A stretch of DNA of 64,000 nucleotides from Acidimicrobiia bacterium. Its GTDB lineage: Bacteria > Actinomycetota > Acidimicrobiia > IMCC26256 > PALSA-555. The notes below the pieces were generated by a model that was not told the DNA's origin, did not search any database, and saw nothing but the letters and a program-made list of their open reading frames with translations. The position numbers and the translations under genes were made by a program. The stretch is taken from positions 23,472-87,471 of the forward strand of contig JBBECS010000003.1 in NCBI GenBank assembly GCA_040881685.1, written 5' to 3'. Positions 1-64,000 of the stretch are shown in pieces; positions within the stretch are counted from its first letter, which is position 1; every line of letters starts with the position of its first letter.

Positions 1-1603
1 TACGCACCCGCAGCCGGCGAAACTCGTCGGCCCACCCGAGGATCGTGTCGAAGGGTCCGCTGGGCTCCGGCGTGATCACGGGTACGGCCCCGACCACGAC
101 CTCGCCGGTGTTGCCGTTGATCGAGATGACGTCGCCCTCGCGCACCGTCGTCGCGGTGCCGACCGTGAACACCTTGCCCGCAACGTCGATTTCGAGCTCG
201 TTCGCACCGCACACGGCAGGCGTGCCCATGCCGCGCGCAACAACCGCCGCGTGGCTCACGAGCCCACCGCGCGACGTGAGAATTCCCTCCGCGGCGATCA
301 TGCCGTGCAGATCATCGGGCGATGTCTCGGGGCGAACGAGGATCACGGCCTCCCCGGCCTCGTGATGCGCTTCGGCGTCGTCAGCGGTGAAGTAGACCTT
401 CCCGACGGCGGCACCCGGTGAGGCATTGAGCCCCTTCGCGATCGCGGCGTACTTCGCCTTGGGATCGAACTGGGGGTGGAGCAACTGGTCCAGCTGGTCC
501 GGTTGAACGCGCAGCACCGCCTGGCGCTTGTCGATCATCCCCTCGGACTCCATCTCGACGGCCATACGCAGCGCCGCCACCGCCGTGCGCTTGCCGACAC
601 GGGTCTGGAGGATGAAGAGCCGACCCTGCTCGATCGTGAACTCGATGTCGCACATGTCGCGGTAGTGCTTCTCGAGGGTGTCCATCACGCCGAGGAGCTG
701 CTGATGGCACTCCGGGAAGTGGTTCGCCATGGCGTCGAGATGCTCCGTGGCCCGGATGCCGGCCACCACGTCCTCGCCCTGTGCGTTGCGAAGGAAGTCG
801 CCGTACCCGCGGGACTCGCCCGTCGCGGGGTCGCGGGTGAACGCGACTCCGGTGCCGGAGTCGTCGCCCTTGTTCCCGAACACCATCGTCTGGACGTTCA
901 CCGCCGTACCGAGGTCGTCGGGGATGCTTTCCATCCGGCGGTAGACCTTGGCGCGCTCACCGTTCCATGACTTGAACACGGCCTCGATCGCGTACTGGAG
1001 CTGCGCGGTGGGGTCTTGTGGGAACTCGATGCCGGCTTCGGCCTGCACGATGCCCTTGAACGTCTCGACCAAGCCTCGGAGGTCGTCGGCGGACAGCTCA
1101 GGGTCGGTCTCCACGCCGCGCTCGTGCCGCAGCTCCTCCAGCGCCTTCTCGAACCGCTCACCGTCGATGTCAAGGACGATCTTGCCGAACATCTGGACAA
1201 ACCGACGATAGGAGTCGAACGCGAACCGCTCGTTCGACGTCTGCTTCGCGACGCCGGCCACCGACGTGTCGTTGAGCCCGAGGTTCAAGACCGTGTCCAT
1301 CATCCCGGGCATCGAGAAGGCTGCACCCGATCGCACTGACACGAGCAGCGGGTCAGCTTCGTCGCCAAGGCCCTTGCCCATCTTCGACTCGAGCGTCTCG
1401 CGAGCCGCGGCGACCTCGCCCATCAGCCCGTCGGGGAGCGCGTCACCCGCGCTCATGTAGGCCTTGCAAGCGTCGGTGCTGATCGTGAAGCCAGGAGGTA
1501 CGGGCAGGCCGAGCTTGGTCATCTCGGCGAGGTTGGCGCCCTTGCCCCCGAGCAGGAACTTCTGCTCCTTGGAGCCTTCCTCGAAGGCAGAGACGTATTT
1601 CAC
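1..1603 (-). CDS. ppdK: pyruvate, phosphate dikinase, 3' part outside the window
   Basis: Interconverts pyruvate, ATP and phosphate with PEP, AMP and pyrophosphate in cytosolic C3 metabolism. 534 codons are visible; the PEP/pyruvate-binding barrel lies beyond the left edge. The N-terminus carries the PPDK signature FLLGGKGANLAEM, followed by the ATP-grasp region with SVRSGAAFSMPGMMDTVLNLG. The swivelling phosphohistidine domain contains GGLVSHAAVVARGMGTPAV with the catalytic His near residue 451. The GTG start at 1603 has a GGGAG Shine-Dalgarno sequence 7 nt upstream and no in-frame alternative just before it. The position occupied by the regulatory Thr two residues before the catalytic His in most PPDKs is Val here (about residue 449). 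It follows the J-domain/RDD gene on the same strand. Confidence 0.97.
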   Translation of the reverse strand, partial: MKYVSAFEEGSKEQKFLLGGKGANLAEMTKLGLPVPPGFTISTDACKAYMSAGDALPDGLMGEVAAARETLESKMGKGLGDEADPLLVSVRSGAAFSMPGMMDTVLNLGLNDTSVAGVAKQTSNERFAFDSYRRFVQMFGKIVLDIDGERFEKALEELRHERGVETDPELSADDLRGLVETFKGIVQAEAGIEFPQDPTAQLQYAIEAVFKSWNGERAKVYRRMESIPDDLGTAVNVQTMVFGNKGDDSGTGVAFTRDPATGESRGYGDFLRNAQGEDVVAGIRATEHLDAMANHFPECHQQLLGVMDTLEKHYRDMCDIEFTIEQGRLFILQTRVGKRTAVAALRMAVEMESEGMIDKRQAVLRVQPDQLDQLLHPQFDPKAKYAAIAKGLNASPGAAVGKVYFTADDAEAHHEAGEAVILVRPETSPDDLHGMIAAEGILTSRGGLVSHAAVVARGMGTPAVCGANELEIDVAGKVFTVGTATTVREGDVISINGNTGEVVVGAVPVITPEPSGPFDTILGWADEFRRLRVR

Positions 1604-1644
1604 GCCGCGACTCCCGACTGCTTGGGAATCGTCGAGATTACTAA

Positions 1645-1667
1645 CCGTGGCTCGATCCGAACCACGG
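1645..1667 (-). terminator. hairpin between J-domain/RDD gene and ppdK
   Basis: A 10-bp stem (one G-U pair) with a GAT triloop begins 1 nt after the stop codon of the upstream gene. The outer arms are CCGTGG and CCACGG. It is followed on the minus strand by a short AT-rich stretch (TTAGTAAT) rather than a clear U-tract, so it could be a weak terminator or an mRNA-stabilising hairpin. Confidence 0.45.
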
Positions 1668-1668
1668 A

Positions 1669-2763
1669 TCAGCCGTCGACCACGATCGTGCGCGCCATGC
1701 GGTCGTGCATACCTTGCAGGTTCGGGTTGCGCGGCCAGCTCAGGATCGCGAACAACACCAAGCCGAAGGCAATCGGACCGAGCTGCTGGAGCATGAGGAC
1801 GACGATCAGCGGCAGGCCGTAGCGCAACATCGCGCCGCGCAGTCGCAGGCGCGAACCGTCGGCGTTCACAGCCCGGATCTGCATGAGCTTCTTCCCGAGC
1901 GTGCGCCCGGAGATGACGCTCGACGGCACGAGGTAGAGCAGCATCACCCCGAGGATGAACAGATATCCACCGAGGAGCACCGGTTGCACGTCGCTCTGTA
2001 GGTTGTCGTAGCGCTTGTCGGCACGCTCGATCTGCTTCTCGAGCCGGTCGACCGCGTCCTGGGCCGTGTTGCGATCCTGACGGGCGTCGGCGGCCTTCGC
2101 TTCGTTGCCGTTCTCCCGCGCCGCATCCAAGCGGTCCTGGGCGGAATCGACGCGATCCTGAGCGTTCTGCTGGCGCACGTCGAGACGGTCCAACTGCTTG
2201 GCCACCTGGTCGAGCTGCTTGCTCTCCTTGGGATAGATCTCGTCGAGTGCGACCGTGCGCGCGACGCTGAGCGCGATGAAGAGGACCATCAGCACGAACA
2301 TGTCGATCGTCAGCGCGAGGACCCTCGCCCGCGGCGGCGGTGGCCGCAGTCCGGGCGGCCACGAGGCCGGCGTCGGCAGCGGCTCCGTCGAGAACAAGCC
2401 CGGCGGACGCTCCGGCGGGGGTCGACGTTCTCGACCCCCGCGCCCGGGTGCGCGAGCGACCGGTGCGTCGTCATCTGCGTCGGTGTCGAGCGCGTCCGCA
2501 GCTCCGCCCCCACCCATCTCGATCGTCGCGTCGTACCGACCGCGCTGGTAGGGATCGCTCAACACCTGCCACGCGTTGCGGATGCTCGCCTCCTCGCGAC
2601 GGTACCCGTCGATCGAGCCCTGGTCGGGCTTCTTCGTTGCCTGCTCGCGCTGCGCGTCGGCCTGCACCTCGTTCAACCGCTCTTGATACGCCGACTTGAT
2701 CGCGTCCTTGTCGGTGGACGGCTCGACACCGAGCACGTCGTAATGGGTCAGGTCTTCGCTCAC
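1669..2763 (-). CDS. J-like domain fused to an RDD membrane domain with a coiled-coil insert
   Basis: A 364-residue membrane protein of unknown function. Residues 6-80 resemble a J-domain ([20 protein letters not shown] at the start, [14 protein letters not shown] at the end), but the essential HPD tripeptide is replaced by KPD at 45-47, so DnaK stimulation is doubtful. A Pro/Arg-rich linker (95-146) precedes a first membrane helix (147-170), a long charged Gln/Asp/Arg-rich coiled coil (about 178-258), and then two more helices (261-284, 314-343) with the RDD-like [15 protein letters not shown] between them. An RDD domain is normally compact, so the coiled coil appears to be inserted between helices 1 and 2. 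The ATG overlaps the glyS stop codon as ATGA, indicating translational coupling. Confidence 0.75.
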
Positions 2764-4088
2764 GTCGGTATGCGCTCCTGTAGGTACGAGATGAGGCCGT
2801 CCATCGGCACACGGTCCTGCTTCATCGTGTCCCGGTCACGGACGGTGACCGCTCGGTCATCGAGGCTCTCGAAGTCGATCGTCACGCAGGCCGGCGTGCC
2901 GATCTCGTCCTGACGACGGTAGCGGCGCCCGATCGAGCCCGCCGTATCGACGTCGATCATGAAGTGCGGCCGCAACATCGCCGCGACCTCGTCGGCGACC
3001 CGCACGAGCTTCTCCTGCTTGGAGAGCGGGAGCACCGCAACCTTGATCGGCGCCAAGCGCGGGTCGAAGTGCAGCACCGTGCGCTTCTCGAGCTTGCCCG
3101 AGTCGTTCGGCGCCTCGTCTTCGTCGTAGGCGGCCAGCAGGAAGGCCAGCAGCGCCCGGTCGGCGCCGAGCGCGGGCTCGATCACATGCGGCACGTAGCG
3201 GCGGTCGTTCTCCTGATCGAAGTACGTGAGATCCTCGCCCGAGAACTTGGCGTGCTGCGTGAGGTCGAAGTCTCCCCGGTTGGCGACGCCTTCGAGCTCG
3301 CCCCAGCCCCACGGGTACTCGAACTCGACGTCGGACGTGCCGGTCGAATAGTGCGAGAGCTCCTCGGCGTCGTGCGGGCGGAGCCGGAGCTTCGCTTCGG
3401 GGATGCCGAGGTCCACGAACCAGCGCAGCCGCTCCTGGCACCAGTGCTCGTACCAGCGCTCTGAGTCTTCCGGCGGCACGAAGAACTCCATCTCCATCTG
3501 CTCGAACTCGCGCGTACGGAAGATGAAGTTTCCTGGCGTGATCTCGTTGCGGAACGACTTGCCGATCTGCGCGACGCCGAACGGCGGCTTCTTGCGCGTG
3601 GTCGTCTGGACGTTCGAAAAGTTGACGAAGATCCCCTGCGCCGTCTCCGGCCGCAGGTAGGCGACCGACGCGTCGTCCTCCACCGGGCCGACGAATGTCT
3701 TGAACATGAGGTGGAACTGGCGCGCCTCGGTGAACGAGTCTTTCGCTCCGCAGTTCGGGCACGCGCCCGACGCCGGGAGATGATCGGCGCGGAAGCGCTC
3801 CTTGCAGTTCCGGCAGTCCACCAGCGGATCGGTGAACGTCGCCAGGTGGCCGCTGGCCTCCCAGACCTTCGGCGCCATGAGGATGGCGGCATCGATCCCG
3901 ACGATGTCGTCACGTAGCTGCACCATGGAGCGCCACCACGCGTCCTTCACGTTGCGCTTGAGGAGCACACCCAGCGGCCCGTAGTCCCAGGTGGACCGGA
4001 ACCCGCCGTAGATCTCGCTCGACGGGAACACGAAGCCACGCCGCTTGCACAGGTTGACCACGCGCTCCATCAAGTCCGGCTTCGCCAT
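2760..4088 (-). CDS. glyS: glycyl-tRNA synthetase, alpha2 type
   Basis: Charges tRNA-Gly with glycine in the cytosol. The 442-residue length and single-chain layout match the class II GlyQS homodimer, not the split alpha/beta enzyme. Visible are the N-terminal [13 protein letters not shown] block, a zinc-knuckle-like pair CRNC (92-95) and CPNC (110-113), the RPETAQGIF block, motif 2 starting FRNE at 179, motif 3 [17 protein letters not shown], and a C-terminal anticodon-binding domain. The stop overlaps the start of the J-domain/RDD gene by 4 bp. The recO gene lies 63 bp upstream on the same strand. Confidence 0.97.
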
Positions 4089-4151
4089 AGGAACCGCCGA
4101 TCGTATCGGGAGGCTGCGCGGGGCCCCCGCTCGTCAAGTACGCGGTCGACG

Positions 4152-4871
4152 CTAAAGAAGGGCCGCGCTCTTGAGTCTTCGTTCGGATTGGTGCTCGAGG
4201 GCCGCGATCGCGAGCCGCTCGACTTCGTGGAGTAGCGGCGGGGGTGGCGGCGAGGAGAGGACGCCGTTGAGTCCGCCGCCCACGACGCGGCCCACGACGT
4301 CGAGCGCCTCGGGGGTGATGCGGCGCCCACCGTGGCGACCGCAGGGCTCGCACAGCACACCGCCCTCCTGGAGGTCGAAGGCGACGAAGGGGTCGGGCGC
4401 GCCGCAGCGCGCGCAGGTGCCGAGCTCGGGGTGGAAGCCCTCGAGCGAGAGCAGCTTCCAGAAGAAGGCCGCGCTCACCATCGGCGACGGCCGGGTGGCA
4501 AGTGTGCGCAACGCGCCCGCCAGCATCCGGTAGAGCGCGACGTTGCGCTCCCGCTCCTGCGCAACCTGGTCGACGGCCTCGAGCATGGAGATGGCGTGCG
4601 TGAGGCCCGCGTAGGTGTCTCGCAGCTGACGGTTCGCGTCGATCGTCTCGACCTGCGTGACCACGTCGAGCTCGCGCCCTCGGTAGCACTGGAACGCCAC
4701 GTGACTCGTGGGCTCGAGCCGTGCACCGAAGCGACTCCCCGGCCGGCGGATGCCCTTGGCCACAGCGCGGACCTTGCCGTTGCCCTGGGTCATGAGGCTG
4801 ACGATGCTGTCGGCCTCGCCGAGCTTGATCGTGCGGAGCACGACGCCTTGATCGCGATACAGGCCGGGCAT
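4152..4871 (-). CDS. recO: DNA repair protein RecO
   Basis: Mediator of RecF-pathway recombination: binds DNA and SSB and helps load RecA. The 239-residue protein has an N-terminal OB-fold (LYRDQGVVLRTIKLGEADSI), the conserved KGIRRPGSRFGARLEP stretch, and a C-terminal zinc knuckle CARC...CEPC. ATG at 4871 is chosen because the OB fold starts there and a TACACT -10 element ends 7 nt upstream, implying a leaderless mRNA; an adjacent GTG lies one codon upstream. It heads a minus-strand group with glyS and is divergent from the TIMP-like gene. Confidence 0.93.
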   Translation of the reverse strand: MPGLYRDQGVVLRTIKLGEADSIVSLMTQGNGKVRAVAKGIRRPGSRFGARLEPTSHVAFQCYRGRELDVVTQVETIDANRQLRDTYAGLTHAISMLEAVDQVAQERERNVALYRMLAGALRTLATRPSPMVSAAFFWKLLSLEGFHPELGTCARCGAPDPFVAFDLQEGGVLCEPCGRHGGRRITPEALDVVGRVVGGGLNGVLSSPPPPPLLHEVERLAIAALEHQSERRLKSAALL

Positions 4872-4877
4872 CACAGG

Positions 4878-4883
4878 AGTGTA
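4878..4883 (-). promoter_or_regulatory. recO -10 element
   Basis: TACACT on the minus strand ends 7 nt before the recO ATG, which would put the transcription start at or very near the start codon. No Shine-Dalgarno sequence is present. Confidence 0.5.
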
Positions 4884-4934
4884 ACTACGCACTTGTGATC
4901 CCCGCCGGTGCCCTGGGAACCGAGCCGGCCGCCG

Positions 4935-4940
4935 TAGCGT
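4935..4940 (+). promoter_or_regulatory. -10 element of the TIMP-like gene
   Basis: TAGCGT lies 9 nt before the ATG at 4950, consistent with a leaderless or nearly leaderless transcript. Confidence 0.45.
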
Positions 4941-4949
4941 CGGACCCAG

Positions 4950-5750
4950 ATGAGACGCTCGCTGACCCTGCTTGCCGCGCTGACCTTGGTGTTGACGACG
5001 CTCGTCGTGGGCCCCGCCGTCCGATCGGCCCACGCCTGCTCCTGCGTTGCCCAGACGGATCCCCAGGCCTTTGGCCAAGCCGATGCGGTCTTCGTGGGCC
5101 GTGTCACCGGCCACACGGTCGAGAGCAGCGGAGCGACGATCTCGAGCATCGACCCCGCGACCTGGACCTTCTCTGTCAGCGAAGTGTTCAAGGGCAAGGT
5201 CGCACAGCGCCAAGAGGTCGTGAGCCCGAGCAGCGGCGCGAGTTGCGGACTCGAGGTTGCTGAGGGACACGAGTACCTGGTGTTCGCCTGGTTGGACGGG
5301 GTCTTCCCCGAGGAGAGCCAACCCGGGCCAGGTCAGCTGGCGGCCTCGCTGTGCAACGGCACGCGCAGCACCGACGACGGTCCGCTCGACGTGAAGGGCG
5401 CGCGCGCCCGAGAGCCGCGGGCCGAGCCCGCCGACGATGTGGTCGTGTCGGGGCTCGTGCGCATCGACGACGCCCGCTTGGGTGACTCGCCGCGGACCGT
5501 TGTCGTCGACTTCGTCGGCGCGCCGAAGGCACCGAAGTCGAGCGCGTGCTGGGAGGGCTACCGAGCCCGCGTCGGCGAGGAGTCATTCGGCGTGGTTATC
5601 ACCATCCGCCGCCTGCGTCACACAGCACCGCCGAAAGAACCGATCGCCTGCCCCGACATCGGGGCGTTCCGAACGCTGAAGGTAACCCTTCGTCAGCCCC
5701 TCGGCGACCGGCCAGTGATCGACGGCGTCACGGGCTCCGAATTCGGCTGA
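4950..5750 (+). CDS. secreted protein with TIMP/netrin-like OB fold
   Basis: 266 residues. A Sec signal peptide (Arg-Arg, then a Leu/Ala/Thr-rich core, ending AHA at about 29) leads to a mature chain beginning CSC. The pattern of an N-terminal Cys-x-Cys, then ADAVFVGRV, an FKG segment and further Cys residues is typical of bacterial proteins with a tissue-inhibitor-of-metalloproteinase-like (NTR) fold. Free N-terminal Cys coordination of a metal is the known mode of eukaryotic TIMPs; an inhibitory role here is not established. There is no second membrane segment, so it is probably released or periplasmic. It sits alone on the plus strand between recO and uppS, with 6 nt between its stop and the converging uppS stop. 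Confidence 0.65.
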   Translation: MRRSLTLLAALTLVLTTLVVGPAVRSAHACSCVAQTDPQAFGQADAVFVGRVTGHTVESSGATISSIDPATWTFSVSEVFKGKVAQRQEVVSPSSGASCGLEVAEGHEYLVFAWLDGVFPEESQPGPGQLAASLCNGTRSTDDGPLDVKGARAREPRAEPADDVVVSGLVRIDDARLGDSPRTVVVDFVGAPKAPKSSACWEGYRARVGEESFGVVITIRRLRHTAPPKEPIACPDIGAFRTLKVTLRQPLGDRPVIDGVTGSEFG

Positions 5751-5756
5751 GCGACC

Positions 5757-6497
5757 TCAGTCGGAGTCGATCGCGCCGAACCGTCGCTCGCGGCGCTGGT
5801 ACTCGCCGACCGCTTCGAACAGGTCGCCGCGGCGAAAGTCGGGCCACAGTGTGTCGGTGAAGACCAGCTCCGAGTATGCGAGCTGCCACAGCAAGTAGTT
5901 CGAGATGCGGTACTCCCCCGATGTGCGCACCAGGAGATCGGGATCGGGCATGTCGGCCGCATACAGGTGACGGGCGATCGTGCGCTCGTCGATCTTGTCC
6001 GGCTGGAGGCGCCGGGCACGAGCCTCGGCGGCGATCGTGCGGACTGCGTCGACGAGCTCGGCCCGCCCGCCGTAGTTGAACGCGAAAGTGAGCGTCAATC
6101 GTCGGTTCCGGCGCGTCAGCTCCTCGGTGTCCTCGATGTGGCGCAACACCCGTCGCGGCACCCGCCCAGTGCGCCGGCCGATGAAGCGCACGCGCACGCC
6201 ACGTTGGTTGAGGTCATCACGCCGGCGGAGCAAGAGCGACTCGTTGAACCGCATGAGGAAGCGAACCTCGTCGAGCGGACGCCGCCAGTTCTCCGTGGAG
6301 AACGCGAACACCGTCATCCACTTCAAGCCGATGTCGAGTGCGCCTTCTACCGTGTCGAACAGCGCTTCCTCACCGGCTGCGTGACCTTCGGTGCGCTTGA
6401 GTCCGCGACGCTTGGCCCAACGCCCGTTGCCGTCCATGACGATCGCGACGTGTCGTGGAACCCGCGCCGGGTCGAGCTCATGCGCTGCGGGGACCAC
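5757..6497 (-). CDS. uppS: isoprenyl (undecaprenyl) diphosphate synthase
   Basis: cis-Prenyltransferase that extends farnesyl or similar diphosphates with isopentenyl diphosphate to make the lipid carrier for cell-wall glycans. 246 residues. The catalytic loop IVMDGNGRWAKRRG places the Mg-binding Asp at about 22; FAFSTENWRRP, FAFNYGGRAELVDA and LLVRTSGEYRISNYLLWQ are family hallmarks. The GTG at 6497 is preceded at 6 nt by TAGCGT, so the mRNA is probably leaderless. It is divergent from the lipid kinase gene; a 40-bp inverted repeat lies in the shared 102-bp promoter region. Confidence 0.96.
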   Translation of the reverse strand: MVPAAHELDPARVPRHVAIVMDGNGRWAKRRGLKRTEGHAAGEEALFDTVEGALDIGLKWMTVFAFSTENWRRPLDEVRFLMRFNESLLLRRRDDLNQRGVRVRFIGRRTGRVPRRVLRHIEDTEELTRRNRRLTLTFAFNYGGRAELVDAVRTIAAEARARRLQPDKIDERTIARHLYAADMPDPDLLVRTSGEYRISNYLLWQLAYSELVFTDTLWPDFRRGDLFEAVGEYQRRERRFGAIDSD

Positions 6498-6503
6498 GCG
6501 CGC

Positions 6504-6509
6504 ACGCTA
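6504..6509 (-). promoter_or_regulatory. uppS -10 element
   Basis: TAGCGT on the minus strand, 6 nt before the GTG start of uppS; predicted leaderless transcript. Confidence 0.5.
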
Positions 6510-6531
6510 CCGCCCGGTCAACACTCCGGAC

Positions 6532-6571
6532 GTGCGTCCCTGAGCCCGGAATAGCCGGGTGAGGGACGCAC
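6532..6571. promoter_or_regulatory. 40-bp inverted repeat in the uppS/lipid-kinase divergent promoter
   Basis: Outer arms GTGCGTCCCT and AGGGACGCAC (10 bp, perfect) enclose inner arms CCCGG and CCGGG around AATAG. It lies between the two divergent -10 elements, upstream of both, so it is well placed for a dimeric regulator; it could also form a cruciform or hairpin. Confidence 0.55.
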
Positions 6572-6585
6572 CCGGAGGGGGCCGA

Positions 6586-6591
6586 TACGAT
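6586..6591 (+). promoter_or_regulatory. -10 element of the lipid-kinase gene
   Basis: TACGAT, 8 nt before the GTG at 6600. A purine-rich GGAGGGGG lies 18 nt upstream of the start, too far for a normal Shine-Dalgarno role. Confidence 0.45.
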
Positions 6592-6599
6592 CCGGCGCC

Positions 6600-7514
6600 G
6601 TGCGCTGGACCGCGGTGGTGAACCCAGTGGCAGGACGCGGACGCACGCGAAGAATGCTCCCTACGTTGCGTCACGCGCTCGAGGAGCACGCAGTTGCCGT
6701 GCACGTCTCGATGGACGTCGATGATGGTCGGCGCGTGGCGCGTGACGCGTTTCTCCGCGGTGAGGGTGTGGTCGCGTGCGGTGGTGACGGGACCGTCAGC
6801 GCGCTCGCGGGGGTCGCGGCCGATGAAGGCGGACCGATCGCAATCGTGCCCACCGGTGCCGGCAACGACCTCGCCCGCCAGCTGGGGCTCGATCCGCGTC
6901 AGGCCATCGACGCCGTGGCATTGCTCGACGCAGGCCGCATCGGGCGCATGGACCTGGGCCGGGCCGAAGCGAGCGACGGCACCGCCGAGATGTTCACGAC
7001 GGTGGCCAACGCCGGATTCGATGCCGAGGCCAACCGCTGGGCGAACGATGTGCGCTGGGCGACCGGCACGACCCTGTACGTGCTCGCGCTGTTACGCACG
7101 GCGGTGACCTACCGGCCGCGCCCGATGTGCCTGCGCGTCGACGACACGACGTGGGAAGGCCCGGCGTGGCTCGTCGCGGTGGGCAACACCCGGTGGTATG
7201 CGGGCGGAATGATGATCACCCCCGGCGCGGAGATCGACGACGGACTGCTCGACGTCTGCATCGTCGGTGACGGATCCACAGCGGAGTTCCTCCGGCGGTT
7301 CCCCCGCGTGTTCAAGGGCACGCACACCGCGCTGGACAGTGTGACGACGCTCCGCGGATCGTCGGTGGAGATCACGGCATCCGACGCCGGGCAGCACGGT
7401 TTGGAGCTCTGGGCGAGCGGAGAGCGGGTCGGTCCGCTCCCGGCGCGGCTCGAGGCTGTACCCGGCGCGCTTCAGGTGCTCGTGCCCGAGACCTCAGCGC
7501 TCATTCGACGGTGA
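6600..7514 (+). CDS. diacylglycerol kinase family lipid kinase
   Basis: 304 residues with the DAGK catalytic domain: VVNPVAGRGRTRR at the N-terminus, the nucleotide-binding GGDGT at 61-65, and PTGAGNDLARQLGL soon after. The family phosphorylates diacylglycerol or related lipids (DgkB, YegS-like enzymes). The C-terminal part has the beta-sandwich pattern seen in YegS, including WYAGGMMITPGAEIDDGLLDV. The exact lipid cannot be told from sequence. Position next to uppS is compatible with phospholipid or polyprenol metabolism. The GTG start follows a -10 element by 8 nt. The 3' end overlaps the converging cupredoxin gene by 14 bp. Confidence 0.88.
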   Translation: MRWTAVVNPVAGRGRTRRMLPTLRHALEEHAVAVHVSMDVDDGRRVARDAFLRGEGVVACGGDGTVSALAGVAADEGGPIAIVPTGAGNDLARQLGLDPRQAIDAVALLDAGRIGRMDLGRAEASDGTAEMFTTVANAGFDAEANRWANDVRWATGTTLYVLALLRTAVTYRPRPMCLRVDDTTWEGPAWLVAVGNTRWYAGGMMITPGAEIDDGLLDVCIVGDGSTAEFLRRFPRVFKGTHTALDSVTTLRGSSVEITASDAGQHGLELWASGERVGPLPARLEAVPGALQVLVPETSALIRR

Positions 7515-8223
7515 CGGCGGCGTGCATCGTGGACCGATGGCCGGGGACGTTGCAGTAGATCGTGTACTCCCCGGGGTCGAGCTCAGCCTTGAGCGAATCC
7601 GGCCTGTCCGACGTGAGGATGAATCCCGCGAACTTTTGATCTTCGATGAGGAGCGTGTGACCCGGTGCACCCGAGTACACGACCTCGGTGATGCCGGCTG
7701 GTGTCACCGTGTACGCGTCCTTGTCGAACTTGATCGAGGCCAGCGCAACGACGGCGAGCTCGGCCACGGGCTTGCCCTTGGGCTCCTGGTAGCTCGCGAC
7801 CTCACCTTCGCCGTGGTCCTCGCTCGGGCCGAGCGTGATGATCCCGGCGGTGACGATGGTCATCAACAGCGCAGCGACGAGCATGACGCTCGTGCCGGTG
7901 CGAATGCGGCTCGCGGCGGACATGAGCGACGCGCCCGCCATGATCGTCAGCGTCACCACCATCACGATGACGAGCGCACCCTCTTTCCCGCCGACGAGGA
8001 ACGCACGGGAGAGGTTGATCACCCAGACCGCCATGGCGACGGCAGCGAGGATCGGCAACGCGAGCGGGAGGATGCCGCGCGTCCACAGCGGTTCGTTGCG
8101 GGCCGGCGAGGGAGCCTCGAGCTCGGGAGGCGATCCGTCGCCGGAACCACCAGCCGCCGACGGATCGGCCGGCGGCTGCTCGCCCGGCTCCTCCGGTGGG
8201 GCGTCGGTCTCGGTCGTCGTCAT
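7501..8223 (-). CDS. membrane-anchored cupredoxin-domain protein
   Basis: 240 residues: a Pro/Glu-rich N-terminal tail (1-45), three membrane helices (about 51-72, 81-105, 112-132), then a cupredoxin domain (about 150-240). A complete type 1 copper set is visible: His189 in GHTLLIE, then Cys224, His229 and Met233 in YCNVPGHRSTM. Such proteins act as electron carriers or copper chaperones on the outer face of the membrane. The ATG overlaps the ctaG stop as ATGA, and the cytochrome oxidase genes lie just upstream, so a role in CuA/CuB delivery or electron transfer to the oxidase is the natural inference. Confidence 0.82.
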   Translation of the reverse strand: MTTTETDAPPEEPGEQPPADPSAAGGSGDGSPPELEAPSPARNEPLWTRGILPLALPILAAVAMAVWVINLSRAFLVGGKEGALVIVMVVTLTIMAGASLMSAASRIRTGTSVMLVAALLMTIVTAGIITLGPSEDHGEGEVASYQEPKGKPVAELAVVALASIKFDKDAYTVTPAGITEVVYSGAPGHTLLIEDQKFAGFILTSDRPDSLKAELDPGEYTIYCNVPGHRSTMHAAVTVE

Positions 8224-9110
8224 GGCCTCACACTCTGGTCGGCACCCTCGGCCCGGATCTGCTCGAGCTCACGCTCGAGCTCCCGCCGGATCCTTTGCGG
8301 TTGGCCCCGCCGGTCCTCGTCGGCGGCCCAACGGAAGAAGATTACGGCGATCAACAGCCACAACAGGGTCCCGGCACCGATCTTCATGATGAGGCCAGCG
8401 ACCTGCTGGTCGTGCAGCGTCGAGAGGCCCCAGAGGTGGGGCAACCCTTCGTAGAAGCGGTACAGCGGGTGCTCGCCGAACGTGAGGAACGACGCGGGGA
8501 CGGTCGGCACGATGGACTGGAGGAACAGGAATGCGGCGCGAGTCGGAGCGGCGAGTCGCGGGATCTCGGGCAGCGGGCTGAGCACCGGTATCCACACGAT
8601 CAACGACGACCCGAAGATCAACACGTGCACCGCGAAGTGCAGCGGGTGCGACGCCAGGCTCTCGTTCACGAGCGATGGCCAGTGCGTGAACACGAGCACC
8701 ACGTTGAAGACGATGAGCGCGGGGACGAACCGCGTGAGGGTGCGCACGACGCGGAAGAGCGCGCTCGGCGGCCGCAGCAGCCAGCGCGCGAGCCAGCCCG
8801 GGGTGCCGAGCAGGAGTAGCGGCGTCGCGACCATCGAGATCAAGAGGTGCTGCACCATGTGCACGCTGTACATGGAGCCTTCGGCCACGTCGTGGATCGG
8901 CCAGTCGGACGCGAGCCACACCGCGGCAATACCGAGCCCGAAGCAGATCGCCTGGAAGCGCGTCACCGGGGACTCGCCGGGTGCAGCGAAGCGAGGACCC
9001 ACGCGCTGCACGAGGAGCCAGTAGCCGCCGGCCAGAACTGCGATCAGGAGCCAGACATCAGGATGTGCGTGCCAGTCTGCGATGTTGCCCGCACCGTGCG
9101 CCATGAGCAT
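8220..9110 (-). CDS. ctaG: cytochrome c oxidase assembly factor CtaG
   Basis: Polytopic membrane protein of the CtaG (caa3-type) family, needed for copper insertion or assembly of cytochrome oxidase. About 296 residues with roughly seven hydrophobic segments and conserved HMVQHLL, HFAVHV and a DQQVAGLIMK block near the end. The C-terminal tail is charged and cytosolic. Possible starts are TTG 9113, ATG 9110 and ATG 9104; GGGAA just upstream, supplied by the end of the intercistronic repeat, supports 9110 or 9104. It lies between oxidase subunit IV and the cupredoxin gene and is translationally coupled to the latter. Confidence 0.9.
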   Translation of the reverse strand: MLMAHGAGNIADWHAHPDVWLLIAVLAGGYWLLVQRVGPRFAAPGESPVTRFQAICFGLGIAAVWLASDWPIHDVAEGSMYSVHMVQHLLISMVATPLLLLGTPGWLARWLLRPPSALFRVVRTLTRFVPALIVFNVVLVFTHWPSLVNESLASHPLHFAVHVLIFGSSLIVWIPVLSPLPEIPRLAAPTRAAFLFLQSIVPTVPASFLTFGEHPLYRFYEGLPHLWGLSTLHDQQVAGLIMKIGAGTLLWLLIAVIFFRWAADEDRRGQPQRIRRELERELEQIRAEGADQSVRP

Positions 9111-9113
9111 CAA

Positions 9114-9200
9114 TTCCCGCTCTCGGCCCTGTGGGCCGGGCCGCTCGGGCCCCGGCTCTCTGTGCCGCAGGGTACCTGCGGCACCGTCGTTCGCCTCATA
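9114..9200 (-). repeat. intercistronic structured repeat, copy 1 (subunit IV to ctaG)
   Basis: One of the two fullest copies. Read on the minus strand it has a 10-bp hairpin with 3-nt loop (arms at 9162-9171 and 9175-9184, GTGCCGCAGG with CCTGCGGCAC), a GC-rich middle, a 5-bp triloop hairpin (9125-9129 with 9133-9137, GGCCC/GGGCC), and the terminal GAGAGCGGGAA box directly before the ctaG start. It fills the gap after the subunit IV stop codon. Confidence 0.75.
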
Positions 9201-9201
9201 G

Positions 9202-9648
9202 CTAGAACACGTTAAGGGTCGCGAGCGCGATCAGATAGAGGATGATCGCGGCCACGATCCCCAGGACGAAGAAGCGCCGGAAGATCGGCAGGTCGGTACG
9301 CAGGTGCATGAACCACGCGGCCACGAGCGCGAACTTGAGGACCGCCATGCCGAGCAGGAGGACCACGATCAGCGAGTCGGGGATGTCGCCCTCGGTGTAC
9401 GAGACCGCGATCTCGAGCGCAGTGACAACGCACAGGATCACCGCGATGAGCACGTACTGGACCGGCGACGGGTGCGGCCGCACCTCGCCGGGCAGCAGCC
9501 CGGGTGCGTGCTCGGTCACACCGGCTCCCCGCTCTCGGCCCTGCGGGCCGGGCCGCTCCACTTCACCTGGGCGACCGGGTCGCTGTGGCGCGGAGTCTGG
9601 GCCGCCGTCGCTCCCCTCGGCGAGCTCAGCTGGCGTGTCGGTGCTCAT
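9202..9648 (-). CDS. cytochrome c oxidase subunit IV, prokaryotic type
   Basis: 148 residues. The C-terminal 95 residues are the prokaryotic COX4 domain: three membrane helices (about 62-82, 92-110, 120-145) with KFALVAAWFMHLRTD. The N-terminal 60 residues are low-complexity and Pro/Gly/Glu-rich; residues about 20-41, including RPGPQGRERG, are encoded by a copy of the intercistronic repeat. The ATG at 9648 overlaps the subunit III stop as ATGA, which fixes the start; an in-frame extension upstream would lie inside coxC. Confidence 0.85.
   Translation of the reverse strand: MSTDTPAELAEGSDGGPDSAPQRPGRPGEVERPGPQGRERGAGVTEHAPGLLPGEVRPHPSPVQYVLIAVILCVVTALEIAVSYTEGDIPDSLIVVLLLGMAVLKFALVAAWFMHLRTDLPIFRRFFVLGIVAAIILYLIALATLNVF
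9527..9592 (-). repeat. intercistronic structured repeat, copy 2 (inside subunit IV coding sequence)
   Basis: Carries the GGCCC/GGGCC triloop hairpin (9537-9541 with 9545-9549) and the GAGAGCGGGGA box, plus a 5' half (GGTCGCCCAGGTGAAGTGGA) shared with copy 3. It is translated in frame as the N-terminal linker of oxidase subunit IV. Confidence 0.65.
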
Positions 9649-10301
9649 CCGCCCGGGTTCCCTGGCTGCGGCACGAGGTAGATGACGGTGAAGATCACGA
9701 TCCACACGACGTCGACGAAGTGCCAGTACAGGCCGGCGATCTCGATCTTCTCGGAGTCGGGCTGCTTCAGCCGGCCCTGTGAGGCCATCCCCCACAGCGA
9801 CATGAGCCAGATGATCCCGGCGGTCACGTGCGCGCCGTGGAATCCCGTGAGGATGAAGAACGTGGACCCGAAGAGGTTGGTGTCGAGGGCGAGTCCCTCG
9901 CGGTTGAACTCGGTGAACTCGAACACCTGACCCGCGATGAACGTGGCCCCGAGCAGGGCCGTCGCGAGCAGCCAGATGCGCAGCCGCCGCTCGTCACCCC
10001 GCTGGATGGCCGCCAACGCGAGGACCATCGTGAGACTGCTCATCAGCAGGATGAACGACGTCGCCGACGTGAACGGGATGTCGAAGAGCAGCCTGGGGCC
10101 GGGCCCGACGGTGTCGCGGCCGCGGTACAGCAGGTACGTGGCGATGAAGGCGCCGAAGAACAAGCAATCCGACGCGAGGAACAGCCACATCCCGAGCTTC
10201 TTGTTGGTGACGCCGGTTGCCGTGGCGTGCGCGTCGTGCCCCGCGGACCCCCCGCGGTTCGCCGGCGCCCCGATCTCGGTCGTCTGCTCGATCGTCGCCA
10301 T
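9645..10301 (-). CDS. ctaE: cytochrome c oxidase subunit III
   Basis: 218 residues with about five membrane helices, the length of the short bacterial form that lacks the first two helices. Family features include KLGMWLFLASDCLFFGAFIA, ILTGFHGAHVTAG and the C-terminal GLYWHFVDVVWIVIFTVIYL. It is an accessory subunit that stabilises the haem-copper core. The stop overlaps subunit IV and the start lies 9 nt after the subunit I stop, so the oxidase genes form one transcription unit. Confidence 0.95.
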   Translation of the reverse strand: MATIEQTTEIGAPANRGGSAGHDAHATATGVTNKKLGMWLFLASDCLFFGAFIATYLLYRGRDTVGPGPRLLFDIPFTSATSFILLMSSLTMVLALAAIQRGDERRLRIWLLATALLGATFIAGQVFEFTEFNREGLALDTNLFGSTFFILTGFHGAHVTAGIIWLMSLWGMASQGRLKQPDSEKIEIAGLYWHFVDVVWIVIFTVIYLVPQPGNPGG

Positions 10302-10310
10302 CGTGACCCC

Positions 10311-12260
10311 TCAGTGCACCGGCTCGGGCGTGCGCCCGGTGACGGTCTCGGGCTCGGGCTCGGTGGCGGGCTCGATCGCCCACGCGTACATCCCGAAGAG
10401 CAGGACGAGGACGCCGAGGCCGAGCCAGGCGAAGCTGTGGTACACCGCGGCGTACCCGAGCGGCAGCAGCCCGAGGGCCATCACCAGCGGGTAGATCGAC
10501 GGAGACGGCATGTGGATGCCGTGGCCGTGCTTCTCCTCCGCCGGCGCCGCGTCGGCACCTCCACTCGGCAGCGGCATGAGTCGACCCTCGTCGTCCTCGG
10601 TGTACTTGTGGTGCCAGAACTCGTCCCGCGCCTCGACCTCGGGGACGTCGGCGAAGTTGTACGCGGGAGGTGGTGACGCGGTGGTCCACTCGAGCGTGCG
10701 CCCGTCCCATGGGTCGTTGCCCGCGACCGCACCGCGCTTGAACTTGATCGACACGATCACGTTGGCGAGGAAGATCAATGTGGAGACGCCGATGATGAAC
10801 GCTCCCACCGTCTCGATCTGGTTCCACACGTCCCAGCCGAGGCCCTCGTCATAGCGATACGTGCGACGGGGCATCCCGTACAGGCCGACGAAGTGCATCG
10901 GGAAGAACGTGAGGTTGAACCCGATGAGCATCGTCCAGAAGTTCCACTTCCCGAGCCGCTCGTCCAACATGCGGCCGAACACCTTCGGCAACCAGTAGTA
11001 AAAGCCGCCGAACACCGCGAGCATCAGACCGCCGAACAGCACGTAGTGGAAGTGCGCGACCACGAAGTACGTGTCGGTCTGCTGCGTGTCGGAGGGCACG
11101 ACCGAATGGAGCACTCCCGACAGACCACCGATGGTGAACATCGCGATGAACCCGAGCGCGAAGAGCATCGCCGTCGTGAGCCGAACAGCGCCGCGCCACA
11201 CCGTGGAGAGCCAGTTGAAGATCTTCACGCCGGTCGGAACCGCGATCAGCATGGTGGAGACCGCGAACGCGGAGATGGCCACCGGACTGAGCCCGGTCGC
11301 GAACATGTGGTGCGCCCACACACCCCAGCCGAGGAAGCCGATCGCGATCCCCGAGAACACCACCACGGCGTAGCCGAACAGCGGCTTGCGCGAGAACACC
11401 GGCAGGATCTCCGACACGATGCCCATGCCGGGCAAGATGAGGATGTACACCTCGGGATGGCCGAAGAGCCAGAACAGGTGTTGGTACAGCAACGGATCGC
11501 CACCAGCGGCAGGTTGGAAGAACAACGTGCCGTAGTTGCGGTCGAAGAAGACCATGATCAGCGCGACGGTGATGATCGGCATGGCGAAAAGCGTGAGGAA
11601 CGCGACGACCAGCATCATCCACACGAACACCGGCATGCGCATGAGCGTCATACCTGGCGCGCGCAGGTTCAGGATCGTCACGATGAAGTTGATCGCCGAT
11701 GTCGTCGACCCGATGCCGAGCATGATCAGGCCGATGGACCAGAAGTCGGGACCGCGGCCCGGAAGGAACCCGGCGCTGATCGGGGTGTCGGTCAAGGGCG
11801 TGTAGCCGAACCACCCGCCGTTCGGAACGCCGTTGATGCCCGGGATCCAGCTCGAATAGAGGAAGATCGCGCCGACGGCGACAACGTAGAAGCCGAACGC
11901 GTTCAGCCGCGGGAACGCGACGTCGCGAGCTCCGATCATGATCGGGACGAAGTAGTTGGCGATGCCGACCGCCATCGGCATGCCCATGAGGAACACCATC
12001 GTGGTGCCGTGCATGGTGAACAGCTCGTTGTACTGCGCGGCCGAGACGACCGTTCCGTTCGGCCCGGCGAGCTGGAGCCTGATCAGCAGCGCTTCGAGCC
12101 CACCCACGAGGAAGGAGAGCAGCGACAAGGAGCAGTACATGATTCCGATGCGCTTGTGGTCGATCGTGGTCAACCAGCTGAAGGCGCCCGTCGTCTTCGT
12201 CGGACGGCGAAGGAGGAGCGCCCTGCGCGGCGCGGTGACAGCACCCGAGACCGTGGTCAT
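10311..12260 (-). CDS. ctaD: cytochrome c oxidase subunit I, with C-terminal extension
   Basis: Catalytic haem-copper subunit of the aa3/caa3 oxidase: reduces O2 to water and pumps protons. 649 residues. Twelve-helix core with haem a ligand in LFTMHGTTM, the CuB His and cross-linked Tyr in GHPEVYILILPGMG, the CuB His pair in WAHHMF, and haem ligands in VVAHFHYVLFG. After about residue 540 comes a His-rich soluble linker and two further membrane helices (ending ...LGVLVLLFGMYAWAIEP), resembling the fused tail found in caa3-type subunit I. Between coxB and subunit III. Confidence 0.97.
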   Translation of the reverse strand: MTTVSGAVTAPRRALLLRRPTKTTGAFSWLTTIDHKRIGIMYCSLSLLSFLVGGLEALLIRLQLAGPNGTVVSAAQYNELFTMHGTTMVFLMGMPMAVGIANYFVPIMIGARDVAFPRLNAFGFYVVAVGAIFLYSSWIPGINGVPNGGWFGYTPLTDTPISAGFLPGRGPDFWSIGLIMLGIGSTTSAINFIVTILNLRAPGMTLMRMPVFVWMMLVVAFLTLFAMPIITVALIMVFFDRNYGTLFFQPAAGGDPLLYQHLFWLFGHPEVYILILPGMGIVSEILPVFSRKPLFGYAVVVFSGIAIGFLGWGVWAHHMFATGLSPVAISAFAVSTMLIAVPTGVKIFNWLSTVWRGAVRLTTAMLFALGFIAMFTIGGLSGVLHSVVPSDTQQTDTYFVVAHFHYVLFGGLMLAVFGGFYYWLPKVFGRMLDERLGKWNFWTMLIGFNLTFFPMHFVGLYGMPRRTYRYDEGLGWDVWNQIETVGAFIIGVSTLIFLANVIVSIKFKRGAVAGNDPWDGRTLEWTTASPPPAYNFADVPEVEARDEFWHHKYTEDDEGRLMPLPSGGADAAPAEEKHGHGIHMPSPSIYPLVMALGLLPLGYAAVYHSFAWLGLGVLVLLFGMYAWAIEPATEPEPETVTGRTPEPVH

Positions 12261-12273
12261 GGGTCAGCCCTCA

Positions 12274-13467
12274 TCAAGTCAACGAGAGTAGATAGTCGGC
12301 GAGGATCTCGGCTTCGCGCCGGGTCATCGTGGGGAACTTCTTGGTGTCGCCGTCGGGCGTGTTCTGCGTGAAGGAGGGCATGCCGACGCAGATGACTCCC
12401 TCCGTACCGGGTGGACCGAGACGGCACTCCTCCGACTGCATCGGGACGAGCGACGGCGCGTCGAGCAACCACTCGATGAGCTTCTCCCGAGTCAGCTCGA
12501 AATAACCGCTGGCGAACGTCGTGCGACTGGCGAGGTGCGTCAAGTTCGGCCCATACGAGCTCACACTCGAGTCGCTCGGGCTGTGGCAGTTGCTGCACGC
12601 GAACTTCGCGCCGAACAGCTCCTCCACCGCGCCGGCGTCGGCGAGCTCCACCGCCGGTCCCTCGCGCTGGCCCTCGAGCCAGGCCTCGTAGTCGGAGGGG
12701 TTCTCGGCGATCACGCGGAACCGCATGTTGGCGTGCGAGAGCCCGCAGTACTCGGCGCATTGACCCAAGAACACGCCAGGCTCGTCGGCGCGCAGCTTGA
12801 GCTGGTTCCGACGCCCGGGGACGACGTCGCGCTTGCCAGCCAGACCGGGCACCCAGAAGCTGTGCAGCACGTTGCAGCCGGGCCCGGTCGTGCCGTCCCC
12901 ACGTGCCGCGCCGCCCGGGAGCGACTCGTCGCAGGCCTCGAGGGTCATGAGCACGTCGCGGCCCGTCGGGATGTGCATCTCGTTGGCGGTGACGACGGCC
13001 TTGCCGTTGGCGTCCTTGGGATAGTCGAACTGCCACCACCACTGCTTGCCCACGGCGGTGATCTCGACCGGATTCTTGGGCTCCTCGTCGAGGCTGAAGA
13101 TCGTGCTCACGGTGGGGACAGCGACCGCGAGCAGGATCACGGCGGGGAGGATCGTCCACCCGATCTCGAGCGGCGTGCTGCCGTGGGTCTGCTTCGGGCG
13201 GACGTCCTGGCCGGGGCGCTGGCGGTAGTGCAGGGCCACGAAGATGGTCAGGCCGATGATGATCACGCCGACTACGACCGACGCGAAGAACACCGGAGTG
13301 AAGAGGTTGTCGATCTCTTCGGCGTAGCGGCCCTTCGGGCGCAGCGCGTTCTGGCGGTTGCGCGGACCGGTTTCGGTCGAGCACGCGCTCAACACCAACG
13401 CGAGGGTCGCGAGCGTCGGGATCCACCATCGCTTGTGGAGCCCCCGGCGCGTGCGCTGCAGCCTCAT
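12274..13467 (-). CDS. ctaC: cytochrome c oxidase subunit II, lipoprotein with fused cytochrome c
   Basis: 397 residues. The N-terminus has an Arg-rich start and a lipobox LSAC ending at Cys29, predicting a lipid-anchored exported protein; two membrane helices follow (around 51-72 and 90-110). The CuA site is intact (CAEYCGLSHANM). The C-terminus carries a fused class I cytochrome c: haem motif CSNCH and the axial Met in GMPSF, the caa3 arrangement. ATG 13467 is preferred over an upstream in-frame start because GGGGAAG lies immediately before it and the lipoprotein signal begins there. First gene of the oxidase operon. Confidence 0.95.
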   Translation of the reverse strand: MRLQRTRRGLHKRWWIPTLATLALVLSACSTETGPRNRQNALRPKGRYAEEIDNLFTPVFFASVVVGVIIIGLTIFVALHYRQRPGQDVRPKQTHGSTPLEIGWTILPAVILLAVAVPTVSTIFSLDEEPKNPVEITAVGKQWWWQFDYPKDANGKAVVTANEMHIPTGRDVLMTLEACDESLPGGAARGDGTTGPGCNVLHSFWVPGLAGKRDVVPGRRNQLKLRADEPGVFLGQCAEYCGLSHANMRFRVIAENPSDYEAWLEGQREGPAVELADAGAVEELFGAKFACSNCHSPSDSSVSSYGPNLTHLASRTTFASGYFELTREKLIEWLLDAPSLVPMQSEECRLGPPGTEGVICVGMPSFTQNTPDGDTKKFPTMTRREAEILADYLLSLT

Positions 13468-13560
13468 CTTCCCCGGTGTCGGTGAACCTTGGCCGAATGC
13501 GCCCGACTCCCGAGCGCGTCGGCACTCTACCGCCGCCTCCTCGCGAATCGGCAACTCACC

Positions 13561-13625
13561 TCCCGCTCTCGGCGCCGTGCGGCGGGCCGCTCCTCTCCAC
13601 CTCGGCGACCACTCGCTGCGGCGCC
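13561..13625 (-). repeat. intercistronic structured repeat, copy 3 (era to coxB)
   Basis: Shares the GGTCGCC-AGGTG-AG-GGAGCGGCC half with copy 2 and ends in GCCGAGAGCGGGA. The stem preceding the box is a CGCCG/CGGCG version. It sits in the 197-bp gap after era and about 90 bp before coxB; the coxB-proximal part of the gap (13468-13556) holds a possible TAGAGT -10 element and the GGGGAAG ribosome-binding site. No gene is seen in the gap. Confidence 0.6.
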
Positions 13626-13664
13626 CGATGCGTGCGCCGCGGCCGCTCGCTCTGGCGGCTGGCG

Positions 13665-14585
13665 TTAATAGCCGAGGCGGTCGAGGAGGTGGGGACGACG
13701 CTGCCAGTCGCGCTCCACCCGGACGGTCGTCTCCAGGTAGACCCGGGTCCCGAGGAGGGTCTCGAGCTCCCGACGGGCCGCGGTCGCCGCCTCCTTGAGG
13801 AGCGCGCCGCCGCGCCCGATCACGATCCCCTTCTGGGAATCACGCTCCACCCGCACGATTGCGTGGAGCCGCAGCACGTCGTCTGGATGGTGGCGGTCGT
13901 CACCGTCGTCATCGAGCGGCTCCACCTCGACCGTGATCGAGTGCGGGACCTCGTCGTGGGTGACCCGCAGCAGCTGCTCGCGGAGCAGCTCCGCCGCGAG
14001 GAACAGCTCGGGTTGGTCGGTGATCATGCCCTCGGGGTAGTACCGCGGCCCCTCGGGGAGTCGGGACTCCAGCTCGGCGGCGAGCACGTCGACGCCGTCG
14101 CCGGTGAGCGCCGACACCGGGACGTACGCCTCGAAGTCGCCGAGCTTCTCCGCCGCGAGCGCCAGGTGCTCGGCCACCTCAGCCTTGGGGGCCGCGTCGA
14201 CCTTGTTCACCACGAGCACCGCCGGCGTCGTGGCTTCCTGCGCGAGCTCGCTCACGAATCGATCGCCGCGCCCGATCGGCTCGGTCGCTTCGATGACGAC
14301 ACAGATCACGTCCACCTCTCCCAGCGTGGCCCTCGCGCGCTCGTTGGTTCGCTCCCCGAGCGCGGTGCGCGGACGGTGCAGGCCGGGCGTGTCGAGGAGC
14401 ACCAGCTGGTGGGCCGGAGTGTTGCGCACGCCGCGGATCGTCGTGCGGGTGGTCTGGGGTCGGGACGACGTGATCGCCACCTTTGAGCCGACCAGCTGGT
14501 TCACGAGCGTGGACTTGCCGACGTTCGGCCGTCCGACGACGGTCACGAAGCCCGACCGGAAGCCGAGGGATGGCGACGCGTTCAC
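13665..14585 (-). CDS. era: GTPase Era
   Basis: Ras-like GTPase with a C-terminal KH domain that binds the 3' end of 16S rRNA during 30S maturation. 306 residues. G1 GRPNVGKST, switch region [10 protein letters not shown]3 [10 protein letters not shown]4 NKVD and a C-terminal KH region with [23 protein letters not shown] are all present. The GTG start at 14585 overlaps the stop of the CBS-domain gene as GTGA. Its neighbours ybeY and phoH form the usual ribosome-maturation cluster. Confidence 0.96.
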
Positions 14586-15877
14586 GACGGTGGCGCGGCG
14601 TCGACTCGCTCCACGTCGGGCTCGGGACGCGCGGTCGGTGTGACCCGCACCGACGCGATGCGTCGGCCCTGCACCCGCTCGGTCTTGAACTCGAAGCCCT
14701 GGAATCGCACGGCCTCCCCTGGATCGGGAACACGACCCATGAGGTTCAGGACGAGGCCGCCCACCGTGTCCCACTCTCCGTCGGGCAGCTCGGTGCCGAG
14801 CTCCTCGGACAGGTCGTGGATCGGCATGCTTCCGGGCACGCGCAGCGCGCCGTCGGCGAACCGCTCGACGCCAGGCTCTTCGACGTCGTACTCGTCCGTG
14901 ATCTCACCGACGATCTCTTCGAGCAGGTCCTCCAGGGTCACGAGCCCGGCGGTCCCGCCGTGCTCGTCGACGACGATCGCCATGTGGAACTGGCGGCTCT
15001 GCATGTCCCGCAGGAGCTCCGTCAGGCGCTTCGTCTCGGGCACGAACACCGCTTGACGCAGCGACCCTCGTACCGGTTCCTTTCCTCCTCCGCTCCGAGC
15101 GCGGTGCACGAGGTCCTTCAGGTAGACGAGCCCCACGATGTTGTCCGTGGTGTCCTCGTATGCCGGGATGCGCGAGAAGCCGCCCTCGATCGCGCGCTCG
15201 ATAGCTTCTTCGACGCTCGCATCGGCCGAGATCGCGATCATGTCGGGTCTCGGCTTCATCACCTCGCGCACCACCGAGTCGCCGAACTCGAAGATCGAGT
15301 GGATGAGGCGACGTTCCTCACCTTCGATCGCCTGCTCATCCGCGGCGACGTCGGCCATCGCGCGCAGATCCTCTTCCGTCACGAACGGGCCGGCTTTGAG
15401 ACCCCGCCCGGGCAGCAACACGTTGGCGAGCCCGATGAGGCCGCGGGACAGAGACCGCATCGGAGGGAACCTGGTGAGCGCGTACAGGAACCCCGAGACG
15501 AGCAACGCGGCCCGGTCGGTGTGCTGGACCGCGTACGTCTTGGGCGCGACCTCACCAATCACGAAGAACACCACGATCTGGAGCACGAGGCCGATCGCGA
15601 CGCCCCAGGGTCCGGCTTGGCGGTCGAGCAGGATGCCGAGCAGCGAGGCGCTCGTCAGCTGCGAGACGAGCACGAGCAGCAAGACGGCATTCAGCGTCTG
15701 CTCTGGTCGCTCGAGCATCTCGGCCAGCCGCGCCGCACCCTTGCGACCTTCCTCGGCCAGCGTGATCGCACGGATGCGGTTCACCCTCACGAACGCCGTC
15801 TCGGCGATCGCGAGGAACACCGAGAACATGAACAGCACGACCACCGCGAGGAGGATCAGCCAGTCGGCGCCTGTCAT
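14582..15877 (-). CDS. CNNM/CBS/CorC-domain membrane protein (hemolysin C family)
   Basis: 431 residues: an N-terminal CNNM (DUF21) domain with about four hydrophobic segments, including the IAETAFVRVNRIR and VIGEVAPKT signatures; a CBS pair (about 210-330) with REVMKPRPDMIAI and EDLLEEIVGEITDEYD; and a C-terminal CorC/HlyC domain. Family members are implicated in Mg2+ or Co2+ transport or resistance. Overlaps ybeY (ATGA) upstream and era (GTGA) downstream. Confidence 0.93.
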   Translation of the reverse strand: MTGADWLILLAVVVLFMFSVFLAIAETAFVRVNRIRAITLAEEGRKGAARLAEMLERPEQTLNAVLLLVLVSQLTSASLLGILLDRQAGPWGVAIGLVLQIVVFFVIGEVAPKTYAVQHTDRAALLVSGFLYALTRFPPMRSLSRGLIGLANVLLPGRGLKAGPFVTEEDLRAMADVAADEQAIEGEERRLIHSIFEFGDSVVREVMKPRPDMIAISADASVEEAIERAIEGGFSRIPAYEDTTDNIVGLVYLKDLVHRARSGGGKEPVRGSLRQAVFVPETKRLTELLRDMQSRQFHMAIVVDEHGGTAGLVTLEDLLEEIVGEITDEYDVEEPGVERFADGALRVPGSMPIHDLSEELGTELPDGEWDTVGGLVLNLMGRVPDPGEAVRFQGFEFKTERVQGRRIASVRVTPTARPEPDVERVDAAPPS

Positions 15878-16416
15878 CGAGGCGAGTCTTCCCCGTCGGC
15901 GTGGTCGGTTGCCGCGAACCGGTCGAGAAGCTCGCGCTCACGGCGGCGCATCCGCTCCGCCTCGGCCGGTTCCGCGTGGTCGTAGTCCAGCAGGTGCAAC
16001 ACGCCGTGCACCACCAGGAGCTCGAGCTCTGCATCGACGGGTCGACCGTGTTGCTCGGCTTGACGCTTGGCCACCGCCGGGCACACGACGACGTCGCCGA
16101 GCATCGTCGGCAGGTCCGTGCCGTCCGGCGGTGCACCAGGCCCGCGACCGCCCTCGTCGGGCTGTCGCCCGCCGGGGGTGACTTCGTCGTCCAGCGGGAA
16201 CGCGAGCACGTCGGTGGGGCCGCGCACATCCAGGAAGCGCTCGTTGAGATCAGAGATGGCCTGTTCGTCGACGAAGATCACCGAGAGCTCGGCATCGCTC
16301 GACGAGCGTTCCTCGCGCAGCACGAGCTGAGCGAGGCGCACGAACCGGAGCACGTCGACCGGTACGTCGTCCTGTTCGTCTGCACCGAAGACCGGGGCCG
16401 CGGCAGCCGGGATCAC
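15874..16416 (-). CDS. ybeY: rRNA maturation endonuclease YbeY
   Basis: Metal-dependent RNase involved in 16S 3'-end maturation and ribosome quality control. 180 residues, slightly longer than usual because of a Gly/Pro/Asp-rich insert (about 103-127) after DVLAFPLD. The zinc-binding H3 motif is present as HGVLHLLDYDH, with Asp replacing the usual Gly. Overlaps phoH and the CBS-domain gene by 4 bp each, so the phoH-ybeY-corC-era block is coupled. Confidence 0.95.
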   Translation of the reverse strand: MIPAAAAPVFGADEQDDVPVDVLRFVRLAQLVLREERSSSDAELSVIFVDEQAISDLNERFLDVRGPTDVLAFPLDDEVTPGGRQPDEGGRGPGAPPDGTDLPTMLGDVVVCPAVAKRQAEQHGRPVDAELELLVVHGVLHLLDYDHAEPAEAERMRRRERELLDRFAATDHADGEDSPR

Positions 16417-17375
16417 GTCGGCTCGGTCGCGCGCTCGTACGCGTGGACGATGTGCTGCACGATGCGGTGGCGGACGACGTCGCCGCGGTCGAGCTCGACG
16501 AAACTCAGACCGTCGATGTCGTGGAGGATGTCACGGACCGCGAGGAGGCCCGAACGGTCGCGCCCTTCGGGGAGGTCGATCTGGGTCACGTCGCCGGTGA
16601 CGACGATGCGAGAGCCGAACCCCAGGCGGGTGAGGAACATCTTCATCTGCTCGGGCGTGGTGTTCTGCGCCTCGTCGAGGATGATGAACGAGTCATTGAG
16701 CGTGCGCCCGCGCATGAAGGCGAGAGGCGCGACCTCGATCGTGCCGCGATCCATCAGGCGCGCGACCACCTCCGGGTCCAACATGTCGTAGAGCGCGTCG
16801 TACAGCGGGCGGAGGTACGGGTCGACCTTGGCGAGCACGTCGCCCGGGAGGAACCCGAGACGCTCCCCGGCTTCCACGGCTGGACGCGTGAGGATGATGC
16901 GCCGAACTTCCTTGGCTTGGAGCGCTTGCACCCCGAGCGCGACCGCGAGGTAGCTCTTGCCCGTTCCCGCGGGCCCGATTGCAAATGTGACCGTGTTCGC
17001 CTGCACGGCGTCGACGTAGCGCTTCTGGCCTGCGGTCTTCGGGCGGATCGGCTTGCGACCCTTCAGCACCTCGGTCGCGAGCACCTCGGACGGGCGCTGA
17101 TCGGCCTTGAGCATCTCGATGGTGCGCCCGAGCCCGTCTCGGTCGAACGTCTGACCGCGCTCGAGCAGCAGCACCAGCTCCTCGAACAGCCGCCCGACGC
17201 GCTCGGCGTCGTCGGGCTCGCCCGTGACGGTGATCTCGTTGCCCCGTACGTGGATCGTCACCGGAAACGCGGCCTCGACGATCTTGAGCAACTCGTCGCG
17301 TTGGCCCAGCAGGTCCACCATGAGGTGGTTGCCAGGAACCAGGACCTTCAGCTGGGTCGACGACGGCACTGACAC
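16413..17375 (-). CDS. phoH: PhoH-like ATPase
   Basis: 320-residue cytosolic P-loop protein of the PhoH family: Walker [15 protein letters not shown], Walker [12 protein letters not shown], and the [18 protein letters not shown] block. Family members are RNA-associated ATPases of uncertain role and are regularly found beside ybeY, as here. The GTG start at 17375 gives MSVPSS; a second GTG two codons in is an alternative. The intercistronic repeat box (AAGAGCGGGGAT) lies about 20 nt upstream. Confidence 0.94.
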
Positions 17376-17392
17376 GTCGCGCGAAGCGTAAT

Positions 17393-17420
17393 CCCCGCTC
17401 TTGGCGCCTGCGGCCGCCTC
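17393..17420 (-). repeat. intercistronic structured repeat, copy 4 (short; GGDEF-EAL gene to phoH)
   Basis: Truncated copy with GGCGCCAAGAGCGGGGAT on the minus strand preceded by a GC-rich imperfect stem. It occupies the gap between the GGDEF-EAL stop codon (17419-17421) and phoH. The box has one change (A for G). Confidence 0.45.
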
Positions 17421-19761
17421 AAGACGCTGCTGAAGAGGGCGCCGGGCTCACTTGCCGAACCAACACGGCTGAGGATCTGGCACTCGCCGGGTCCCCAACC
17501 GGCCGCTCGAGGAGCAACTCGATCTCCTCCGGCGGAGCCGGATGCGCGTAGAGAAAACCCTGAGCGTGCCCGCACCCCAAGACGACGAGCTCGTCGCGCT
17601 GTTGCTCGGTCTCGACGCCCTCCGCAATCGCGACGATCCCGAGAGCGCGAGTCATGGTGATGACAGCCGTCACGATCGCTCCGTCTACAGCATCGCGGCC
17701 GAGGCCGTTTACGAATGATTGGTCGATCTTGACTTGGTCGACGGGAAGCGTCTTGAGGTAGGTCAGCGACGAATATCCGATGCCGAAATCGTCGACCGCG
17801 AGGCGCACGCCGATGCCGTGAAGCTCGAGTGCGGTGGGAACGACTGTTGCGTCCATGAGGCTGCGCTCGGTCAGCTCCAACACGATCTCGCGCGGTGAAA
17901 TGCCTGCAGCATCGATGGCTTGCGCAACCTCGTGCGCGAAGTCCGGCCGTTGCATCTGCTGCGTCGCCACGTTGACCGAGATCGGAAGCGAGCCCAACGC
18001 AGGATGTGATTGCTGCCACCGTCGGCGCTGTCGGCACGACTCCTGAAGGACCCAGGCGCCGATCGGAACGATCAGACCAGTTTCCTCGGCCATGCTCAGG
18101 AACTCCTCGGGCGCGAGCAAGCCACGCTCGGGGTGCTCCCACCGGAGCAGCGCTTCCATGCCCACACACACGCCGGAGTCGATCTCGATGATCGGCTGGT
18201 AGAACACTCGAAACTCGCCGTTCACGATCGCACGCTCAAGTGTCTCCTCGATCGTGAGGCGTGCGTGCGCTCTCCCTGCGAGACGGGCGTCGAACAGCTC
18301 GAAGCGGTTCCGGCCGTTCTCCTTCGCGTGGTACATCGCCGCGTCGGCATCGTGCAGGAGCCCGTGACCGCGGGTCTCTCCGCGGCCGACGGCGACTCCG
18401 ATGCTCACCGTGATGCTCAGCTCACTCCCATCGCCCTGGTGCAGCGGCACTGCGAGGCCGGTGACCATCCGTTTTGCCACCACCGCAACTTCGGCGGGAT
18501 CTCCAAGTGCTTCGCAGAGCACCACGAATTCATCGCCACCGAGTCGCGCCACCGTGTCGCCGGGTCGAACCAGGGTCCGGAGACGACCGGCCAATGCGAC
18601 GAGCAGCTCGTCGCCGACGGCGTGCCCGTACGCGTCGTTCACCACCTTGAAGCCGTCGACGTCCAACAACAGCACGGCGACCTCGTTGCCATCGCGCCTG
18701 GCGCGCCCGAGCGCTCCTTCCAGCCGGTCATTGAGCAGCGCCCGATTGGGAAGCCCCGTCAGTGAGTCGTGGAGCGCCTGATGACGTAGCTGCTCCTCGT
18801 AACGTTTCCGCTCCGTGATGTCGGAATGCAGTACGACTGCACCCCCTGCCTCGGTCCGCATCGGCAAGACATCCATCGCGAACCAACGGTCTTCGTTTCG
18901 GCCCGAGGCTGGGTACGCGAGCTGATACCCATCGTGCGTTCCGGCGAGCACCGCACGAACCCCCGCGGCCACTTCCGCAGAGCCCTCGACACCAGCACGC
19001 GCCGCTTCATCGCACGCCGCTAGGTAGTCAGTCCCGACCGCGTACCGACCGGCCGCCGCGCCGCTCGCGAGCATGTATTCGTCCCAGGCGGCATTCACCA
19101 TCGAGATGACCCCGGCCGCGTCGAGCACGGCCGTTGGCCCCGGGATCGATTCGAGCACCGCGTTGGCAGTCCGCTCGCTCTCCCTCAGCTCATCCTCGAT
19201 GCGGACCTGGTCCGAGATGTCGCGTGCGATCACTTCAGCCGCCACGAGGACTCTGTGCTCATCAACGACCGGAACGGTGTAGTGCTCCGTCCACACCCAA
19301 TGGCCATCCCGGTGTCGGAGTCGAAGGCGCAGCCGATGGTTCTCGTCCGTCGGGCTGCGCATCATGGTTGCAGCCGAGCGTCGGTCTTCGGGATGGAGCA
19401 TTTCGAACATCAGCGCGGTGTCCGAATAGAAGTCCTCGGCCGTCCAGCCCGTGATCGCGAAGACTGCGCCACTGACGTAATCGAACCCAGGCTCGGGCAG
19501 GAAGCGGAACCGATAGATCATGTCGCTCGCGCGCTCGTCCAGCGCGCGCAACGCAGACTCGCTCTCGGCCAGGCTCCTGAACGTCACGTCGCGGTACTGC
19601 GTGCTGAGCGCAGTGCGCGACCCACGCATCGTTCGGTGATCCCGGTGCTTCGTCAGTCGGTGGATGTCCAACGCTTCCTTCTGACATGGAGCGTTGAGGG
19701 CGGTGTCTGGGACCCCGAGACGGCACCGAGTCGGTGTCGTGGCCGCCTCTAGCAGACTCAC
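17419..19761 (-). CDS. PAS-PAS-GGDEF-EAL cyclic-di-GMP enzyme
   Basis: 780 residues without membrane helices: two PAS domains (about 75-190 and 195-315), a diguanylate cyclase domain with intact RLGGDEF (GGDEF at 408-412) and an EAL phosphodiesterase domain (EALLRW from about 536). The inhibitory I-site RPGD lies exactly five residues before GGDEF. In the EAL domain the key residues appear intact: SVNVATQQ, LTERS, VDDFGIGYSSL, KIDQSF, AEGVET, QGFLYAHP. It may therefore synthesise and degrade c-di-GMP, with PAS-sensed input choosing direction. GTG 19761 gives a poorly conserved 45-residue N-terminus; ATG 19629 is a possible alternative. A BldD homologue with a c-di-GMP motif lies 127 bp upstream. 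Confidence 0.92.
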   Translation of the reverse strand: MSLLEAATTPTRCRLGVPDTALNAPCQKEALDIHRLTKHRDHRTMRGSRTALSTQYRDVTFRSLAESESALRALDERASDMIYRFRFLPEPGFDYVSGAVFAITGWTAEDFYSDTALMFEMLHPEDRRSAATMMRSPTDENHRLRLRLRHRDGHWVWTEHYTVPVVDEHRVLVAAEVIARDISDQVRIEDELRESERTANAVLESIPGPTAVLDAAGVISMVNAAWDEYMLASGAAAGRYAVGTDYLAACDEAARAGVEGSAEVAAGVRAVLAGTHDGYQLAYPASGRNEDRWFAMDVLPMRTEAGGAVVLHSDITERKRYEEQLRHQALHDSLTGLPNRALLNDRLEGALGRARRDGNEVAVLLLDVDGFKVVNDAYGHAVGDELLVALAGRLRTLVRPGDTVARLGGDEFVVLCEALGDPAEVAVVAKRMVTGLAVPLHQGDGSELSITVSIGVAVGRGETRGHGLLHDADAAMYHAKENGRNRFELFDARLAGRAHARLTIEETLERAIVNGEFRVFYQPIIEIDSGVCVGMEALLRWEHPERGLLAPEEFLSMAEETGLIVPIGAWVLQESCRQRRRWQQSHPALGSLPISVNVATQQMQRPDFAHEVAQAIDAAGISPREIVLELTERSLMDATVVPTALELHGIGVRLAVDDFGIGYSSLTYLKTLPVDQVKIDQSFVNGLGRDAVDGAIVTAVITMTRALGIVAIAEGVETEQQRDELVVLGCGHAQGFLYAHPAPPEEIELLLERPVGDPASARSSAVLVRQVSPAPSSAAS

Positions 19762-19888
19762 GTCAGATCGAGGCGAGCGCTCGTATCCCCCAGATCTTCG
19801 GCGCGCCTGGGCAAACCCTCAACCCAATTTTTCGCGGAGAGTGGCCTAACTTGACGCCGAGCGTGGGATATTGGCCCTCGGGGTCGGG

Positions 19889-20377
19889 CTAGGAACCCAC
19901 CCTGAGGCCCAGCTGGAGCAGGTGGGCCCCGAACTCCTCGGGCTTGCGGCCGAGCACGGCCGCCAGCACACGCAGGTCGTCGCGGCGGATGGTCAGCATC
20001 CGACCGTTGAAGTCCTCCCGCTGGCGTTGGATCGTCGCCGCATATCGGGAGAGCACCGCAGCGTCGGGGTGCTCGAGCTGGTTCAGGCGCACCAGATCGA
20101 GGGTCATCGTGGACGCCATCGAGGTGTCGATGCGGGTCAGGTCGATCTCGACCTCGGCCCCGTCCTTGGGCAGCAGCTGATCGGCCGGCACGTCGTAGAG
20201 CTGGGCCAATCGCATGAGCCGGCCCACGGACAAAGCGCGCTCCCCCCGCTCGTAGGCCCCCAGCACGGACGCCTTGAACTCCTGCCCCGACCGGGCCTCC
20301 ACGTCGTGCAAGGACAACCCCTGTTGGCGCCGGATTGCCCGCAAGCGCTCCCCAATATGGGCGCTAGTACTCTTCAC
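19889..20377 (-). CDS. bldD: BldD-like transcriptional regulator with c-di-GMP-binding motif
   Basis: 162 residues in the two-domain BldD layout. Residues 5-70 are an XRE-type HTH (ERLRAIRRQQGLSLHDVE, then SVLGAYERGERALSVGRLMRLA). The C-terminal domain contains RYAATIQRQREDFNGRMLTI followed by RRDDLRVL, exactly matching the RXD-X8-RXXD motif (Arg120, Asp122, Arg131, Asp134) that binds a c-di-GMP tetramer in Streptomyces BldD. In Streptomyces, c-di-GMP-bound BldD represses development genes; targets here are unknown. GTG 20377 is chosen because the HTH begins a few residues later. The neighbouring GGDEF-EAL gene on the same strand suggests a linked signalling module. Confidence 0.85.
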   Translation of the reverse strand: MKSTSAHIGERLRAIRRQQGLSLHDVEARSGQEFKASVLGAYERGERALSVGRLMRLAQLYDVPADQLLPKDGAEVEIDLTRIDTSMASTMTLDLVRLNQLEHPDAAVLSRYAATIQRQREDFNGRMLTIRRDDLRVLAAVLGRKPEEFGAHLLQLGLRVGS

Positions 20378-20438
20378 GCTGCTGTACCCCCAACCGTCGA
20401 ACCCCGCGCGGAGCGTACCAAAGAACCCCGTCCAATGC

Positions 20439-21209
20439 TCACCCTCCGTGGCCCCCCTCCCTGGGGATGGCCCGGCGCAGGCCCGTGAGGGCCGCCGCGG
20501 CGGCCACGGCGGCGGTCTCGGCCCGCAGCACATGGGGCCCGACCCCCAGCCGGAGAACGGGTCCGAACGCCCCGAGCTCGGCTTCGTCCAGGCCTCCTTC
20601 CGGTCCGACGACCAGCAGCCACCCGCCGGGGCCGGGATGGGGCAGAGCGTCGGGCGGACCACCCTCGGGGTCGGCCACGACGAGACCGGGGCGACCGGCC
20701 AACGTGCCGATGTCGGCGACCGGCTCGACCACCGGCACGCGCGCCCGCCGCGACTGCATCGCCGCTTCGTGCGCGGCGACCCGAAATCGCTCGGCTGCGG
20801 CGCGGGCGCGGGCATCGTCCCATCGCACGATCGATCGCCGCGCGATCACGGGGGCGATCCGGTCGACGCCGAGCTCGGTGAGACGGGCAACGACCGTCTC
20901 CGGCTTGTCGCTCTTCGTCAACGCGAACGCGACGGCGAGCGACGGCTCGAGGCACGGTTCCATCCGCGGCGCTCCGTCCGCGCCGATCGTCATCGATCCT
21001 CTGCTCACGCGCTCGACGCGGTAGGTGCGCCAGCGTCCGGCGCCGTCCGCCGCAGTTACAAGCTCGCCGACACGGAGCCTCCGCACACGCGCGAGGTGGT
21101 GTCCGTCGGTTCCCGTGATCGTGAGCTGGTCGAGGAGTGGGCCTTCGACCACGACGTGCGCGGCGGCGAGCTCGCGTGCCGCCCAGCCCGGCTCCACCGA
21201 CGCCGACAC
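20439..21209 (-). CDS. rsmE: 16S rRNA m3U1498 methyltransferase RsmE
   Basis: SAM-dependent SPOUT-fold enzyme that methylates U1498 of 16S rRNA. 256 residues: an N-terminal PUA-like part (TGTDGHHLARVRRLRVGE) and a C-terminal knotted domain with LLVVGPEGGLDEAEL and LRAETAAVAA forming the SAM site. GTG start at 21209, 8 nt after the dnaJ stop, so it is probably the last gene of the hrcA-dnaJ-rsmE operon. Confidence 0.95.
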   Translation of the reverse strand: MSASVEPGWAARELAAAHVVVEGPLLDQLTITGTDGHHLARVRRLRVGELVTAADGAGRWRTYRVERVSRGSMTIGADGAPRMEPCLEPSLAVAFALTKSDKPETVVARLTELGVDRIAPVIARRSIVRWDDARARAAAERFRVAAHEAAMQSRRARVPVVEPVADIGTLAGRPGLVVADPEGGPPDALPHPGPGGWLLVVGPEGGLDEAELGAFGPVLRLGVGPHVLRAETAAVAAAAALTGLRRAIPREGGHGG

Positions 21210-21217
21210 GCTCGTGG

Positions 21218-22321
21218 TTAGCGGAACGCGGACCGGAAACGCGAACGAACGCCCTTCTCCGGCGGAGCAACCTCTTCGCCGCGCAGCTCTGCGAGGCGGT
21301 GGAGCAGGGCGGCCTCCTCGTCGGAGAGGCGCGACGGCACAACCACTTCCACGCGCACGAGCAGATCGCCGCGGCCACGACCCCGGAGCGACGGTACGCC
21401 GGCACCCTTCACTCGGAAGACCTGGCTCGGCTGCGTGCCCGGCGGGATCGTGAGCTCGGTTGAACCTTCGAGCGTCGGGATGACGAGGAGCGCTCCGAGC
21501 GCGGCTTGCGCGACAGAGAGCCCGTGCGCATAGATGAGGTCGTCGCCCTGCCGCTCGAAGTCGGCATGCTGCGCGACGCGCACGGTCACGTAGAGGTCGC
21601 CGGGTGACCCACCTCGCGGCGCGGCCGGCCCGCGCTCGGCGAGGCGCAAGCGCTGCCCATCGTCGACGCCGGCCGGAACCTCGACGTCGATCGTGCGGGT
21701 CGCTTGCACCCGACCGTCGCCGCGGCAGTCACGGCACTGGGACAGGATGCGACGGCCGTTCCCTGCACAGACCCCACACGGCGCTGCGGTCACGATCTGA
21801 CCCAGGATCGAGCGTCGCACCTGGCGAACCTCGCCGCTGCCACCGCAGGCGTCGCATCTCGTGGGGTGCGTGCCGGGCTCACAGCCCGCCCCGTCGCAGC
21901 GGGAGCAACCGACGGGGAGCCGGGCCTCGATCGTGTGGGTGGTGCCGAAGGCCGCCTGCTCGAGGGTCAGTTGCACCACCGCTTCCGCGTCAGGACCGCG
22001 GCTCGGGCCCGCGCCGCGACGTGAGCCGAAGGGGTCGCCGCCGAAGAACGCGTCGAAGAGATCACCGAAGCCGAACGCGTCACCACCAGGGGTTCCCGCG
22101 CGCGCCTGGCCTTCGCCGAAGAGGTCGTAGCGCCGTCGACGCTCCGGGTCGCGCAGCGTCTCGTAGGCAAGGGAGATCTCCTTGAAGCGCTCCTCGGCCT
22201 CGGGATCGTTGTGCCCGCTGTCGGGGTGGTACTTGCGCGCGAGGTCGCGGAAGGCGCGCTTCAGATCGTCCTCGGTCGCGGACCGACTGACGCCGAGGAC
22301 CTCGTACAGGTCTCGGGTCAC
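21218..22321 (-). CDS. dnaJ: chaperone DnaJ (type I)
   Basis: Hsp40 co-chaperone that stimulates DnaK ATPase. 367 residues: J-domain (1-70) with intact HPD in ARKYHPDSGHND, a Gly/Phe-rich region, a zinc region with four Cys motifs (CSRCDGAG, CDACGGSG, CGVCAGNG, CRDCRGDG) and a C-terminal substrate-binding domain. No dnaK or grpE lies nearby. Overlaps hrcA by 4 bp (ATGA), so it is co-regulated through the upstream CIRCE. Confidence 0.96.
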   Translation of the reverse strand: MTRDLYEVLGVSRSATEDDLKRAFRDLARKYHPDSGHNDPEAEERFKEISLAYETLRDPERRRRYDLFGEGQARAGTPGGDAFGFGDLFDAFFGGDPFGSRRGAGPSRGPDAEAVVQLTLEQAAFGTTHTIEARLPVGCSRCDGAGCEPGTHPTRCDACGGSGEVRQVRRSILGQIVTAAPCGVCAGNGRRILSQCRDCRGDGRVQATRTIDVEVPAGVDDGQRLRLAERGPAAPRGGSPGDLYVTVRVAQHADFERQGDDLIYAHGLSVAQAALGALLVIPTLEGSTELTIPPGTQPSQVFRVKGAGVPSLRGRGRGDLLVRVEVVVPSRLSDEEAALLHRLAELRGEEVAPPEKGVRSRFRSAFR

Positions 22322-23337
22322 GACAGGTGCCGGCCGAGCTGCTGCGACACCGCCGTGACCGCGGCCAGCGCGTGCCGGTAGTCCATGCGCGTGGGACCGA
22401 GCACACCGACGATGCCGGCGCCGCCACCCTCGGCCTCGTAAGGAGCGAGCACGATCGAGCAGTCGCGCAGCTCGTCGAGACGGTTCTCGGATCCGATGCT
22501 GACCATGAGCCCGCGGTCGAGCAGCTCACGCACGAGTGACACCACCACGACTTGGTGCTCGAGCATCTCGAGGAGCCTGGCCGCGCTCTCGGTCGTGGCG
22601 AACGCCTCGTGCTCGGCGGCGAGCCGGCTCACGCCACCTACGTACAGAGGCTCCGACACGCTCTCCGCCGCGAGTCCGACCAGCGCGTGGTGCCCGGCGG
22701 TGATCACCTCGTCGACGACCGCGTCGCCGCTCGCCGGTGCGTCGGGGAGCAAACCCCACGGGCGTCCTCGCAGCGCAGTGTCGAGCGCGGCACCGGCTGC
22801 GCTCACGCGCCCGTCATCGGGATCGCGGTCGAGGTGGAGCACGTGCTTCTCCACCGAGCCGTTCGAGAGCACGGCCACGAGCAGCACCACACCGGCTTGC
22901 AGAGGGACCAGCTGAACGCTCCGGACGAGCCCGCGGTCGGTCTCAGGCGCCATCACCATCGCCGCGTGACGGCTCACTCGCGACAGCAGCTGGCTCGTCT
23001 CGTGCAGCAGATCCTCGAGCGCTTGATGCGCAGACGCGAAGAAGTCGGAGACCACACGTCGCTGCACCGGCGGTAGACCGCCCGTGGGCGCGTAGCGGTC
23101 CACGAAGAACCGATAGCCCTGGTCGGTGGGGACCCGGCCGGCCGACGTGTGCGGCTGGCGCAAGTATCCCTCGCGCTCGAGGACGGTCATCTCGTTGCGC
23201 ACCGTCGCGCTCGAGACGCCCAGGCCGCTCGCTTGGGCGATGGTCTGGGACCCGACCGGCTGGGCCGTCTCGACGTACTCCTCGACGACGGCCTTGAGGA
23301 TCGCGGCCTTGCGCTCGTCGAGCTCTGGTTGCTCCAT
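22318..23337 (-). CDS. hrcA: heat-inducible repressor HrcA
   Basis: Represses chaperone operons by binding CIRCE; activity depends on GroE in characterised systems. 339 residues: winged-helix N-terminus with ASGLGVSSATVRNEMTVLEREGYL and QPHTSAGRVPTDQGYRFFVD, then the HrcA dimerisation/GAF-like domain. ATG 23337 is chosen because conserved sequence starts at ERKAAILKAVVEEYVETAQP; in-frame codons further upstream would run into the operator. A CIRCE lies 43 bp before the start, so the gene is autoregulated. Confidence 0.96.
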   Translation of the reverse strand: MEQPELDERKAAILKAVVEEYVETAQPVGSQTIAQASGLGVSSATVRNEMTVLEREGYLRQPHTSAGRVPTDQGYRFFVDRYAPTGGLPPVQRRVVSDFFASAHQALEDLLHETSQLLSRVSRHAAMVMAPETDRGLVRSVQLVPLQAGVVLLVAVLSNGSVEKHVLHLDRDPDDGRVSAAGAALDTALRGRPWGLLPDAPASGDAVVDEVITAGHHALVGLAAESVSEPLYVGGVSRLAAEHEAFATTESAARLLEMLEHQVVVVSLVRELLDRGLMVSIGSENRLDELRDCSIVLAPYEAEGGGAGIVGVLGPTRMDYRHALAAVTAVSQQLGRHLS

Positions 23338-23379
23338 GGGGGCTCCGGCTGGCCCCCGGGCTGGAACGGGGGCGCGTGC

Positions 23380-23406
23380 TTGGCACTCGATGTTATCGAG
23401 TGCCAA
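23380..23406. promoter_or_regulatory. CIRCE operator
   Basis: Perfect inverted repeat TTGGCACTC-N9-GAGTGCCAA (arms 23380-23388 and 23398-23406), matching the CIRCE consensus TTAGCACTC-N9-GAGTGCTAA with one symmetrical change. It is the HrcA binding site controlling hrcA-dnaJ-rsmE. Confidence 0.95.
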
Positions 23407-23430
23407 CCCAGGGTCCGCGCGGACCCCTGC

Positions 23431-24180
23431 CTACGCGAACGAGCCCTCCAGGACATGGCGGCCCTCGGGGGTGCTGCTGCCCGGCGATTCCTCGACGGTG
23501 ATGGCGAAGCCGCGGGCGCCGCGAGGCCCACGGAAGGCGGCCAGCTCGACGTCACGGCCGAGCACGCCGGCCGACACCATCACCGGTCCGTCTGGATCAT
23601 CGGTTACCCCCCAGAGCTGGTACGTGCGCCCGCGCGCCACCCGAGGCAGGCGCACCGACATGAGGAACCCCTCCCCGTCCGGCATGGTGACCAGCGTCGC
23701 CGCGGCGCCATCAAGGGACTCGAGCCGCAGCGTGCGCGCTCGCGGGTCGGTCATGGCCGCGATCGCGGCTCGTTCCATCCCGCGGTGACGGACGCTGCGC
23801 GCCATCGACTCCAACCGCTCGTCCTGTCTCGCGAGCTCGTCGGACAGCACAACCGCGGTGATCGCCGCGGCGGCCGCGCTCGCGGCGGCAAGTCCGGCCG
23901 TGACGCGCATGGCGAGCCGGCGACGCCGGATCGGCACCGCGAGCGGTGGCGGCTCCTCCGCCAACGCCTCTTCGATTCGCGCCCAGACGGTGACGGGCGC
24001 CTCGGTCTCGACCTGCGCCAGGAGCGCAGCCGTCTCCCGCAAGGCGGCCAACTCCTCGCGCGCGTCAGGTGATCGCGCGAGCCACTCTTCAACCTGGTCG
24101 CGCTCGTCGCCGTCGACCGCGTCGAGCGCGTGCGCTCCGAGCAGCTCGTGCAGCTCGGTGGGGGTCAGCTCTCGGCCCAC
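23431..24180 (-). CDS. RskA-like anti-sigma factor
   Basis: 249 residues. The N-terminal cytosolic domain starts with ELHELLGAHALDAVDGDERDQ, typical of RskA-type anti-sigma domains; one membrane helix spans about 90-112 (Ala-rich); the extracytoplasmic RskA domain carries TYQLWGVTDDPDGPVMVSAG and a FAITVEESPGSSTPEG end. It should sequester the adjacent ECF sigma factor until released by regulated proteolysis. Its start overlaps the end of the sigma gene by 16 bp. Confidence 0.9.
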   Translation of the reverse strand: MGRELTPTELHELLGAHALDAVDGDERDQVEEWLARSPDAREELAALRETAALLAQVETEAPVTVWARIEEALAEEPPPLAVPIRRRRLAMRVTAGLAAASAAAAAITAVVLSDELARQDERLESMARSVRHRGMERAAIAAMTDPRARTLRLESLDGAAATLVTMPDGEGFLMSVRLPRVARGRTYQLWGVTDDPDGPVMVSAGVLGRDVELAAFRGPRGARGFAITVEESPGSSTPEGRHVLEGSFA

Positions 24181-24758
24181 GGTCCCCCGTCCCCGGTCGC
24201 GCCGCTGGCAACCAGCGAGTCGCGCAGGCGGGCAAGCCCCGCGCGGATCCTGCTCTTCACCGTTCCCTCGGGTTGTCCCAAGAGAACAGCCACCTCTCGG
24301 TACGAGTGCCCACCGAAGTACGCGAGCTCGATCGCCGCGCGCTCGGACTCGCCGAGCTCGGCGATGGCCACGCGCACGTGCTCGGCCAGGCTCAGCTGTT
24401 CGATCTCGCGCTCGAGGTCGTAGTCGACCTCAGGGCGGCGGCGCGCCTCGCGCTGCTCGCGCGTTCGACGCGCCGACTCTGCCCGAACGAGGTCCACACT
24501 GCGGCCGTGCGTCTGGGCGAGCAGGTACGCGCGTAGAGACCCGCGCCCAGGGTCGAACTTCTCGGGTTCGTTCCAGAGGCGGAGGAACACCTCTTGGACC
24601 ACGTCTTCGGCCAGGGTCCGTGTGCGGAGGATGCGCAACGAGAGACCGAACGCGGCCCCGGCGTGACGGCGGTACGTCTCGGCGAGCGCGGCCTGATGGA
24701 AGCGGCCAATCGCCACGACGAGCTGGGCGTCGCTCGCCTCTCGAGGGTCGTCGCTCAC
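24165..24758 (-). CDS. ECF-family RNA polymerase sigma factor, SigK-like
   Basis: 197 residues. Region 2 (about 25-90) includes LAEDVVQEVFLRLW and region 4 (about 125-185) includes ELGESERAAIELAYFGGHSYREVAVLLGQ, then GTVKSRIRAGLARLRDSL. It resembles SigK-type ECF factors, which pair with RskA anti-sigma factors, as found directly downstream. Target promoters are not evident in the window. It is divergent from the small orphan gene at 24866. Confidence 0.93.
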   Translation of the reverse strand: MSDDPREASDAQLVVAIGRFHQAALAETYRRHAGAAFGLSLRILRTRTLAEDVVQEVFLRLWNEPEKFDPGRGSLRAYLLAQTHGRSVDLVRAESARRTREQREARRRPEVDYDLEREIEQLSLAEHVRVAIAELGESERAAIELAYFGGHSYREVAVLLGQPEGTVKSRIRAGLARLRDSLVASGATGDGGPWAES

Positions 24759-24853
24759 GGGCTGCCTTCCGAGCCGGCTGACACCAGTGGTTCGGCCCCC
24801 GAGCCGGTCCCGGATGTCCGGTGTTCTCTACCGGCGCGCTCGATCGTCTCGCT

Positions 24854-24859
24854 TAGCCT
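24854..24859 (+). promoter_or_regulatory. -10 element of the 149-residue orphan
   Basis: TAGCCT, 6 nt before the GTG start; predicted leaderless transcript. Confidence 0.45.
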
Positions 24860-24865
24860 GCCCCC

Positions 24866-25315
24866 GTGCGAATCGCGACCGCCGCGAACGCCACCGTGGC
24901 TGCGTGGCTGCGGCAGGCCATCGACCGTCCGTCGGGCCGTCTGTGGGCGCGGCGTCGCGTCGCCGTGGAATCGCAACGGTGTCATCCTGAGCTCCTCGAC
25001 CGCCTTCGGAGCCTCGCGGAGCAGCTGCCAGGGACACTCCTCCGCTTCGTCGGCGGCATCCCCGTGCTCGTGCACCCAGGCGGCGTCGTGTTCGCAATCG
25101 CGGCCGGGCAGAACTGGATGGTGTTGCGACTTCCGACCCATGTGCACTCGGCGGTCGTGCGCAGCGAGTGGGGCAACCGCGGCCTGGTGGGCGACTGGGT
25201 CGATATCGACCCGTGGCTCACCGACATACCCTCGCGCGATGGCTTGAGTCGAGTGCGTGGATGGGCGTTGGCGGCGTACTCGTACGCCGCCGAGCTCGAG
25301 CCACGCAGCCGTTGA
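24866..25315 (+). CDS. uncharacterised 149-residue protein
   Basis: Function not recognised. A soluble protein with an Arg/Ala-rich N-terminus and a conserved-looking central block PGTLLRFVGGIPVLVHPGG, then FAIAAGQNWMVLRLPTHVHS and GDWVDIDPWLTDIP. No signal peptide, membrane helix or catalytic motif was seen. It is divergent from the ECF sigma gene and convergent with lepA (stops 3 nt apart). The reading frame is supported by GC-biased third positions and a -10 element right before the start. Confidence 0.7.
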   Translation: MRIATAANATVAAWLRQAIDRPSGRLWARRRVAVESQRCHPELLDRLRSLAEQLPGTLLRFVGGIPVLVHPGGVVFAIAAGQNWMVLRLPTHVHSAVVRSEWGNRGLVGDWVDIDPWLTDIPSRDGLSRVRGWALAAYSYAAELEPRSR

Positions 25316-25318
25316 GCG

Positions 25319-27103
25319 CTACTCGTCGAGGCGAAGCGCGGCGACAAACGCCTCCTGCGGGACCTCGACGCGCCCGATCTGCTTCATCTTGCGCTTGCCG
25401 GCCTTCTGTTGCTCGAGCAGCTTGCGCTTGCGCGTGATGTCGCCGCCGTAGCACTTCGCGATCACATCTTTGCGACGTGCCTTCACGGTCTCGCGGGCGA
25501 TGATCCGCCCTCCGATAGCCGCCTGGATCGGCACGTCGAAGAGCTGACGAGGGATGAGCTCTTTCAGCTTCTGCGTCATGCGCCGTCCGTAGTCGTACGC
25601 CTTCTCTCGATGCACGATCGTCGAGAACGCGTCTACCGCGACGTTGTTGAGGAGCACGTCGACCTTGACGAGATCCGAGCGTCGATACTCCGCGGGCTCG
25701 TAGTCGAGGCTCGCGTACCCCCGCGTACGTGACTTGAGCTGGTCGAAGAAGTCCATGACGATCTCCGCCAGCGGAATCGCATACACGAGCTCCACGCGGT
25801 CCTCGGAGAGGTACTCCATCTTCGTCATCTCGCCGCGGCGGGTCTGGGTGAGGTCCATGATCGGGCCGACGAAGTCGGTGGGGGTGAGCACCGTGATGTT
25901 GACGTACGGCTCCTCGATCAGCTCCACCTCGTTCGTCGTGGGCATTGCCGACGGGTTGTCGATGACTTCCACCGTGCCCGTGTGCAGGTGAGCGAGGTAC
26001 TCCACGTTCGGCGCGGTGGCGACAAGCGAGAGGTCGTACTCGCGCTCGAGGCGCTCGCGCACGATCTCCAGGTGCAGCAACCCGAGAAACCCGCAGCGGA
26101 AACCGAAGCCGAGCGCACCTGACGTCTCCGGCTCGTAGGTGAACGACGAGTCGTTGAGTCGCAGCTTCTCGAGCGCTTCTCGCAACGACCCGTATTCATC
26201 GCCCACGACGGGGTACAGACCGCAGAACACCATGGGCTTCGGGTCGCGGTATCCCTCCAGCTCCTCTCCCGGGTTCGCGGCGGTGGTGACGGTCTCACCG
26301 ACTCGGGCCTCACCCACATCCTTGATCCCGGCGACGAGGTAACCCACCTCACCCGGGCCGAGCGACGCGACCGGTGTCGGCGCGGGGAGACGCACACCGA
26401 CCTCTTCGGCGTCGTGCATCGCCTTCGTCTGGAGGAAGCGCAGCCTCGAGCCGGTGACGAGCGTGCCGTCGAAGACACGCACCGCGCTGACGACGCCGCG
26501 ATACGCGTCGTAGTACGAGTCGAAGAGCAGCGCTCGCAAGGGCGCGTCGGGATCGCCCTCCGGCGCCGGCACGCGCTCGACAACCGCGTCCAGCAGCTCC
26601 GGGACGCCTTCGCCGGTCTTGGCCGAGATGCGCAGGATGTCTGTGGTCGGGATGCCGAGCACCCGCTCGATCTCTGCGGCGCGCTTGTCCGGCTCGGCCT
26701 GCGGCAAGTCGATCTTGTTGAGCGCGGCCACGATCGTGAGGTCGGCGTCGAGCGCGGCGTAGCAGTTGGCCAAAGTCTGGGCCTCGATGCCCTGGCTGGA
26801 GTCGACGAGCAGGATCGCTGCTTCGCACGCGGCGAGGCTGCGCGACACCTCGTACGAGAAGTCGACGTGACCCGGCGTGTCGATCAGGTGCAGCACGTGG
26901 TCCTTCCACGAGAGCCGCACGTTCTGCGCCTTGATGGTGATCCCACGCTCGCGTTCGAGGTCCATCGTGTCGAGGTACTGCTCGCGCATGTCACGAGGGT
27001 CGACCGCGCCGCACAGCTCGAGGATCCGGTCAGCCAGCGTCGACTTGCCGTGGTCCACATGCGCTATGCAGCTCACGTTGCGAAAGCGTTCGAGCGAAGA
27101 CAT
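25319..27103 (-). CDS. lepA: elongation factor 4 (LepA)
   Basis: Translational GTPase implicated in 30S assembly and back-translocation. 594 residues, the normal length. [16 protein letters not shown] is the P-loop, [20 protein letters not shown] is G3, NKIDLPQA is G4; the EF4-specific C-terminal domain ends with [22 protein letters not shown] and [20 protein letters not shown] 27103 is chosen because conserved sequence ([14 protein letters not shown]) starts there; an upstream in-frame extension is not conserved. GAGACT lies 9 nt upstream as a possible -10. Divergent from rpsT. Confidence 0.97.
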
Positions 27104-27153
27104 TCGACCGTCAGTCTCGCAGAGCGCGCTGCGACCCCTTCGCAGCGGGCTGA

Positions 27154-27159
27154 TACCCT
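27154..27159 (+). promoter_or_regulatory. rpsT -10 element
   Basis: Extended TGATACCCT. It implies a 5' leader of about 35 nt for rpsT, containing AAGGAG about 14 nt before the ATG, unlike the leaderless pattern of many neighbours. Confidence 0.4.
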
Positions 27160-27200
27160 CCCTCGGTCCCACACGATTCGAAGGAGCAGCGCACGCCCTC

Positions 27201-27461
27201 ATGGCGAACATCAAGAGTCAGATCAAGCGGAACCGGCAGAACGAGAAGCGCCACGAGCGCAACAAGGGCGTGCGCTCAGAGCTCAAGAGCCGCGTGAAGT
27301 CCGCTCGGACCGCGATCGACGCGGGGAGCGGCGACGCCGCCGAGCAGACCCGGCTCGCGCAGAAGCGCCTCGGCAAGGCCGCCGCGCTGGGTCGAATCCA
27401 CAAGAACCAAGCCGCCCGCCGGACCTCTCGGCTCATGAAGCGAGCGTCGAAGCAGGCCTGA
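27201..27461 (+). CDS. rpsT: 30S ribosomal protein S20
   Basis: 86-residue primary 16S rRNA-binding protein. [20 protein letters not shown] and the Lys/Arg-rich three-helix pattern ending [14 protein letters not shown] are characteristic. It sits alone on the plus strand between lepA and holA; the holA stop converges 8 nt downstream. Confidence 0.97.
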
Positions 27462-27469
27462 GTCAGGCT

Positions 27470-28570
27470 TCACGTACGGCGACTCGCCGCTCTCGTCGTC
27501 AGCGCCGCGAGCCGGGCCACCAGCACGGCCATCACGGCATCCGCGGGGATTGCACGCTCACCCTTCAGGTCGAGATCAGCGCGGCCCAGGTGGTCGAACG
27601 CCTGGCGCAGGCCGTCGGTGCCCAGCGCGCGCGCTTGGCGCAGTCGGAAGCCCGCGGCCTTCGGGTTCATGCGACCACCCAAGGCGGCAGCTGCGTCGTC
27701 GTTGCCGCGGATCTCAGGATCGTCGAGCCGAAGCAGCCGCCGATAGTGACCGTGCAGGAATCCCATGACCTGGAGCGGGTGGACGGGCTTCGGCTGTGAC
27801 GCACTCGAGACCGTGAGCAGGCGCTCCAGAACCGCGAGCGCCCCCGGAATGTCACCGCGCTCGATGGCATTCGTCAGATCCCACATCGGGACGGCGCCGA
27901 GCTCGCCGAGATACGGCTCCACCTCCGATACGTCGAGGTCAGCCCCCGGGCCGTGCACCGCGGCCAGCATGTCGACCAGACCAGGCACCAAGCCGGCGTT
28001 GTCGCCAACGTGCGCGAGCAAGAGCTTGGCCGCGGCGGGACGGATCGTCACGTGCGCGGCGGCGGTCTCGCGGGCCAGCACGTCGCTCGGCTTCTCGCTG
28101 GCGGTGCCAACGACCTCACCCACGTCGCGCGCGAGCTTCTCGATCGTCGTGCTGGTCGTGGTGGCTCGCTTCCCGCTACCACCCGCGACGAGCACCAGCT
28201 CCGTGGTCGGGACTGGGTCGCTGAGGTATGCGCCGAGCGCCTTCACCTCGGCGGCTGCGAGGTAGCCGACGTCGCGCACGATCACCACGCGCTTCGTGGT
28301 CAGCATGGGAAGCGTGCCGGCGGCGTTGAGGGCTGCCCCGAGCGGCGTGTCCGTGATCTCCTCGCCGTTGGCGTCGTCGCCGACGGACTCGACGATGCTC
28401 TCGGGATCACCCGCGTCGTCGACGTCCCCGTGGCTGCCAGCATCGCCGGGGATCGTGAAGTCCTCGAGTGCGAACGAACGGTCCTCTCCGTCGAGCAGCT
28501 CGTCGACGAGCGCCGAGAGCGAGTCGTCGCGCAAGATCGGGTCGGCGCCCTTCACGAAGTGGACGCTCAT
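27470..28570 (-). CDS. holA: DNA polymerase III subunit delta
   Basis: Clamp-loader subunit that opens the sliding clamp. 366 residues: N-terminal HFVKGADPILRDDSLSALVDELL, LPMLTTKRVVIVRDVG, a GGSGKRATTTST segment, and the C-terminal FLHGHYRRLLRLDD with NPKAAGFRLRQAR. An acidic insert (about 42-72) separates the first strand from the conserved TLPMLT segment and is longer than usual. ATG 28570 overlaps the folP stop as ATGA, so it is coupled to folP. Confidence 0.9.
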   Translation of the reverse strand: MSVHFVKGADPILRDDSLSALVDELLDGEDRSFALEDFTIPGDAGSHGDVDDAGDPESIVESVGDDANGEEITDTPLGAALNAAGTLPMLTTKRVVIVRDVGYLAAAEVKALGAYLSDPVPTTELVLVAGGSGKRATTTSTTIEKLARDVGEVVGTASEKPSDVLARETAAAHVTIRPAAAKLLLAHVGDNAGLVPGLVDMLAAVHGPGADLDVSEVEPYLGELGAVPMWDLTNAIERGDIPGALAVLERLLTVSSASQPKPVHPLQVMGFLHGHYRRLLRLDDPEIRGNDDAAAALGGRMNPKAAGFRLRQARALGTDGLRQAFDHLGRADLDLKGERAIPADAVMAVLVARLAALTTRAASRRT

Positions 28571-29415
28571 GAGGCTCTCCGTTCCGCCGCGAGCACAGCC
28601 TCCACCGTGCGACACACCTGCACGGTTCCGGCAACATCGTGCACCCGCACGATGCGGCAGCCATGGGCGACGCCGTACGCGACGGCAGCGAGTGACGCGT
28701 CTCGTCGATCGTCGATCTCCAAGCCGAGCAGCTCACCGAGGAACCGCTTGTTCGAAGCCGACAACAGCAACGCGTAGCCCAGCCCGGCAAGGGCTCCGCT
28801 CTCCCGGAGAAGGCATGCGCTCATCTCGGGGGTCTTGCCGAGGTCGAGGCCAGCGTCGATCGCGACCTGCGCGGGCGCCAGGCCCGCGGCCTGTGCCTGC
28901 GCGACACGGTCCACGAGGAAGGAAGACACGTCACCGAGGAGGTCGTCATAGTGCGGCTCCGGGTCGGCCACCCGCGGTCGGAGCCGGATGTGCGTGGCGA
29001 CAACCGACGCGCGGTGCGCAGCGGCGATGCGCAGGTACGCCGGATCGGCAAAGCCGCTGATGTCGTTGCCGACCACGGCGCCGGCGCGACACGCCTCGTC
29101 GAGGACCGTCGAACGCCAGGTGTCGACCGAGATGGGCACGTCCACGCGGGCGTGGAGCGCCTCGATCGCAGGAACGACGCGATCGAGCTCCTCCGCCTCC
29201 GCCACCTCGGGGCCCGGTCCGGCCTTCACGCCGCCGACGTCGAGGAGGTCGGCACCGAGTCGCACGAGGTCCTCGGACCTGCGGATCAGAGCGTCGAGCT
29301 CGTAAGTGGCGCCGCGGTCGTAGAACGAGTCAGGCGTTCGGTTCAGGATGCCCATGACCAGGGTCCGGACGGTGAGGTCGACGTCGCGGTCACCGAGGCG
29401 GAACGACCAGGGCAT
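28567..29415 (-). CDS. dihydropteroate synthase family protein, FolP2-like
   Basis: 282-residue pterin-binding TIM barrel. Visible: MGILNRTPDSFYDRGATYEL, VRLGADLLDVGGVKAGPGPE, ISVDTWRSTVLDEACRAGA, NDISGF, and IDAGLDLGKTPE. The loop reads GGVKAGPG where sulfonamide-target DHPS usually has GG-S-RPG; GGVKAGPG is the pattern I associate with mycobacterial FolP2, which lacks proven DHPS activity. It may thus be a paralogue rather than the folate enzyme; no folK or folB is adjacent. TATGCT sits 8 nt before the ATG, and the 5' end overlaps comEC by 26 bp. Confidence 0.8.
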   Translation of the reverse strand: MPWSFRLGDRDVDLTVRTLVMGILNRTPDSFYDRGATYELDALIRRSEDLVRLGADLLDVGGVKAGPGPEVAEAEELDRVVPAIEALHARVDVPISVDTWRSTVLDEACRAGAVVGNDISGFADPAYLRIAAAHRASVVATHIRLRPRVADPEPHYDDLLGDVSSFLVDRVAQAQAAGLAPAQVAIDAGLDLGKTPEMSACLLRESGALAGLGYALLLSASNKRFLGELLGLEIDDRRDASLAAVAYGVAHGCRIVRVHDVAGTVQVCRTVEAVLAAERRAS

Positions 29416-30880
29416 CTCGGCGGAGCATACGCCCGCGCCGCGCGATTGCCGCGACGAGCACGAATGCGCCGAGCGCGACCGCGCCTCGAACGTCGACCGC
29501 GAAGGGCACGTGTGCGGCGGCATCGGCGATCCCGAGCATGGCATCGGCCATGAACCGCGTGGGGACCTGGAGTGTTGCCGCCAGACCGGGGATGGCGGGA
29601 CCCAGAACTCCCGCGACCGCGCCGCTCGCGAGTCCCCACATCGTCAACGGGCCGGCGATCGGCACCGCGAGCAAGTTTGCCGGCAGCGCGACGAGCGGCA
29701 TCGATCCGAACACTGGGAGCAGCACCGGCGCGACACCAATCTGGGCGGCGGCCGTCGTGGCGAGGCCCTCACGAAGCCACTGCGGACCGCGCAGACGTGC
29801 GGCGAACGGCGCCGCGAGCAACGCGATGCCGAGGCTCGCACCACACGAGAGCTGGAAGCCGACGGAGTGCAGCAGGAATGGGTCGAGCACGAGCAACACG
29901 GTGACGGCAATGGCGAGCACGCGCGTCGTACGTGCCGGGCGACCGAGATGGATCGCGACGACCGCGCACGCCGCCATGGCACACGCGCGCATCACCGAGG
30001 GCTCCCAACGTGTCATCGCACCGAAGACACCGAGCACGGCGAGGGTTGCGCCCAGCCGGGGTCCTCGGGAGAGGCGTCGGAGGAGTGGCCCGAGAAGGCC
30101 CAGGGTGAAGGCGACGTTCGCACCGGAGACGGCGAGCAGGTGTGAGAGCCCGCCAGCCCGAAAGCGCTCGAGGACGTCATCGGGCAGCGCGCGGGTGTCA
30201 CCGAGGAGGAAGCCGGCGACCAGGGCCCGCTCCGTGGGCGGGAGCGTTGCGGACCCGTGCAGCACGACGCGTCGGATCGCATTCGCAACGCGCACATGCG
30301 GCGCGTCGGGGCCGTCGAACGCCGCTAGTGAGCTGGCGTCGAATCGCGCCGCGGCGTGGCGCCATCGAAATCGCCCGTCGTAGAGCTCGAGCGGTCGCAG
30401 CCAGCCACGAAGCGTGACTTGATCTCCGGCATCGAGGATCGCAACTCGAGGCGCGGCTTCGTCCTCGGCTACGACGAGCACGATCCGCCCGTCCGCATTG
30501 CGCCACCGACCGTCGGCGAGTCGTGCTCGTTCGAGTCGAACGAGCACCTGAGTCGAGAAACGCGTGCCGTCTGGGTCGTCGATCAGGTTGCCCTGGATGG
30601 TGGCATCGGCTCGTTCGGCGACGGCCGGGGCGAGCGGCCAGTCGTTGAGCCGGTGCAACGCGCGTTGAGTCAGCGCGGCACCGAGGATCGCCACGATCAC
30701 GAGGACCACGACGACCCGGCATGCCGACGGGCGAAGCAGCGCGGCGATCACCGCCAGCACCGCAAGTGTCGCGAATGTTGGCGCGCCCGGAACCGAGCCG
30801 AGGTTCTCGCCCGCGCCCATCCCCACCACGAGCGCGGTGAGGATTGCGAATGGTCCGGCCCTGGTCCGGTCTCGGATCAC
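29390..30880 (-). CDS. comEC: ComEC/Rec2-type competence membrane protein
   Basis: 496-residue polytopic protein: N-terminal helices, an extracytoplasmic DUF4131-like domain (about 85-215), and the competence domain with RFRAGGLSHLLAVSGANVAF followed by many helices. ComEC forms the DNA channel for natural transformation. The C-terminal metallo-beta-lactamase domain of full-length ComEC is missing: the protein ends soon after the last helix. Overlaps comEA by 4 bp upstream and folP by 26 bp downstream. Confidence 0.92.
   Translation of the reverse strand: MIRDRTRAGPFAILTALVVGMGAGENLGSVPGAPTFATLAVLAVIAALLRPSACRVVVVLVIVAILGAALTQRALHRLNDWPLAPAVAERADATIQGNLIDDPDGTRFSTQVLVRLERARLADGRWRNADGRIVLVVAEDEAAPRVAILDAGDQVTLRGWLRPLELYDGRFRWRHAAARFDASSLAAFDGPDAPHVRVANAIRRVVLHGSATLPPTERALVAGFLLGDTRALPDDVLERFRAGGLSHLLAVSGANVAFTLGLLGPLLRRLSRGPRLGATLAVLGVFGAMTRWEPSVMRACAMAACAVVAIHLGRPARTTRVLAIAVTVLLVLDPFLLHSVGFQLSCGASLGIALLAAPFAARLRGPQWLREGLATTAAAQIGVAPVLLPVFGSMPLVALPANLLAVPIAGPLTMWGLASGAVAGVLGPAIPGLAATLQVPTRFMADAMLGIADAAAHVPFAVDVRGAVALGAFVLVAAIARRGRMLRRDALVVPPR
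29424..29429 (-). promoter_or_regulatory. folP-like -10 element inside comEC
   Basis: TATGCT on the minus strand, 8 nt before the FolP-like ATG, lies in the last codons of comEC. It could give folP-holA an independent leaderless promoter. Confidence 0.35.
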
Positions 30881-31683
30881 ACGACGACGCGCTCGCGGAG
30901 GTCAGCGAAGCGCTTCTCGCCGATGCCGCGAACGTCGCGCAGCTCGTTGACAGACCGGAAGCCACCGCGACGCTCCCGCTCTTCGAGGATCGCAGCCGCG
31001 AGCACCGGTCCGATGCCGGGGAGCTCTTCGAGCTGCGCGGCCGTCGCGGTGTTGAGGTTGAGCAATCCGCCGGTGATCTCGCCCGAGGAGCTCGACTCGA
31101 GCGTCGGATCGACGGCGCCGGCCTCGCCCAGGCGTGGCACCAGCACGCGCTGGCCGTCGGCGACCTTCGCCGCGAGATTGAGCCGGTCGAGATCGGCGTC
31201 GGGCAGCGCGCCCCCAGCGGCCTCGACCGCGTCGATCACGCGTGACCCGGCCGGGAGCTCGGCGACTCCGGGGCGCGTGACTGCTCCCGCCACATGGACC
31301 ACGACCGCGTCGCGCCGTGCGGTCGTGGCGACCGGGTTCGATCGCGGACGCGGTCGACGCTCCGATGCGACCGATCCTGGCGAGGCCTCATCGCCGCCAC
31401 CCGAGACACCGACGCGGTACCAGACGACTCCGGCAATCACGGCCACGATCACCAGCGCGATCACACCGAAGCGCGCGTCCGCCCTCCACTCGTCGATCCG
31501 GTCTCGCAACAGGTCGAGACCACTCCCCATCCGCGGTCGGGGCAGCATTCGACGTCGATCGCCGTCTTCACCCCAGAACTTCGGGTCAGGCGTGAGGTGA
31601 TCATCCGGAGGCGCGCCACCAGGGCGGCGTACGGCGGGGCGCGGGACTCCCGCACTCGCGCGGGGTGGGGTCGACTCGGGCAC
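30877..31683 (-). CDS. comEA: ComEA-type DNA receptor
   Basis: 268 residues: a long Pro/Arg-rich cytosolic N-terminus, one membrane helix (about 72-92), an SLBB domain (VVVHVAGAVTRPGVAELPAG) and a C-terminal helix-hairpin-helix pair (LLNLNTATAAQLEELPGIGP, then FRSVNELRDVRGIGEKRF) that binds double-stranded DNA. GTG 31683 has a strong GGAGG at 5 nt, which fixes the start. With comEC it forms a minimal DNA-uptake pair. Confidence 0.93.
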   Translation of the reverse strand: MPESTPPRASAGVPRPAVRRPGGAPPDDHLTPDPKFWGEDGDRRRMLPRPRMGSGLDLLRDRIDEWRADARFGVIALVIVAVIAGVVWYRVGVSGGGDEASPGSVASERRPRPRSNPVATTARRDAVVVHVAGAVTRPGVAELPAGSRVIDAVEAAGGALPDADLDRLNLAAKVADGQRVLVPRLGEAGAVDPTLESSSSGEITGGLLNLNTATAAQLEELPGIGPVLAAAILEERERRGGFRSVNELRDVRGIGEKRFADLRERVVV

Positions 31684-31784
31684 AAGAACCTCCGGGCGCG
31701 TGGCGACAACCGGAGGAAGTGCGGGGAGGCGCGGCCGTGAGGACCAACCGGAACCCTACCCGGGCCGGGTCGGGCATTGCCCAG

Positions 31785-34625
31785 TCAGCTGACGACGAAG
31801 TTCACGAGTCGACCGGGGACCACCACCACCTTGCGAATCGTGGCTCCGGCAAGCAACGCGGCGATGCGCGGCTCGTCGCGAGCGGCGTGCTCGAGCGCGT
31901 CGTCGGTGCTGCCGGCTGGCACGGTCACCTGGGCCCGCACCTTGCCGTTCACCTGCACCGGAACCTCGATCTCGTCGTCGACGAGCATCGCCGAGTCGGG
32001 CTCGGGAAAGGGCTCATACGCGACTGACGAGTCGCGCCCCAGCCGCTGCCAGAGCTCCTCCCCCACATGGGGAGTGAGCGGGGCCAGCATCAGCACCATC
32101 GGCTCGACGACCTCGCGCGGCGCCGACCCGCCGTCGGCAACGACCTGGGTGAGGCGGTTGTTGAGCTCGAAGAGACGGGCAATGGCGGTGTTGAACTTGA
32201 GCTCGGCCATGTCGTCGCGCACAGCGGCAATCGTCCGGTGGAGGAGCTGAAGGGTCTCGTCGTCGGCTCGTTCGTCGGAAAGCCGTATCTCGCCGGTGTC
32301 CTCGTCGACGACGTTGCGCCAGAGGCGCTGCAGGAATCGATGGACGCCAATGATGTCGGTGGTGCTCCACGGGCGGCTGGCATCGAGCGGCCCCATGAAC
32401 ATCTCGTAGAGACGCAGCGTGTCGGCGCCGTAGTCGCGGTAGATGTCGTCGGGAGCTACCGAGTTCTTCCGGCTCTTGCCCATCCTCCCCATCGAGCGCT
32501 CGACCTCGTGCCCCTGATGGAAGAACCGGCCGTCGCGCTCCTCGATCTCGGATGCCTCGACGTAGACCCCGCGCTCGTCGGTGAACTCGTATGCCATGAT
32601 CGTTCCCTGGTTGAACAGTCGGAAGAACGGCTCCGCGGTCGACACGTGACCGAGGTCGTAGAGCACCTTGTGCCAGAAGCGCGCGTACAAGAGGTGCAGG
32701 ACCGCGTGCTCGGCACCGCCGACATAGAGGTCGACCCCACCCGACGGCATCCAATACCGCTCGACCGCGGCGTCGACTAGCGCGTCTTCGTTGGTCGGAT
32801 CGAGGTAGCGCAAGTAGTACCAACACGACCCCGCCCATTGCGGCATGGTGTTCGTCTCGCGGAGGTAGCCCTTCGGGCCGTCGCCGAGGTCGAGCTCCAC
32901 CTCGAGCCACTGCTCGGCGCGGGCCAGCGGCGGCGCCGGATCGCTGCCGGCGTCGTCGGGGTCGAGGGCCGCGGGCCGGAAGTCCCCGAGCTCGGGCAGC
33001 TCGACGGGGAGCATCGACACATGGATTGCGCGGGGCAACCCGTCCTCGCCGTAGACGATGGGGAACGGCTCGCCCCAATAGCGCTGGCGGCTGAACAACC
33101 AGTCGCGCAGCTTGTACGTGACCGTCGGCTCACCGAAGTCGTGCTCGACCAGCCACTCCGAGATCTTCTTCTTCGCAGCGTCCACGTCGAGCCCGTCGAG
33201 GAGCCCGCTGTTGATTGCAGGCCCGTCGCCCAGGTACGCCTGGCCGTCGAAGCCCTCGGGTGGCTGCACGGTGCGCACGATCGGCAGCTCGAACTCCTCA
33301 GCGAACTCCCAGTCGCGTTCGTCCTGACCCGGCACCGCCATGATCGCCCCGGTGCCATAACCCATCAGCACGTAGTCGGCGATGAAGACCGGGATGTCCT
33401 CTCCCGTCAGCGGGTTACGCGCGAACGCGCCGGTGAACACTCCGGTCTTCTCGCGACCCTCGTCCTGGCGCTCGAACTCCGACTTCTGCCCGGCGAAGGC
33501 GCGGTACTTGGCCACCGCTTCGGCTGGCGCCACATCGACCCCGAACGGACCCCGCCACCGCGCTGGCGTGTTCGGTGGCCAGTCGGCCGGCGCGATCGCG
33601 TCGACGAGCGGATGCTCGGGCGCGAGGACCATGTAGGTCGCGCCGAAGACCGTGTCGGGGCGCGTCGTGAACACCTCGATGGCGTCGGCCTGCCCCTCGA
33701 TCGGGAAACGGATGGTCGCGCCCACACTCCGCCCAATCCAGTTGCGCTGCATGAGCTTGATCGGCTCCGGCCAGTCGACCAGGTCGAGATCGCCAAGCAG
33801 TCGGTCCGCGTACTTGGTGATGCGCAGCTTCCACTGCTTCAAGGGCTTCTTGAACACCGGGAAGTTGCCGCGGTCGCTCCGCCCATCGGCCGTGACCTCT
33901 TCATTGGCCAGCACGGTTCCGAGGCCGGGGCACCAGTTGACGACTGCCTCTTCCAGGTAGGCCAGCCGGTACGAGTCGACAACCTCCCGCCGGGCGCGGT
34001 CGTCGAGGTCGGACCACGGCCGGGCATCGGGATTGGCATCGCTCGTCGGCGCACGCTTGCCGGCGTCGAAGTCGGCGACGAGTTCGGTGATCGGGCGTGC
34101 CCGGTCAGCGTCAGTGTCGTACCACGACTCGAACATCTGCAGGAAGATCCATTGCGTCCAGCGGTAGTACGAGATGTCGGTCGTGGAGACACCGCGGCGC
34201 GGATCGTGCCCGAGCCCGAGCGAGCGGAGCTGGCGGCGCATGTTGGCGATGTTGTTCTCGGTCGCCGTGCGTGGGTGCTGGCCGGTCTCGAGCGCGTACT
34301 GCTCGGCCGGGAGGCCGAACGCGTCGTACCCGAGCGCGTGCAGGACGTTGCGGCCGTTCATGCGCTGGAAGCGCGCGTACACGTCCGTGCCGATGTAGCC
34401 GAGCGGATGCCCGACGTGCAGACCTGCACCACTCGGGTACGGGAACATGTCGAGCACGTAGAGCTTCGTCTTGTCCTTGGCCTCCTCGAAGCCTTCCGAG
34501 AGCGCGCCGGTCGGATTCGGAGCCCAGAAGGTGTGGTGCTCCTCCCAGTGATCCTGCCACTTCGACTCGATCTCGTTCGCAAGCCGCGCGGTGTATCGGT
34601 ACCGCGGCGCGGCGTCGTCACTCAT
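31785..34625 (-). CDS. leuS: leucyl-tRNA synthetase
   Basis: Class I synthetase, 946 residues. HIGH-type motif in [22 protein letters not shown]1 editing domain with [27 protein letters not shown]-type loop [22 protein letters not shown] in the GKSRK form often seen in actinobacteria; C-terminal domain [17 protein letters not shown] 34625 is chosen because conserved sequence begins at [16 protein letters not shown] and TACGCT lies 7 nt upstream, implying a leaderless mRNA. Divergent from tRNA-Ala. Confidence 0.97.
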
Positions 34626-34632
34626 CGCGGCG

Positions 34633-34638
34633 AGCGTA
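34633..34638 (-). promoter_or_regulatory. leuS -10 element
   Basis: TACGCT on the minus strand, 7 nt before the leuS ATG; predicted leaderless transcript. Confidence 0.5.
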
Positions 34639-34653
34639 GCGAGGGGTCGCGGG

Positions 34654-34659
34654 TATCGT
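34654..34659 (+). promoter_or_regulatory. tRNA-Ala -10 element
   Basis: TATCGT, 10 nt before the mature 5' end of the tRNA, so the primary transcript would carry only a few extra nucleotides. Confidence 0.4.
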
Positions 34660-34669
34660 GTGCGTGTTC

Positions 34670-34743
34670 GGGCCTGTGGCTCAGTCCGGTAGAGCACCTC
34701 CATGGCATGGAGGGGGTCGAGGGTTCAAGTCCCTCCAGGTCCA
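34670..34743 (+). tRNA. tRNA-Ala (anticodon GGC)
   Basis: Complete cloverleaf. Acceptor GGGCCTG pairs with CAGGTCC; D-arm GCTC-AGC; anticodon stem CCTCC/GGAGG with loop ATGGCAT (anticodon GGC at 34704-34706); T-arm GAGGG-TTCAAGT-CCCTC; discriminator A. The acceptor contains the G3:U70 wobble, the alanine identity element. The 3' CCA is not encoded (CCT follows the discriminator). It reads GCC, a frequent codon at this GC content. Confidence 0.96.
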
Positions 34744-34760
34744 CCTCGAACTACTTTGCG

Positions 34761-36071
34761 TCAACCCGGCTTCTCGAGCTTCTCGAGGAACTCGCGCACC
34801 GGGGCGAAGCCGAGCAGGCGCACTCGGAAGAACTCGCTGACGATCTCAGAGCACCGTTCGCTGACTTGCGAGAGAACCTCGGGCCATGACGCCGACCCCT
34901 TGCCTGCGCCCATCGCCTCTTCGCGGAGCTTGCTGAGCGCGGCGAGCAGCTCGGTCTCTTCTTCGCCCTCCGTCACTTCGGCGATGGCTTCGGCGACGAC
35001 ATCGAGCTGATGCAACACGGTGTCACGGTCGATCCCGGATGTCGGGTCGAGAGCCACGTCGGCCGCTTGAAGAAGGCCGGATACCTGGTACAACTTCGCC
35101 GACGGCTCGTCGAACAGCTCACGCACGAACGCGGCGGCTTCGAGCTGGTCGGAAACTCGGAACAGGTTATACAGCCGCTTCGCGGCCTTGCCGTAGCTCG
35201 GCGACTCTTGCGTGTAGTGGTACACCTGTTCGCGCATGATGTCCTGGTACTTCGAGCGCGCGCCGGGTGCGATGTGCTGCGCGAGCCGTGCCACGAGGTC
35301 GATCGCACCCAGTTCGAGGTAGATCTCCTGGACCAGGGGATCCACGGAGCCATCCAAGGCTTGAATCGCTCCGTTCGGATCCTCCCAGCTGGCGTCCACC
35401 ACATTGCTTGCGAGCGCGATCCGGCCTTCCTCGCGCTCGGCGATGATCCATCCCAGGAAGAGCCAGCCAGTGCCGACCTCCATGTCATCCCACTTGTACG
35501 TGCGCGTCCCGCCCGCTTCGGCCTGGACCGTGATGGTGCCCCTCGCGACGTCCTCCGTCGTCCAGTCCACCGAGTCACCGGCCTTCTTCTTGTGGCCGCG
35601 TTCGATGACCGGCTCCGGGTACGAGCCGACGTCGACGGTGAGCAGCACGATGTCGGGCTGGCTCGCCGCTCGCAGCGCGGTCTCGCGCAGGATCTCGCGC
35701 AGGATCTTCTTTGCCTCCTGCTCGTCCTTCGCCTGGATGTGCACGCGCTCGAAGAAGTCGGCATCGCCGGGAAACACCTGCACCTTGCCCTGCGCTGCGC
35801 TGCCGGCGATCGAGATCGCCGACTCGACGCCGGGTCGCGGTTCGAGCCGCACATGGGGCACGAGGCGTCGGAACCGCTCGAGGTCATCAGTATCGAAATC
35901 GAGCAGCGACACGCGGTCGCCGAAGATTCCCGTTCCGACGTCAGCGGTGATCTGATCGGCGTTGTCGTTGGAGCTGACGGCCAGCATCCATTTGCGGGCC
36001 GCCTCGGCGTCGGCTTCGACACCCAGTCGCTGTGCTGCGGTGATCGCGTCGTCCTGGCCAGGGTCGCTCAT
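34761..36071 (-). CDS. uncharacterised protein with a nucleotidyltransferase-like motif
   Basis: 436 residues, soluble; family not recognised. Residues 82-110 read VESAISIAGSAAQGKVQVFP then GDADFFERVHIQ, which fits the hG[GS]...[DE]-h-[DE]-h signature of the polymerase-beta nucleotidyltransferase fold (Gly90-Ser91, Asp103 and Asp105); a candidate third acid lies in LLTVDVG (about 147). The C-terminal half (about 265-430) is mostly helical. ATG 36071 is preferred over in-frame upstream codons because TAGGCT lies 7 nt before it. It is divergent from the HisH/HisF-like pair, sharing an 88-bp promoter region. Confidence 0.7.
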   Translation of the reverse strand: MSDPGQDDAITAAQRLGVEADAEAARKWMLAVSSNDNADQITADVGTGIFGDRVSLLDFDTDDLERFRRLVPHVRLEPRPGVESAISIAGSAAQGKVQVFPGDADFFERVHIQAKDEQEAKKILREILRETALRAASQPDIVLLTVDVGSYPEPVIERGHKKKAGDSVDWTTEDVARGTITVQAEAGGTRTYKWDDMEVGTGWLFLGWIIAEREEGRIALASNVVDASWEDPNGAIQALDGSVDPLVQEIYLELGAIDLVARLAQHIAPGARSKYQDIMREQVYHYTQESPSYGKAAKRLYNLFRVSDQLEAAAFVRELFDEPSAKLYQVSGLLQAADVALDPTSGIDRDTVLHQLDVVAEAIAEVTEGEEETELLAALSKLREEAMGAGKGSASWPEVLSQVSERCSEIVSEFFRVRLLGFAPVREFLEKLEKPG

Positions 36072-36078
36072 GCCGCGG

Positions 36079-36084
36079 AGCCTA
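36079..36084 (-). promoter_or_regulatory. -10 element of the 436-residue unknown gene
   Basis: TAGGCT on the minus strand, 7 nt before the ATG; predicted leaderless transcript. Confidence 0.5.
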
Positions 36085-36145
36085 CGCCGATGCATAGATT
36101 GGCTGAAACGGTGCAATCGCTCCGAGGGATCCGGAGTTGGCTCCG

Positions 36146-36151
36146 TAGACT
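36146..36151 (+). promoter_or_regulatory. hisH-like -10 element
   Basis: TAGACT, 8 nt before the ATG of the HisH-like gene; predicted leaderless transcript. Confidence 0.5.
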
Positions 36152-36159
36152 CGCCGCTC

Positions 36160-36771
36160 ATGATCGGGATCGTCGACTACCGGGCTGGCAACGCGCCAAG
36201 TGTCGGGTACGCCTTGGCGCGACTCGGGATCGAGCACGAGCTCGTGACCACGGCCGAGCAAGTCGCTGCTTCGGATCGCATCGTCCTGCCGGGCGTCGGG
36301 GCGGCTCGAGCGACGCTCGACTCGTTGTCCGAGTCGGGTCTGCTCGAGAGCCTCACGTCGCGCGTGCAGGACGACCGCGTGCCGTTCCTCGGCATCTGCA
36401 TCGGGCTCCAGATCCTGTTCGACCACTCGGAAGAGAGCGATACCCCTGGCCTCGGCTGGGTTCCCGGTCGCGTGCGTCAGTTCCCGGCTACGGCGCGCGT
36501 CCCTCAGATCGGCTGGAACGCCGTGCGGGTTCGCCGCGCGCACCCACTCACTGCGGACTTCCCCGACGGCGGGCACTGCTATTTCGTCAACTCGTACTAC
36601 GCGGTGCCCGACGACGACCATGACGTCCTCGGAGACACCGAGTACACACTCGAATTCTGCTCGATCGTCGCGCACGACAACATCGTCGCTACGCAATTCC
36701 ACGCCGAGAAGAGCGGCCCGATTGGCCTCGGCCTCCTCGCCGCGTTTGCGCGTTGGGACGCGGCGTGCTGA
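36160..36771 (+). CDS. HisH-like glutamine amidotransferase
   Basis: Class I glutaminase of the HisH family, 203 residues. It supplies ammonia to its HisF partner. MIGIVDYRAGNAPSVGYALA, VLPGVGA, the nucleophile Cys80 in FLGICIGLQILFDHSEE, IGWNAVRV and the His181/Glu183 pair in ATQFHAEKSG complete the Cys-His-Glu triad. The usual GAGNL/N start is RAGNAPS. No hisA, hisB, hisD or hisI lies nearby, which argues for a dedicated or paralogous HisH rather than part of a histidine operon. The stop overlaps the next gene by 7 bp. Confidence 0.85.
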   Translation: MIGIVDYRAGNAPSVGYALARLGIEHELVTTAEQVAASDRIVLPGVGAARATLDSLSESGLLESLTSRVQDDRVPFLGICIGLQILFDHSEESDTPGLGWVPGRVRQFPATARVPQIGWNAVRVRRAHPLTADFPDGGHCYFVNSYYAVPDDDHDVLGDTEYTLEFCSIVAHDNIVATQFHAEKSGPIGLGLLAAFARWDAAC

Positions 36772-37562
36772 CGAAGCGGCTGATCGCGTGCTTCGATGTG
36801 ATCGACGGGCGCGTCACCAAGGCCCAGCAGTTCCAGGACAACATCGACGTCGCCCCGGCCGAGGAACTGGCGCAGCGCCTCTACGAGGACCAGATCGACG
36901 AGATCGTCTTCTACGACATCACCGCGAGCGCGCAACGCCGAAAGATCGACCTCGACACCGTTCGCCGCGTCGCGCAGCACGTGTTCGTTCCGTTCACAGT
37001 CGGTGGCGGCATCCGCTCGGTCGACGACATGTTCGAGGTGCTCAAAGCCGGAGCCGAAAAGATCAGCGTGGACTCGATGGCCGTCCGCAACCCCGACATC
37101 ATCCGACAGGGAGCCGAGGCGTTCGGCCGTCAATGCGTCGTCCTGAGCACGCAAGTGAAGCGGGTCGGCGTTCGAGACGGACTCCCGAGCGGGTACGAGG
37201 TGTTCATCGACGGCGCCCGAGAGGCCACGGGCATGGACGCGCTGGACTGGGTTCGGCGCGGTGAAGAGCTCGGCGCGGGCGAGATCGTCGTGAACAGCAT
37301 CGATCGTGACGGCACCGCCTCCGGCTACGACCTCGGCATCACGAGCGCGGTGGCAGACGCCGTCAACGTGCCGGTCATCGCATCCGGTGGCGCCGGCAAC
37401 GTCGACCACATCGCCGACGGGATGACGAAGGGCAAAGCGCAGGCAGCGATCATCAGCTCGATCCTGTACTCGCCTCGCTTCGAGCGGAACCCAGGCGTGC
37501 GGGAGCTGAAAGACGCGCTCGTCACACGCGGCGTGCCAGTTCGGCCCTACCTCGACGCTTGA
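36765..37562 (+). CDS. HisF-like cyclase paralogue with Asp130 replaced by Gln
   Basis: 265-residue (beta-alpha)8 barrel of the HisF family. HisF makes imidazole-glycerol phosphate and AICAR from PRFAR plus ammonia. Numbering matches Thermotoga HisF: Asp11 is present in IACFDVIDGRVTK, but the second catalytic acid, Asp130 of canonical VAIDAK, is Gln (VVLSTQVKRV), and Asn103-Thr104 is Asp-Ser (ISVDSMAV). FTVGGGI, SIDRDGTASGYDL and IASGGAG phosphate loops are kept. This fits a HisF2-like synthase acting on another substrate, or an altered enzyme. GTG 36765 overlaps the hisH-like stop; the 3' end overlaps rsfS by 16 bp. Confidence 0.82.
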   Translation: MLTKRLIACFDVIDGRVTKAQQFQDNIDVAPAEELAQRLYEDQIDEIVFYDITASAQRRKIDLDTVRRVAQHVFVPFTVGGGIRSVDDMFEVLKAGAEKISVDSMAVRNPDIIRQGAEAFGRQCVVLSTQVKRVGVRDGLPSGYEVFIDGAREATGMDALDWVRRGEELGAGEIVVNSIDRDGTASGYDLGITSAVADAVNVPVIASGGAGNVDHIADGMTKGKAQAAIISSILYSPRFERNPGVRELKDALVTRGVPVRPYLDA

Positions 37563-37951
37563 GGAACCGGGGCGGACTCCACCGCGATCGGCACTCGCGG
37601 GGCGTCGGCCCAGAGGCGGTCGAGGTCGTAGTACGTGCGGGTTGCTTCGAGGAACACGTGGACGACGACGTCGGCGTAGTCGAGCAGCACCCACGTGGCG
37701 TCGGCGAGCCCCTCGACACCAATCGGACGCGAGCCGTCGTGCTCGCGCATCACGTCCTCGACCTCGTCCACGATCGTGCGCACTTGGCGTGTGTTCGAAG
37801 CGCTCACCAGCACGAAGTAGTCGATGATGCTGATGATCTCGCCAACTTCGAGGACCGCGATGTCTTCGCCCTTCTTGGCGGCGGCAGCACCTACGGCAAT
37901 GAGTGCACGATCACGCGCGTCGGATTGCGAGCTGCTCAAGCGGCTCGCCAT
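37547..37951 (-). CDS. rsfS: ribosomal silencing factor RsfS
   Basis: 134-residue Iojap/RsfS protein that binds L14 and blocks subunit joining in starvation. The core includes AKKGEDIAVLEVGEIISIID, FVLVSASNTRQVRTIVDEVE, WVLLDYADVVVHVFLEATR and YYDLDRLW. Start 7 nt after the nadD stop, the conserved nadD-rsfS order. The 3' end overlaps the converging HisF-like gene by 16 bp. Confidence 0.95.
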   Translation of the reverse strand: MASRLSSSQSDARDRALIAVGAAAAKKGEDIAVLEVGEIISIIDYFVLVSASNTRQVRTIVDEVEDVMREHDGSRPIGVEGLADATWVLLDYADVVVHVFLEATRTYYDLDRLWADAPRVPIAVESAPVPQASR

Positions 37952-37958
37952 CCCGTCG

Positions 37959-38549
37959 TCATCGCCCGCCAGTGTAGAGGCCGCGTTCCTCGATGGCGCT
38001 CACGACGGCCGTGGGCACGAGACCGTCGATCGGGCGACCCTGAGCAAGCCGGTCGCGCACGTCGGTGGACGACACCTCGAGCCGCGGGATCGGCAGGTGC
38101 TCGACGTTCCATCCGCGTCCGGGTGGCTCCGCATGCTCGCCGTCTCGTTCGATCACCACGATGGTCGCGAGTGACCGCGTGTCGTCAAGCCGCTTCCACG
38201 TCGTCATGTTGGCGACTGCGTCGGCACCGAGCAGCAGGAACAGCTCGCGCCCGGGCGCGACGAGCACCTCCAACGTGTCCGCCGTGACCGAGGGTCCGGC
38301 GCGCTCGACTTCGAGCGCATTGGCCTCGAGTCCCTCGACGCCAGCCACGGCGAGCTCGACGAGCGCAAGTCGGTCCGCGGCCGACGCGACGACGCGACCG
38401 CGCTTCTGCCAGGGATCGCCAGCCACGACGAAGAGCACCCGATCGAGGCGCAACGTCGCCCGAGCGTCGACGGCAGCGACGACATGCCCTGCGTGGACCG
38501 GGTCGAAGGTGCCGCCGAGCACGCCCACGCGCTCGCTCCGCTCGGCCAC
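37959..38549 (-). CDS. nadD: nicotinate-nucleotide adenylyltransferase
   Basis: Joins nicotinate mononucleotide and ATP to deamido-NAD. 196 residues: VGVLGGTFDPVHAGHVVAAVDA is the nucleotidyltransferase GxFxPxHxGH signature; ELFLLLGADAVANMTTWKR and PRLEVSSTDVRDRL are the ISSTxIR-type block. GTG 38549 is chosen because TACACT ends 6 nt upstream and the Rossmann strand begins at residue 7. Divergent from the ACT-domain gene. Confidence 0.95.
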   Translation of the reverse strand: MAERSERVGVLGGTFDPVHAGHVVAAVDARATLRLDRVLFVVAGDPWQKRGRVVASAADRLALVELAVAGVEGLEANALEVERAGPSVTADTLEVLVAPGRELFLLLGADAVANMTTWKRLDDTRSLATIVVIERDGEHAEPPGRGWNVEHLPIPRLEVSSTDVRDRLAQGRPIDGLVPTAVVSAIEERGLYTGGR

Positions 38550-38555
38550 CGCGGC

Positions 38556-38561
38556 AGTGTA
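38556..38561 (-). promoter_or_regulatory. nadD -10 element
   Basis: TACACT on the minus strand, 6 nt before the GTG start of nadD; predicted leaderless transcript. Confidence 0.5.
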
Positions 38562-38614
38562 CGGGGCGCGCTTTGGGTTCATCTTCCGATCACACGCCGG
38601 AAACGCACCGGGCC

Positions 38615-38620
38615 TAGCCT
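38615..38620 (+). promoter_or_regulatory. -10 element of the ACT-domain gene
   Basis: TAGCCT, 8 nt before the GTG start; predicted leaderless transcript. Confidence 0.45.
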
Positions 38621-38628
38621 CGCGATCC

Positions 38629-39279
38629 GTGAGCGACGAGGCGGCGAACCTGCTGGTTCGTGTCTGGCTGCCCGACCGCCCTGGCGCGCTCGGACTGGTC
38701 GCGTCCCGGATTGGCTCAGTTGGTGGCGACATCGTTGGCATCGACGTGCTCGAACGTGGGAACGACATCGCGGTTGACGAGTTCGCGGTGCTGCTCCGGG
38801 ACGAGGCCCTCGTGGACCTGCTCGTCCGCGAGATCGAGCAGGTCGACGGCGCGTCGGTCGAGGAGGTTCGACTCGTCGAGGCGTTTCCCGACCCTCGTCT
38901 CGACGCGCTCGAGTCGGCCGCCCTGCTGTGCGAGGCCGGCTCCGTCGACAGCCTCCAACAGACGTTGCTCGCGCACACGCGCCGCGAGTTCCTCGCAGAT
39001 TGGACGGCCCTCGTCAATGACGGTGCGGTCGTGGCGGCGAGCGGCGACGCGCATCCGCCACCGGAGCTTCTCGCCGCGCTGGCAGCCGGGACGACCGCGT
39101 CACCACGGGTCGCGGACGGAACCACCGGTCCCGAGGACCTGGCGGTCGCCGCGCTCGTCGACCACGCATCGACGTTGCTGGTGGGTCGCGCCGGGCACCC
39201 GTTCCGCCGGCGCGAGCGCGTTCAGCTCCTCGCGCTCGCCCGGATCGCCGACCGCGCCTGGACCCTGCTGCGCGACTGA
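38629..39279 (+). CDS. ACT-domain protein with GAF-like C-terminal half
   Basis: 216 residues. Residues 5-75 form an ACT domain (LLVRVWLPDRPGALGLVASRIGSVGGDI), a fold that usually binds amino acids or small effectors. The rest (about 80-216), including WTALVNDGAVVAASGDAHPP and a final RRRERVQLLALARIADRAW, looks GAF-like but lacks a recognisable ligand motif. No catalytic domain, so likely an allosteric sensor or partner. The GTG start follows a -10 element. Its stop converges on the VWA gene with a 9-nt gap. Confidence 0.75.
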   Translation: MSDEAANLLVRVWLPDRPGALGLVASRIGSVGGDIVGIDVLERGNDIAVDEFAVLLRDEALVDLLVREIEQVDGASVEEVRLVEAFPDPRLDALESAALLCEAGSVDSLQQTLLAHTRREFLADWTALVNDGAVVAASGDAHPPPELLAALAAGTTASPRVADGTTGPEDLAVAALVDHASTLLVGRAGHPFRRRERVQLLALARIADRAWTLLRD

Positions 39280-39288
39280 CGAGAGCGC

Positions 39289-40704
39289 TCAGCCCTCGGC
39301 GATCGTGGTGACGAAGCGCTCGAGCTGGCGCAGGTTGCGGCACTCGTAGACGCCGTCGCAGTGCGGCGCGTACTCGGCGATCACGGAGTCTCCGGTGTCC
39401 CAGTAGCCACGCGGCTCCGGGTTCAGCCAATAGAGGTGCTTGGCGCGCTTGCGCAGCGCGTCGAGCACCCACGCTTGGGGTGCGTGGTAGTTGTTGCGCG
39501 CGTCACCGAGGAGGATGATCGACGACTTCGGCGTGATCTCCTTGAGGTGGTTGTTATGGAACACCTCGAGGGCATGTCCGTAGTCGGAGTGACCGTCGAC
39601 CCACACCACGTCGGCCTCGGTGTTCACCCGGTGCACCGCCTCGGTGACGTCATCGGACTCCTGGAAGAAGCGCGTGACCTCATCGATGCCATCGATGAAC
39701 ACCCACGAGCGGACTTTCGAGAACTGGCTCGCCATCGCGTAGACGAACTGCAGTGTGAAGCGGGCAAAGCTCGCGACCGACCCCGAGATGTCAGCCACGA
39801 CCATGATCTCGGGCTTCGAAGGGTGAGGGTTGCGGAACTTCGGTTCGGCCGGCACTCCGCCGTACGAGAGCGACGCTCGCACGGTGCGCCGGAAGTCGAG
39901 ATGGCCCCGATGCCGGCGCCGACGGCGCTGCGCGAGGCGCGCGGCGAGCGTCCGGGTCAGCGGATAGATCGCCCGCTGGAGCGCGAGCATCTCGTCGCGC
40001 GACGCGTGCATGAAGTCCACATCTTCGGGCAACGGCTTGCGGAGCGTCCGCGCCATCGCGTCGACGCCCCGATCGGCGACCAAGCGTCGCCGGATCTCGG
40101 CCTCGACCAGCTCCCGCAATGTTCGGAGGCGATCGTCGAACTCCTCCCGCTGCAACCGCTGCGCGAGCTCGTCTTCCGGCACCGCGCCGGCTTCCTGGGC
40201 TCGCCCCATGAGTCGGGCACCGAGATCGTCGAGGTCGAGCTGGCGCAGCGTCCGGTAGAGGTAATACGTACCGCCGACCGGCCGGCCCGGCTCCATCCCG
40301 GCGAACGCGCTGACCGCCATCGCCGCGAGCCGGCGCAACTCGTCACGGTCCATCGACATGAGCGCTTCGAGGAGCATCGCCGCGAGCTCTTCTCGCGACA
40401 TGTCGCTACCGGCACCACCACCGGACGCCTCGTTGGCAAGCGCCTCCCAGAGCTCGTCGTCGACCCCGCCTTCACCGTCGACTCCGGGTGAGTACAGCGA
40501 GAAGTACACGTCGAAGACCGTTTCGAACGCGTTCCAATGGTGATGATGCTTCACGAGGGTGGCGCCGAGGGCGGCTTTGAAGATGTCACGGTCGGCGATC
40601 TGCACATGCTCGACCGCGCGCATAGCGTCGAGGTTCTCGGTCATCGAGACGGGCAGCCCCGCGGCCCGGAGCTCGTGCACGAAACCCTGCAAGACGTCCA
40701 ACAT
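39289..40704 (-). CDS. CoxE-like von Willebrand factor A protein
   Basis: 471 residues. The N-terminal 270 residues are helical with an Arg-rich run (RRRRRHRGHLDFRRTVRASL); the C-terminal VWA domain has the MIDAS start VVADISGSVASF (DISGS at 305-309), a DGIDEVTRFF block and DGHSDYG with ILLGDARNNY. CoxE-type VWA proteins partner with MoxR AAA+ ATPases in metal-cofactor insertion or complex remodelling. The MoxR gene ends 1 nt upstream, so the two are co-translated. No carbon-monoxide dehydrogenase genes lie in the window. Confidence 0.88.
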   Translation of the reverse strand: MLDVLQGFVHELRAAGLPVSMTENLDAMRAVEHVQIADRDIFKAALGATLVKHHHHWNAFETVFDVYFSLYSPGVDGEGGVDDELWEALANEASGGGAGSDMSREELAAMLLEALMSMDRDELRRLAAMAVSAFAGMEPGRPVGGTYYLYRTLRQLDLDDLGARLMGRAQEAGAVPEDELAQRLQREEFDDRLRTLRELVEAEIRRRLVADRGVDAMARTLRKPLPEDVDFMHASRDEMLALQRAIYPLTRTLAARLAQRRRRRHRGHLDFRRTVRASLSYGGVPAEPKFRNPHPSKPEIMVVADISGSVASFARFTLQFVYAMASQFSKVRSWVFIDGIDEVTRFFQESDDVTEAVHRVNTEADVVWVDGHSDYGHALEVFHNNHLKEITPKSSIILLGDARNNYHAPQAWVLDALRKRAKHLYWLNPEPRGYWDTGDSVIAEYAPHCDGVYECRNLRQLERFVTTIAEG

Positions 40705-40705
40705 G

Positions 40706-41593
40706 TCAGGACCTCGCGGCGGTGGGCTCCTCGGGCACGAGTTCCTTGCGCGCCTTCGTGATGTCGCTCTGGTACTTGAGCAAGACGTGCAACGTGTCGC
40801 CGATGACCTCCGGCGAGATCTCCTTCTTGCCCAGGTAGAGCAGCGTGCGCGCCCAGTCGATCGTCTCGGAGATCGAAGGTGCCTTCTTCAGCTCGAGCTC
40901 ACGGATCGAACGCACAACCCGAGCGACCTGCTCGGCGAGCTCATCGTCGATCTCGGGCACGCGAACGCGAACGATGTCCTTCTCGCGCTCGAGGTCGGGG
41001 TAGTCGACGTGGAGATAGAGACACCGGCGCTTCAGCGCCTCCGACAGCTCGCGCGTGTTGTTCGACGTGAGGATGACCACTGGGATCTGGTTGCCCTTGA
41101 TCGTGCCCAACTCCGGGATCGACACTTGGAAGTCGGAGAGCACCTCGAGCAACAACGCCTCGGTCTCGATCTCGACGCGGTCCACCTCGTCGATCAGCAG
41201 CACGATCGGCTCTTCGGCCCGGATCGCCTCGAGCAGCGGTCGCGTGAGCAGGAAAGGCTCCGAGAAGATATCGCTCTCGACCTCGCTCCAGCTCGTCTCG
41301 TGCTCCCGGTCGGATTGGATGCGCAGCAGCTGCTTCTTGTAGTTCCACTCGTAGAGCGCCTTGGACTCGTCGAGGCCCTCGTAGCACTGGAGGCGGATGA
41401 GCCGCGCGCCGGTGCTCTGCGCGATCGCCTTGGCCAGCTCCGTCTTTCCAACGCCGGCAGGACCCTCGACCAGCACCGGCTTCTCGAGCCGGTCGGCGAG
41501 GTACACCACCCCCGCGATGTTGTTGTCGGAGAGGTAGTCGACGCCTCGGAGACGCTCGATGACCTCGGGGACCGATTCGAAACGGTTCGCCAC
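40706..41593 (-). CDS. MoxR-family AAA+ ATPase
   Basis: 295 residues. Walker A LVEGPAGVGKTELAKAI, Walker B PIVLLIDEVDRVE, sensor 1 PVVILTSNNTRELSEALKRR; the C-terminal lid follows. The family uses ATP to remodel client complexes with VWA partners. GTG 41593 with GGGAG upstream is preferred over the in-frame codon at 41629, which lies inside proA. It starts 8 nt after the proA stop, so proA, moxR and the VWA gene form one unit. Confidence 0.92.
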   Translation of the reverse strand: MANRFESVPEVIERLRGVDYLSDNNIAGVVYLADRLEKPVLVEGPAGVGKTELAKAIAQSTGARLIRLQCYEGLDESKALYEWNYKKQLLRIQSDREHETSWSEVESDIFSEPFLLTRPLLEAIRAEEPIVLLIDEVDRVEIETEALLLEVLSDFQVSIPELGTIKGNQIPVVILTSNNTRELSEALKRRCLYLHVDYPDLEREKDIVRVRVPEIDDELAEQVARVVRSIRELELKKAPSISETIDWARTLLYLGKKEISPEVIGDTLHVLLKYQSDITKARKELVPEEPTAARS

Positions 41594-41601
41594 GCTGCTC
41601 C

Positions 41602-42852
41602 CTACTCGCGGATCTGACCGTCGCCCCACACGACGTACTTGTACGTCGTGAGCTCGCGCAGACCCATCGGGCCGCGCGCGTGTAGCTTCTGGGTGGAGAT
41701 TCCGATCTCGGCGCCGAGCCCGAACTGCTCACCGTCGGTGAAACGTGTGGACGCGTTGACGATCACGACAGCCGCGTCGACTTCGTCGGTGAACCGTCGG
41801 GCCGCATCGACGTCCTCGGTCAGGATCGCCTCGGTGTGACCGGTGCCGAACTGGTTCACGTGGTCGATCGCGGCGTCAAGATCGGCGGCGACCGCGACCG
41901 TGAGCTTCAAGTCGAGGAACTCCTGCCCGAAGTCGGCGTCGGTTGCGGGTGCCATGTCCGACCACCTGGCGCGTGCTCCGTCGTCGCCGAGCAGCTGGAC
42001 GCCGCGTTCGGCCAAGGCGGCGCACACCCGCGGCAGGAAGACGTCAGCGACTGCCTCGTGAACCACGAGGGACTCCGCCGCGTTGCAGACGCTCGTGCGC
42101 TGGGTCTTGGCGTTGAGGACGATCTCGAACGCCTCGTCGAGGTCTGCGGCCGCATCGACGTACACGTGACAGTTGCCGTCGCCGTCGATCACGACGGGGA
42201 CGGTCGCGTGCTCGCGAATGGTCCTGATGAGGTCGGGCCCACCGCGCGGCACGAGGCAGTCGATGAAATCGGTCAGTTGCATCAGGCGCAACGCGGCGTC
42301 GTGGTCGACATCGTCGACGGCGATGACACCGTCTTCCGGCAGGCCGACCTTCTGCAACGCGTCGCGCAGCACTTCGGTAATGGCGAGGTTCGAGCGCAGC
42401 GCCGTCCCGGATCCACGCAGCAGCGCGGCATTCCCCGATTTCAGACACAGACCTGCGGCGTCGCTCGTGACGTTCGGGCGATTCTCGTAGATGATCGCGA
42501 TCACGCCGAGGGGCACACGGACACGCTCGATCCGCAGCCCGTTGGGGCGACGCCAACCGTCGAGCACCTCGCCTACCGGGTCGGTGAGGGCCGCGACGTT
42601 CCGAAGCCCGTCCGCCATGCCGACGAGACGCTCCTCGGTGAGCCGCAAACGGTCGAGTGGGCCCGCGTCCACGCCGTCGGCCGCGGCTGCATCGAGGTCG
42701 GCCGTGTTGGCCGCGAGCACGTCGGGGGCTCGCTCGAGCAGCAGGTCGGCCGCGGCGAGGAGCGCCGCGTTCTTGTCGTCGGTGCCAGCGCCGGCCATCC
42801 GGCGGCTCGCCACCTTCGAACGGCGCGCGAGCTCGTCAACGGACGTCGGCAT
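41602..42852 (-). CDS. proA: gamma-glutamyl phosphate reductase
   Basis: Second enzyme of proline synthesis: NADPH-dependent reduction of glutamyl-5-phosphate. 416 residues of the aldehyde-dehydrogenase fold; PLGVIAIIYENRPNVTSDAA, LLRGSGTALRSN, the catalytic Cys in LNAKTQRTSVCNAAE, and FTDGEQFGLGAEIGISTQKL are family hallmarks. ATG 42852 is used; a TTG two codons upstream is less likely. TACACT lies 8 nt before the ATG, so proA has its own promoter despite lying downstream of proB. Confidence 0.97.
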   Translation of the reverse strand: MPTSVDELARRSKVASRRMAGAGTDDKNAALLAAADLLLERAPDVLAANTADLDAAAADGVDAGPLDRLRLTEERLVGMADGLRNVAALTDPVGEVLDGWRRPNGLRIERVRVPLGVIAIIYENRPNVTSDAAGLCLKSGNAALLRGSGTALRSNLAITEVLRDALQKVGLPEDGVIAVDDVDHDAALRLMQLTDFIDCLVPRGGPDLIRTIREHATVPVVIDGDGNCHVYVDAAADLDEAFEIVLNAKTQRTSVCNAAESLVVHEAVADVFLPRVCAALAERGVQLLGDDGARARWSDMAPATDADFGQEFLDLKLTVAVAADLDAAIDHVNQFGTGHTEAILTEDVDAARRFTDEVDAAVVIVNASTRFTDGEQFGLGAEIGISTQKLHARGPMGLRELTTYKYVVWGDGQIRE

Positions 42853-42860
42853 GAGCAATC

Positions 42861-42866
42861 AGTGTA
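42861..42866 (-). promoter_or_regulatory. proA -10 element
   Basis: TACACT on the minus strand, 8 nt before the proA ATG; predicted leaderless start downstream of the three-hairpin spacer. Confidence 0.5.
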
Positions 42867-42913
42867 CCGGCGAGGTTCTCAGCGCCCTTGTGGAAACAGG
42901 ATTTGCGGGTGGG

Positions 42914-43080
42914 GCGAGGCCGCGCCATCACGGGCGTGCCGCCGGCGGCGGCCTCGCACCCCCCGCGCACGCGTCGACCGTCTGGAGCCCCCCGATGCGG
43001 GTGGCCCTCCCCCCGTCGGTCGACGACGAGCGTGGCGGGAAGTCTGCCCACCTGGCGCGGGGAGGGCAAGCCCTCCCCGC
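42914..43080 (-). terminator. three consecutive inverted repeats between proB and proA
   Basis: The 227-bp gap holds no gene but three perfect inverted repeats: GCGGGGAGGGC/GCCCTCCCCGC (43057-43080) starting in the proB stop codon; CGTCGACCG/CGGTCGACG (42972-42980 with 43017-43025); and GCGAGGCCGC/GCGGCCTCGC (42914-42923 with 42948-42957). The first is well placed to terminate or stabilise the proB message, although no U-tract follows; the others may be leader structures or protein sites near the proA promoter. Confidence 0.5.
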
Positions 43081-44171
43081 TACGGGAGAACCACCAGGTC
43101 GTCTTTGTGGATGGCCTCGGTTGGGGATCCGTCGGGCAGATCCTTCGTCTTCTTGCCCGCGGCGCTGGCCAAGGCTTGGGACGAGTAGCGGGTGATGCCT
43201 TTGGCGAATGGCCGGCCGTGCACGTCGGAGACTTCGACGGCGTCGCCAGGATCGAAGCGGCCTTCGACCGCGGTGACCCCGGCCGGCAGCAGTGAGCGGT
43301 TGTCGTCACACAACGCCCGCTTGGCGCCGGCGTCGACGAGCACTCGGCCGGTGGCGCCGCGGGCGAAGGCGATCCAGAGCTTGCGGCTCGGGAGACGATC
43401 AGCTCGTGGGTGCACCGCGGTGCCGACGGCGCGCCCTTCGATGGCATCCGGCACCACGCCGGAGATTTCGGTGGCCGCGATGACGACCCGCACACCTGAC
43501 CACGCGGCGATCTTGGCTGCTGCGAGCTTGCTCGCCATGCCACCGCTCCCACGCACCGTTCCCGCTCCACCGGCAACCGCCTCGAGCGCGGCGTCCACTT
43601 CAACGATCTCCTCGATCAGCGACGCTTCCGCGTCGAGGCGCGGATCTGCCGTGTGGAGACCTGTCGTGTCTGTGAGCAGCACGAGCACGTCGGCGCTCAC
43701 GAGGTTCGCGACCAGCGCCGCCAATCGGTCGTTGTCACCGTAACGGATCTCGTCATCCGCGACCGTGTCGTTCTCGTTCACGACTGGTACGACCCCGAGA
43801 TCGAGCAAGCGTCGCAACGTTGCGCGCGCGTGCAGGTACTGGTCACGCTCACCGAAATCATGCGCGGTGAGGAGGACCTGGCCGCTCACGAGCCCGTATC
43901 CGGCCAGCACGGTGCCGAGCCGCTCCATCAGGCGAGGCTGACCAACCGCGGCCACGGCTTGCAGGACGCCGACGTCGGTCGGTCGTTCGAGCATGCCCAG
44001 CACTGGGAGCCCTGCCGCGATGGCGCCGGAGCACACGAGCACGACCTCGTGACCGCGCTCTCGGGCGATAGCAACTTCTCCGCACAGCTTCGCCACCGAG
44101 GCATCGTCGAGCTCACCGGTCTCAGCCGTGATCGAGGACGTGCCCACCTTGACCACCGCGGTCACGCCCAT
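43080..44171 (-). CDS. proB: glutamate 5-kinase
   Basis: First enzyme of proline synthesis, phosphorylates glutamate; classically feedback-inhibited by proline. 363 residues: amino-acid kinase domain (VVKVGTSSITAETGELDD, LVCSGAIAAG, VPVVNENDTVADDEIRYGDN, LTDTTGLHTADPR, GTVRGSGGMASKLAAAKIA) and a C-terminal PUA domain (about 275-363). ATG 44171 lies 2 nt after the obgE stop; a GTG two codons in is an alternative. Confidence 0.97.
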   Translation of the reverse strand: MGVTAVVKVGTSSITAETGELDDASVAKLCGEVAIARERGHEVVLVCSGAIAAGLPVLGMLERPTDVGVLQAVAAVGQPRLMERLGTVLAGYGLVSGQVLLTAHDFGERDQYLHARATLRRLLDLGVVPVVNENDTVADDEIRYGDNDRLAALVANLVSADVLVLLTDTTGLHTADPRLDAEASLIEEIVEVDAALEAVAGGAGTVRGSGGMASKLAAAKIAAWSGVRVVIAATEISGVVPDAIEGRAVGTAVHPRADRLPSRKLWIAFARGATGRVLVDAGAKRALCDDNRSLLPAGVTAVEGRFDPGDAVEVSDVHGRPFAKGITRYSSQALASAAGKKTKDLPDGSPTEAIHKDDLVVLP

Positions 44172-44173
44172 CC

Positions 44174-45415
44174 CTACTGGAACCCCTCGACGTACTCGAG
44201 CTCCACCTTGCCGATGCGCACGGCGTCGCCTTCCTGAGCGCCGGCTCTCGCCAGCGCGCGTTCGACCCCCATGCGACGAAACCGGTGGTGCACATACGCC
44301 AGCGCTTCGGCGTTGGTGAGATCGGCCATCGCCACAATTCTCTCGGCCGCGCGGCCTTCCACGCGCCATGCACCGTCGTCGTCCCGGACAAGGGAGAAGC
44401 CGTCTTCTGCGGGGCGGAGCACCACGAAGCCCTCGCGCTCGGGCTCGACGGCACGCGCTTGCTCGACCATCTCCCCAAGCGTCCCCATGAGCTCGTCGAG
44501 GCCGTCGTGCGTCACCGCGGAGATCCGGCGACCATCGAACGGGACCTGCGCGACGTCGGCCTTCGTGCCCACGACGAGGCGGGGGCGAGTGAGGAGCTCG
44601 GGTTGGTAGCGCTCCAACTCCCCGATCAGCACCCGCTCCTGTTCCTCGGGTGTGTGCCCCTCGGCGCTCGCGAGGTCGAGCAACAGCACGAGCACACGCG
44701 CCCGCTCCACGTGCCGCAGGAACTGGTGGCCGAGCCCGCGGCCCTCGGCCGCACCCTCGACGAGGCCGGGGATGTCGGCGAGCACGAGCTCGCGCCCGTC
44801 GCGTCGAACCACACCAAGGTGCGGCTCGAGCGTCGTGAACGGATAGTCGGCGATCTTGGGCTTGGCCGCGCTCACGCTCGAGATCAGGGTGGACTTGCCC
44901 GCGTTCGGGAAGCCGACGAGTGCCGCGTCAGCGAGCAGCTTCACCTCGAAGCGCAGCCAGCGCTCCTCGCCGTATTCGCCCTGCTCGGCAAACCCCGGTG
45001 CGCGACGCGCGTTGGACAGGAAGCGAGCGTTGCCGCGACCTCCGCGGCCGCCCTGCGCGGCCACATAGGAGTCGCCATGGCCCACGAGGTCTGCGATCGG
45101 CGTGCCATCGCGGTCTCGGATCATCGTGCCCTCGGGCACGGTGACGACCAGATCGACACCGCGCTTGCCGTGGCGCTGCTTGCCCGCGCCGTGCTTCCCC
45201 GAGTCCGCCCTTCGGTGTGGGTGGTCACGAAAGGAGAGGAGCGAAGCGGTGTTGCGGTCGGCCCGCACGATCACGTCACCGCCCTTGCCACCGTCACCCC
45301 CGTCAGGCCCGCCCTTCGGCACGTGCGCCTCACGCCGAAACGACATCGCGCCCGCGCCCCCATCCCCCCCGCGCAGATTGACCTGGACCTCGTCAACAAA
45401 CGAAGACTGCGCCAT
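44174..45415 (-). CDS. obgE: GTPase ObgE/CgtA
   Basis: Essential GTPase in 50S assembly and stress response. 413 residues: Gly-rich Obg fold (FVDEVQVNLRGGDGGAGAMSFRREAHVPKGGPDGG in segments 5-39), G domain with VGFPNAGKSTLIS, DIPGLVEGAAEGRGLG and GTKADV, and a C-terminal OCT domain (GFVVLRPAEDGFSLVRDDDG). It follows rplU-rpmA in the conserved L21-L27-Obg order. A 12-bp inverted repeat lies in the 72-bp leader. Confidence 0.97.
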   Translation of the reverse strand: MAQSSFVDEVQVNLRGGDGGAGAMSFRREAHVPKGGPDGGDGGKGGDVIVRADRNTASLLSFRDHPHRRADSGKHGAGKQRHGKRGVDLVVTVPEGTMIRDRDGTPIADLVGHGDSYVAAQGGRGGRGNARFLSNARRAPGFAEQGEYGEERWLRFEVKLLADAALVGFPNAGKSTLISSVSAAKPKIADYPFTTLEPHLGVVRRDGRELVLADIPGLVEGAAEGRGLGHQFLRHVERARVLVLLLDLASAEGHTPEEQERVLIGELERYQPELLTRPRLVVGTKADVAQVPFDGRRISAVTHDGLDELMGTLGEMVEQARAVEPEREGFVVLRPAEDGFSLVRDDDGAWRVEGRAAERIVAMADLTNAEALAYVHHRFRRMGVERALARAGAQEGDAVRIGKVELEYVEGFQ

Positions 45416-45436
45416 GTGACTCAGGAAACCACAATC

Positions 45437-45477
45437 TTGCGTCGCTGCACCGGAACTATTGCGGCGCAGCGACGCAA
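45437..45477 (-). terminator. 12-bp inverted repeat between rpmA and obgE
   Basis: Arms TTGCGTCGCTGC and GCAGCGACGCAA (45437-45448 and 45466-45477) are perfectly complementary with a 17-nt loop. On the minus strand the hairpin is followed by GATTGTGGTTTCC, so it may attenuate ribosomal-protein transcription before obgE, or act in the obgE leader. Confidence 0.5.
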
Positions 45478-45487
45478 ATTTGGTGAT

Positions 45488-45742
45488 CTATGCAGGCCTC
45501 GTGACATCGACGAGCTTGCGGCCGCGGCGGCGGCCGAACTGCACGACGCCGTCGGCGGTTGCGAACAGGGTGTCGTCTCCACCGCGACCAACATTCTCAC
45601 CCGGGTGGAACACCGTGCCGCGCTGGCGAACGATGATCGCGCCGGCGCGCACCTCCGTCCCCGAGTGCACCTTGACGCCGAGCCGCTGCGCGGCGGAGTC
45701 GCGCCCATTGCGGGATGAGGCTGCGCCCTTCTTCTTCGACAT
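45488..45742 (-). CDS. rpmA: 50S ribosomal protein L27
   Basis: 84 residues, starting [20 protein letters not shown] and containing [20 protein letters not shown] and [16 protein letters not shown]. The N-terminus reaches the peptidyl-transferase centre; no Firmicutes-style cleavable extension is present. ATG 45742 has GGGAG about 7 nt upstream. A repeat copy fills the gap from rplU. Confidence 0.97.
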
Positions 45743-45757
45743 CTCAGTCTCCCGATT

Positions 45758-45810
45758 CCGCTCTCGGTGCCTGCGTCGCAGGATACCTGCGCCGCGGGCG
45801 CTCGCCTCTA
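45758..45810 (-). repeat. intercistronic structured repeat, copy 5 (rplU to rpmA)
   Basis: Has the long hairpin (45773-45782 with 45786-45795, GCGTCGCAGG/CCTGCGCCGC, one mismatch, ATA loop) and the CACCGAGAGCGG box. The GC-rich middle and triloop hairpin are deleted, bringing the long hairpin next to the box. Its 5' end contains the rplU stop codon. Confidence 0.6.
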
Positions 45811-46119
45811 GCCCGGGGTGATCTCGGTGATCTCGAGCAGCGAGTAGTGCTGCCGGTGACCCCACCGGCGCCGGTTGTTCGACTTGGGCTTGTACGTGAA
45901 GCCGTTGATCTTGGGCCCCTTGGTCTCTTCGACCACTCGAGCCTTGACGGTCGCCTTGCCCAGCTGGCTGGGGGACGCGAGCACCTTCTTACCGTCGACG
46001 AGCAGCACGGGTGCCAGCTCGACCACACCACCCGGCTCCGTACCGACGCGCTCGACCTCGACTCGCTGGCCAGCTTCGACCCGGTACTGCTTGCCGCCGG
46101 TGCGGATGACTGCGTACAT
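45808..46119 (-). CDS. rplU: 50S ribosomal protein L21
   Basis: 103 residues: [20 protein letters not shown] start, [23 protein letters not shown], and the C-terminal [20 protein letters not shown] that binds 23S rRNA. GAGG lies about 8 nt before the ATG. First ribosomal-protein gene of the rplU-rpmA-obgE block, 43 bp after rng. Confidence 0.97.
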
Positions 46120-46162
46120 GCGCGTCTGCCTCGCTCGCTAGATCCTGGGGGAACAGGTCATA

Positions 46163-47992
46163 TTACTGCAGCTCCTCGAGTAGGGCCTCGTCGATGATGT
46201 AGCCACGGCCGTTGCACATCGAGCAGGTAGCACTGACCGACTCCACGAGGCCTTCGGAGACTCGCTTTCGGGTCATCTCGACCAGCCCCAGCTCCGAGAC
46301 GTCGAACACCTGCGTTCGCGTCTTGTCACGGGCGAGTGCGTCTCGGAACGCCTTGACGAGGGCATCGCGGTTCGGCCTGATCTCCATGTCGATGAAGTCG
46401 ATCACGATGATGCCGCCGATGTCGCGAAGCCGAAGCTGGCGAGCGACCTCGTCGGCAGCTTCGAGGTTGTTCCGGAACACGGTCTCTTCGAGGTTGGACT
46501 TGCCGACGTTCTTCCCCGTATTCACGTCGACGACCGTGAGCGCTTCGGTGCGCTCGATCACGATCGAACCGCCGGACGGCAGCCACACCTTCCGGTCGAG
46601 CGCCTTGAGGAGCTGCTCGTGGACGTGGTGACGCTCGAAGAGTGGGATCCCCTCCTCCTCGGCGTCGTAGTACTCGATGCGATCCGCCAGCTCGGGCGCG
46701 ATCGCCTCCACGTACGAGTGGATCTCCTCGTACAGCGCGTGATCATCGATCAGGACGCCGCGGTACTCCTTGGTGAACTCCTCACGCAGCAGGCGCGTCA
46801 CCAGCGGCGGCTCCTGGTACAGCAGCCGCGCGGGCTTCGACCGATCCGCCAACGCGGAGATCTGATCCCACTGCTCGCGCAGCCGGCGCACGTCGCGCTC
46901 GAGCTCCTCCGCCGTGGCACCTTCGGCCGCGGTCCGGACGATCAACCCCGCGTCGGGCGGCCGCAGGTCTTCGAGCACGCGGCGGAGCCGCTTGCGCTCG
47001 TCGTCGGGGAGCCGCTTCGAGATGCCGTACGTGCTCGGCTGGCTCGGAACCATCACGACGAAGCGTCCGGCGAGGCTCACCTCTTGCGTCAGCCGGGCGC
47101 CTTTGGCGCCGATCGGGTTCTTGGTGACTTGCACCACGATCGATTGGCCGTTCTTGAGCAGCCGTTCGATGCGCGGCTGCTTCTCCTCGACCTCATCGGG
47201 GTCGTAGGCGACATCGCCGCGATATAGCACCCCGTTCTTGGGCGTGCCGATGTCGATGAAGGCCGCTTCCATGCCCGGCAGAACGTTCTGGACGCGTCCG
47301 AGGTAGATGTTGCCGTCGATGGACATCGCCTCGTCGCGCTCGGCGGTGGCGACTTCGTGCTCAACCAGCACCCGGCCCTCGAGGAGCGCGATGTGGGTGT
47401 GGCGGTCATCTCGGACGTGTACGCACATGAGATACCGCCCTGCAGGCCGGCCCTTGCGCGTACGCCCGCGCCGGCGGGCGAGCGTCTCCTCGTCGAGATC
47501 CTCAAGTGCAACCGCGTCACCGACCCCCAGGTCCGCGTGCACGACGTCGTCGCGCCCGCTTGTCGGGGCGGGCGCCGCGGCGCCCTTGTTGCGGCCGCGG
47601 CCACCACGACGGCGGCGGCGTCCGGTCTTGGGCGTTGCTCCGGCCGCCGCTGGCGCCGGACGGCTGTCGCCGATCTTCGGTCGGGCCGCCGTCGGCGTGG
47701 TCGCGGGAAGGCCCGCGTCCTCGCGTGCATCCGCGGCAAGGTCTTCCGCAGTCAGGCCGCGGTCTGCGGCCGGGTCGTTCCAGTCCTCGCCAATGCCCTC
47801 GCCGGCGGGCGGGCGGGCGCCCGCGGGCTTCCGGCGGTTTCGGCCACCGCGCGAGCCGCGCCGACGGCGCTTACGTGCAGTCGCGTCGCCGTTGGGAGAT
47901 GTTGCGTCAGGCGATGCGGCGGGTTCCGGCGCTTGGGGTTCCGGGCTCGTCGGCTCGGAGGCCGTCGCCTCCGGAGTGGTCTCGTCGGTCAT
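46163..47992 (-). CDS. rng: ribonuclease E/G family endoribonuclease
   Basis: 609 residues. The N-terminal 190 residues are low-complexity, with acidic/Pro stretches and Arg-rich RKRRRRGSRGGRNRRK and GRRRRRGGRGRNK clusters likely to bind RNA. The catalytic core has an S1 domain (YLGRVQNVLPGMEAAFIDIG), the RNase H-like region, DNase I-like region with SIVIERTEALTVVDVNTGK and FIDMEIRPNRDAL, and the zinc-link CSMCNGRG. It cleaves single-stranded A/U-rich RNA and starts mRNA decay and rRNA trimming. AAAGGA 8 nt before the ATG at 47992 sits inside the upstream gene, which overlaps by 86 bp. Confidence 0.95.
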   Translation of the reverse strand: MTDETTPEATASEPTSPEPQAPEPAASPDATSPNGDATARKRRRRGSRGGRNRRKPAGARPPAGEGIGEDWNDPAADRGLTAEDLAADAREDAGLPATTPTAARPKIGDSRPAPAAAGATPKTGRRRRRGGRGRNKGAAAPAPTSGRDDVVHADLGVGDAVALEDLDEETLARRRGRTRKGRPAGRYLMCVHVRDDRHTHIALLEGRVLVEHEVATAERDEAMSIDGNIYLGRVQNVLPGMEAAFIDIGTPKNGVLYRGDVAYDPDEVEEKQPRIERLLKNGQSIVVQVTKNPIGAKGARLTQEVSLAGRFVVMVPSQPSTYGISKRLPDDERKRLRRVLEDLRPPDAGLIVRTAAEGATAEELERDVRRLREQWDQISALADRSKPARLLYQEPPLVTRLLREEFTKEYRGVLIDDHALYEEIHSYVEAIAPELADRIEYYDAEEEGIPLFERHHVHEQLLKALDRKVWLPSGGSIVIERTEALTVVDVNTGKNVGKSNLEETVFRNNLEAADEVARQLRLRDIGGIIVIDFIDMEIRPNRDALVKAFRDALARDKTRTQVFDVSELGLVEMTRKRVSEGLVESVSATCSMCNGRGYIIDEALLEELQ

Positions 47993-48743
47993 TGGTCAGT
48001 CCTTTGCTCGTCACGCGCAGCCGCGTCGCGGTGCGCGTCGCACGATCGGCTTCCAGCGGTTCCAGCCGCGCGCCGTCGCGTTCGATCCATTGATGGGTCC
48101 GGAGCACCCGGTCCTCGCCGACCCCGTCAGCGGGCGCCGCAAGGTCGCGGAGAGCGGTAACAAGGTCGGCAGGTCGAAGGCCTCGGGGTTGTGTGTTGAC
48201 ATCGGCATGCACCACGGGGGTCCCGTCGTCTGCGTGCACGACCAGGCTCCGCAGTGCGGGACGGAGATCTTCCACGACAGTACGCCCTTTGCGCGTCGTC
48301 GTGGTCGGGAGTGTGTCGGCGCTCAATACTCGTTCCACAGCTTCGGTGAGGACGGCAGCGTCAACGTCCACCAGTCGGAGCTCGATCTCGACCGCCGTCA
48401 CCGCCTCTTGGAGCGAGGGTGCGCGTCCCGTGAGGTCGCACGCGCCGGCCACGTCGATGCCGTCAGGCAGCGCCGGCGAGATCCGCGCGGGCAGCGCGTC
48501 CACATCGACCGCATCGGCCAGCTCGAGATCGAGGTACTCGGCGACGCTCTCGTGGCCGACACCGAGTGCGAGGCCGAAGCTCACCTTCGGACGCGGCGAG
48601 AAACCAAGTGTGAACGCCAGCGGGAGCTGTTCGATGCGGAACGCCCGCTCGAGCGCCCGCGCCACGTCGCGGTGTGACACGAACCTCACCTTGCCGACCT
48701 TCGTGAAGCGCAATCGCACCGGGAAGCCCACGTCACCTCTCAT
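47907..48743 (-). CDS. DUF2344 (TIGR03936-type) protein
   Basis: 278 residues. VRLRFTKVGKVRFVSHRDVARALERAFRIEQLPLAFT (first part of residues 8-45) and GFSPRPKVSFGLALGVG are typical of the radical-SAM-linked DUF2344 family, always found beside or fused to the TIGR03960 radical SAM protein. The molecular role is unknown. It overlaps the radical SAM gene by 4 bp. Its 3' end runs 86 bp into rng; the C-terminal 30 residues encoded there are unlike the family core and may be an extension. Confidence 0.88.
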   Translation of the reverse strand: MRGDVGFPVRLRFTKVGKVRFVSHRDVARALERAFRIEQLPLAFTLGFSPRPKVSFGLALGVGHESVAEYLDLELADAVDVDALPARISPALPDGIDVAGACDLTGRAPSLQEAVTAVEIELRLVDVDAAVLTEAVERVLSADTLPTTTTRKGRTVVEDLRPALRSLVVHADDGTPVVHADVNTQPRGLRPADLVTALRDLAAPADGVGEDRVLRTHQWIERDGARLEPLEADRATRTATRLRVTSKGLTNDRRDHSGGDGLRADEPGTPSAGTRRIA

Positions 48744-50686
48744 CGTCGCGCTCCCTCGCGCGAACGCAACACGACGGGGACGTCGCCGCCCCTGGCGAGG
48801 TCCTGGCCGGTGCCCTGGCTCCCTCCCGCTGGGGCCACGGGCGATGCGACGACATGCTCGAGCGCGTAGTCCGTGCATACACCGCAGTCGTAGCAGGGAG
48901 TCCAGCGGCAGTCGGGAAGGCCGTGCTCGGCGAGTGCGGCCTGCCAGTCCTGCCACAGGAAGTCGCGGTGCAGCCCGGCGGAGATGTGATCCCACGGCAG
49001 CACCTCGTCCGCGGTTCGGTGCCGCGTCACGTACCAGTCGGCGTCGAGGCCCTCTGCTGCCATCGCGTCGACCCAGAGCGAGAAGTTGAAGTGCTCGCCC
49101 CACTCTTGGAAGGTGCCGCCAGCTCGCCACACCCGCTCGATGACACGACCGATTCTCCTGTCACCGCGGCTCGCGATGCCCTCGACGAATGTTGCCTCGG
49201 GATCGTGCCATCGCATCTGCACACCCGACTTCTTCGGCAGCGCGTCTCGGAGCAGGTGCACCTTGCGTCGCAGCTCATCGACACCGTTCTGCCCGAACCA
49301 TTGGAATGGTGTGTGAGGCTTGGGCACGAATCCGCCGAGCGACGCCGTGCACGACGCACCCTTCGTGTACCGGCGCCCGATGTCGACGACGTTGCGCGCG
49401 AGCTCGGCGATGCCGAGGGTGTCGTCGTCCATCTCTGTCGGGAGACCGGTGAGGAAGTACAGCTTCACGCGCCGCCAACCCTGCGCGTACGCACCTTCGA
49501 CCGCGGCGTACAGATCAGCCTCCGTGATGAGCTTGTTGATCACCTGCCGCAGTCGCCACGTTCCCGCCTCAGGAGCGAACGTGAGGCCGGTTCGCCGAAC
49601 CTTCTGGATCTCGCTCGCCAGACCGACCGTGAACGCGTCAACGCGCAGCGACGGCAACGAGAGACTCACGCAGCCGGTGCCCTCCTGGGTATTCACCAGA
49701 TCGGCCACGAGCCCGTCGATACCCGAGAAGTCGGCGCTCGAAAGTGACGTGAGTGCAACCTCGTCGTAGCCGGTGCGCCGAAGTCCTTCTCGCACCATGG
49801 TGCGGACTTGCTCCCACGGGCGCTCGCGCACCGGTCGCGTGATCATCCCGGCCTGGCAGAAGCGACACCCGCGGGTGCACCCGCGGAAGATCTCGACGTT
49901 CAACCGGTCGTGGACGACCTCCACGATCGGGACCAGCTGCTGCTTGGGGTACGGCCACTCGCCCAGATCCGCAACGGTGCGCTTGTCGACGACCGCGGGG
50001 ACGTCGGCGAAGCGAGGCGTGATCGCCCGCAACGCCGGGCCGTCGAACTCCACGTCGTACATCGACGGCACGTACACGCCCGAGATGCCCGCGAGCTCCC
50101 TGAGCACGGCCTCACGGCTGGTACGCCCGGCGCGCTTCCAGGCGGCCACCACCTCGGTGATCTCCCCCGCCACCTCTTCGCCGTCGCCGATCACGAAGGC
50201 GTCCACGAAGTCGGCGAGCGGCTCGGGGTTGTACGAGCAATGTCCGCCGGCGACGACGATCGCGTGCTCGGGACCGCGCGCCTCGGCACGCACGGGAAGC
50301 CCGGCGAGATCGATGCAGCTCAAGAGGTTCGTGTAGACGAGCTCGGCCGAAAGGTTGAACCCCAAGATGTCGAAGGAGCCGGCGTCCCGATGGGTGTCCA
50401 CCGAGAAGAGCGGCACTCCGTTCGTTCGCAGCTCCGACTCGAGATCGGTCCACGGCGCGTAGGCGCGCTCGGCTGATGCGTCGTCGCGCTCGTTGAGGAT
50501 CTCGTAGAGGATCTGGAGCCCCTGGTTGGGGAGGCCGATCTCGTAGGTATCGGGATAGACGAGAAGCCAGGAGACTTGATCGGGCCGGTATCCCGGCCGC
50601 TGCGATCCCCGCTCCATTCCGATGTAGCGAGCGGGCTTCTCCACCCTGGCCAAAAGAGGCTCGATCCTCGGCCACAGGTCGGTCAT
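48740..50686 (-). CDS. B12-binding-type radical SAM protein (TIGR03960-like)
   Basis: 648 residues. N-terminal Rossmann-like domain (VSWLLVYPDTYEIGLPNQGLQ), then a radical SAM core with the 4Fe-4S motif CTRGCRFCQAG, followed by a long C-terminal region with further Cys motifs such as CYDCGVC. The family is widespread in actinobacteria and clostridia and co-occurs with DUF2344 proteins and RNase E/G; its reaction is not known, possibly an RNA or protein modification. ATG 50686 has GAGG 4 nt upstream and TAGACT 10 nt upstream. It overlaps DUF2344 (ATGA). Confidence 0.9.
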   Translation of the reverse strand: MTDLWPRIEPLLARVEKPARYIGMERGSQRPGYRPDQVSWLLVYPDTYEIGLPNQGLQILYEILNERDDASAERAYAPWTDLESELRTNGVPLFSVDTHRDAGSFDILGFNLSAELVYTNLLSCIDLAGLPVRAEARGPEHAIVVAGGHCSYNPEPLADFVDAFVIGDGEEVAGEITEVVAAWKRAGRTSREAVLRELAGISGVYVPSMYDVEFDGPALRAITPRFADVPAVVDKRTVADLGEWPYPKQQLVPIVEVVHDRLNVEIFRGCTRGCRFCQAGMITRPVRERPWEQVRTMVREGLRRTGYDEVALTSLSSADFSGIDGLVADLVNTQEGTGCVSLSLPSLRVDAFTVGLASEIQKVRRTGLTFAPEAGTWRLRQVINKLITEADLYAAVEGAYAQGWRRVKLYFLTGLPTEMDDDTLGIAELARNVVDIGRRYTKGASCTASLGGFVPKPHTPFQWFGQNGVDELRRKVHLLRDALPKKSGVQMRWHDPEATFVEGIASRGDRRIGRVIERVWRAGGTFQEWGEHFNFSLWVDAMAAEGLDADWYVTRHRTADEVLPWDHISAGLHRDFLWQDWQAALAEHGLPDCRWTPCYDCGVCTDYALEHVVASPVAPAGGSQGTGQDLARGGDVPVVLRSREGARR

Positions 50687-50696
50687 TTGCCTCTGC

Positions 50697-50702
50697 AGTC
50701 TA
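50697..50702 (-). promoter_or_regulatory. -10 element of the radical SAM gene
   Basis: TAGACT on the minus strand, 10 nt before the ATG, in the 77-bp gap after rodA. It would give a very short leader and separate promoter control of the radical SAM-DUF2344-rng block. Confidence 0.4.
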
Positions 50703-50763
50703 CTTCGTGGCCGGGACGGGCTCACTGTGGTGCGGGGGGAGGGATCGCCCGACCTTCGCGCCG

Positions 50764-51951
50764 CTAGTTGAACCGGTTCGCGTAGACGTTCTGTACGAGG
50801 GCCATGCAGGCGCAGCACGTGAGCATGGCCGAGCCGCCGTAGCTCATGAACGGGAGTGGGATGCCAGCGACCGGCATCATGTTGAGCGTCATGCCGATGT
50901 TCTCGAAGATCATGAACGTGAACATCGCCAGCACACCCGCGCACACGAGGGTTCCGTAGAAGTCGCGTGCGAGCTGGGCTATTCGCCAGGTCCGCCACAG
51001 CACGATGCAAAAGAGGAGGATCAGGGTCCCGGCGCCGAGGAACCCGAACTCTTCTCCCACGGCCGTGAAGATGAAGTCGGTGTGCTGCTCGGGCACGAAG
51101 CCGAGGCGGGTCTGCGATCCGTTGAGGTACCCCTGCCCGTCCAGGCCGCCGGCTCCCAGCGCCGCGGTGGCTTGCTTCACGTTGTACGCAGAGCCCTGGG
51201 TCGCGTTCTGGGTGTCTTGGAACACGGCGAGTCGGTCGAGCTGATACTCCTGGAGGACGCCCACCTCGATCACCGCATAGATGGAGGTGATCGACAGCAG
51301 CCCGAGGATCAAGAGGTACCGACCCCGGACACCCGCGACCGCGAGCAGGCCGATGACGATCGCCATCAGGACCATGTTCGTCCCGAGGTCAGGCTGGAGC
51401 TGCACGAGCCCGAGCGGTACCAGCGCCAGCGTGATGATGACGGTCAACCGCCAGGGATCGATGTCACCGCGGTGCTCGTTCACGTAGCCGGCCAGCGCGA
51501 CGATGAGCCCGAACTTGGCGAACTCCGCAGGCTGCAGCTGGAAGTTGAACGGGAGCTCGTACCACGACGTCGCACCACCCGCCGCCGATCCGATCGGCGT
51601 GAGCACGAAGAAGAGTGCCGCGACCGTCAGCACGTACGCGAGCATCGAGAAGTCGCGGAACTTCCGGTAGTCGATGCGCAGCAGCCACACGAACACGCCG
51701 ATGCCGAGCATCAGCGCCACGGCCTGGCGGGTCACGAAGTAGTACTGGTCGTCGACCCGGTTGCGGCTCGCCGAGTACACCATGAGCAGCCCGAAGATCG
51801 CGATCAGCGCGCACGCGACGAGCAGGATCCAGTCGAGACGCCCGGCCAGCTCGGAGTCGGCGAGTGCGCGCCCGGAGCGGTCGGTACCTAGGCCGGCGGC
51901 ACGCATCGTGCGCCGGTGGTGCCGCTGACGCTCGAGGTGGACGTGCGCCAT
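50764..51951 (-). CDS. rodA: SEDS glycosyltransferase RodA
   Basis: Peptidoglycan polymerase of the elongasome, working with PBP2. 395 residues with about ten membrane helices; the SEDS patterns include LPFNFQLQPAEFAKFGLIV, QPDLGTNMVL, a TDFIFTAVGEEFGFLG block and the C-terminal MPVAGIPLPFMSYGGSAML. It begins directly after the mrdA stop (no gap), the canonical mrdA-rodA pair. Confidence 0.96.
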   Translation of the reverse strand: MAHVHLERQRHHRRTMRAAGLGTDRSGRALADSELAGRLDWILLVACALIAIFGLLMVYSASRNRVDDQYYFVTRQAVALMLGIGVFVWLLRIDYRKFRDFSMLAYVLTVAALFFVLTPIGSAAGGATSWYELPFNFQLQPAEFAKFGLIVALAGYVNEHRGDIDPWRLTVIITLALVPLGLVQLQPDLGTNMVLMAIVIGLLAVAGVRGRYLLILGLLSITSIYAVIEVGVLQEYQLDRLAVFQDTQNATQGSAYNVKQATAALGAGGLDGQGYLNGSQTRLGFVPEQHTDFIFTAVGEEFGFLGAGTLILLFCIVLWRTWRIAQLARDFYGTLVCAGVLAMFTFMIFENIGMTLNMMPVAGIPLPFMSYGGSAMLTCCACMALVQNVYANRFN

Positions 51952-53973
51952 CTAGCGGTCGCCTCCCGGGTTCTTCGGCGGGATGAGTCGGACCTCGGGT
52001 GGATCCTTCTCGCCGGCCAGCGCCTGGATGATTCGCTTGGTGATCGGCGCGGCCACCGAGCCGCCGTTGCCACCCTCCTCGACGAACACGACCACGACGT
52101 ATTGCGGGAAGTCGGCGGGGTCCGCCCCCTCCGGCGGGTCGGGGTTGACGATGCCGACGAACACCGAGGTGTCCTGCCTGCCGAACACCTCGGCGGTGCC
52201 GGTCTTGCCGGCCGCCTGCCACCCCGCGGGCAACGAGATCCCCGAGAAGGCTGGCGCCGCCGTTCCGATGCCGATGACCGCGTTCTTCAGCCCGTTCATG
52301 ACCAGCTGGCGGACCTCGGGATCGAGGTTGATGTCGCCGAGCTCTTGCGGGGGCAGCTCGCGCAGGATCGACGCCCGGCCCGGAGTGAGGATGCTCTGCG
52401 CGAGCCGCGGTTGATAGAGCTTGCCGCCGTTCACGAAGGCCGCATACCCCGCGGCGAGCTGGAGCGGCGTCACGAGCAAGTCGCCCTGGCCGACCGCCAG
52501 CGCCGCGCTGTCACCCGGCAGCCACACCCTCGTCGACCCGTCGGAGTTGTTCTTGTTGATGCGGGCCTTGTACCTCTGGTTCGGGATGCGGCCGACGTGT
52601 TCGTCGGGGAGACCGATGCCGGTCTTGGTGCCGAAGCCGAAGCGCCGCGCGAGGCGCTGGACCGAATACCCCGTGGCACGATTGCCCTTCTCGAACGCGC
52701 GGAAGAAGCGGAAACCCATCGTGTAGAAGTAGACGTCGCTCGAGATCTGGATTGCCGACTCGAGCTTCACGGCGCCGTGGCGCTCTTTGCCCGCGTTCTT
52801 GAAAATCTGCTCGTTCGGCGGAACGCCGAACTTGATCTCGCCCTTGTCTTGGATGACTTCCTCGGGATCGATCACACCGGTCTCGAGCCCGGCGAGCGCG
52901 GTGAAGAGCTTCCACGTGGATCCAGGTGCGTACTGACCCTGGATGGCCCGGTTGAGCAGCGGGTAGTTGCTCTTCGGATCGTTCAGTGCTTGGTACTTCT
53001 CGATGGGGATGCCGTCGGTGAACTCCTGCACGTCGAACGTGGGTGCGGACGCGAGCGCGATGACCGAACCGTCGCTCGCATCCAGCACGACCGCGGCGCC
53101 ACCCTTCGCGCTGTACGTCTTGAATCGGTCCTTGATCGTCGGGTCGCGAAGACCACTGGCCTTGCGCATTCCTTGCGCGAGTGATTCTTCGGCGACGCGC
53201 TGTACGTCGATGTCGAGCGTGAGTTGCACGTCATTGCCGGCATCGGCGGCGTCGTCGCGCAGAACCTGAACGAGGCGACCGCGGCTGTCGACCTCGAGCT
53301 TGCGCGCCCGGGGTTTTCCGCGGAGCTCGGTCTCGAAGACTTGCTCGACACCCACCTTCCCGATCACGTCGTCGGGCCCGTATCCCTCTCCTTCGTGCAG
53401 CTTCTGCTCGTCCTTGTTCACGGCCCCCACGTAGCCGAGAAGGTGCGAAGCCGGCGACGTGTCCTTGAACACCGAGGGATAGATGAGAGCGATCTCCTTG
53501 AAGAGCGGGTACTCGCGGACGCTGCGGCGGACCGCGTCCACCTTCGGGAACATCTCGGGGCGTTCCTTGATGTAGACGAGCGTCTTGTACGCCACGTCGT
53601 TCTGGATCGGGACCGGCTGGTACGGCGAGTATCGGACACTGTCGAGGCGCTTGTTGATGTACTTCTTGGTGACCCCGAGCGCCTTGGCCAGGTTCGGCAC
53701 CATGCGCTTGCGCTCTGCGTCGGTGATCCCGCGCCGTACCTGGATCGTGTTCACGAGGCTGCTCACGACGAGGACCCGGCCGTTGCGGTCGAGGATGCTC
53801 CCCCGGACGGCCGTCTCGTGGATGATGCGCACCCGGTTCGCCTCGGTCTGCGCGGCATAGCTCGTGGACGATGCGACCTGGAGGAACCACAGGCGCGCGA
53901 AGAGCCCAGCGAACAAGGCCATGACGATGATGCCGATGATGCCGAGGCGGACTCGGCTCTTGGCTTCTGTCAC
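51952..53973 (-). CDS. mrdA: penicillin-binding protein 2, elongasome transpeptidase
   Basis: Class B PBP that cross-links peptidoglycan for rod growth. 673 residues: short cytosolic tail, one membrane helix (about 9-31), N-terminal dimerisation domain, then the transpeptidase with the nucleophile in GSTWKLFTALAG, an SSD version of the SxN motif in IQISSDVYFYTMGF, and GKTGTAEV. GTG 53973 is chosen because it lies just after the repeat's GGGGATGAG box and immediately before the membrane anchor; an upstream in-frame start would be inside the repeat. Confidence 0.95.
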   Translation of the reverse strand: MTEAKSRVRLGIIGIIVMALFAGLFARLWFLQVASSTSYAAQTEANRVRIIHETAVRGSILDRNGRVLVVSSLVNTIQVRRGITDAERKRMVPNLAKALGVTKKYINKRLDSVRYSPYQPVPIQNDVAYKTLVYIKERPEMFPKVDAVRRSVREYPLFKEIALIYPSVFKDTSPASHLLGYVGAVNKDEQKLHEGEGYGPDDVIGKVGVEQVFETELRGKPRARKLEVDSRGRLVQVLRDDAADAGNDVQLTLDIDVQRVAEESLAQGMRKASGLRDPTIKDRFKTYSAKGGAAVVLDASDGSVIALASAPTFDVQEFTDGIPIEKYQALNDPKSNYPLLNRAIQGQYAPGSTWKLFTALAGLETGVIDPEEVIQDKGEIKFGVPPNEQIFKNAGKERHGAVKLESAIQISSDVYFYTMGFRFFRAFEKGNRATGYSVQRLARRFGFGTKTGIGLPDEHVGRIPNQRYKARINKNNSDGSTRVWLPGDSAALAVGQGDLLVTPLQLAAGYAAFVNGGKLYQPRLAQSILTPGRASILRELPPQELGDINLDPEVRQLVMNGLKNAVIGIGTAAPAFSGISLPAGWQAAGKTGTAEVFGRQDTSVFVGIVNPDPPEGADPADFPQYVVVVFVEEGGNGGSVAAPITKRIIQALAGEKDPPEVRLIPPKNPGGDR

Positions 53974-53978
53974 CTCAT

Positions 53979-54060
53979 CCCCGCTCTCGGTGCTGTGCAC
54001 CAGGCCGCTCGGGCCCCGGCTCCCTGCGGGCCGGCTTACCCGGCCCGCAGCCGGTCGCCT
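53979..54060 (-). repeat. intercistronic structured repeat, copy 6 (amidohydrolase to mrdA)
   Basis: Carries the longest hairpin of the family (54024-54034 with 54040-54050, CTGCGGGCCGG/CCGGCCCGCAG, 11 bp, 5-nt loop), the GC-rich middle GGGGCCCGAGCGGCC, a triloop hairpin with changed pairs (53989-53993 with 53997-54001, GGTGC/GCACC) and the GAGAGCGGGGA box. The changes keep pairing relative to copies 1 and 7. Confidence 0.75.
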
Positions 54061-54093
54061 TCGGCGCACGTGAGGTCATGGGACGCGACGAGG

Positions 54094-55737
54094 CTACCCC
54101 TTGAGGATCGGCACGCCCGGGCGGACTTCCTGGTGATTTCCTGTGAGATCACGCACCACCTGCCCCGCTACCAACACGTACCGCACGCCTTCCGATTCGA
54201 CGCCGGGATTCTCGACGGTCGAACGATCGGCCAGCGTGGCCGGATCGAAGATCGTGAGGTCGGCGTCGGCGCCGATCTGGAGTCGCCCCTTCTTGCGCAT
54301 CGCCGGAGCACCTGCCTCGGTGAGGCGCGCCGGGAGGATCGTGGCCTTCGCGAGCGCGGACTTCAGGTCGATCACCTCGAGCTCGCGCGTGTACCGGCCG
54401 ATCGCGCGCGCGAAGCACCCCGTCGATCGCGGGTGGTTACGGTCGCCTGGCTCGAGGATGGAGTCACTCCCGAGCATCACGAAGTCGCTTTGGAGCGCGA
54501 GGCGCACATCGGACTCGGGGATCGCGTACGCGGCCGTGAGCTCGTTCTCGCGCTGGTGACTCGCGAAGGTCGACGCCGTGAGCCGCTCGCCGGTGCCGAC
54601 GATCACGAGATCCTCGTACGAGATGTGGAAGCGCTCTTGCCAACCGTCGTTGAACCGGGCCGAAGCCAGGTAGGTGGCCCAGAAGTCATACGGGTACGTG
54701 CACGCGGTGACCTCGATGCCCGCGGCGCGGGCCTCTTCGAGCGTCGCGAGTGATTGCTCCATCGTGTAGGTGCCGCCGGTGCTGATGATGTGCTCGACGT
54801 GCACGCGGGCACCGGTCTCGGTCGCGACGCGCAGGATTTCGGCGAGGGTCTCTGCGTTCGTCCCGGGTGAAACGTCGTCCGAATAGCGCCCGTGAAACGT
54901 GCACGGCACGTCGTGCTGCTTGGCGACTTCGGCGAGCGCCTTGATCTCGTCGAACGCGACACCGGGCGAGTACTCGGGCTCGAAGTCGACCGCGATGTAG
55001 CCGTTGTTCAGGTCCTCGTCGCACATCGCGACGAGCTGATCGATCTGGGTCGACGTCGCCGCATCGTCGATGCTCATGCCCAACGCGACGCTGCGCGTCC
55101 AATAGTTGCTGAACGCTCCGCCGTAGTTCGTCGGAGGTCGATCCGCTTCGGAGCCCCACCTCGCGAAGAAGTCCGCCGCGCGCGCCTGGAGGCCATGGAG
55201 ACCGAGGTTGGTCGTGACGCCGTCGGCGATCTTGTACCAGATGCCATACGAGTTGGGCTCGTAGCTGAGGATGTCGATCCAGCCCGGCGACACGACGAGT
55301 CCCGCTGCGTCGATCGTCGCCACACCGGTAAGGCTCGACTCCGAGATCGCCAGCACGGTGCCGTCGTCGATACCGACGTCGGCCACGTAGTCGTAACCAG
55401 ACTCCGGGTCAATGACCCGCCCGCCACGAACCACGAGCTCGAACGTGTGGCTGGCCTCGGTCGGTATCCTCGTCACACCCGGTATCGACCGAACCCCGCG
55501 ACGGTTCTTTCCTCCACCGCCGCCGAACGCGCCGACCGCGGCCGCCAGCCCACCGACGACGGTCACCGCTCCTCCTGCCACGAAGGCGCGACGCGTCATG
55601 TACGTACGGTGCATTCGCCGGCGCGCCTCGTCGCGCGCTCGACGAGTCGTCGCGTCCGGCACCGGCCGGCGCGGATGCCTGCCCGCGCTCTGCGGACCCT
55701 GTCCCGGCGGGACTCCGCCCGGCGGTGGGCCGGTCAT
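54094..55737 (-). CDS. Tat-exported amidohydrolase of the D-aminoacylase family
   Basis: 547 residues. A twin-arginine signal (MTRRAFVAGG at 47-56 plus hydrophobic core) predicts export. The amidohydrolase barrel resembles N-acyl-D-amino-acid deacylases: FEPEYSPGVAFDEIKALAEVA, His282 in FHGRYSD, His316 in VHVEHI, MLGSDS and NHPRSTGCFARAIGRYTRE. The usual metal-binding HxH after strand 1 is lost (IDILSYEP, Leu157 and Tyr159), and the usual bridging Cys position appears as His181. Its place inside mreBCD-mrdA-rodA suggests a role in cell-wall D-amino-acid or peptide turnover; this is inference. ATG 55737 has GAGG upstream. Confidence 0.82.
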   Translation of the reverse strand: MTGPPPGGVPPGQGPQSAGRHPRRPVPDATTRRARDEARRRMHRTYMTRRAFVAGGAVTVVGGLAAAVGAFGGGGGKNRRGVRSIPGVTRIPTEASHTFELVVRGGRVIDPESGYDYVADVGIDDGTVLAISESSLTGVATIDAAGLVVSPGWIDILSYEPNSYGIWYKIADGVTTNLGLHGLQARAADFFARWGSEADRPPTNYGGAFSNYWTRSVALGMSIDDAATSTQIDQLVAMCDEDLNNGYIAVDFEPEYSPGVAFDEIKALAEVAKQHDVPCTFHGRYSDDVSPGTNAETLAEILRVATETGARVHVEHIISTGGTYTMEQSLATLEEARAAGIEVTACTYPYDFWATYLASARFNDGWQERFHISYEDLVIVGTGERLTASTFASHQRENELTAAYAIPESDVRLALQSDFVMLGSDSILEPGDRNHPRSTGCFARAIGRYTRELEVIDLKSALAKATILPARLTEAGAPAMRKKGRLQIGADADLTIFDPATLADRSTVENPGVESEGVRYVLVAGQVVRDLTGNHQEVRPGVPILKG

Positions 55738-55741
55738 GTCC

Positions 55742-56251
55742 TCATCGCCAGCCCCTGGCGCGGTCGGGATCGTGGTTCGCCCAACGCGCGAAGACAAACA
55801 CGAGTGGCGCCACGAGGCCGTCGTAGAGCGCGGCGACGATCACGATGCGCACCTGTGTCAGGGTGAAGAAGTCGTCAGAGCCCGCGATCCCTCCAACCAC
55901 GAGAAAGATCGTCCCACCCACGAGGCCGCCCGCGATCGCGAGCAGCGGGGAGATGCCGCGCACTTCCCGCACGAGACCACCCTGGAACACTCCGAAGAGG
56001 TAGCCCGTCAACGCGAAGGAGAGCGCGGAGAGGCCGACCGGTGTGCCCGACAAGAGCATGTCGATGGCCAGACCGCTCGTGAATCCGAAAATCGCGCCGG
56101 TCTGCGGTCCCTCCTCATACGCGACCGCCACCGTCGCGATGAGGCAGAGGCTGGGGATCGCGTCGAAGATCCGCATGTGCCTGAACACGGTGTTCTCGAG
56201 CACCACGAGTGTGATGACGAGCAGGACCAGTCGAACTCGGCGTAGAACCAC
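55742..56251 (-). CDS. mreD: rod shape-determining protein MreD
   Basis: 169-residue membrane protein with about five helices, linking MreC to the elongasome. The order mreB-mreC-mreD and a hydrophobic pattern with ENTVFRHMRIFDAIP and AIFGFTSGLAIDMLLSGTPVG support the call; sequence in this family is poorly conserved. GTG start at 56251, 6 nt after the mreC stop. Confidence 0.88.
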   Translation of the reverse strand: MVLRRVRLVLLVITLVVLENTVFRHMRIFDAIPSLCLIATVAVAYEEGPQTGAIFGFTSGLAIDMLLSGTPVGLSALSFALTGYLFGVFQGGLVREVRGISPLLAIAGGLVGGTIFLVVGGIAGSDDFFTLTQVRIVIVAALYDGLVAPLVFVFARWANHDPDRARGWR

Positions 56252-56257
56252 GCGTGC

Positions 56258-57151
56258 TCAGCTGGTCTTGGTCTTGGGTTCGGGCCAGCGCAGCACCTTG
56301 ACGTAGGTGAGGTCGTCGAGGTCGACGACCGGTCGGATCTTGATCGTCGCCTCGAGGTCCGTCGTCGCCCTGGTGTAGGACTCGATGATGCCGACGGCGA
56401 TGTCGGGCGGGAAGGCGGCATCGTCGGTGGATGCAGTGAAGACGAACTCGCCCTCGGCGATGCACGTGTCTGGCGAAGAGCTCTCGGTGCACTTCGGCAA
56501 CGGTGCACCCGTGGGCTCGAAGATCTCGAGGAACTTGAGCAAGACCTCGCGCTCCCCGGTATGGGCCTCGGTGAGGCCGCGCACGTCAGTGTTCTCGAGC
56601 CGCACGCCAACACCGATCTCGGGCGAGTCGACGAGCGTGACCGTGGCCAAAGTGCGTGACACCCTGGTGACGCGGCCGACGAGTCCGTTTCCCGCCACCA
56701 CCGGTTGCCCGACGAACACGCCCGAGCTCGTGCCTTTGTTGATCTCGACCGTGCGCTCGAAGTTGCCGGCCGCTGAACCCACCACACGAGCAGCAATGCC
56801 GGTCGCGTCCTCAGCGGTCGGGAGGTCGAGAAGCCGCTCGAGCTCGCCGACCTTCCCGCCCACCGCCCGATCTCGCGAGATCTGCCCTTCGAGCTTGGTA
56901 ACTCGTCGTCTCAGCTCGGCGTTCTCGTCGCGGAGGCTGCCGTAGTCGGTCAGGCCACCAGCCAGGTCACGCACGGGCGAGAACACGTCCTCGACCACGC
57001 TGCGCACTGGAGCGCTCGCGTCACGCACGCCGGTGCGGACCGAGTCGATGACCCCGTTGCCTCGCGAGTCGAGGGTGACGAGCAACAACGAGCTGATGAC
57101 GATCGCGAGCAGGACCGAGCGATGACGACCCTCTCGCCGATAGACGACCAT
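56258..57151 (-). CDS. mreC: rod shape-determining protein MreC
   Basis: 297 residues: cytosolic N-terminus, one membrane helix (about 13-29), a coiled coil (about 70-105, ENAELRRRVTKLEGQIS), and the periplasmic beta domain with GIAARVVGSAAGNFERTVEI and GVFVGQPVVAGNGLVGRV. It positions PBP2 and RodA outside MreB. The end of a degenerate repeat copy supplies GGGAAGGG upstream of the ATG. Confidence 0.94.
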   Translation of the reverse strand: MVVYRREGRHRSVLLAIVISSLLLVTLDSRGNGVIDSVRTGVRDASAPVRSVVEDVFSPVRDLAGGLTDYGSLRDENAELRRRVTKLEGQISRDRAVGGKVGELERLLDLPTAEDATGIAARVVGSAAGNFERTVEINKGTSSGVFVGQPVVAGNGLVGRVTRVSRTLATVTLVDSPEIGVGVRLENTDVRGLTEAHTGEREVLLKFLEIFEPTGAPLPKCTESSSPDTCIAEGEFVFTASTDDAAFPPDIAVGIIESYTRATTDLEATIKIRPVVDLDDLTYVKVLRWPEPKTKTS

Positions 57152-57166
57152 GAGCGCTCAGCCCTT

Positions 57167-57191
57167 CCCGCTCTCGACACCGCGCGGGCGG
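57167..57191 (-). repeat. intercistronic structured repeat, copy 8 (degenerate; mreB to mreC)
   Basis: Short copy with a weak CCGC/GCGG stem followed by TGTCGAGAGCGGGAAGGG on the minus strand. It fills the 40-bp gap between the mreB stop and the mreC start, with the box again directly before the start codon region. Confidence 0.45.
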
Positions 57192-58232
57192 TCAGTCGTC
57201 GGGTCCGCTGATCAGCACCTGCCGGAGCACATCGAACTGCTCGAGACACTGGCCCGAGCCGAGCACGACGGTGTAGAGAGGATTCTTCGCCCGTCGGCAC
57301 GGCATGCCCGTCTCCGCCTCGATCGCGGTCTCCAGGCCGAGCAAGAGGGACCCACCACCCGCGAGCATGATGCCGCGCTCCATCACGTCGGCCGCGAGCT
57401 CCGGCGGCGTCTTGTCGAGCGTGACCTTGATGGCGTCGATGACCGCCGCCACCGGCTCCTCGATGGCTTCACGGATCTCTTGCGTCGTGACGGTGACGGT
57501 CCGCGGGAGTCCGGTGACGAGGTCGCGTCCGCGGACCTCGGCGTAGAACTCCTCCTCGAGTGGATATGCGCTTGCGATCTTGAGCTTGACCTCTTCTGCG
57601 GTGCGCTCGCCGAGGGAGAGCGAGTACTCACGCTTCATGAACGACATGATCGCTTCGTCGAACTCGTCGCCACCGACACGGCTCGACTCGGCCGACACGA
57701 TGCCGCCCATCGAGATCACAGCGACCTCGGTCGTCCCTCCACCGATGTCCACGATCATGTTGCCTGCCGGCTCGTGGATGGGGAGCCCCGCACCGATCGC
57801 CGCCGCCATCGGCTCTTCGATCACCATCACGGGCTTGCGGGCGCCGGCGTACTCGGCTGCCTCCTGCACCGCGCGTCGCTCGACACCCGTGATCCCCGAC
57901 GGGATGCAGATGACCATTCGGGGCTTGGCCCACCGGTTGCGCTGATGCACCCGCTGGATGAAGTAGCGGAGCATCTTCTCGCAGATGTCGAAGTCGGCGA
58001 TGACGCCGTCCTTCAACGGGCGGATCGACTGGATGTGGCTCGGGGTCCGACCCAGCATCCGCTTCGCCTCGGAACCCACGGCGAGGATGTCGCCCGTGCG
58101 GCTGTTGATCGTGACGATCGACGGCTCGTTGAGCACGACGCCCTGGCCGCGGACGTAGACCACCGTGTTGGCGGTGCCCAGGTCGACGGCCATGTCGCGG
58201 CCGATGACATTGGAGTACCAGGACGCGCTCAT
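57192..58232 (-). CDS. mreB: rod shape-determining protein MreB
   Basis: Actin-like filament protein that organises elongasome movement. 346 residues: phosphate-1 [50 protein letters not shown], phosphate-2 [16 protein letters not shown], and adenosine loop [15 protein letters not shown] 58232 matches the usual start (short leader before [15 protein letters not shown]). No Shine-Dalgarno sequence is evident; GATACT and TAGCCT upstream are possible -10 elements. Confidence 0.97.
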
Positions 58233-58300
58233 AGAGGGAGAAGCCGGCTGACGGTGACCACGGGACCGTAAGGCTATGTCCTCAGGAGAGGAGTATCCAG

Positions 58301-58332
58301 CCGACTCTCGGGGCTGTGCGGGCGGCGCCACC
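58301..58332 (-). repeat. possible degenerate intercistronic repeat (ndk to mreB)
   Basis: GCACAGCCCCGAGAGTCGG on the minus strand closely resembles the GCACAGCACCGAGAGCGGGG end of copy 6, but the box has one inserted T and the partner stem is degraded. It lies about 70 bp before mreB. Confidence 0.35.
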
Positions 58333-58353
58333 GGTCAATTCTCCCAGTGAACA

Positions 58354-58370
58354 TGCCGCTTCTCGCGGCA
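58354..58370 (-). terminator. hairpin after ndk
   Basis: TGCCGC-N5-GCGGCA begins 6 nt after the ndk stop codon on the minus strand. It is a candidate terminator between ndk and mreB, without a strong U-tract. Confidence 0.4.
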
Positions 58371-58376
58371 ATCGGC

Positions 58377-58787
58377 TTAGAGATCCGGGAAGAACCGCGC
58401 GATCTCGCGTTCTGCGGATTCGGGGCCATCGGAGCCGTGGACGAGGTTCTCGCCGGTCACGAGCGCCAGGTCGCCACGGATGGTGCCCGGTGCCGCTTCC
58501 CGCGGGTTGGTCGCACCCATGAGGCCGCGGACCACCTTCCAGGTGTCGGGTCCGCCCTCCACCACCATCGCAACCAAAGGGCCCCGGGTGATGAAGGCGA
58601 CGAGCTCGCCGAAGAACGGCTTCTCGCGGTGCTCCTCGTAGTGCTGACCCGCGAAATCGGCGTCGATCGTGCGCAGCTCCATCGCGACCACGCGCAGGGC
58701 CTTGCGCTCGATGCGGCTGACGATCTCGCCGACGAGTCGTCGCTCGACGGCGTCGGGCTTGCAGAGGACCAGCGTGCGTTCGCTCAT
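58377..58787 (-). CDS. ndk: nucleoside diphosphate kinase
   Basis: Balances NTP pools by phosphotransfer through a His. 136 residues: [20 protein letters not shown] start, catalytic region with [19 protein letters not shown], and [20 protein letters not shown] at the C-terminus. The phospho-His is that of the NLVHGSD segment. ATG 58787 directly follows the repeat's box; a purine-rich GCGGAG lies about 5 nt upstream of it. Confidence 0.97.
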
Positions 58788-58790
58788 GAT

Positions 58791-58875
58791 CTCCGCTCTC
58801 GGCCCTACGGGCCGGGCCGCTCGGGTCCCGGCTCGTTGCGGCGCAGGGTACCTGCGCCGCGCACACTCGCCTCGG
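58791..58875 (-). repeat. intercistronic structured repeat, copy 7 (folC 3' end to ndk)
   Basis: Full copy: long hairpin 58838-58847 with 58851-58860 (GCGGCGCAGG/CCTGCGCCGC, GTA loop), GC-rich middle, triloop hairpin 58801-58805 with 58809-58813 (GGCCC/GGGCC), and GAGAGCGG box directly before the ndk start. The FolC stop codon TAG lies within the triloop hairpin, and the element encodes the last 20 or so residues of FolC. Confidence 0.75.
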
Positions 58876-60211
58876 ACTTTGGCAACCTATCGCCCTTGAT
58901 GCCGGCGGCGAGCGCCGACCGCGCCGCCCCGACGACGTAGAGCGAGCCGGTCACGACCACCTGCGCGTCGGCATCGGTGACTTCGAGGGCGCGGGTGAGG
59001 GCATCGGCCACCGCGTCGACCACCTCGATGCGGGCCCGCTCGAGACCGAGCTCCATCGCCGCGGCCGCGAGCTCCTCCGGCGGCCGTGAGCGTGGGCTCG
59101 GCGCCCGGCAGCAGATCACAAGCGCGGCCTGCTGGACGCCCAGCGCCTCGAGCATCTCTCGGGGGTCCTTCTCACGCAGGAGGCCGATCACCAGCGTGCG
59201 CGGCGTCGACGGAAATCCCTCGGCCAACGCGGCAGCGAGGGCGTGCGCCCCAGCCAGGTTGTGCGCGCCATCGAGGAGGACGAGTGGCTGGTGTCCGACG
59301 ACTTCGAGCCGTCCTGGCGATGTGATGCGGCCGAGCACCTCACCGACGACCGCACCGTCGAGGGCGCGGCCGAGGAACGACTCGACTGCTGTCAGTGCGG
59401 CGACCGCGTTGTCGGCTTGGTGCGCCCCATGGAGCGAGAGGAACACATCGTCGTAACGCGAGCCCGGCGTGTACATGCTCACGAGTCGACCGCCGTGCGC
59501 AAGCTCGTTCACCGTGACGCCGAAGTCACGGTCGCGCAGGAACATCTCTTCGGCACCGCGGTCCTCGAACAGCGGGCGCAGGTTGGGATCGGGCTCTCCC
59601 AGGACGAGCGTCGAGCCCGGCTTCACGATCCCGGCCTTGTCGGTGGCGATGTCGGCACGAGTCGGCCCGAGGTACTCGACGTGGTCGATGCTCACGTTCG
59701 TCACGACCGCGACGCGTCCCTCGGCGACGTTGGTGGCGTCCCACGTTCCACCCAGGCCGACCTCCACGACCGCGGCCTCGACGGCAACATCGGCGAAGAA
59801 CCGGAACGCCAGCGCGGTGAGGATCTCGAAGTAGCTCGGCACCGCCGAGAGATGGGGTTCGACCTCGGCGATCAGAGTGAGCAGCTCACTGAGTGTGGTG
59901 TCATCGATCGCTTCGCCGTTCCAAGTGATGCGCTCGTTGACGCGTTCGAGGTGCGGGCTCGTCGTCGCGCCCACGGACAGCCCCTGTTCAGCGAGGAGGG
60001 CGGTCGCTATGCGCGCCGCCGAGGTCTTGCCGTTCGTACCCGTGAGGTGGATCACCGGGTACTCCAGCTGCGGCGACCCGAGCAGCGTGCTGAGCTCGAT
60101 CATCCGGTCCAATGTGGGATGCGCAGCGCGGCGCGTGAGGCCAACTGGCACGCCGATCGACTCGAGGTTGACGTGCGCGTCCAGCCACGCGAGGGCCTCG
60201 CCGGGTTTCAC
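58805..60211 (-). CDS. folC: folylpolyglutamate/dihydrofolate synthase
   Basis: Adds glutamate to folates, and possibly to dihydropteroate. 468 residues of the Mur-ligase fold: P-loop [63 protein letters not shown], and [17 protein letters not shown] 60211 lies 1 nt after the valS stop, fixing the start. The last 20 or so residues (from about [20 protein letters not shown]) are encoded by an intercistronic repeat and are not part of the family. Confidence 0.94.
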
Positions 60212-60212
60212 G

Positions 60213-62753
60213 TCAGGGGGCGTCGGGCTCGGCGAGCTCCACTTCGACCGAGAAGGCCGTTGCCTCGACGAGGTCGATGTCTCGAGCTCGCGACGCCTCG
60301 CGCACGTCATCGAGCGCGAGTTGCAGCGCTGCGAGCCGCGCAGTCGTGTCGCTAACGACGATTCGCAGCGCTTCGGTACGGAGCGATCGCTGCGCCGTCG
60401 TCTTGGCCTTTCGCACCTCACCGAGAACCTCGGCGGCGACCGCGAACACCAGGGGGTCGCCGCCGCCCGCCGCCCCGCGGAGGGGCGCCGGGTCTGGCCA
60501 GCCGGCGCGGTGCACGGACCCCTCCCGCCACCACGACCACACCTCCTCGGTCACGAACGGAAGGTGTGGCGCGAAGAGCCGAATCAGGGTGTCGAGCACG
60601 AGTTGGAGCGCGCTGCGAGCTGATTCCGCACCGCTGTCCCCGTAGGCCCGCTGCTTGACCAACTCGACGTAGTCGTCGCAGAACGACCAGAAGAAACGCT
60701 CGGTCCGCTCGAGCGCGCGTGCATAGTCATAGGTGTCGAACGCGCGGGTCGTCTCCTCGACGAGATCGGCGAGGTCCGCCAGCAGCGCACGATCGACGGG
60801 TGCGTTCGCGCTGCTCGCGTCACGCGCTTCACCCATCACGCCAAGCGCGAACTTCGACGCGTTCAGGATCTTGATCGCCAGTCGGCGTCCGACCTTCATC
60901 TGGCCGTAGTCGACCGCGGTATCGACGCCCGGGCGGCCATTCAACGCCCAGTACCGGAGCGCGTCCGGCCCGTACTCGTCCACAAGAGGCATCGGCGTGA
61001 CGACATTGCCGAACGACTTCGACATCTTCTTCCGGTCGGGGTCGAGGACCCAGCCGTTGATCGCGGTGTCGCGCCACGGCAGCGTGCCATGCTCGAAGTG
61101 AGATCGCACCACGGTCGCGAACAGCCACGTGCGGATGATCTCGGGGCCCTGCGGACGCAGATCCATCGGAAAGGTGCGGCTGAACAGGTCGGTGTCGCCT
61201 TCCCACTCGCACGCGATCTGTGGCGTGAGCGACGAGGTGGCCCACGTGTCCATGATGTCGGAATCGCCGATGAAGCCGCCGGGCTTCGCGCGTTGATCGG
61301 CTTCATAGCCAGCCGGCACGTCGCTCGACGGGTCGACGGGTAGCACGTCCTCGGCGGGAAGCAACGGGTCGGCGTAGTCGGCACTCCCGTCGTCGTCGAC
61401 TCGATACCAGACGGGGAAAGGCACCCCGAAGAACCGCTGCCGGCTGATCAACCAGTCGCCGTTGAGCCCCTCGACCCAAGTCTCGTAGCGGGTTCGCATG
61501 TGCGGTGGATGCCACTCGAGGTCGCGACCGCGCGCGAGCAACTGGTCGCGCAGCTGTTCAACGCGCGCGCCGTTGCGGATGTACCACTGCCGCGTGGTGA
61601 CGATCTCGAGCGGGCGATCGCCCTTCTCGTAGTACTTCACCTCATGGGTGATCTCACGCGGCTCACCGATGAGTTCACCCGACTCGACGAGCAACTCAAC
61701 GATGCGCTTCTGCGCCTGCTTGATGGTCTTGCCTGCGAGCTCGGCGTAGGCCGCCTGGGGCCCGGGGCCAACGATCACGTCAGGTGGGATGTCCTTGATG
61801 CGCCCGTCCCAGTCGACGATCGCTCGCGCCGGCAGGTCGAGCTCGCGCCACCAGACCACGTCGGTGGTGTCCCCGAACGTGCAGATCATCGCGATCCCCG
61901 AACCCTTCTCAGGATCCGCGAGCTGATGCGGCAGGACCGGGACCTCGACATCGAAGAGGGGTGTGTGGACAGTGGTCCCGAACAGCGGCTTGTACCGGTC
62001 GTCGTCGGGATGTGCCACGAGCGCAACGCATGCCGGGATGAGCTCCGGTCGCGTTGTCTCGATGATGACGGGGTCTGTCCCCTCGCGGTGGAACTTGACG
62101 GCGTGGTACGCGCCCGCCGTCGGGCGGTCCTCGAGCTCGGCCTGCGCGACGGCGGTGCGGAAGTCGATGTCCCAGAGCGTCGGCGACTCAGCCGCGTACG
62201 CTTCGCCACGCCTCAGGTTGCGCAGGAAGGCGCGTTGTGAGACGCGCCGTGCGGCGGTTCCGACGGTTGTGTACGTCAGCTTCCAGTCGACGGAGAGACC
62301 GAGCTTGCGCCACAGCTCTTCGAACTTCTGCTCGTCTTCCACGACAAGTCGTCCGCACAACTCGACGAAGTTGGGACGGGAGATCGCGACCGCTTGCTTG
62401 GGAGGCTTCGCGGGCGGCTCGAACGACGGGTCGTACGGGAGGGACGGGTCGCAGCGCACCCCGAAGTAGTTCTGGACGCGGCGTTCCGTCGGCAAGCCGT
62501 TGTCGTCCCACCCCATTGGGTAGAACAGCTCGCGACCGGTCATGCGGCGGTAGCGCGCGTTGGCGTCGGTCTGCACATATCCGAACGCCGATCCCATGTG
62601 CAGCGAGCCGGAGACGGTCGGCGGCGGCGTGTCGATCGAGAAGATGTCCTCGCGCGACTTCGACCGGTCGAAGGCGTAGGTGCCGTCGGCCTCCCAGCGC
62701 GCCGACCACTTGTCTTCGAGCCCGTCGAGCGAAGGCTTCTCCGGCACGCCCAT
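60213..62753 (-). CDS. valS: valyl-tRNA synthetase
   Basis: Class I synthetase with a CP1 editing domain. 846 residues. HIGH-type HMGS in TVSGSLHMGSAFGYVQTDAN, FYPMGWDDNGLPTERRVQN, VKYYEKGDRPLEIVTTRQWY, KMSKS in DRKKMSKSFGNVVTP, and an anticodon domain. The C-terminal coiled-coil arm of most bacterial ValRS is absent or very short, as in the type common in actinobacteria. TAGACT 6 nt before the ATG predicts a leaderless mRNA. folC follows with 1 nt between. Confidence 0.96.
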   Translation of the reverse strand: MGVPEKPSLDGLEDKWSARWEADGTYAFDRSKSREDIFSIDTPPPTVSGSLHMGSAFGYVQTDANARYRRMTGRELFYPMGWDDNGLPTERRVQNYFGVRCDPSLPYDPSFEPPAKPPKQAVAISRPNFVELCGRLVVEDEQKFEELWRKLGLSVDWKLTYTTVGTAARRVSQRAFLRNLRRGEAYAAESPTLWDIDFRTAVAQAELEDRPTAGAYHAVKFHREGTDPVIIETTRPELIPACVALVAHPDDDRYKPLFGTTVHTPLFDVEVPVLPHQLADPEKGSGIAMICTFGDTTDVVWWRELDLPARAIVDWDGRIKDIPPDVIVGPGPQAAYAELAGKTIKQAQKRIVELLVESGELIGEPREITHEVKYYEKGDRPLEIVTTRQWYIRNGARVEQLRDQLLARGRDLEWHPPHMRTRYETWVEGLNGDWLISRQRFFGVPFPVWYRVDDDGSADYADPLLPAEDVLPVDPSSDVPAGYEADQRAKPGGFIGDSDIMDTWATSSLTPQIACEWEGDTDLFSRTFPMDLRPQGPEIIRTWLFATVVRSHFEHGTLPWRDTAINGWVLDPDRKKMSKSFGNVVTPMPLVDEYGPDALRYWALNGRPGVDTAVDYGQMKVGRRLAIKILNASKFALGVMGEARDASSANAPVDRALLADLADLVEETTRAFDTYDYARALERTERFFWSFCDDYVELVKQRAYGDSGAESARSALQLVLDTLIRLFAPHLPFVTEEVWSWWREGSVHRAGWPDPAPLRGAAGGGDPLVFAVAAEVLGEVRKAKTTAQRSLRTEALRIVVSDTTARLAALQLALDDVREASRARDIDLVEATAFSVEVELAEPDAP

Positions 62754-62759
62754 CAGGTC

Positions 62760-62765
62760 AGTCTA
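62760..62765 (-). promoter_or_regulatory. valS -10 element
   Basis: TAGACT on the minus strand, 6 nt before the valS ATG; predicted leaderless transcript in the 90-bp gap after clpX. The same gap holds GGCGGC-N8-GCCGCC (62817-62836), a possible clpX terminator. Confidence 0.45.
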
Positions 62766-62843
62766 CGAACTACGCCCTCGATCTTGACCTTGGTCTTGAC
62801 CCTTTCGGAAAGCCCGGCGGCGGCGAAGCCTTGCCGCCTGGCA

Positions 62844-64000
<1,157 letters not shown>

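Follow-up and report, generated by a model that had tools for sequence, protein, structure and literature searches.

The amidohydrolase gene and its operon

The window, i.e. the whole stretch of 64,000 nucleotides analysed here, carries an operon in which all genes lie on the minus strand in the order mreB-mreC-mreD-AH-mrdA-rodA-radical SAM, where AH denotes the amidohydrolase gene under study and the last member, beyond rodA, is a large ORF resembling a radical SAM protein. The identities of MreB (57192..58331, PF06723), MreC (56258..57151, PF04085), PBP2, the product of mrdA (51952..53973, TIGR03423), and RodA (50764..51951, TIGR02210) were confirmed with Pfam and NCBIfam profiles; MreD (55742..56251, GTG start) is identified by NCBIfam TIGR03426, above the cut-off, and lies under the Pfam cut-off. 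The coordinates of mreB are those of its longest ORF, and the real start is probably more internal.

AH occupies 54094..55737 of the minus strand and encodes 547 amino acids, from an ATG at 55737 to a TAG stop. The ORF, the coordinates and the neighbour profiles all agree with the position between mreD and mrdA given in the preliminary description. Only 4 nt separate the mreD stop from the AH start, and the G+C content and GC3 of the gene are in line with those of the neighbouring genes. On the other side, mrdA probably starts at the GTG at 53973, which is preceded by a GGATGAG-like ribosome site, rather than at the mechanical ORF start at 54069. The resulting gap of 120 nt holds a perfect, G+C-rich inverted repeat of 11 bp, which encloses a loop of 5 nt and lacks a T-run (54024..54050, minus strand). 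No conservation of this hairpin was found in relatives, and a terminator and promoter scan across the mre operon gave no signal above chance.

The taxonomic family to which the genome belongs was represented by 12 genomes of 5 genera. Three of the genera, with six genomes, carry AH throughout, whereas the six genomes of the other two genera all lack it; wherever it is present it occupies the mreD-mrdA slot, in one case overlapping mrdA by 4 bp. As five other genomes have the same gene in the same place, its presence at the mre locus is not due to chance. This survey, proposed beforehand as a check, also bears out the suggestion that the slot is normally without such a gene: in 44 other relatives, namely those in which a single contig holds both mreB and mrdA, the spacing between the two matches (tabulated by hand) is about 1.3-1.8 kb, which leaves room for mreC and mreD only, except for one relative with partial matches where it is 2.3 kb; in the gene-bearing genomes it is 2.9-3.2 kb. 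The public records matching the gene-bearing genomes are Acidimicrobiia or Actinomycetota MAGs, several of them from lakes.

The six orthologues share 66-80% protein identity, and L157, S158, Y159, H181, H282, H313, H316, D425 and the HPR block are invariant among them. Their dN values (0.14-0.28) are comparable to or lower than those of mrdA and rodA, and dN/dS ratios are rough because dS is about 0.8-1.0 (0.77-1.04) where estimable. Judged by these substitution rates, the mre-operon copy is under purifying selection. In the tree of AH homologues the mre branch is one clade (SH-aLRT 100), according to which the mre location is a single, lineage-specific relocation in one Acidimicrobiia family. 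A broader mre trait was ruled out, as no mre operon beyond this family has AH among the genomes examined. MreB-like or RodA/PBP2 matches near two other homologues (loci L123 and L067) were dismissed as coincidence, because they are either weak or in convergent orientation at a distance of 2.7 kb.

The LSY clade and its altered active site

The AH protein matches the Pfam families Amidohydro_3/1 and scores 341.5 bits against NF006560 (curated cut-off 340), or 342.5 bits in the genome search that included its neighbours. PRK09061/NF006560 is annotated as 'amidohydrolase family protein', and went by the name D-glutamate deacylase in older annotation. The AlphaFold2 model has pLDDT values mostly above 90 in the catalytic domain (residues ~98-530), and the first ~80 residues, which include the Tat signal, are of low confidence or disordered. 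Foldseek places the model with the subtype V D-aminoacylase fold, a TIM barrel with a beta domain (E 1e-35 to 1e-33, TMt ~0.8). The best PDB match is the N-acyl-D-Glu deacylase 3gip (E 1.4e-35), followed by PpOngB and D-aminoacylases, and the same structures are the nearest solved ones by sequence and by profile.

As the preliminary description had noted, the HxH motif of D-aminoacylases is absent, and its position is taken by Leu157-Ser158-Tyr159 (55261..55269). His181 (55195..55197) stands where subtype V enzymes have the metal-bridging Cys and classic PRK09061 proteins a Glu; the placement is exact by phmmer and one column off by hhalign. Both His and Glu are able to bind metal at this position. 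The other residues named earlier are kept, i.e. the putative beta-site ligands His282 (54892..54894) and His316 (54790..54792) and the block His435-Pro436-Arg437 (54427..54435), and so is Asp425 (54463..54465), the predicted catalytic general base. Arg437 corresponds to the alpha-carboxylate-binding Arg379 of PpOngB; in the Lys/Tyr/Arg clamp of which this residue is part, Tyr348 is also kept and the Lys position (318) is Ile. A further candidate, Arg361 as the counterpart of the gamma-carboxylate-binding Arg295 of 3gip, was suggested by phmmer and dropped when hhalign disagreed. No peptidoglycan-binding domain was found in AH.

These features are not confined to the copy in the mre operon of the six genomes. 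When species genomes were scanned with these orthologues as queries, 80 relatives were obtained; the scan used the patterns GFIDILSY/YGIWYK, so that the LSY motif is partly selected in its matches. In motif-independent searches, HxH is absent in 6 of the 9 NF006560 matches, phylum-wide, and among the 23 matches of a class-wide profile search the two weakest have the classic HSH and Glu, while every other match with the motif read is LSY-type (three full-length and one partial match were left unread at this motif). The LSY proteins stand apart from the classic members with an SH-aLRT of 95; the deep order of the tree is not firm because it comes from a quick search and has some long branches. 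By sequence, AH thus belongs to a distinct and uncharacterised clade of the PRK09061/NF006560 branch, here called the LSY clade, with members, by record titles, in Actinomycetota, Bacillota, Bacteroidota, Gemmatimonadota, Armatimonadota, Ignavibacteriota and Myxococcota. Two of the public MAG records (L050 and L072) are titled Bifidobacterium breve and contain Acidimicrobiia-like DNA, probably a case of mislabelling.

In an alignment of 92 proteins, outgroups included, H282, R284, H316, D425, HPR, Y256 and Y348 are present in every row. Position 181 is His in 85 rows and Glu in 4; the remaining three are all outgroup rows, in which the alignment of this loop is out of register.

The N-terminus of AH is Tat-like, as proposed earlier: in the signal region (residues 47-72, 55522..55599, minus strand, MTRRAFVAGGAVTVVGGLAAAVGAFG) a twin-arginine motif (TRRAFVAGG...) is followed by a hydrophobic stretch, and the RR pair and Phe52 are invariant in the six orthologues. 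A rough scan found RR ahead of a hydrophobic segment in 73 of the 92 aligned proteins, and several of the remaining rows have Sec-like or transmembrane N-termini. By signal motif, the LSY clade is predicted to be nearly always exported, and the altered site is, as far as alignments tell, the signature of this whole subfamily across about seven phyla. The altered ligands described earlier are real in AH, and the notion that they are peculiar to the mre gene did not hold, since the motif-independent searches found HxH loss clade-wide. This weakens the step from active-site change to elongasome role, because most carriers of the site are far from mre genes.

Gene neighbourhoods and possible function

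Outside the mre operon the commonest partner of LSY genes encodes a PGA_cap protein (PF09587, CapA-like), which lies immediately downstream and co-directional in 45 of 79 testable loci, often with a 4-bp overlap. One clade of the AH tree has 48 rows, of which 45 carry the PGA_cap gene, and most sampled Acidimicrobiia relatives have this pair; the 45 loci are not independent events as they come from related MAGs. Examples are L090:7370-8593 and L101:7344-8624, besides 43 other loci, many from Acidimicrobiia. The pair is apparently an envelope module without earlier description: literature searches for a PGA_cap-amidohydrolase pair and for D-glutamate deacylase together with peptidoglycan gave nothing relevant, and the papers searched contain no report of an amidohydrolase together with mreD and mrdA. 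Within the PGA_cap clade, a gene in divergent orientation lies upstream of the amidohydrolase at L084:4484-5542 (minus strand) and at 11 other loci; its product has a hydrophobic segment at the N-terminus and matches no Pfam family. Small 'AH-like' ORFs upstream of AH at L096, L110, L111 and L119 were rejected, as they look like antisense shadow ORFs.

Other members have other neighbours. In the cultured Paenibacillus cellulosilyticus KACC 14175 (locus L163, NZ_CP054613.1 2284878-2300197) the LSY gene adjoins a full Opp-type peptide transporter; its product is membrane-anchored with a C-terminal extension, in a public record that is nearly unannotated. Single LSY genes are found with TAXI-TRAP uptake genes (L100, 4-bp overlap), a Tat-exported M24 peptidase (L117) and an amidase (L072).

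The reading that we favour, and to which we give about an even chance, is that AH is a Tat-exported, single-metal hydrolase of N-acyl- or N-peptidyl-D-amino acids, a member of the LSY clade that one family has taken into its rod operon. It would be an envelope enzyme of the D-aminoacylase fold, with the signal anchor probably keeping it at the membrane. One Zn-like ion may be bound at the beta site by His181, His282 and His316; Asp425 would activate the water, Tyr256 would polarise the amide, and Tyr348 and Arg437 would hold the alpha-carboxylate of the substrate. The loss of HxH would leave the protein without the second (alpha) metal site, like the Q-x-N of E. coli NagA. The substrate is likely an extracellular N-acyl- or N-peptidyl-D-amino acid, and a free alpha-carboxylate on the D-residue can be inferred as one of its features. 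D-amino-acid or peptidoglycan substrates, as first proposed, are plausible candidates. The L-Ala-D-Glu bond of the wall peptide amounts to that of an N-acyl-D-glutamate, and this amide is the candidate that would best fit fold and context together; gamma-D-Glu polymers and free N-acyl-D-amino acids would presumably suit the enzyme equally.

The gene would have moved once into the mre-mrdA-rodA operon and then been kept, and is therefore probably expressed with the elongation machinery. It is only the position that suggests a connection with wall growth for this family, and by itself it does not give the substrate, because relatives with the same residues are found far from mre genes. On a bolder proposal, which seems to us improbable, the LSY proteins would form a new class of exported amidohydrolases that hold a single metal by three His and act on peptidoglycan peptides, for example at the L-Ala-D-Glu bond, and in this family the protein would be a dedicated rod-elongation enzyme.

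The strongest competitor, which we consider possible but clearly less likely than the favoured reading, is that AH is exported and hydrolyses N-acyl-amino acids for scavenging or detoxification, a nutritional role, and is placed in the mre operon for the steady expression of an envelope gene and without a function in the wall. That most relatives lie outside mre operons, that single members adjoin transporter (Opp-type or TAXI-TRAP), amidase or peptidase genes and that only one relocation into mre took place all speak for it. However, the exact mreD-mrdA slot has been kept across three genera, with the overlap into mrdA in one genome, and the commonest partner of the relatives is a protein of envelope-polymer type and not a transporter.

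It was also suggested earlier that AH might be a non-catalytic elongasome partner. On this reading it would be a pseudoenzyme that lost catalysis along with HxH. In PpOngB, Ala at either His of HxH abolishes activity, so that the motif is essential even though it is no metal ligand (PMC12017989), and with both residues replaced in AH the loss could kill catalysis unless the site has been rewired. Nevertheless, the beta-site His pair, Asp425, Arg437, Tyr256 and Tyr348 are invariant, residue 181 is His or Glu in all rows in register, and the same pattern recurs in several phyla and in relatives without an elongasome link, which argues for a catalytic one-metal enzyme over a dead one. NagA also shows that activity is compatible with HxH loss. 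We regard a purely structural role as quite unlikely. Least probable of all is a partnership with a PGA_cap-type system on a poly-gamma-glutamyl or capsule-like polymer, later recruited to wall growth: the co-directional pairs and the N-acyl-D-glutamate deacylase as nearest solved homologue would fit, but the window genome and its family have no close PGA_cap orthologue (the best match, elsewhere in the genome, has ~29% identity) and many clade members have no PGA_cap gene.

If the LSY clade is active, a His/His/His one-metal site would be added to D-aminoacylase-type chemistry, and a route to function would open for an exported family found in about seven phyla. If the substrate is the wall peptide, peptidoglycan turnover would involve a class of enzymes that had not been suspected, and one lineage would have tied it to its elongation operon. 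The member in cultured P. cellulosilyticus makes the clade testable.

Comparison with known enzymes

It is instructive to compare AH with its characterised and annotated relatives. The classic PRK09061 proteins (L039, L040, L161 and L162) are the closest, as the profile matches AH over its full length and two His, the Asp and HPR are shared. They differ in that they have HSH with Glu181 instead of LSY with His181, and those members that were read showed no export signal, while the AH clade carries one.

The nearest folds, the N-acyl-D-glutamate deacylase of Bordetella bronchiseptica (3gip) and the D-aminoacylase 1m7j (TM ~0.8 by target length), are subtype V enzymes which have two His, the Asp, the Tyr and the Arg in common with AH. 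In contrast, AH is without the bridging Cys, the HxH and the alpha-carboxylate Lys, and its insertion region aligns poorly with theirs.

PpOngB, a GlcNAc1A deacetylase, needs one Zn, bound at the beta site by Cys/His/His; its Asp368 is the base, Tyr194 contacts the amide oxygen, and Lys254, Tyr285 and Arg379 grip the alpha-carboxylate (PMC12017989). Asp368, Tyr194, Tyr285 and Arg379 match D425, Y256, Y348 and R437 of AH, and Lys254 is without a counterpart. The two proteins differ in the Cys ligand, the essential HxH and the substrate, and share ~20% identity in the fold match. If AH is active, its proton handling must therefore differ from that of PpOngB. A precedent is E. coli NagA, in which QxN replaces HxH and the enzyme is mononuclear and active (PMC6016474). 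NagA resembles AH in the loss of HxH and keeps one metal, although its ligands are Glu/His/His and it belongs to another family with another substrate.
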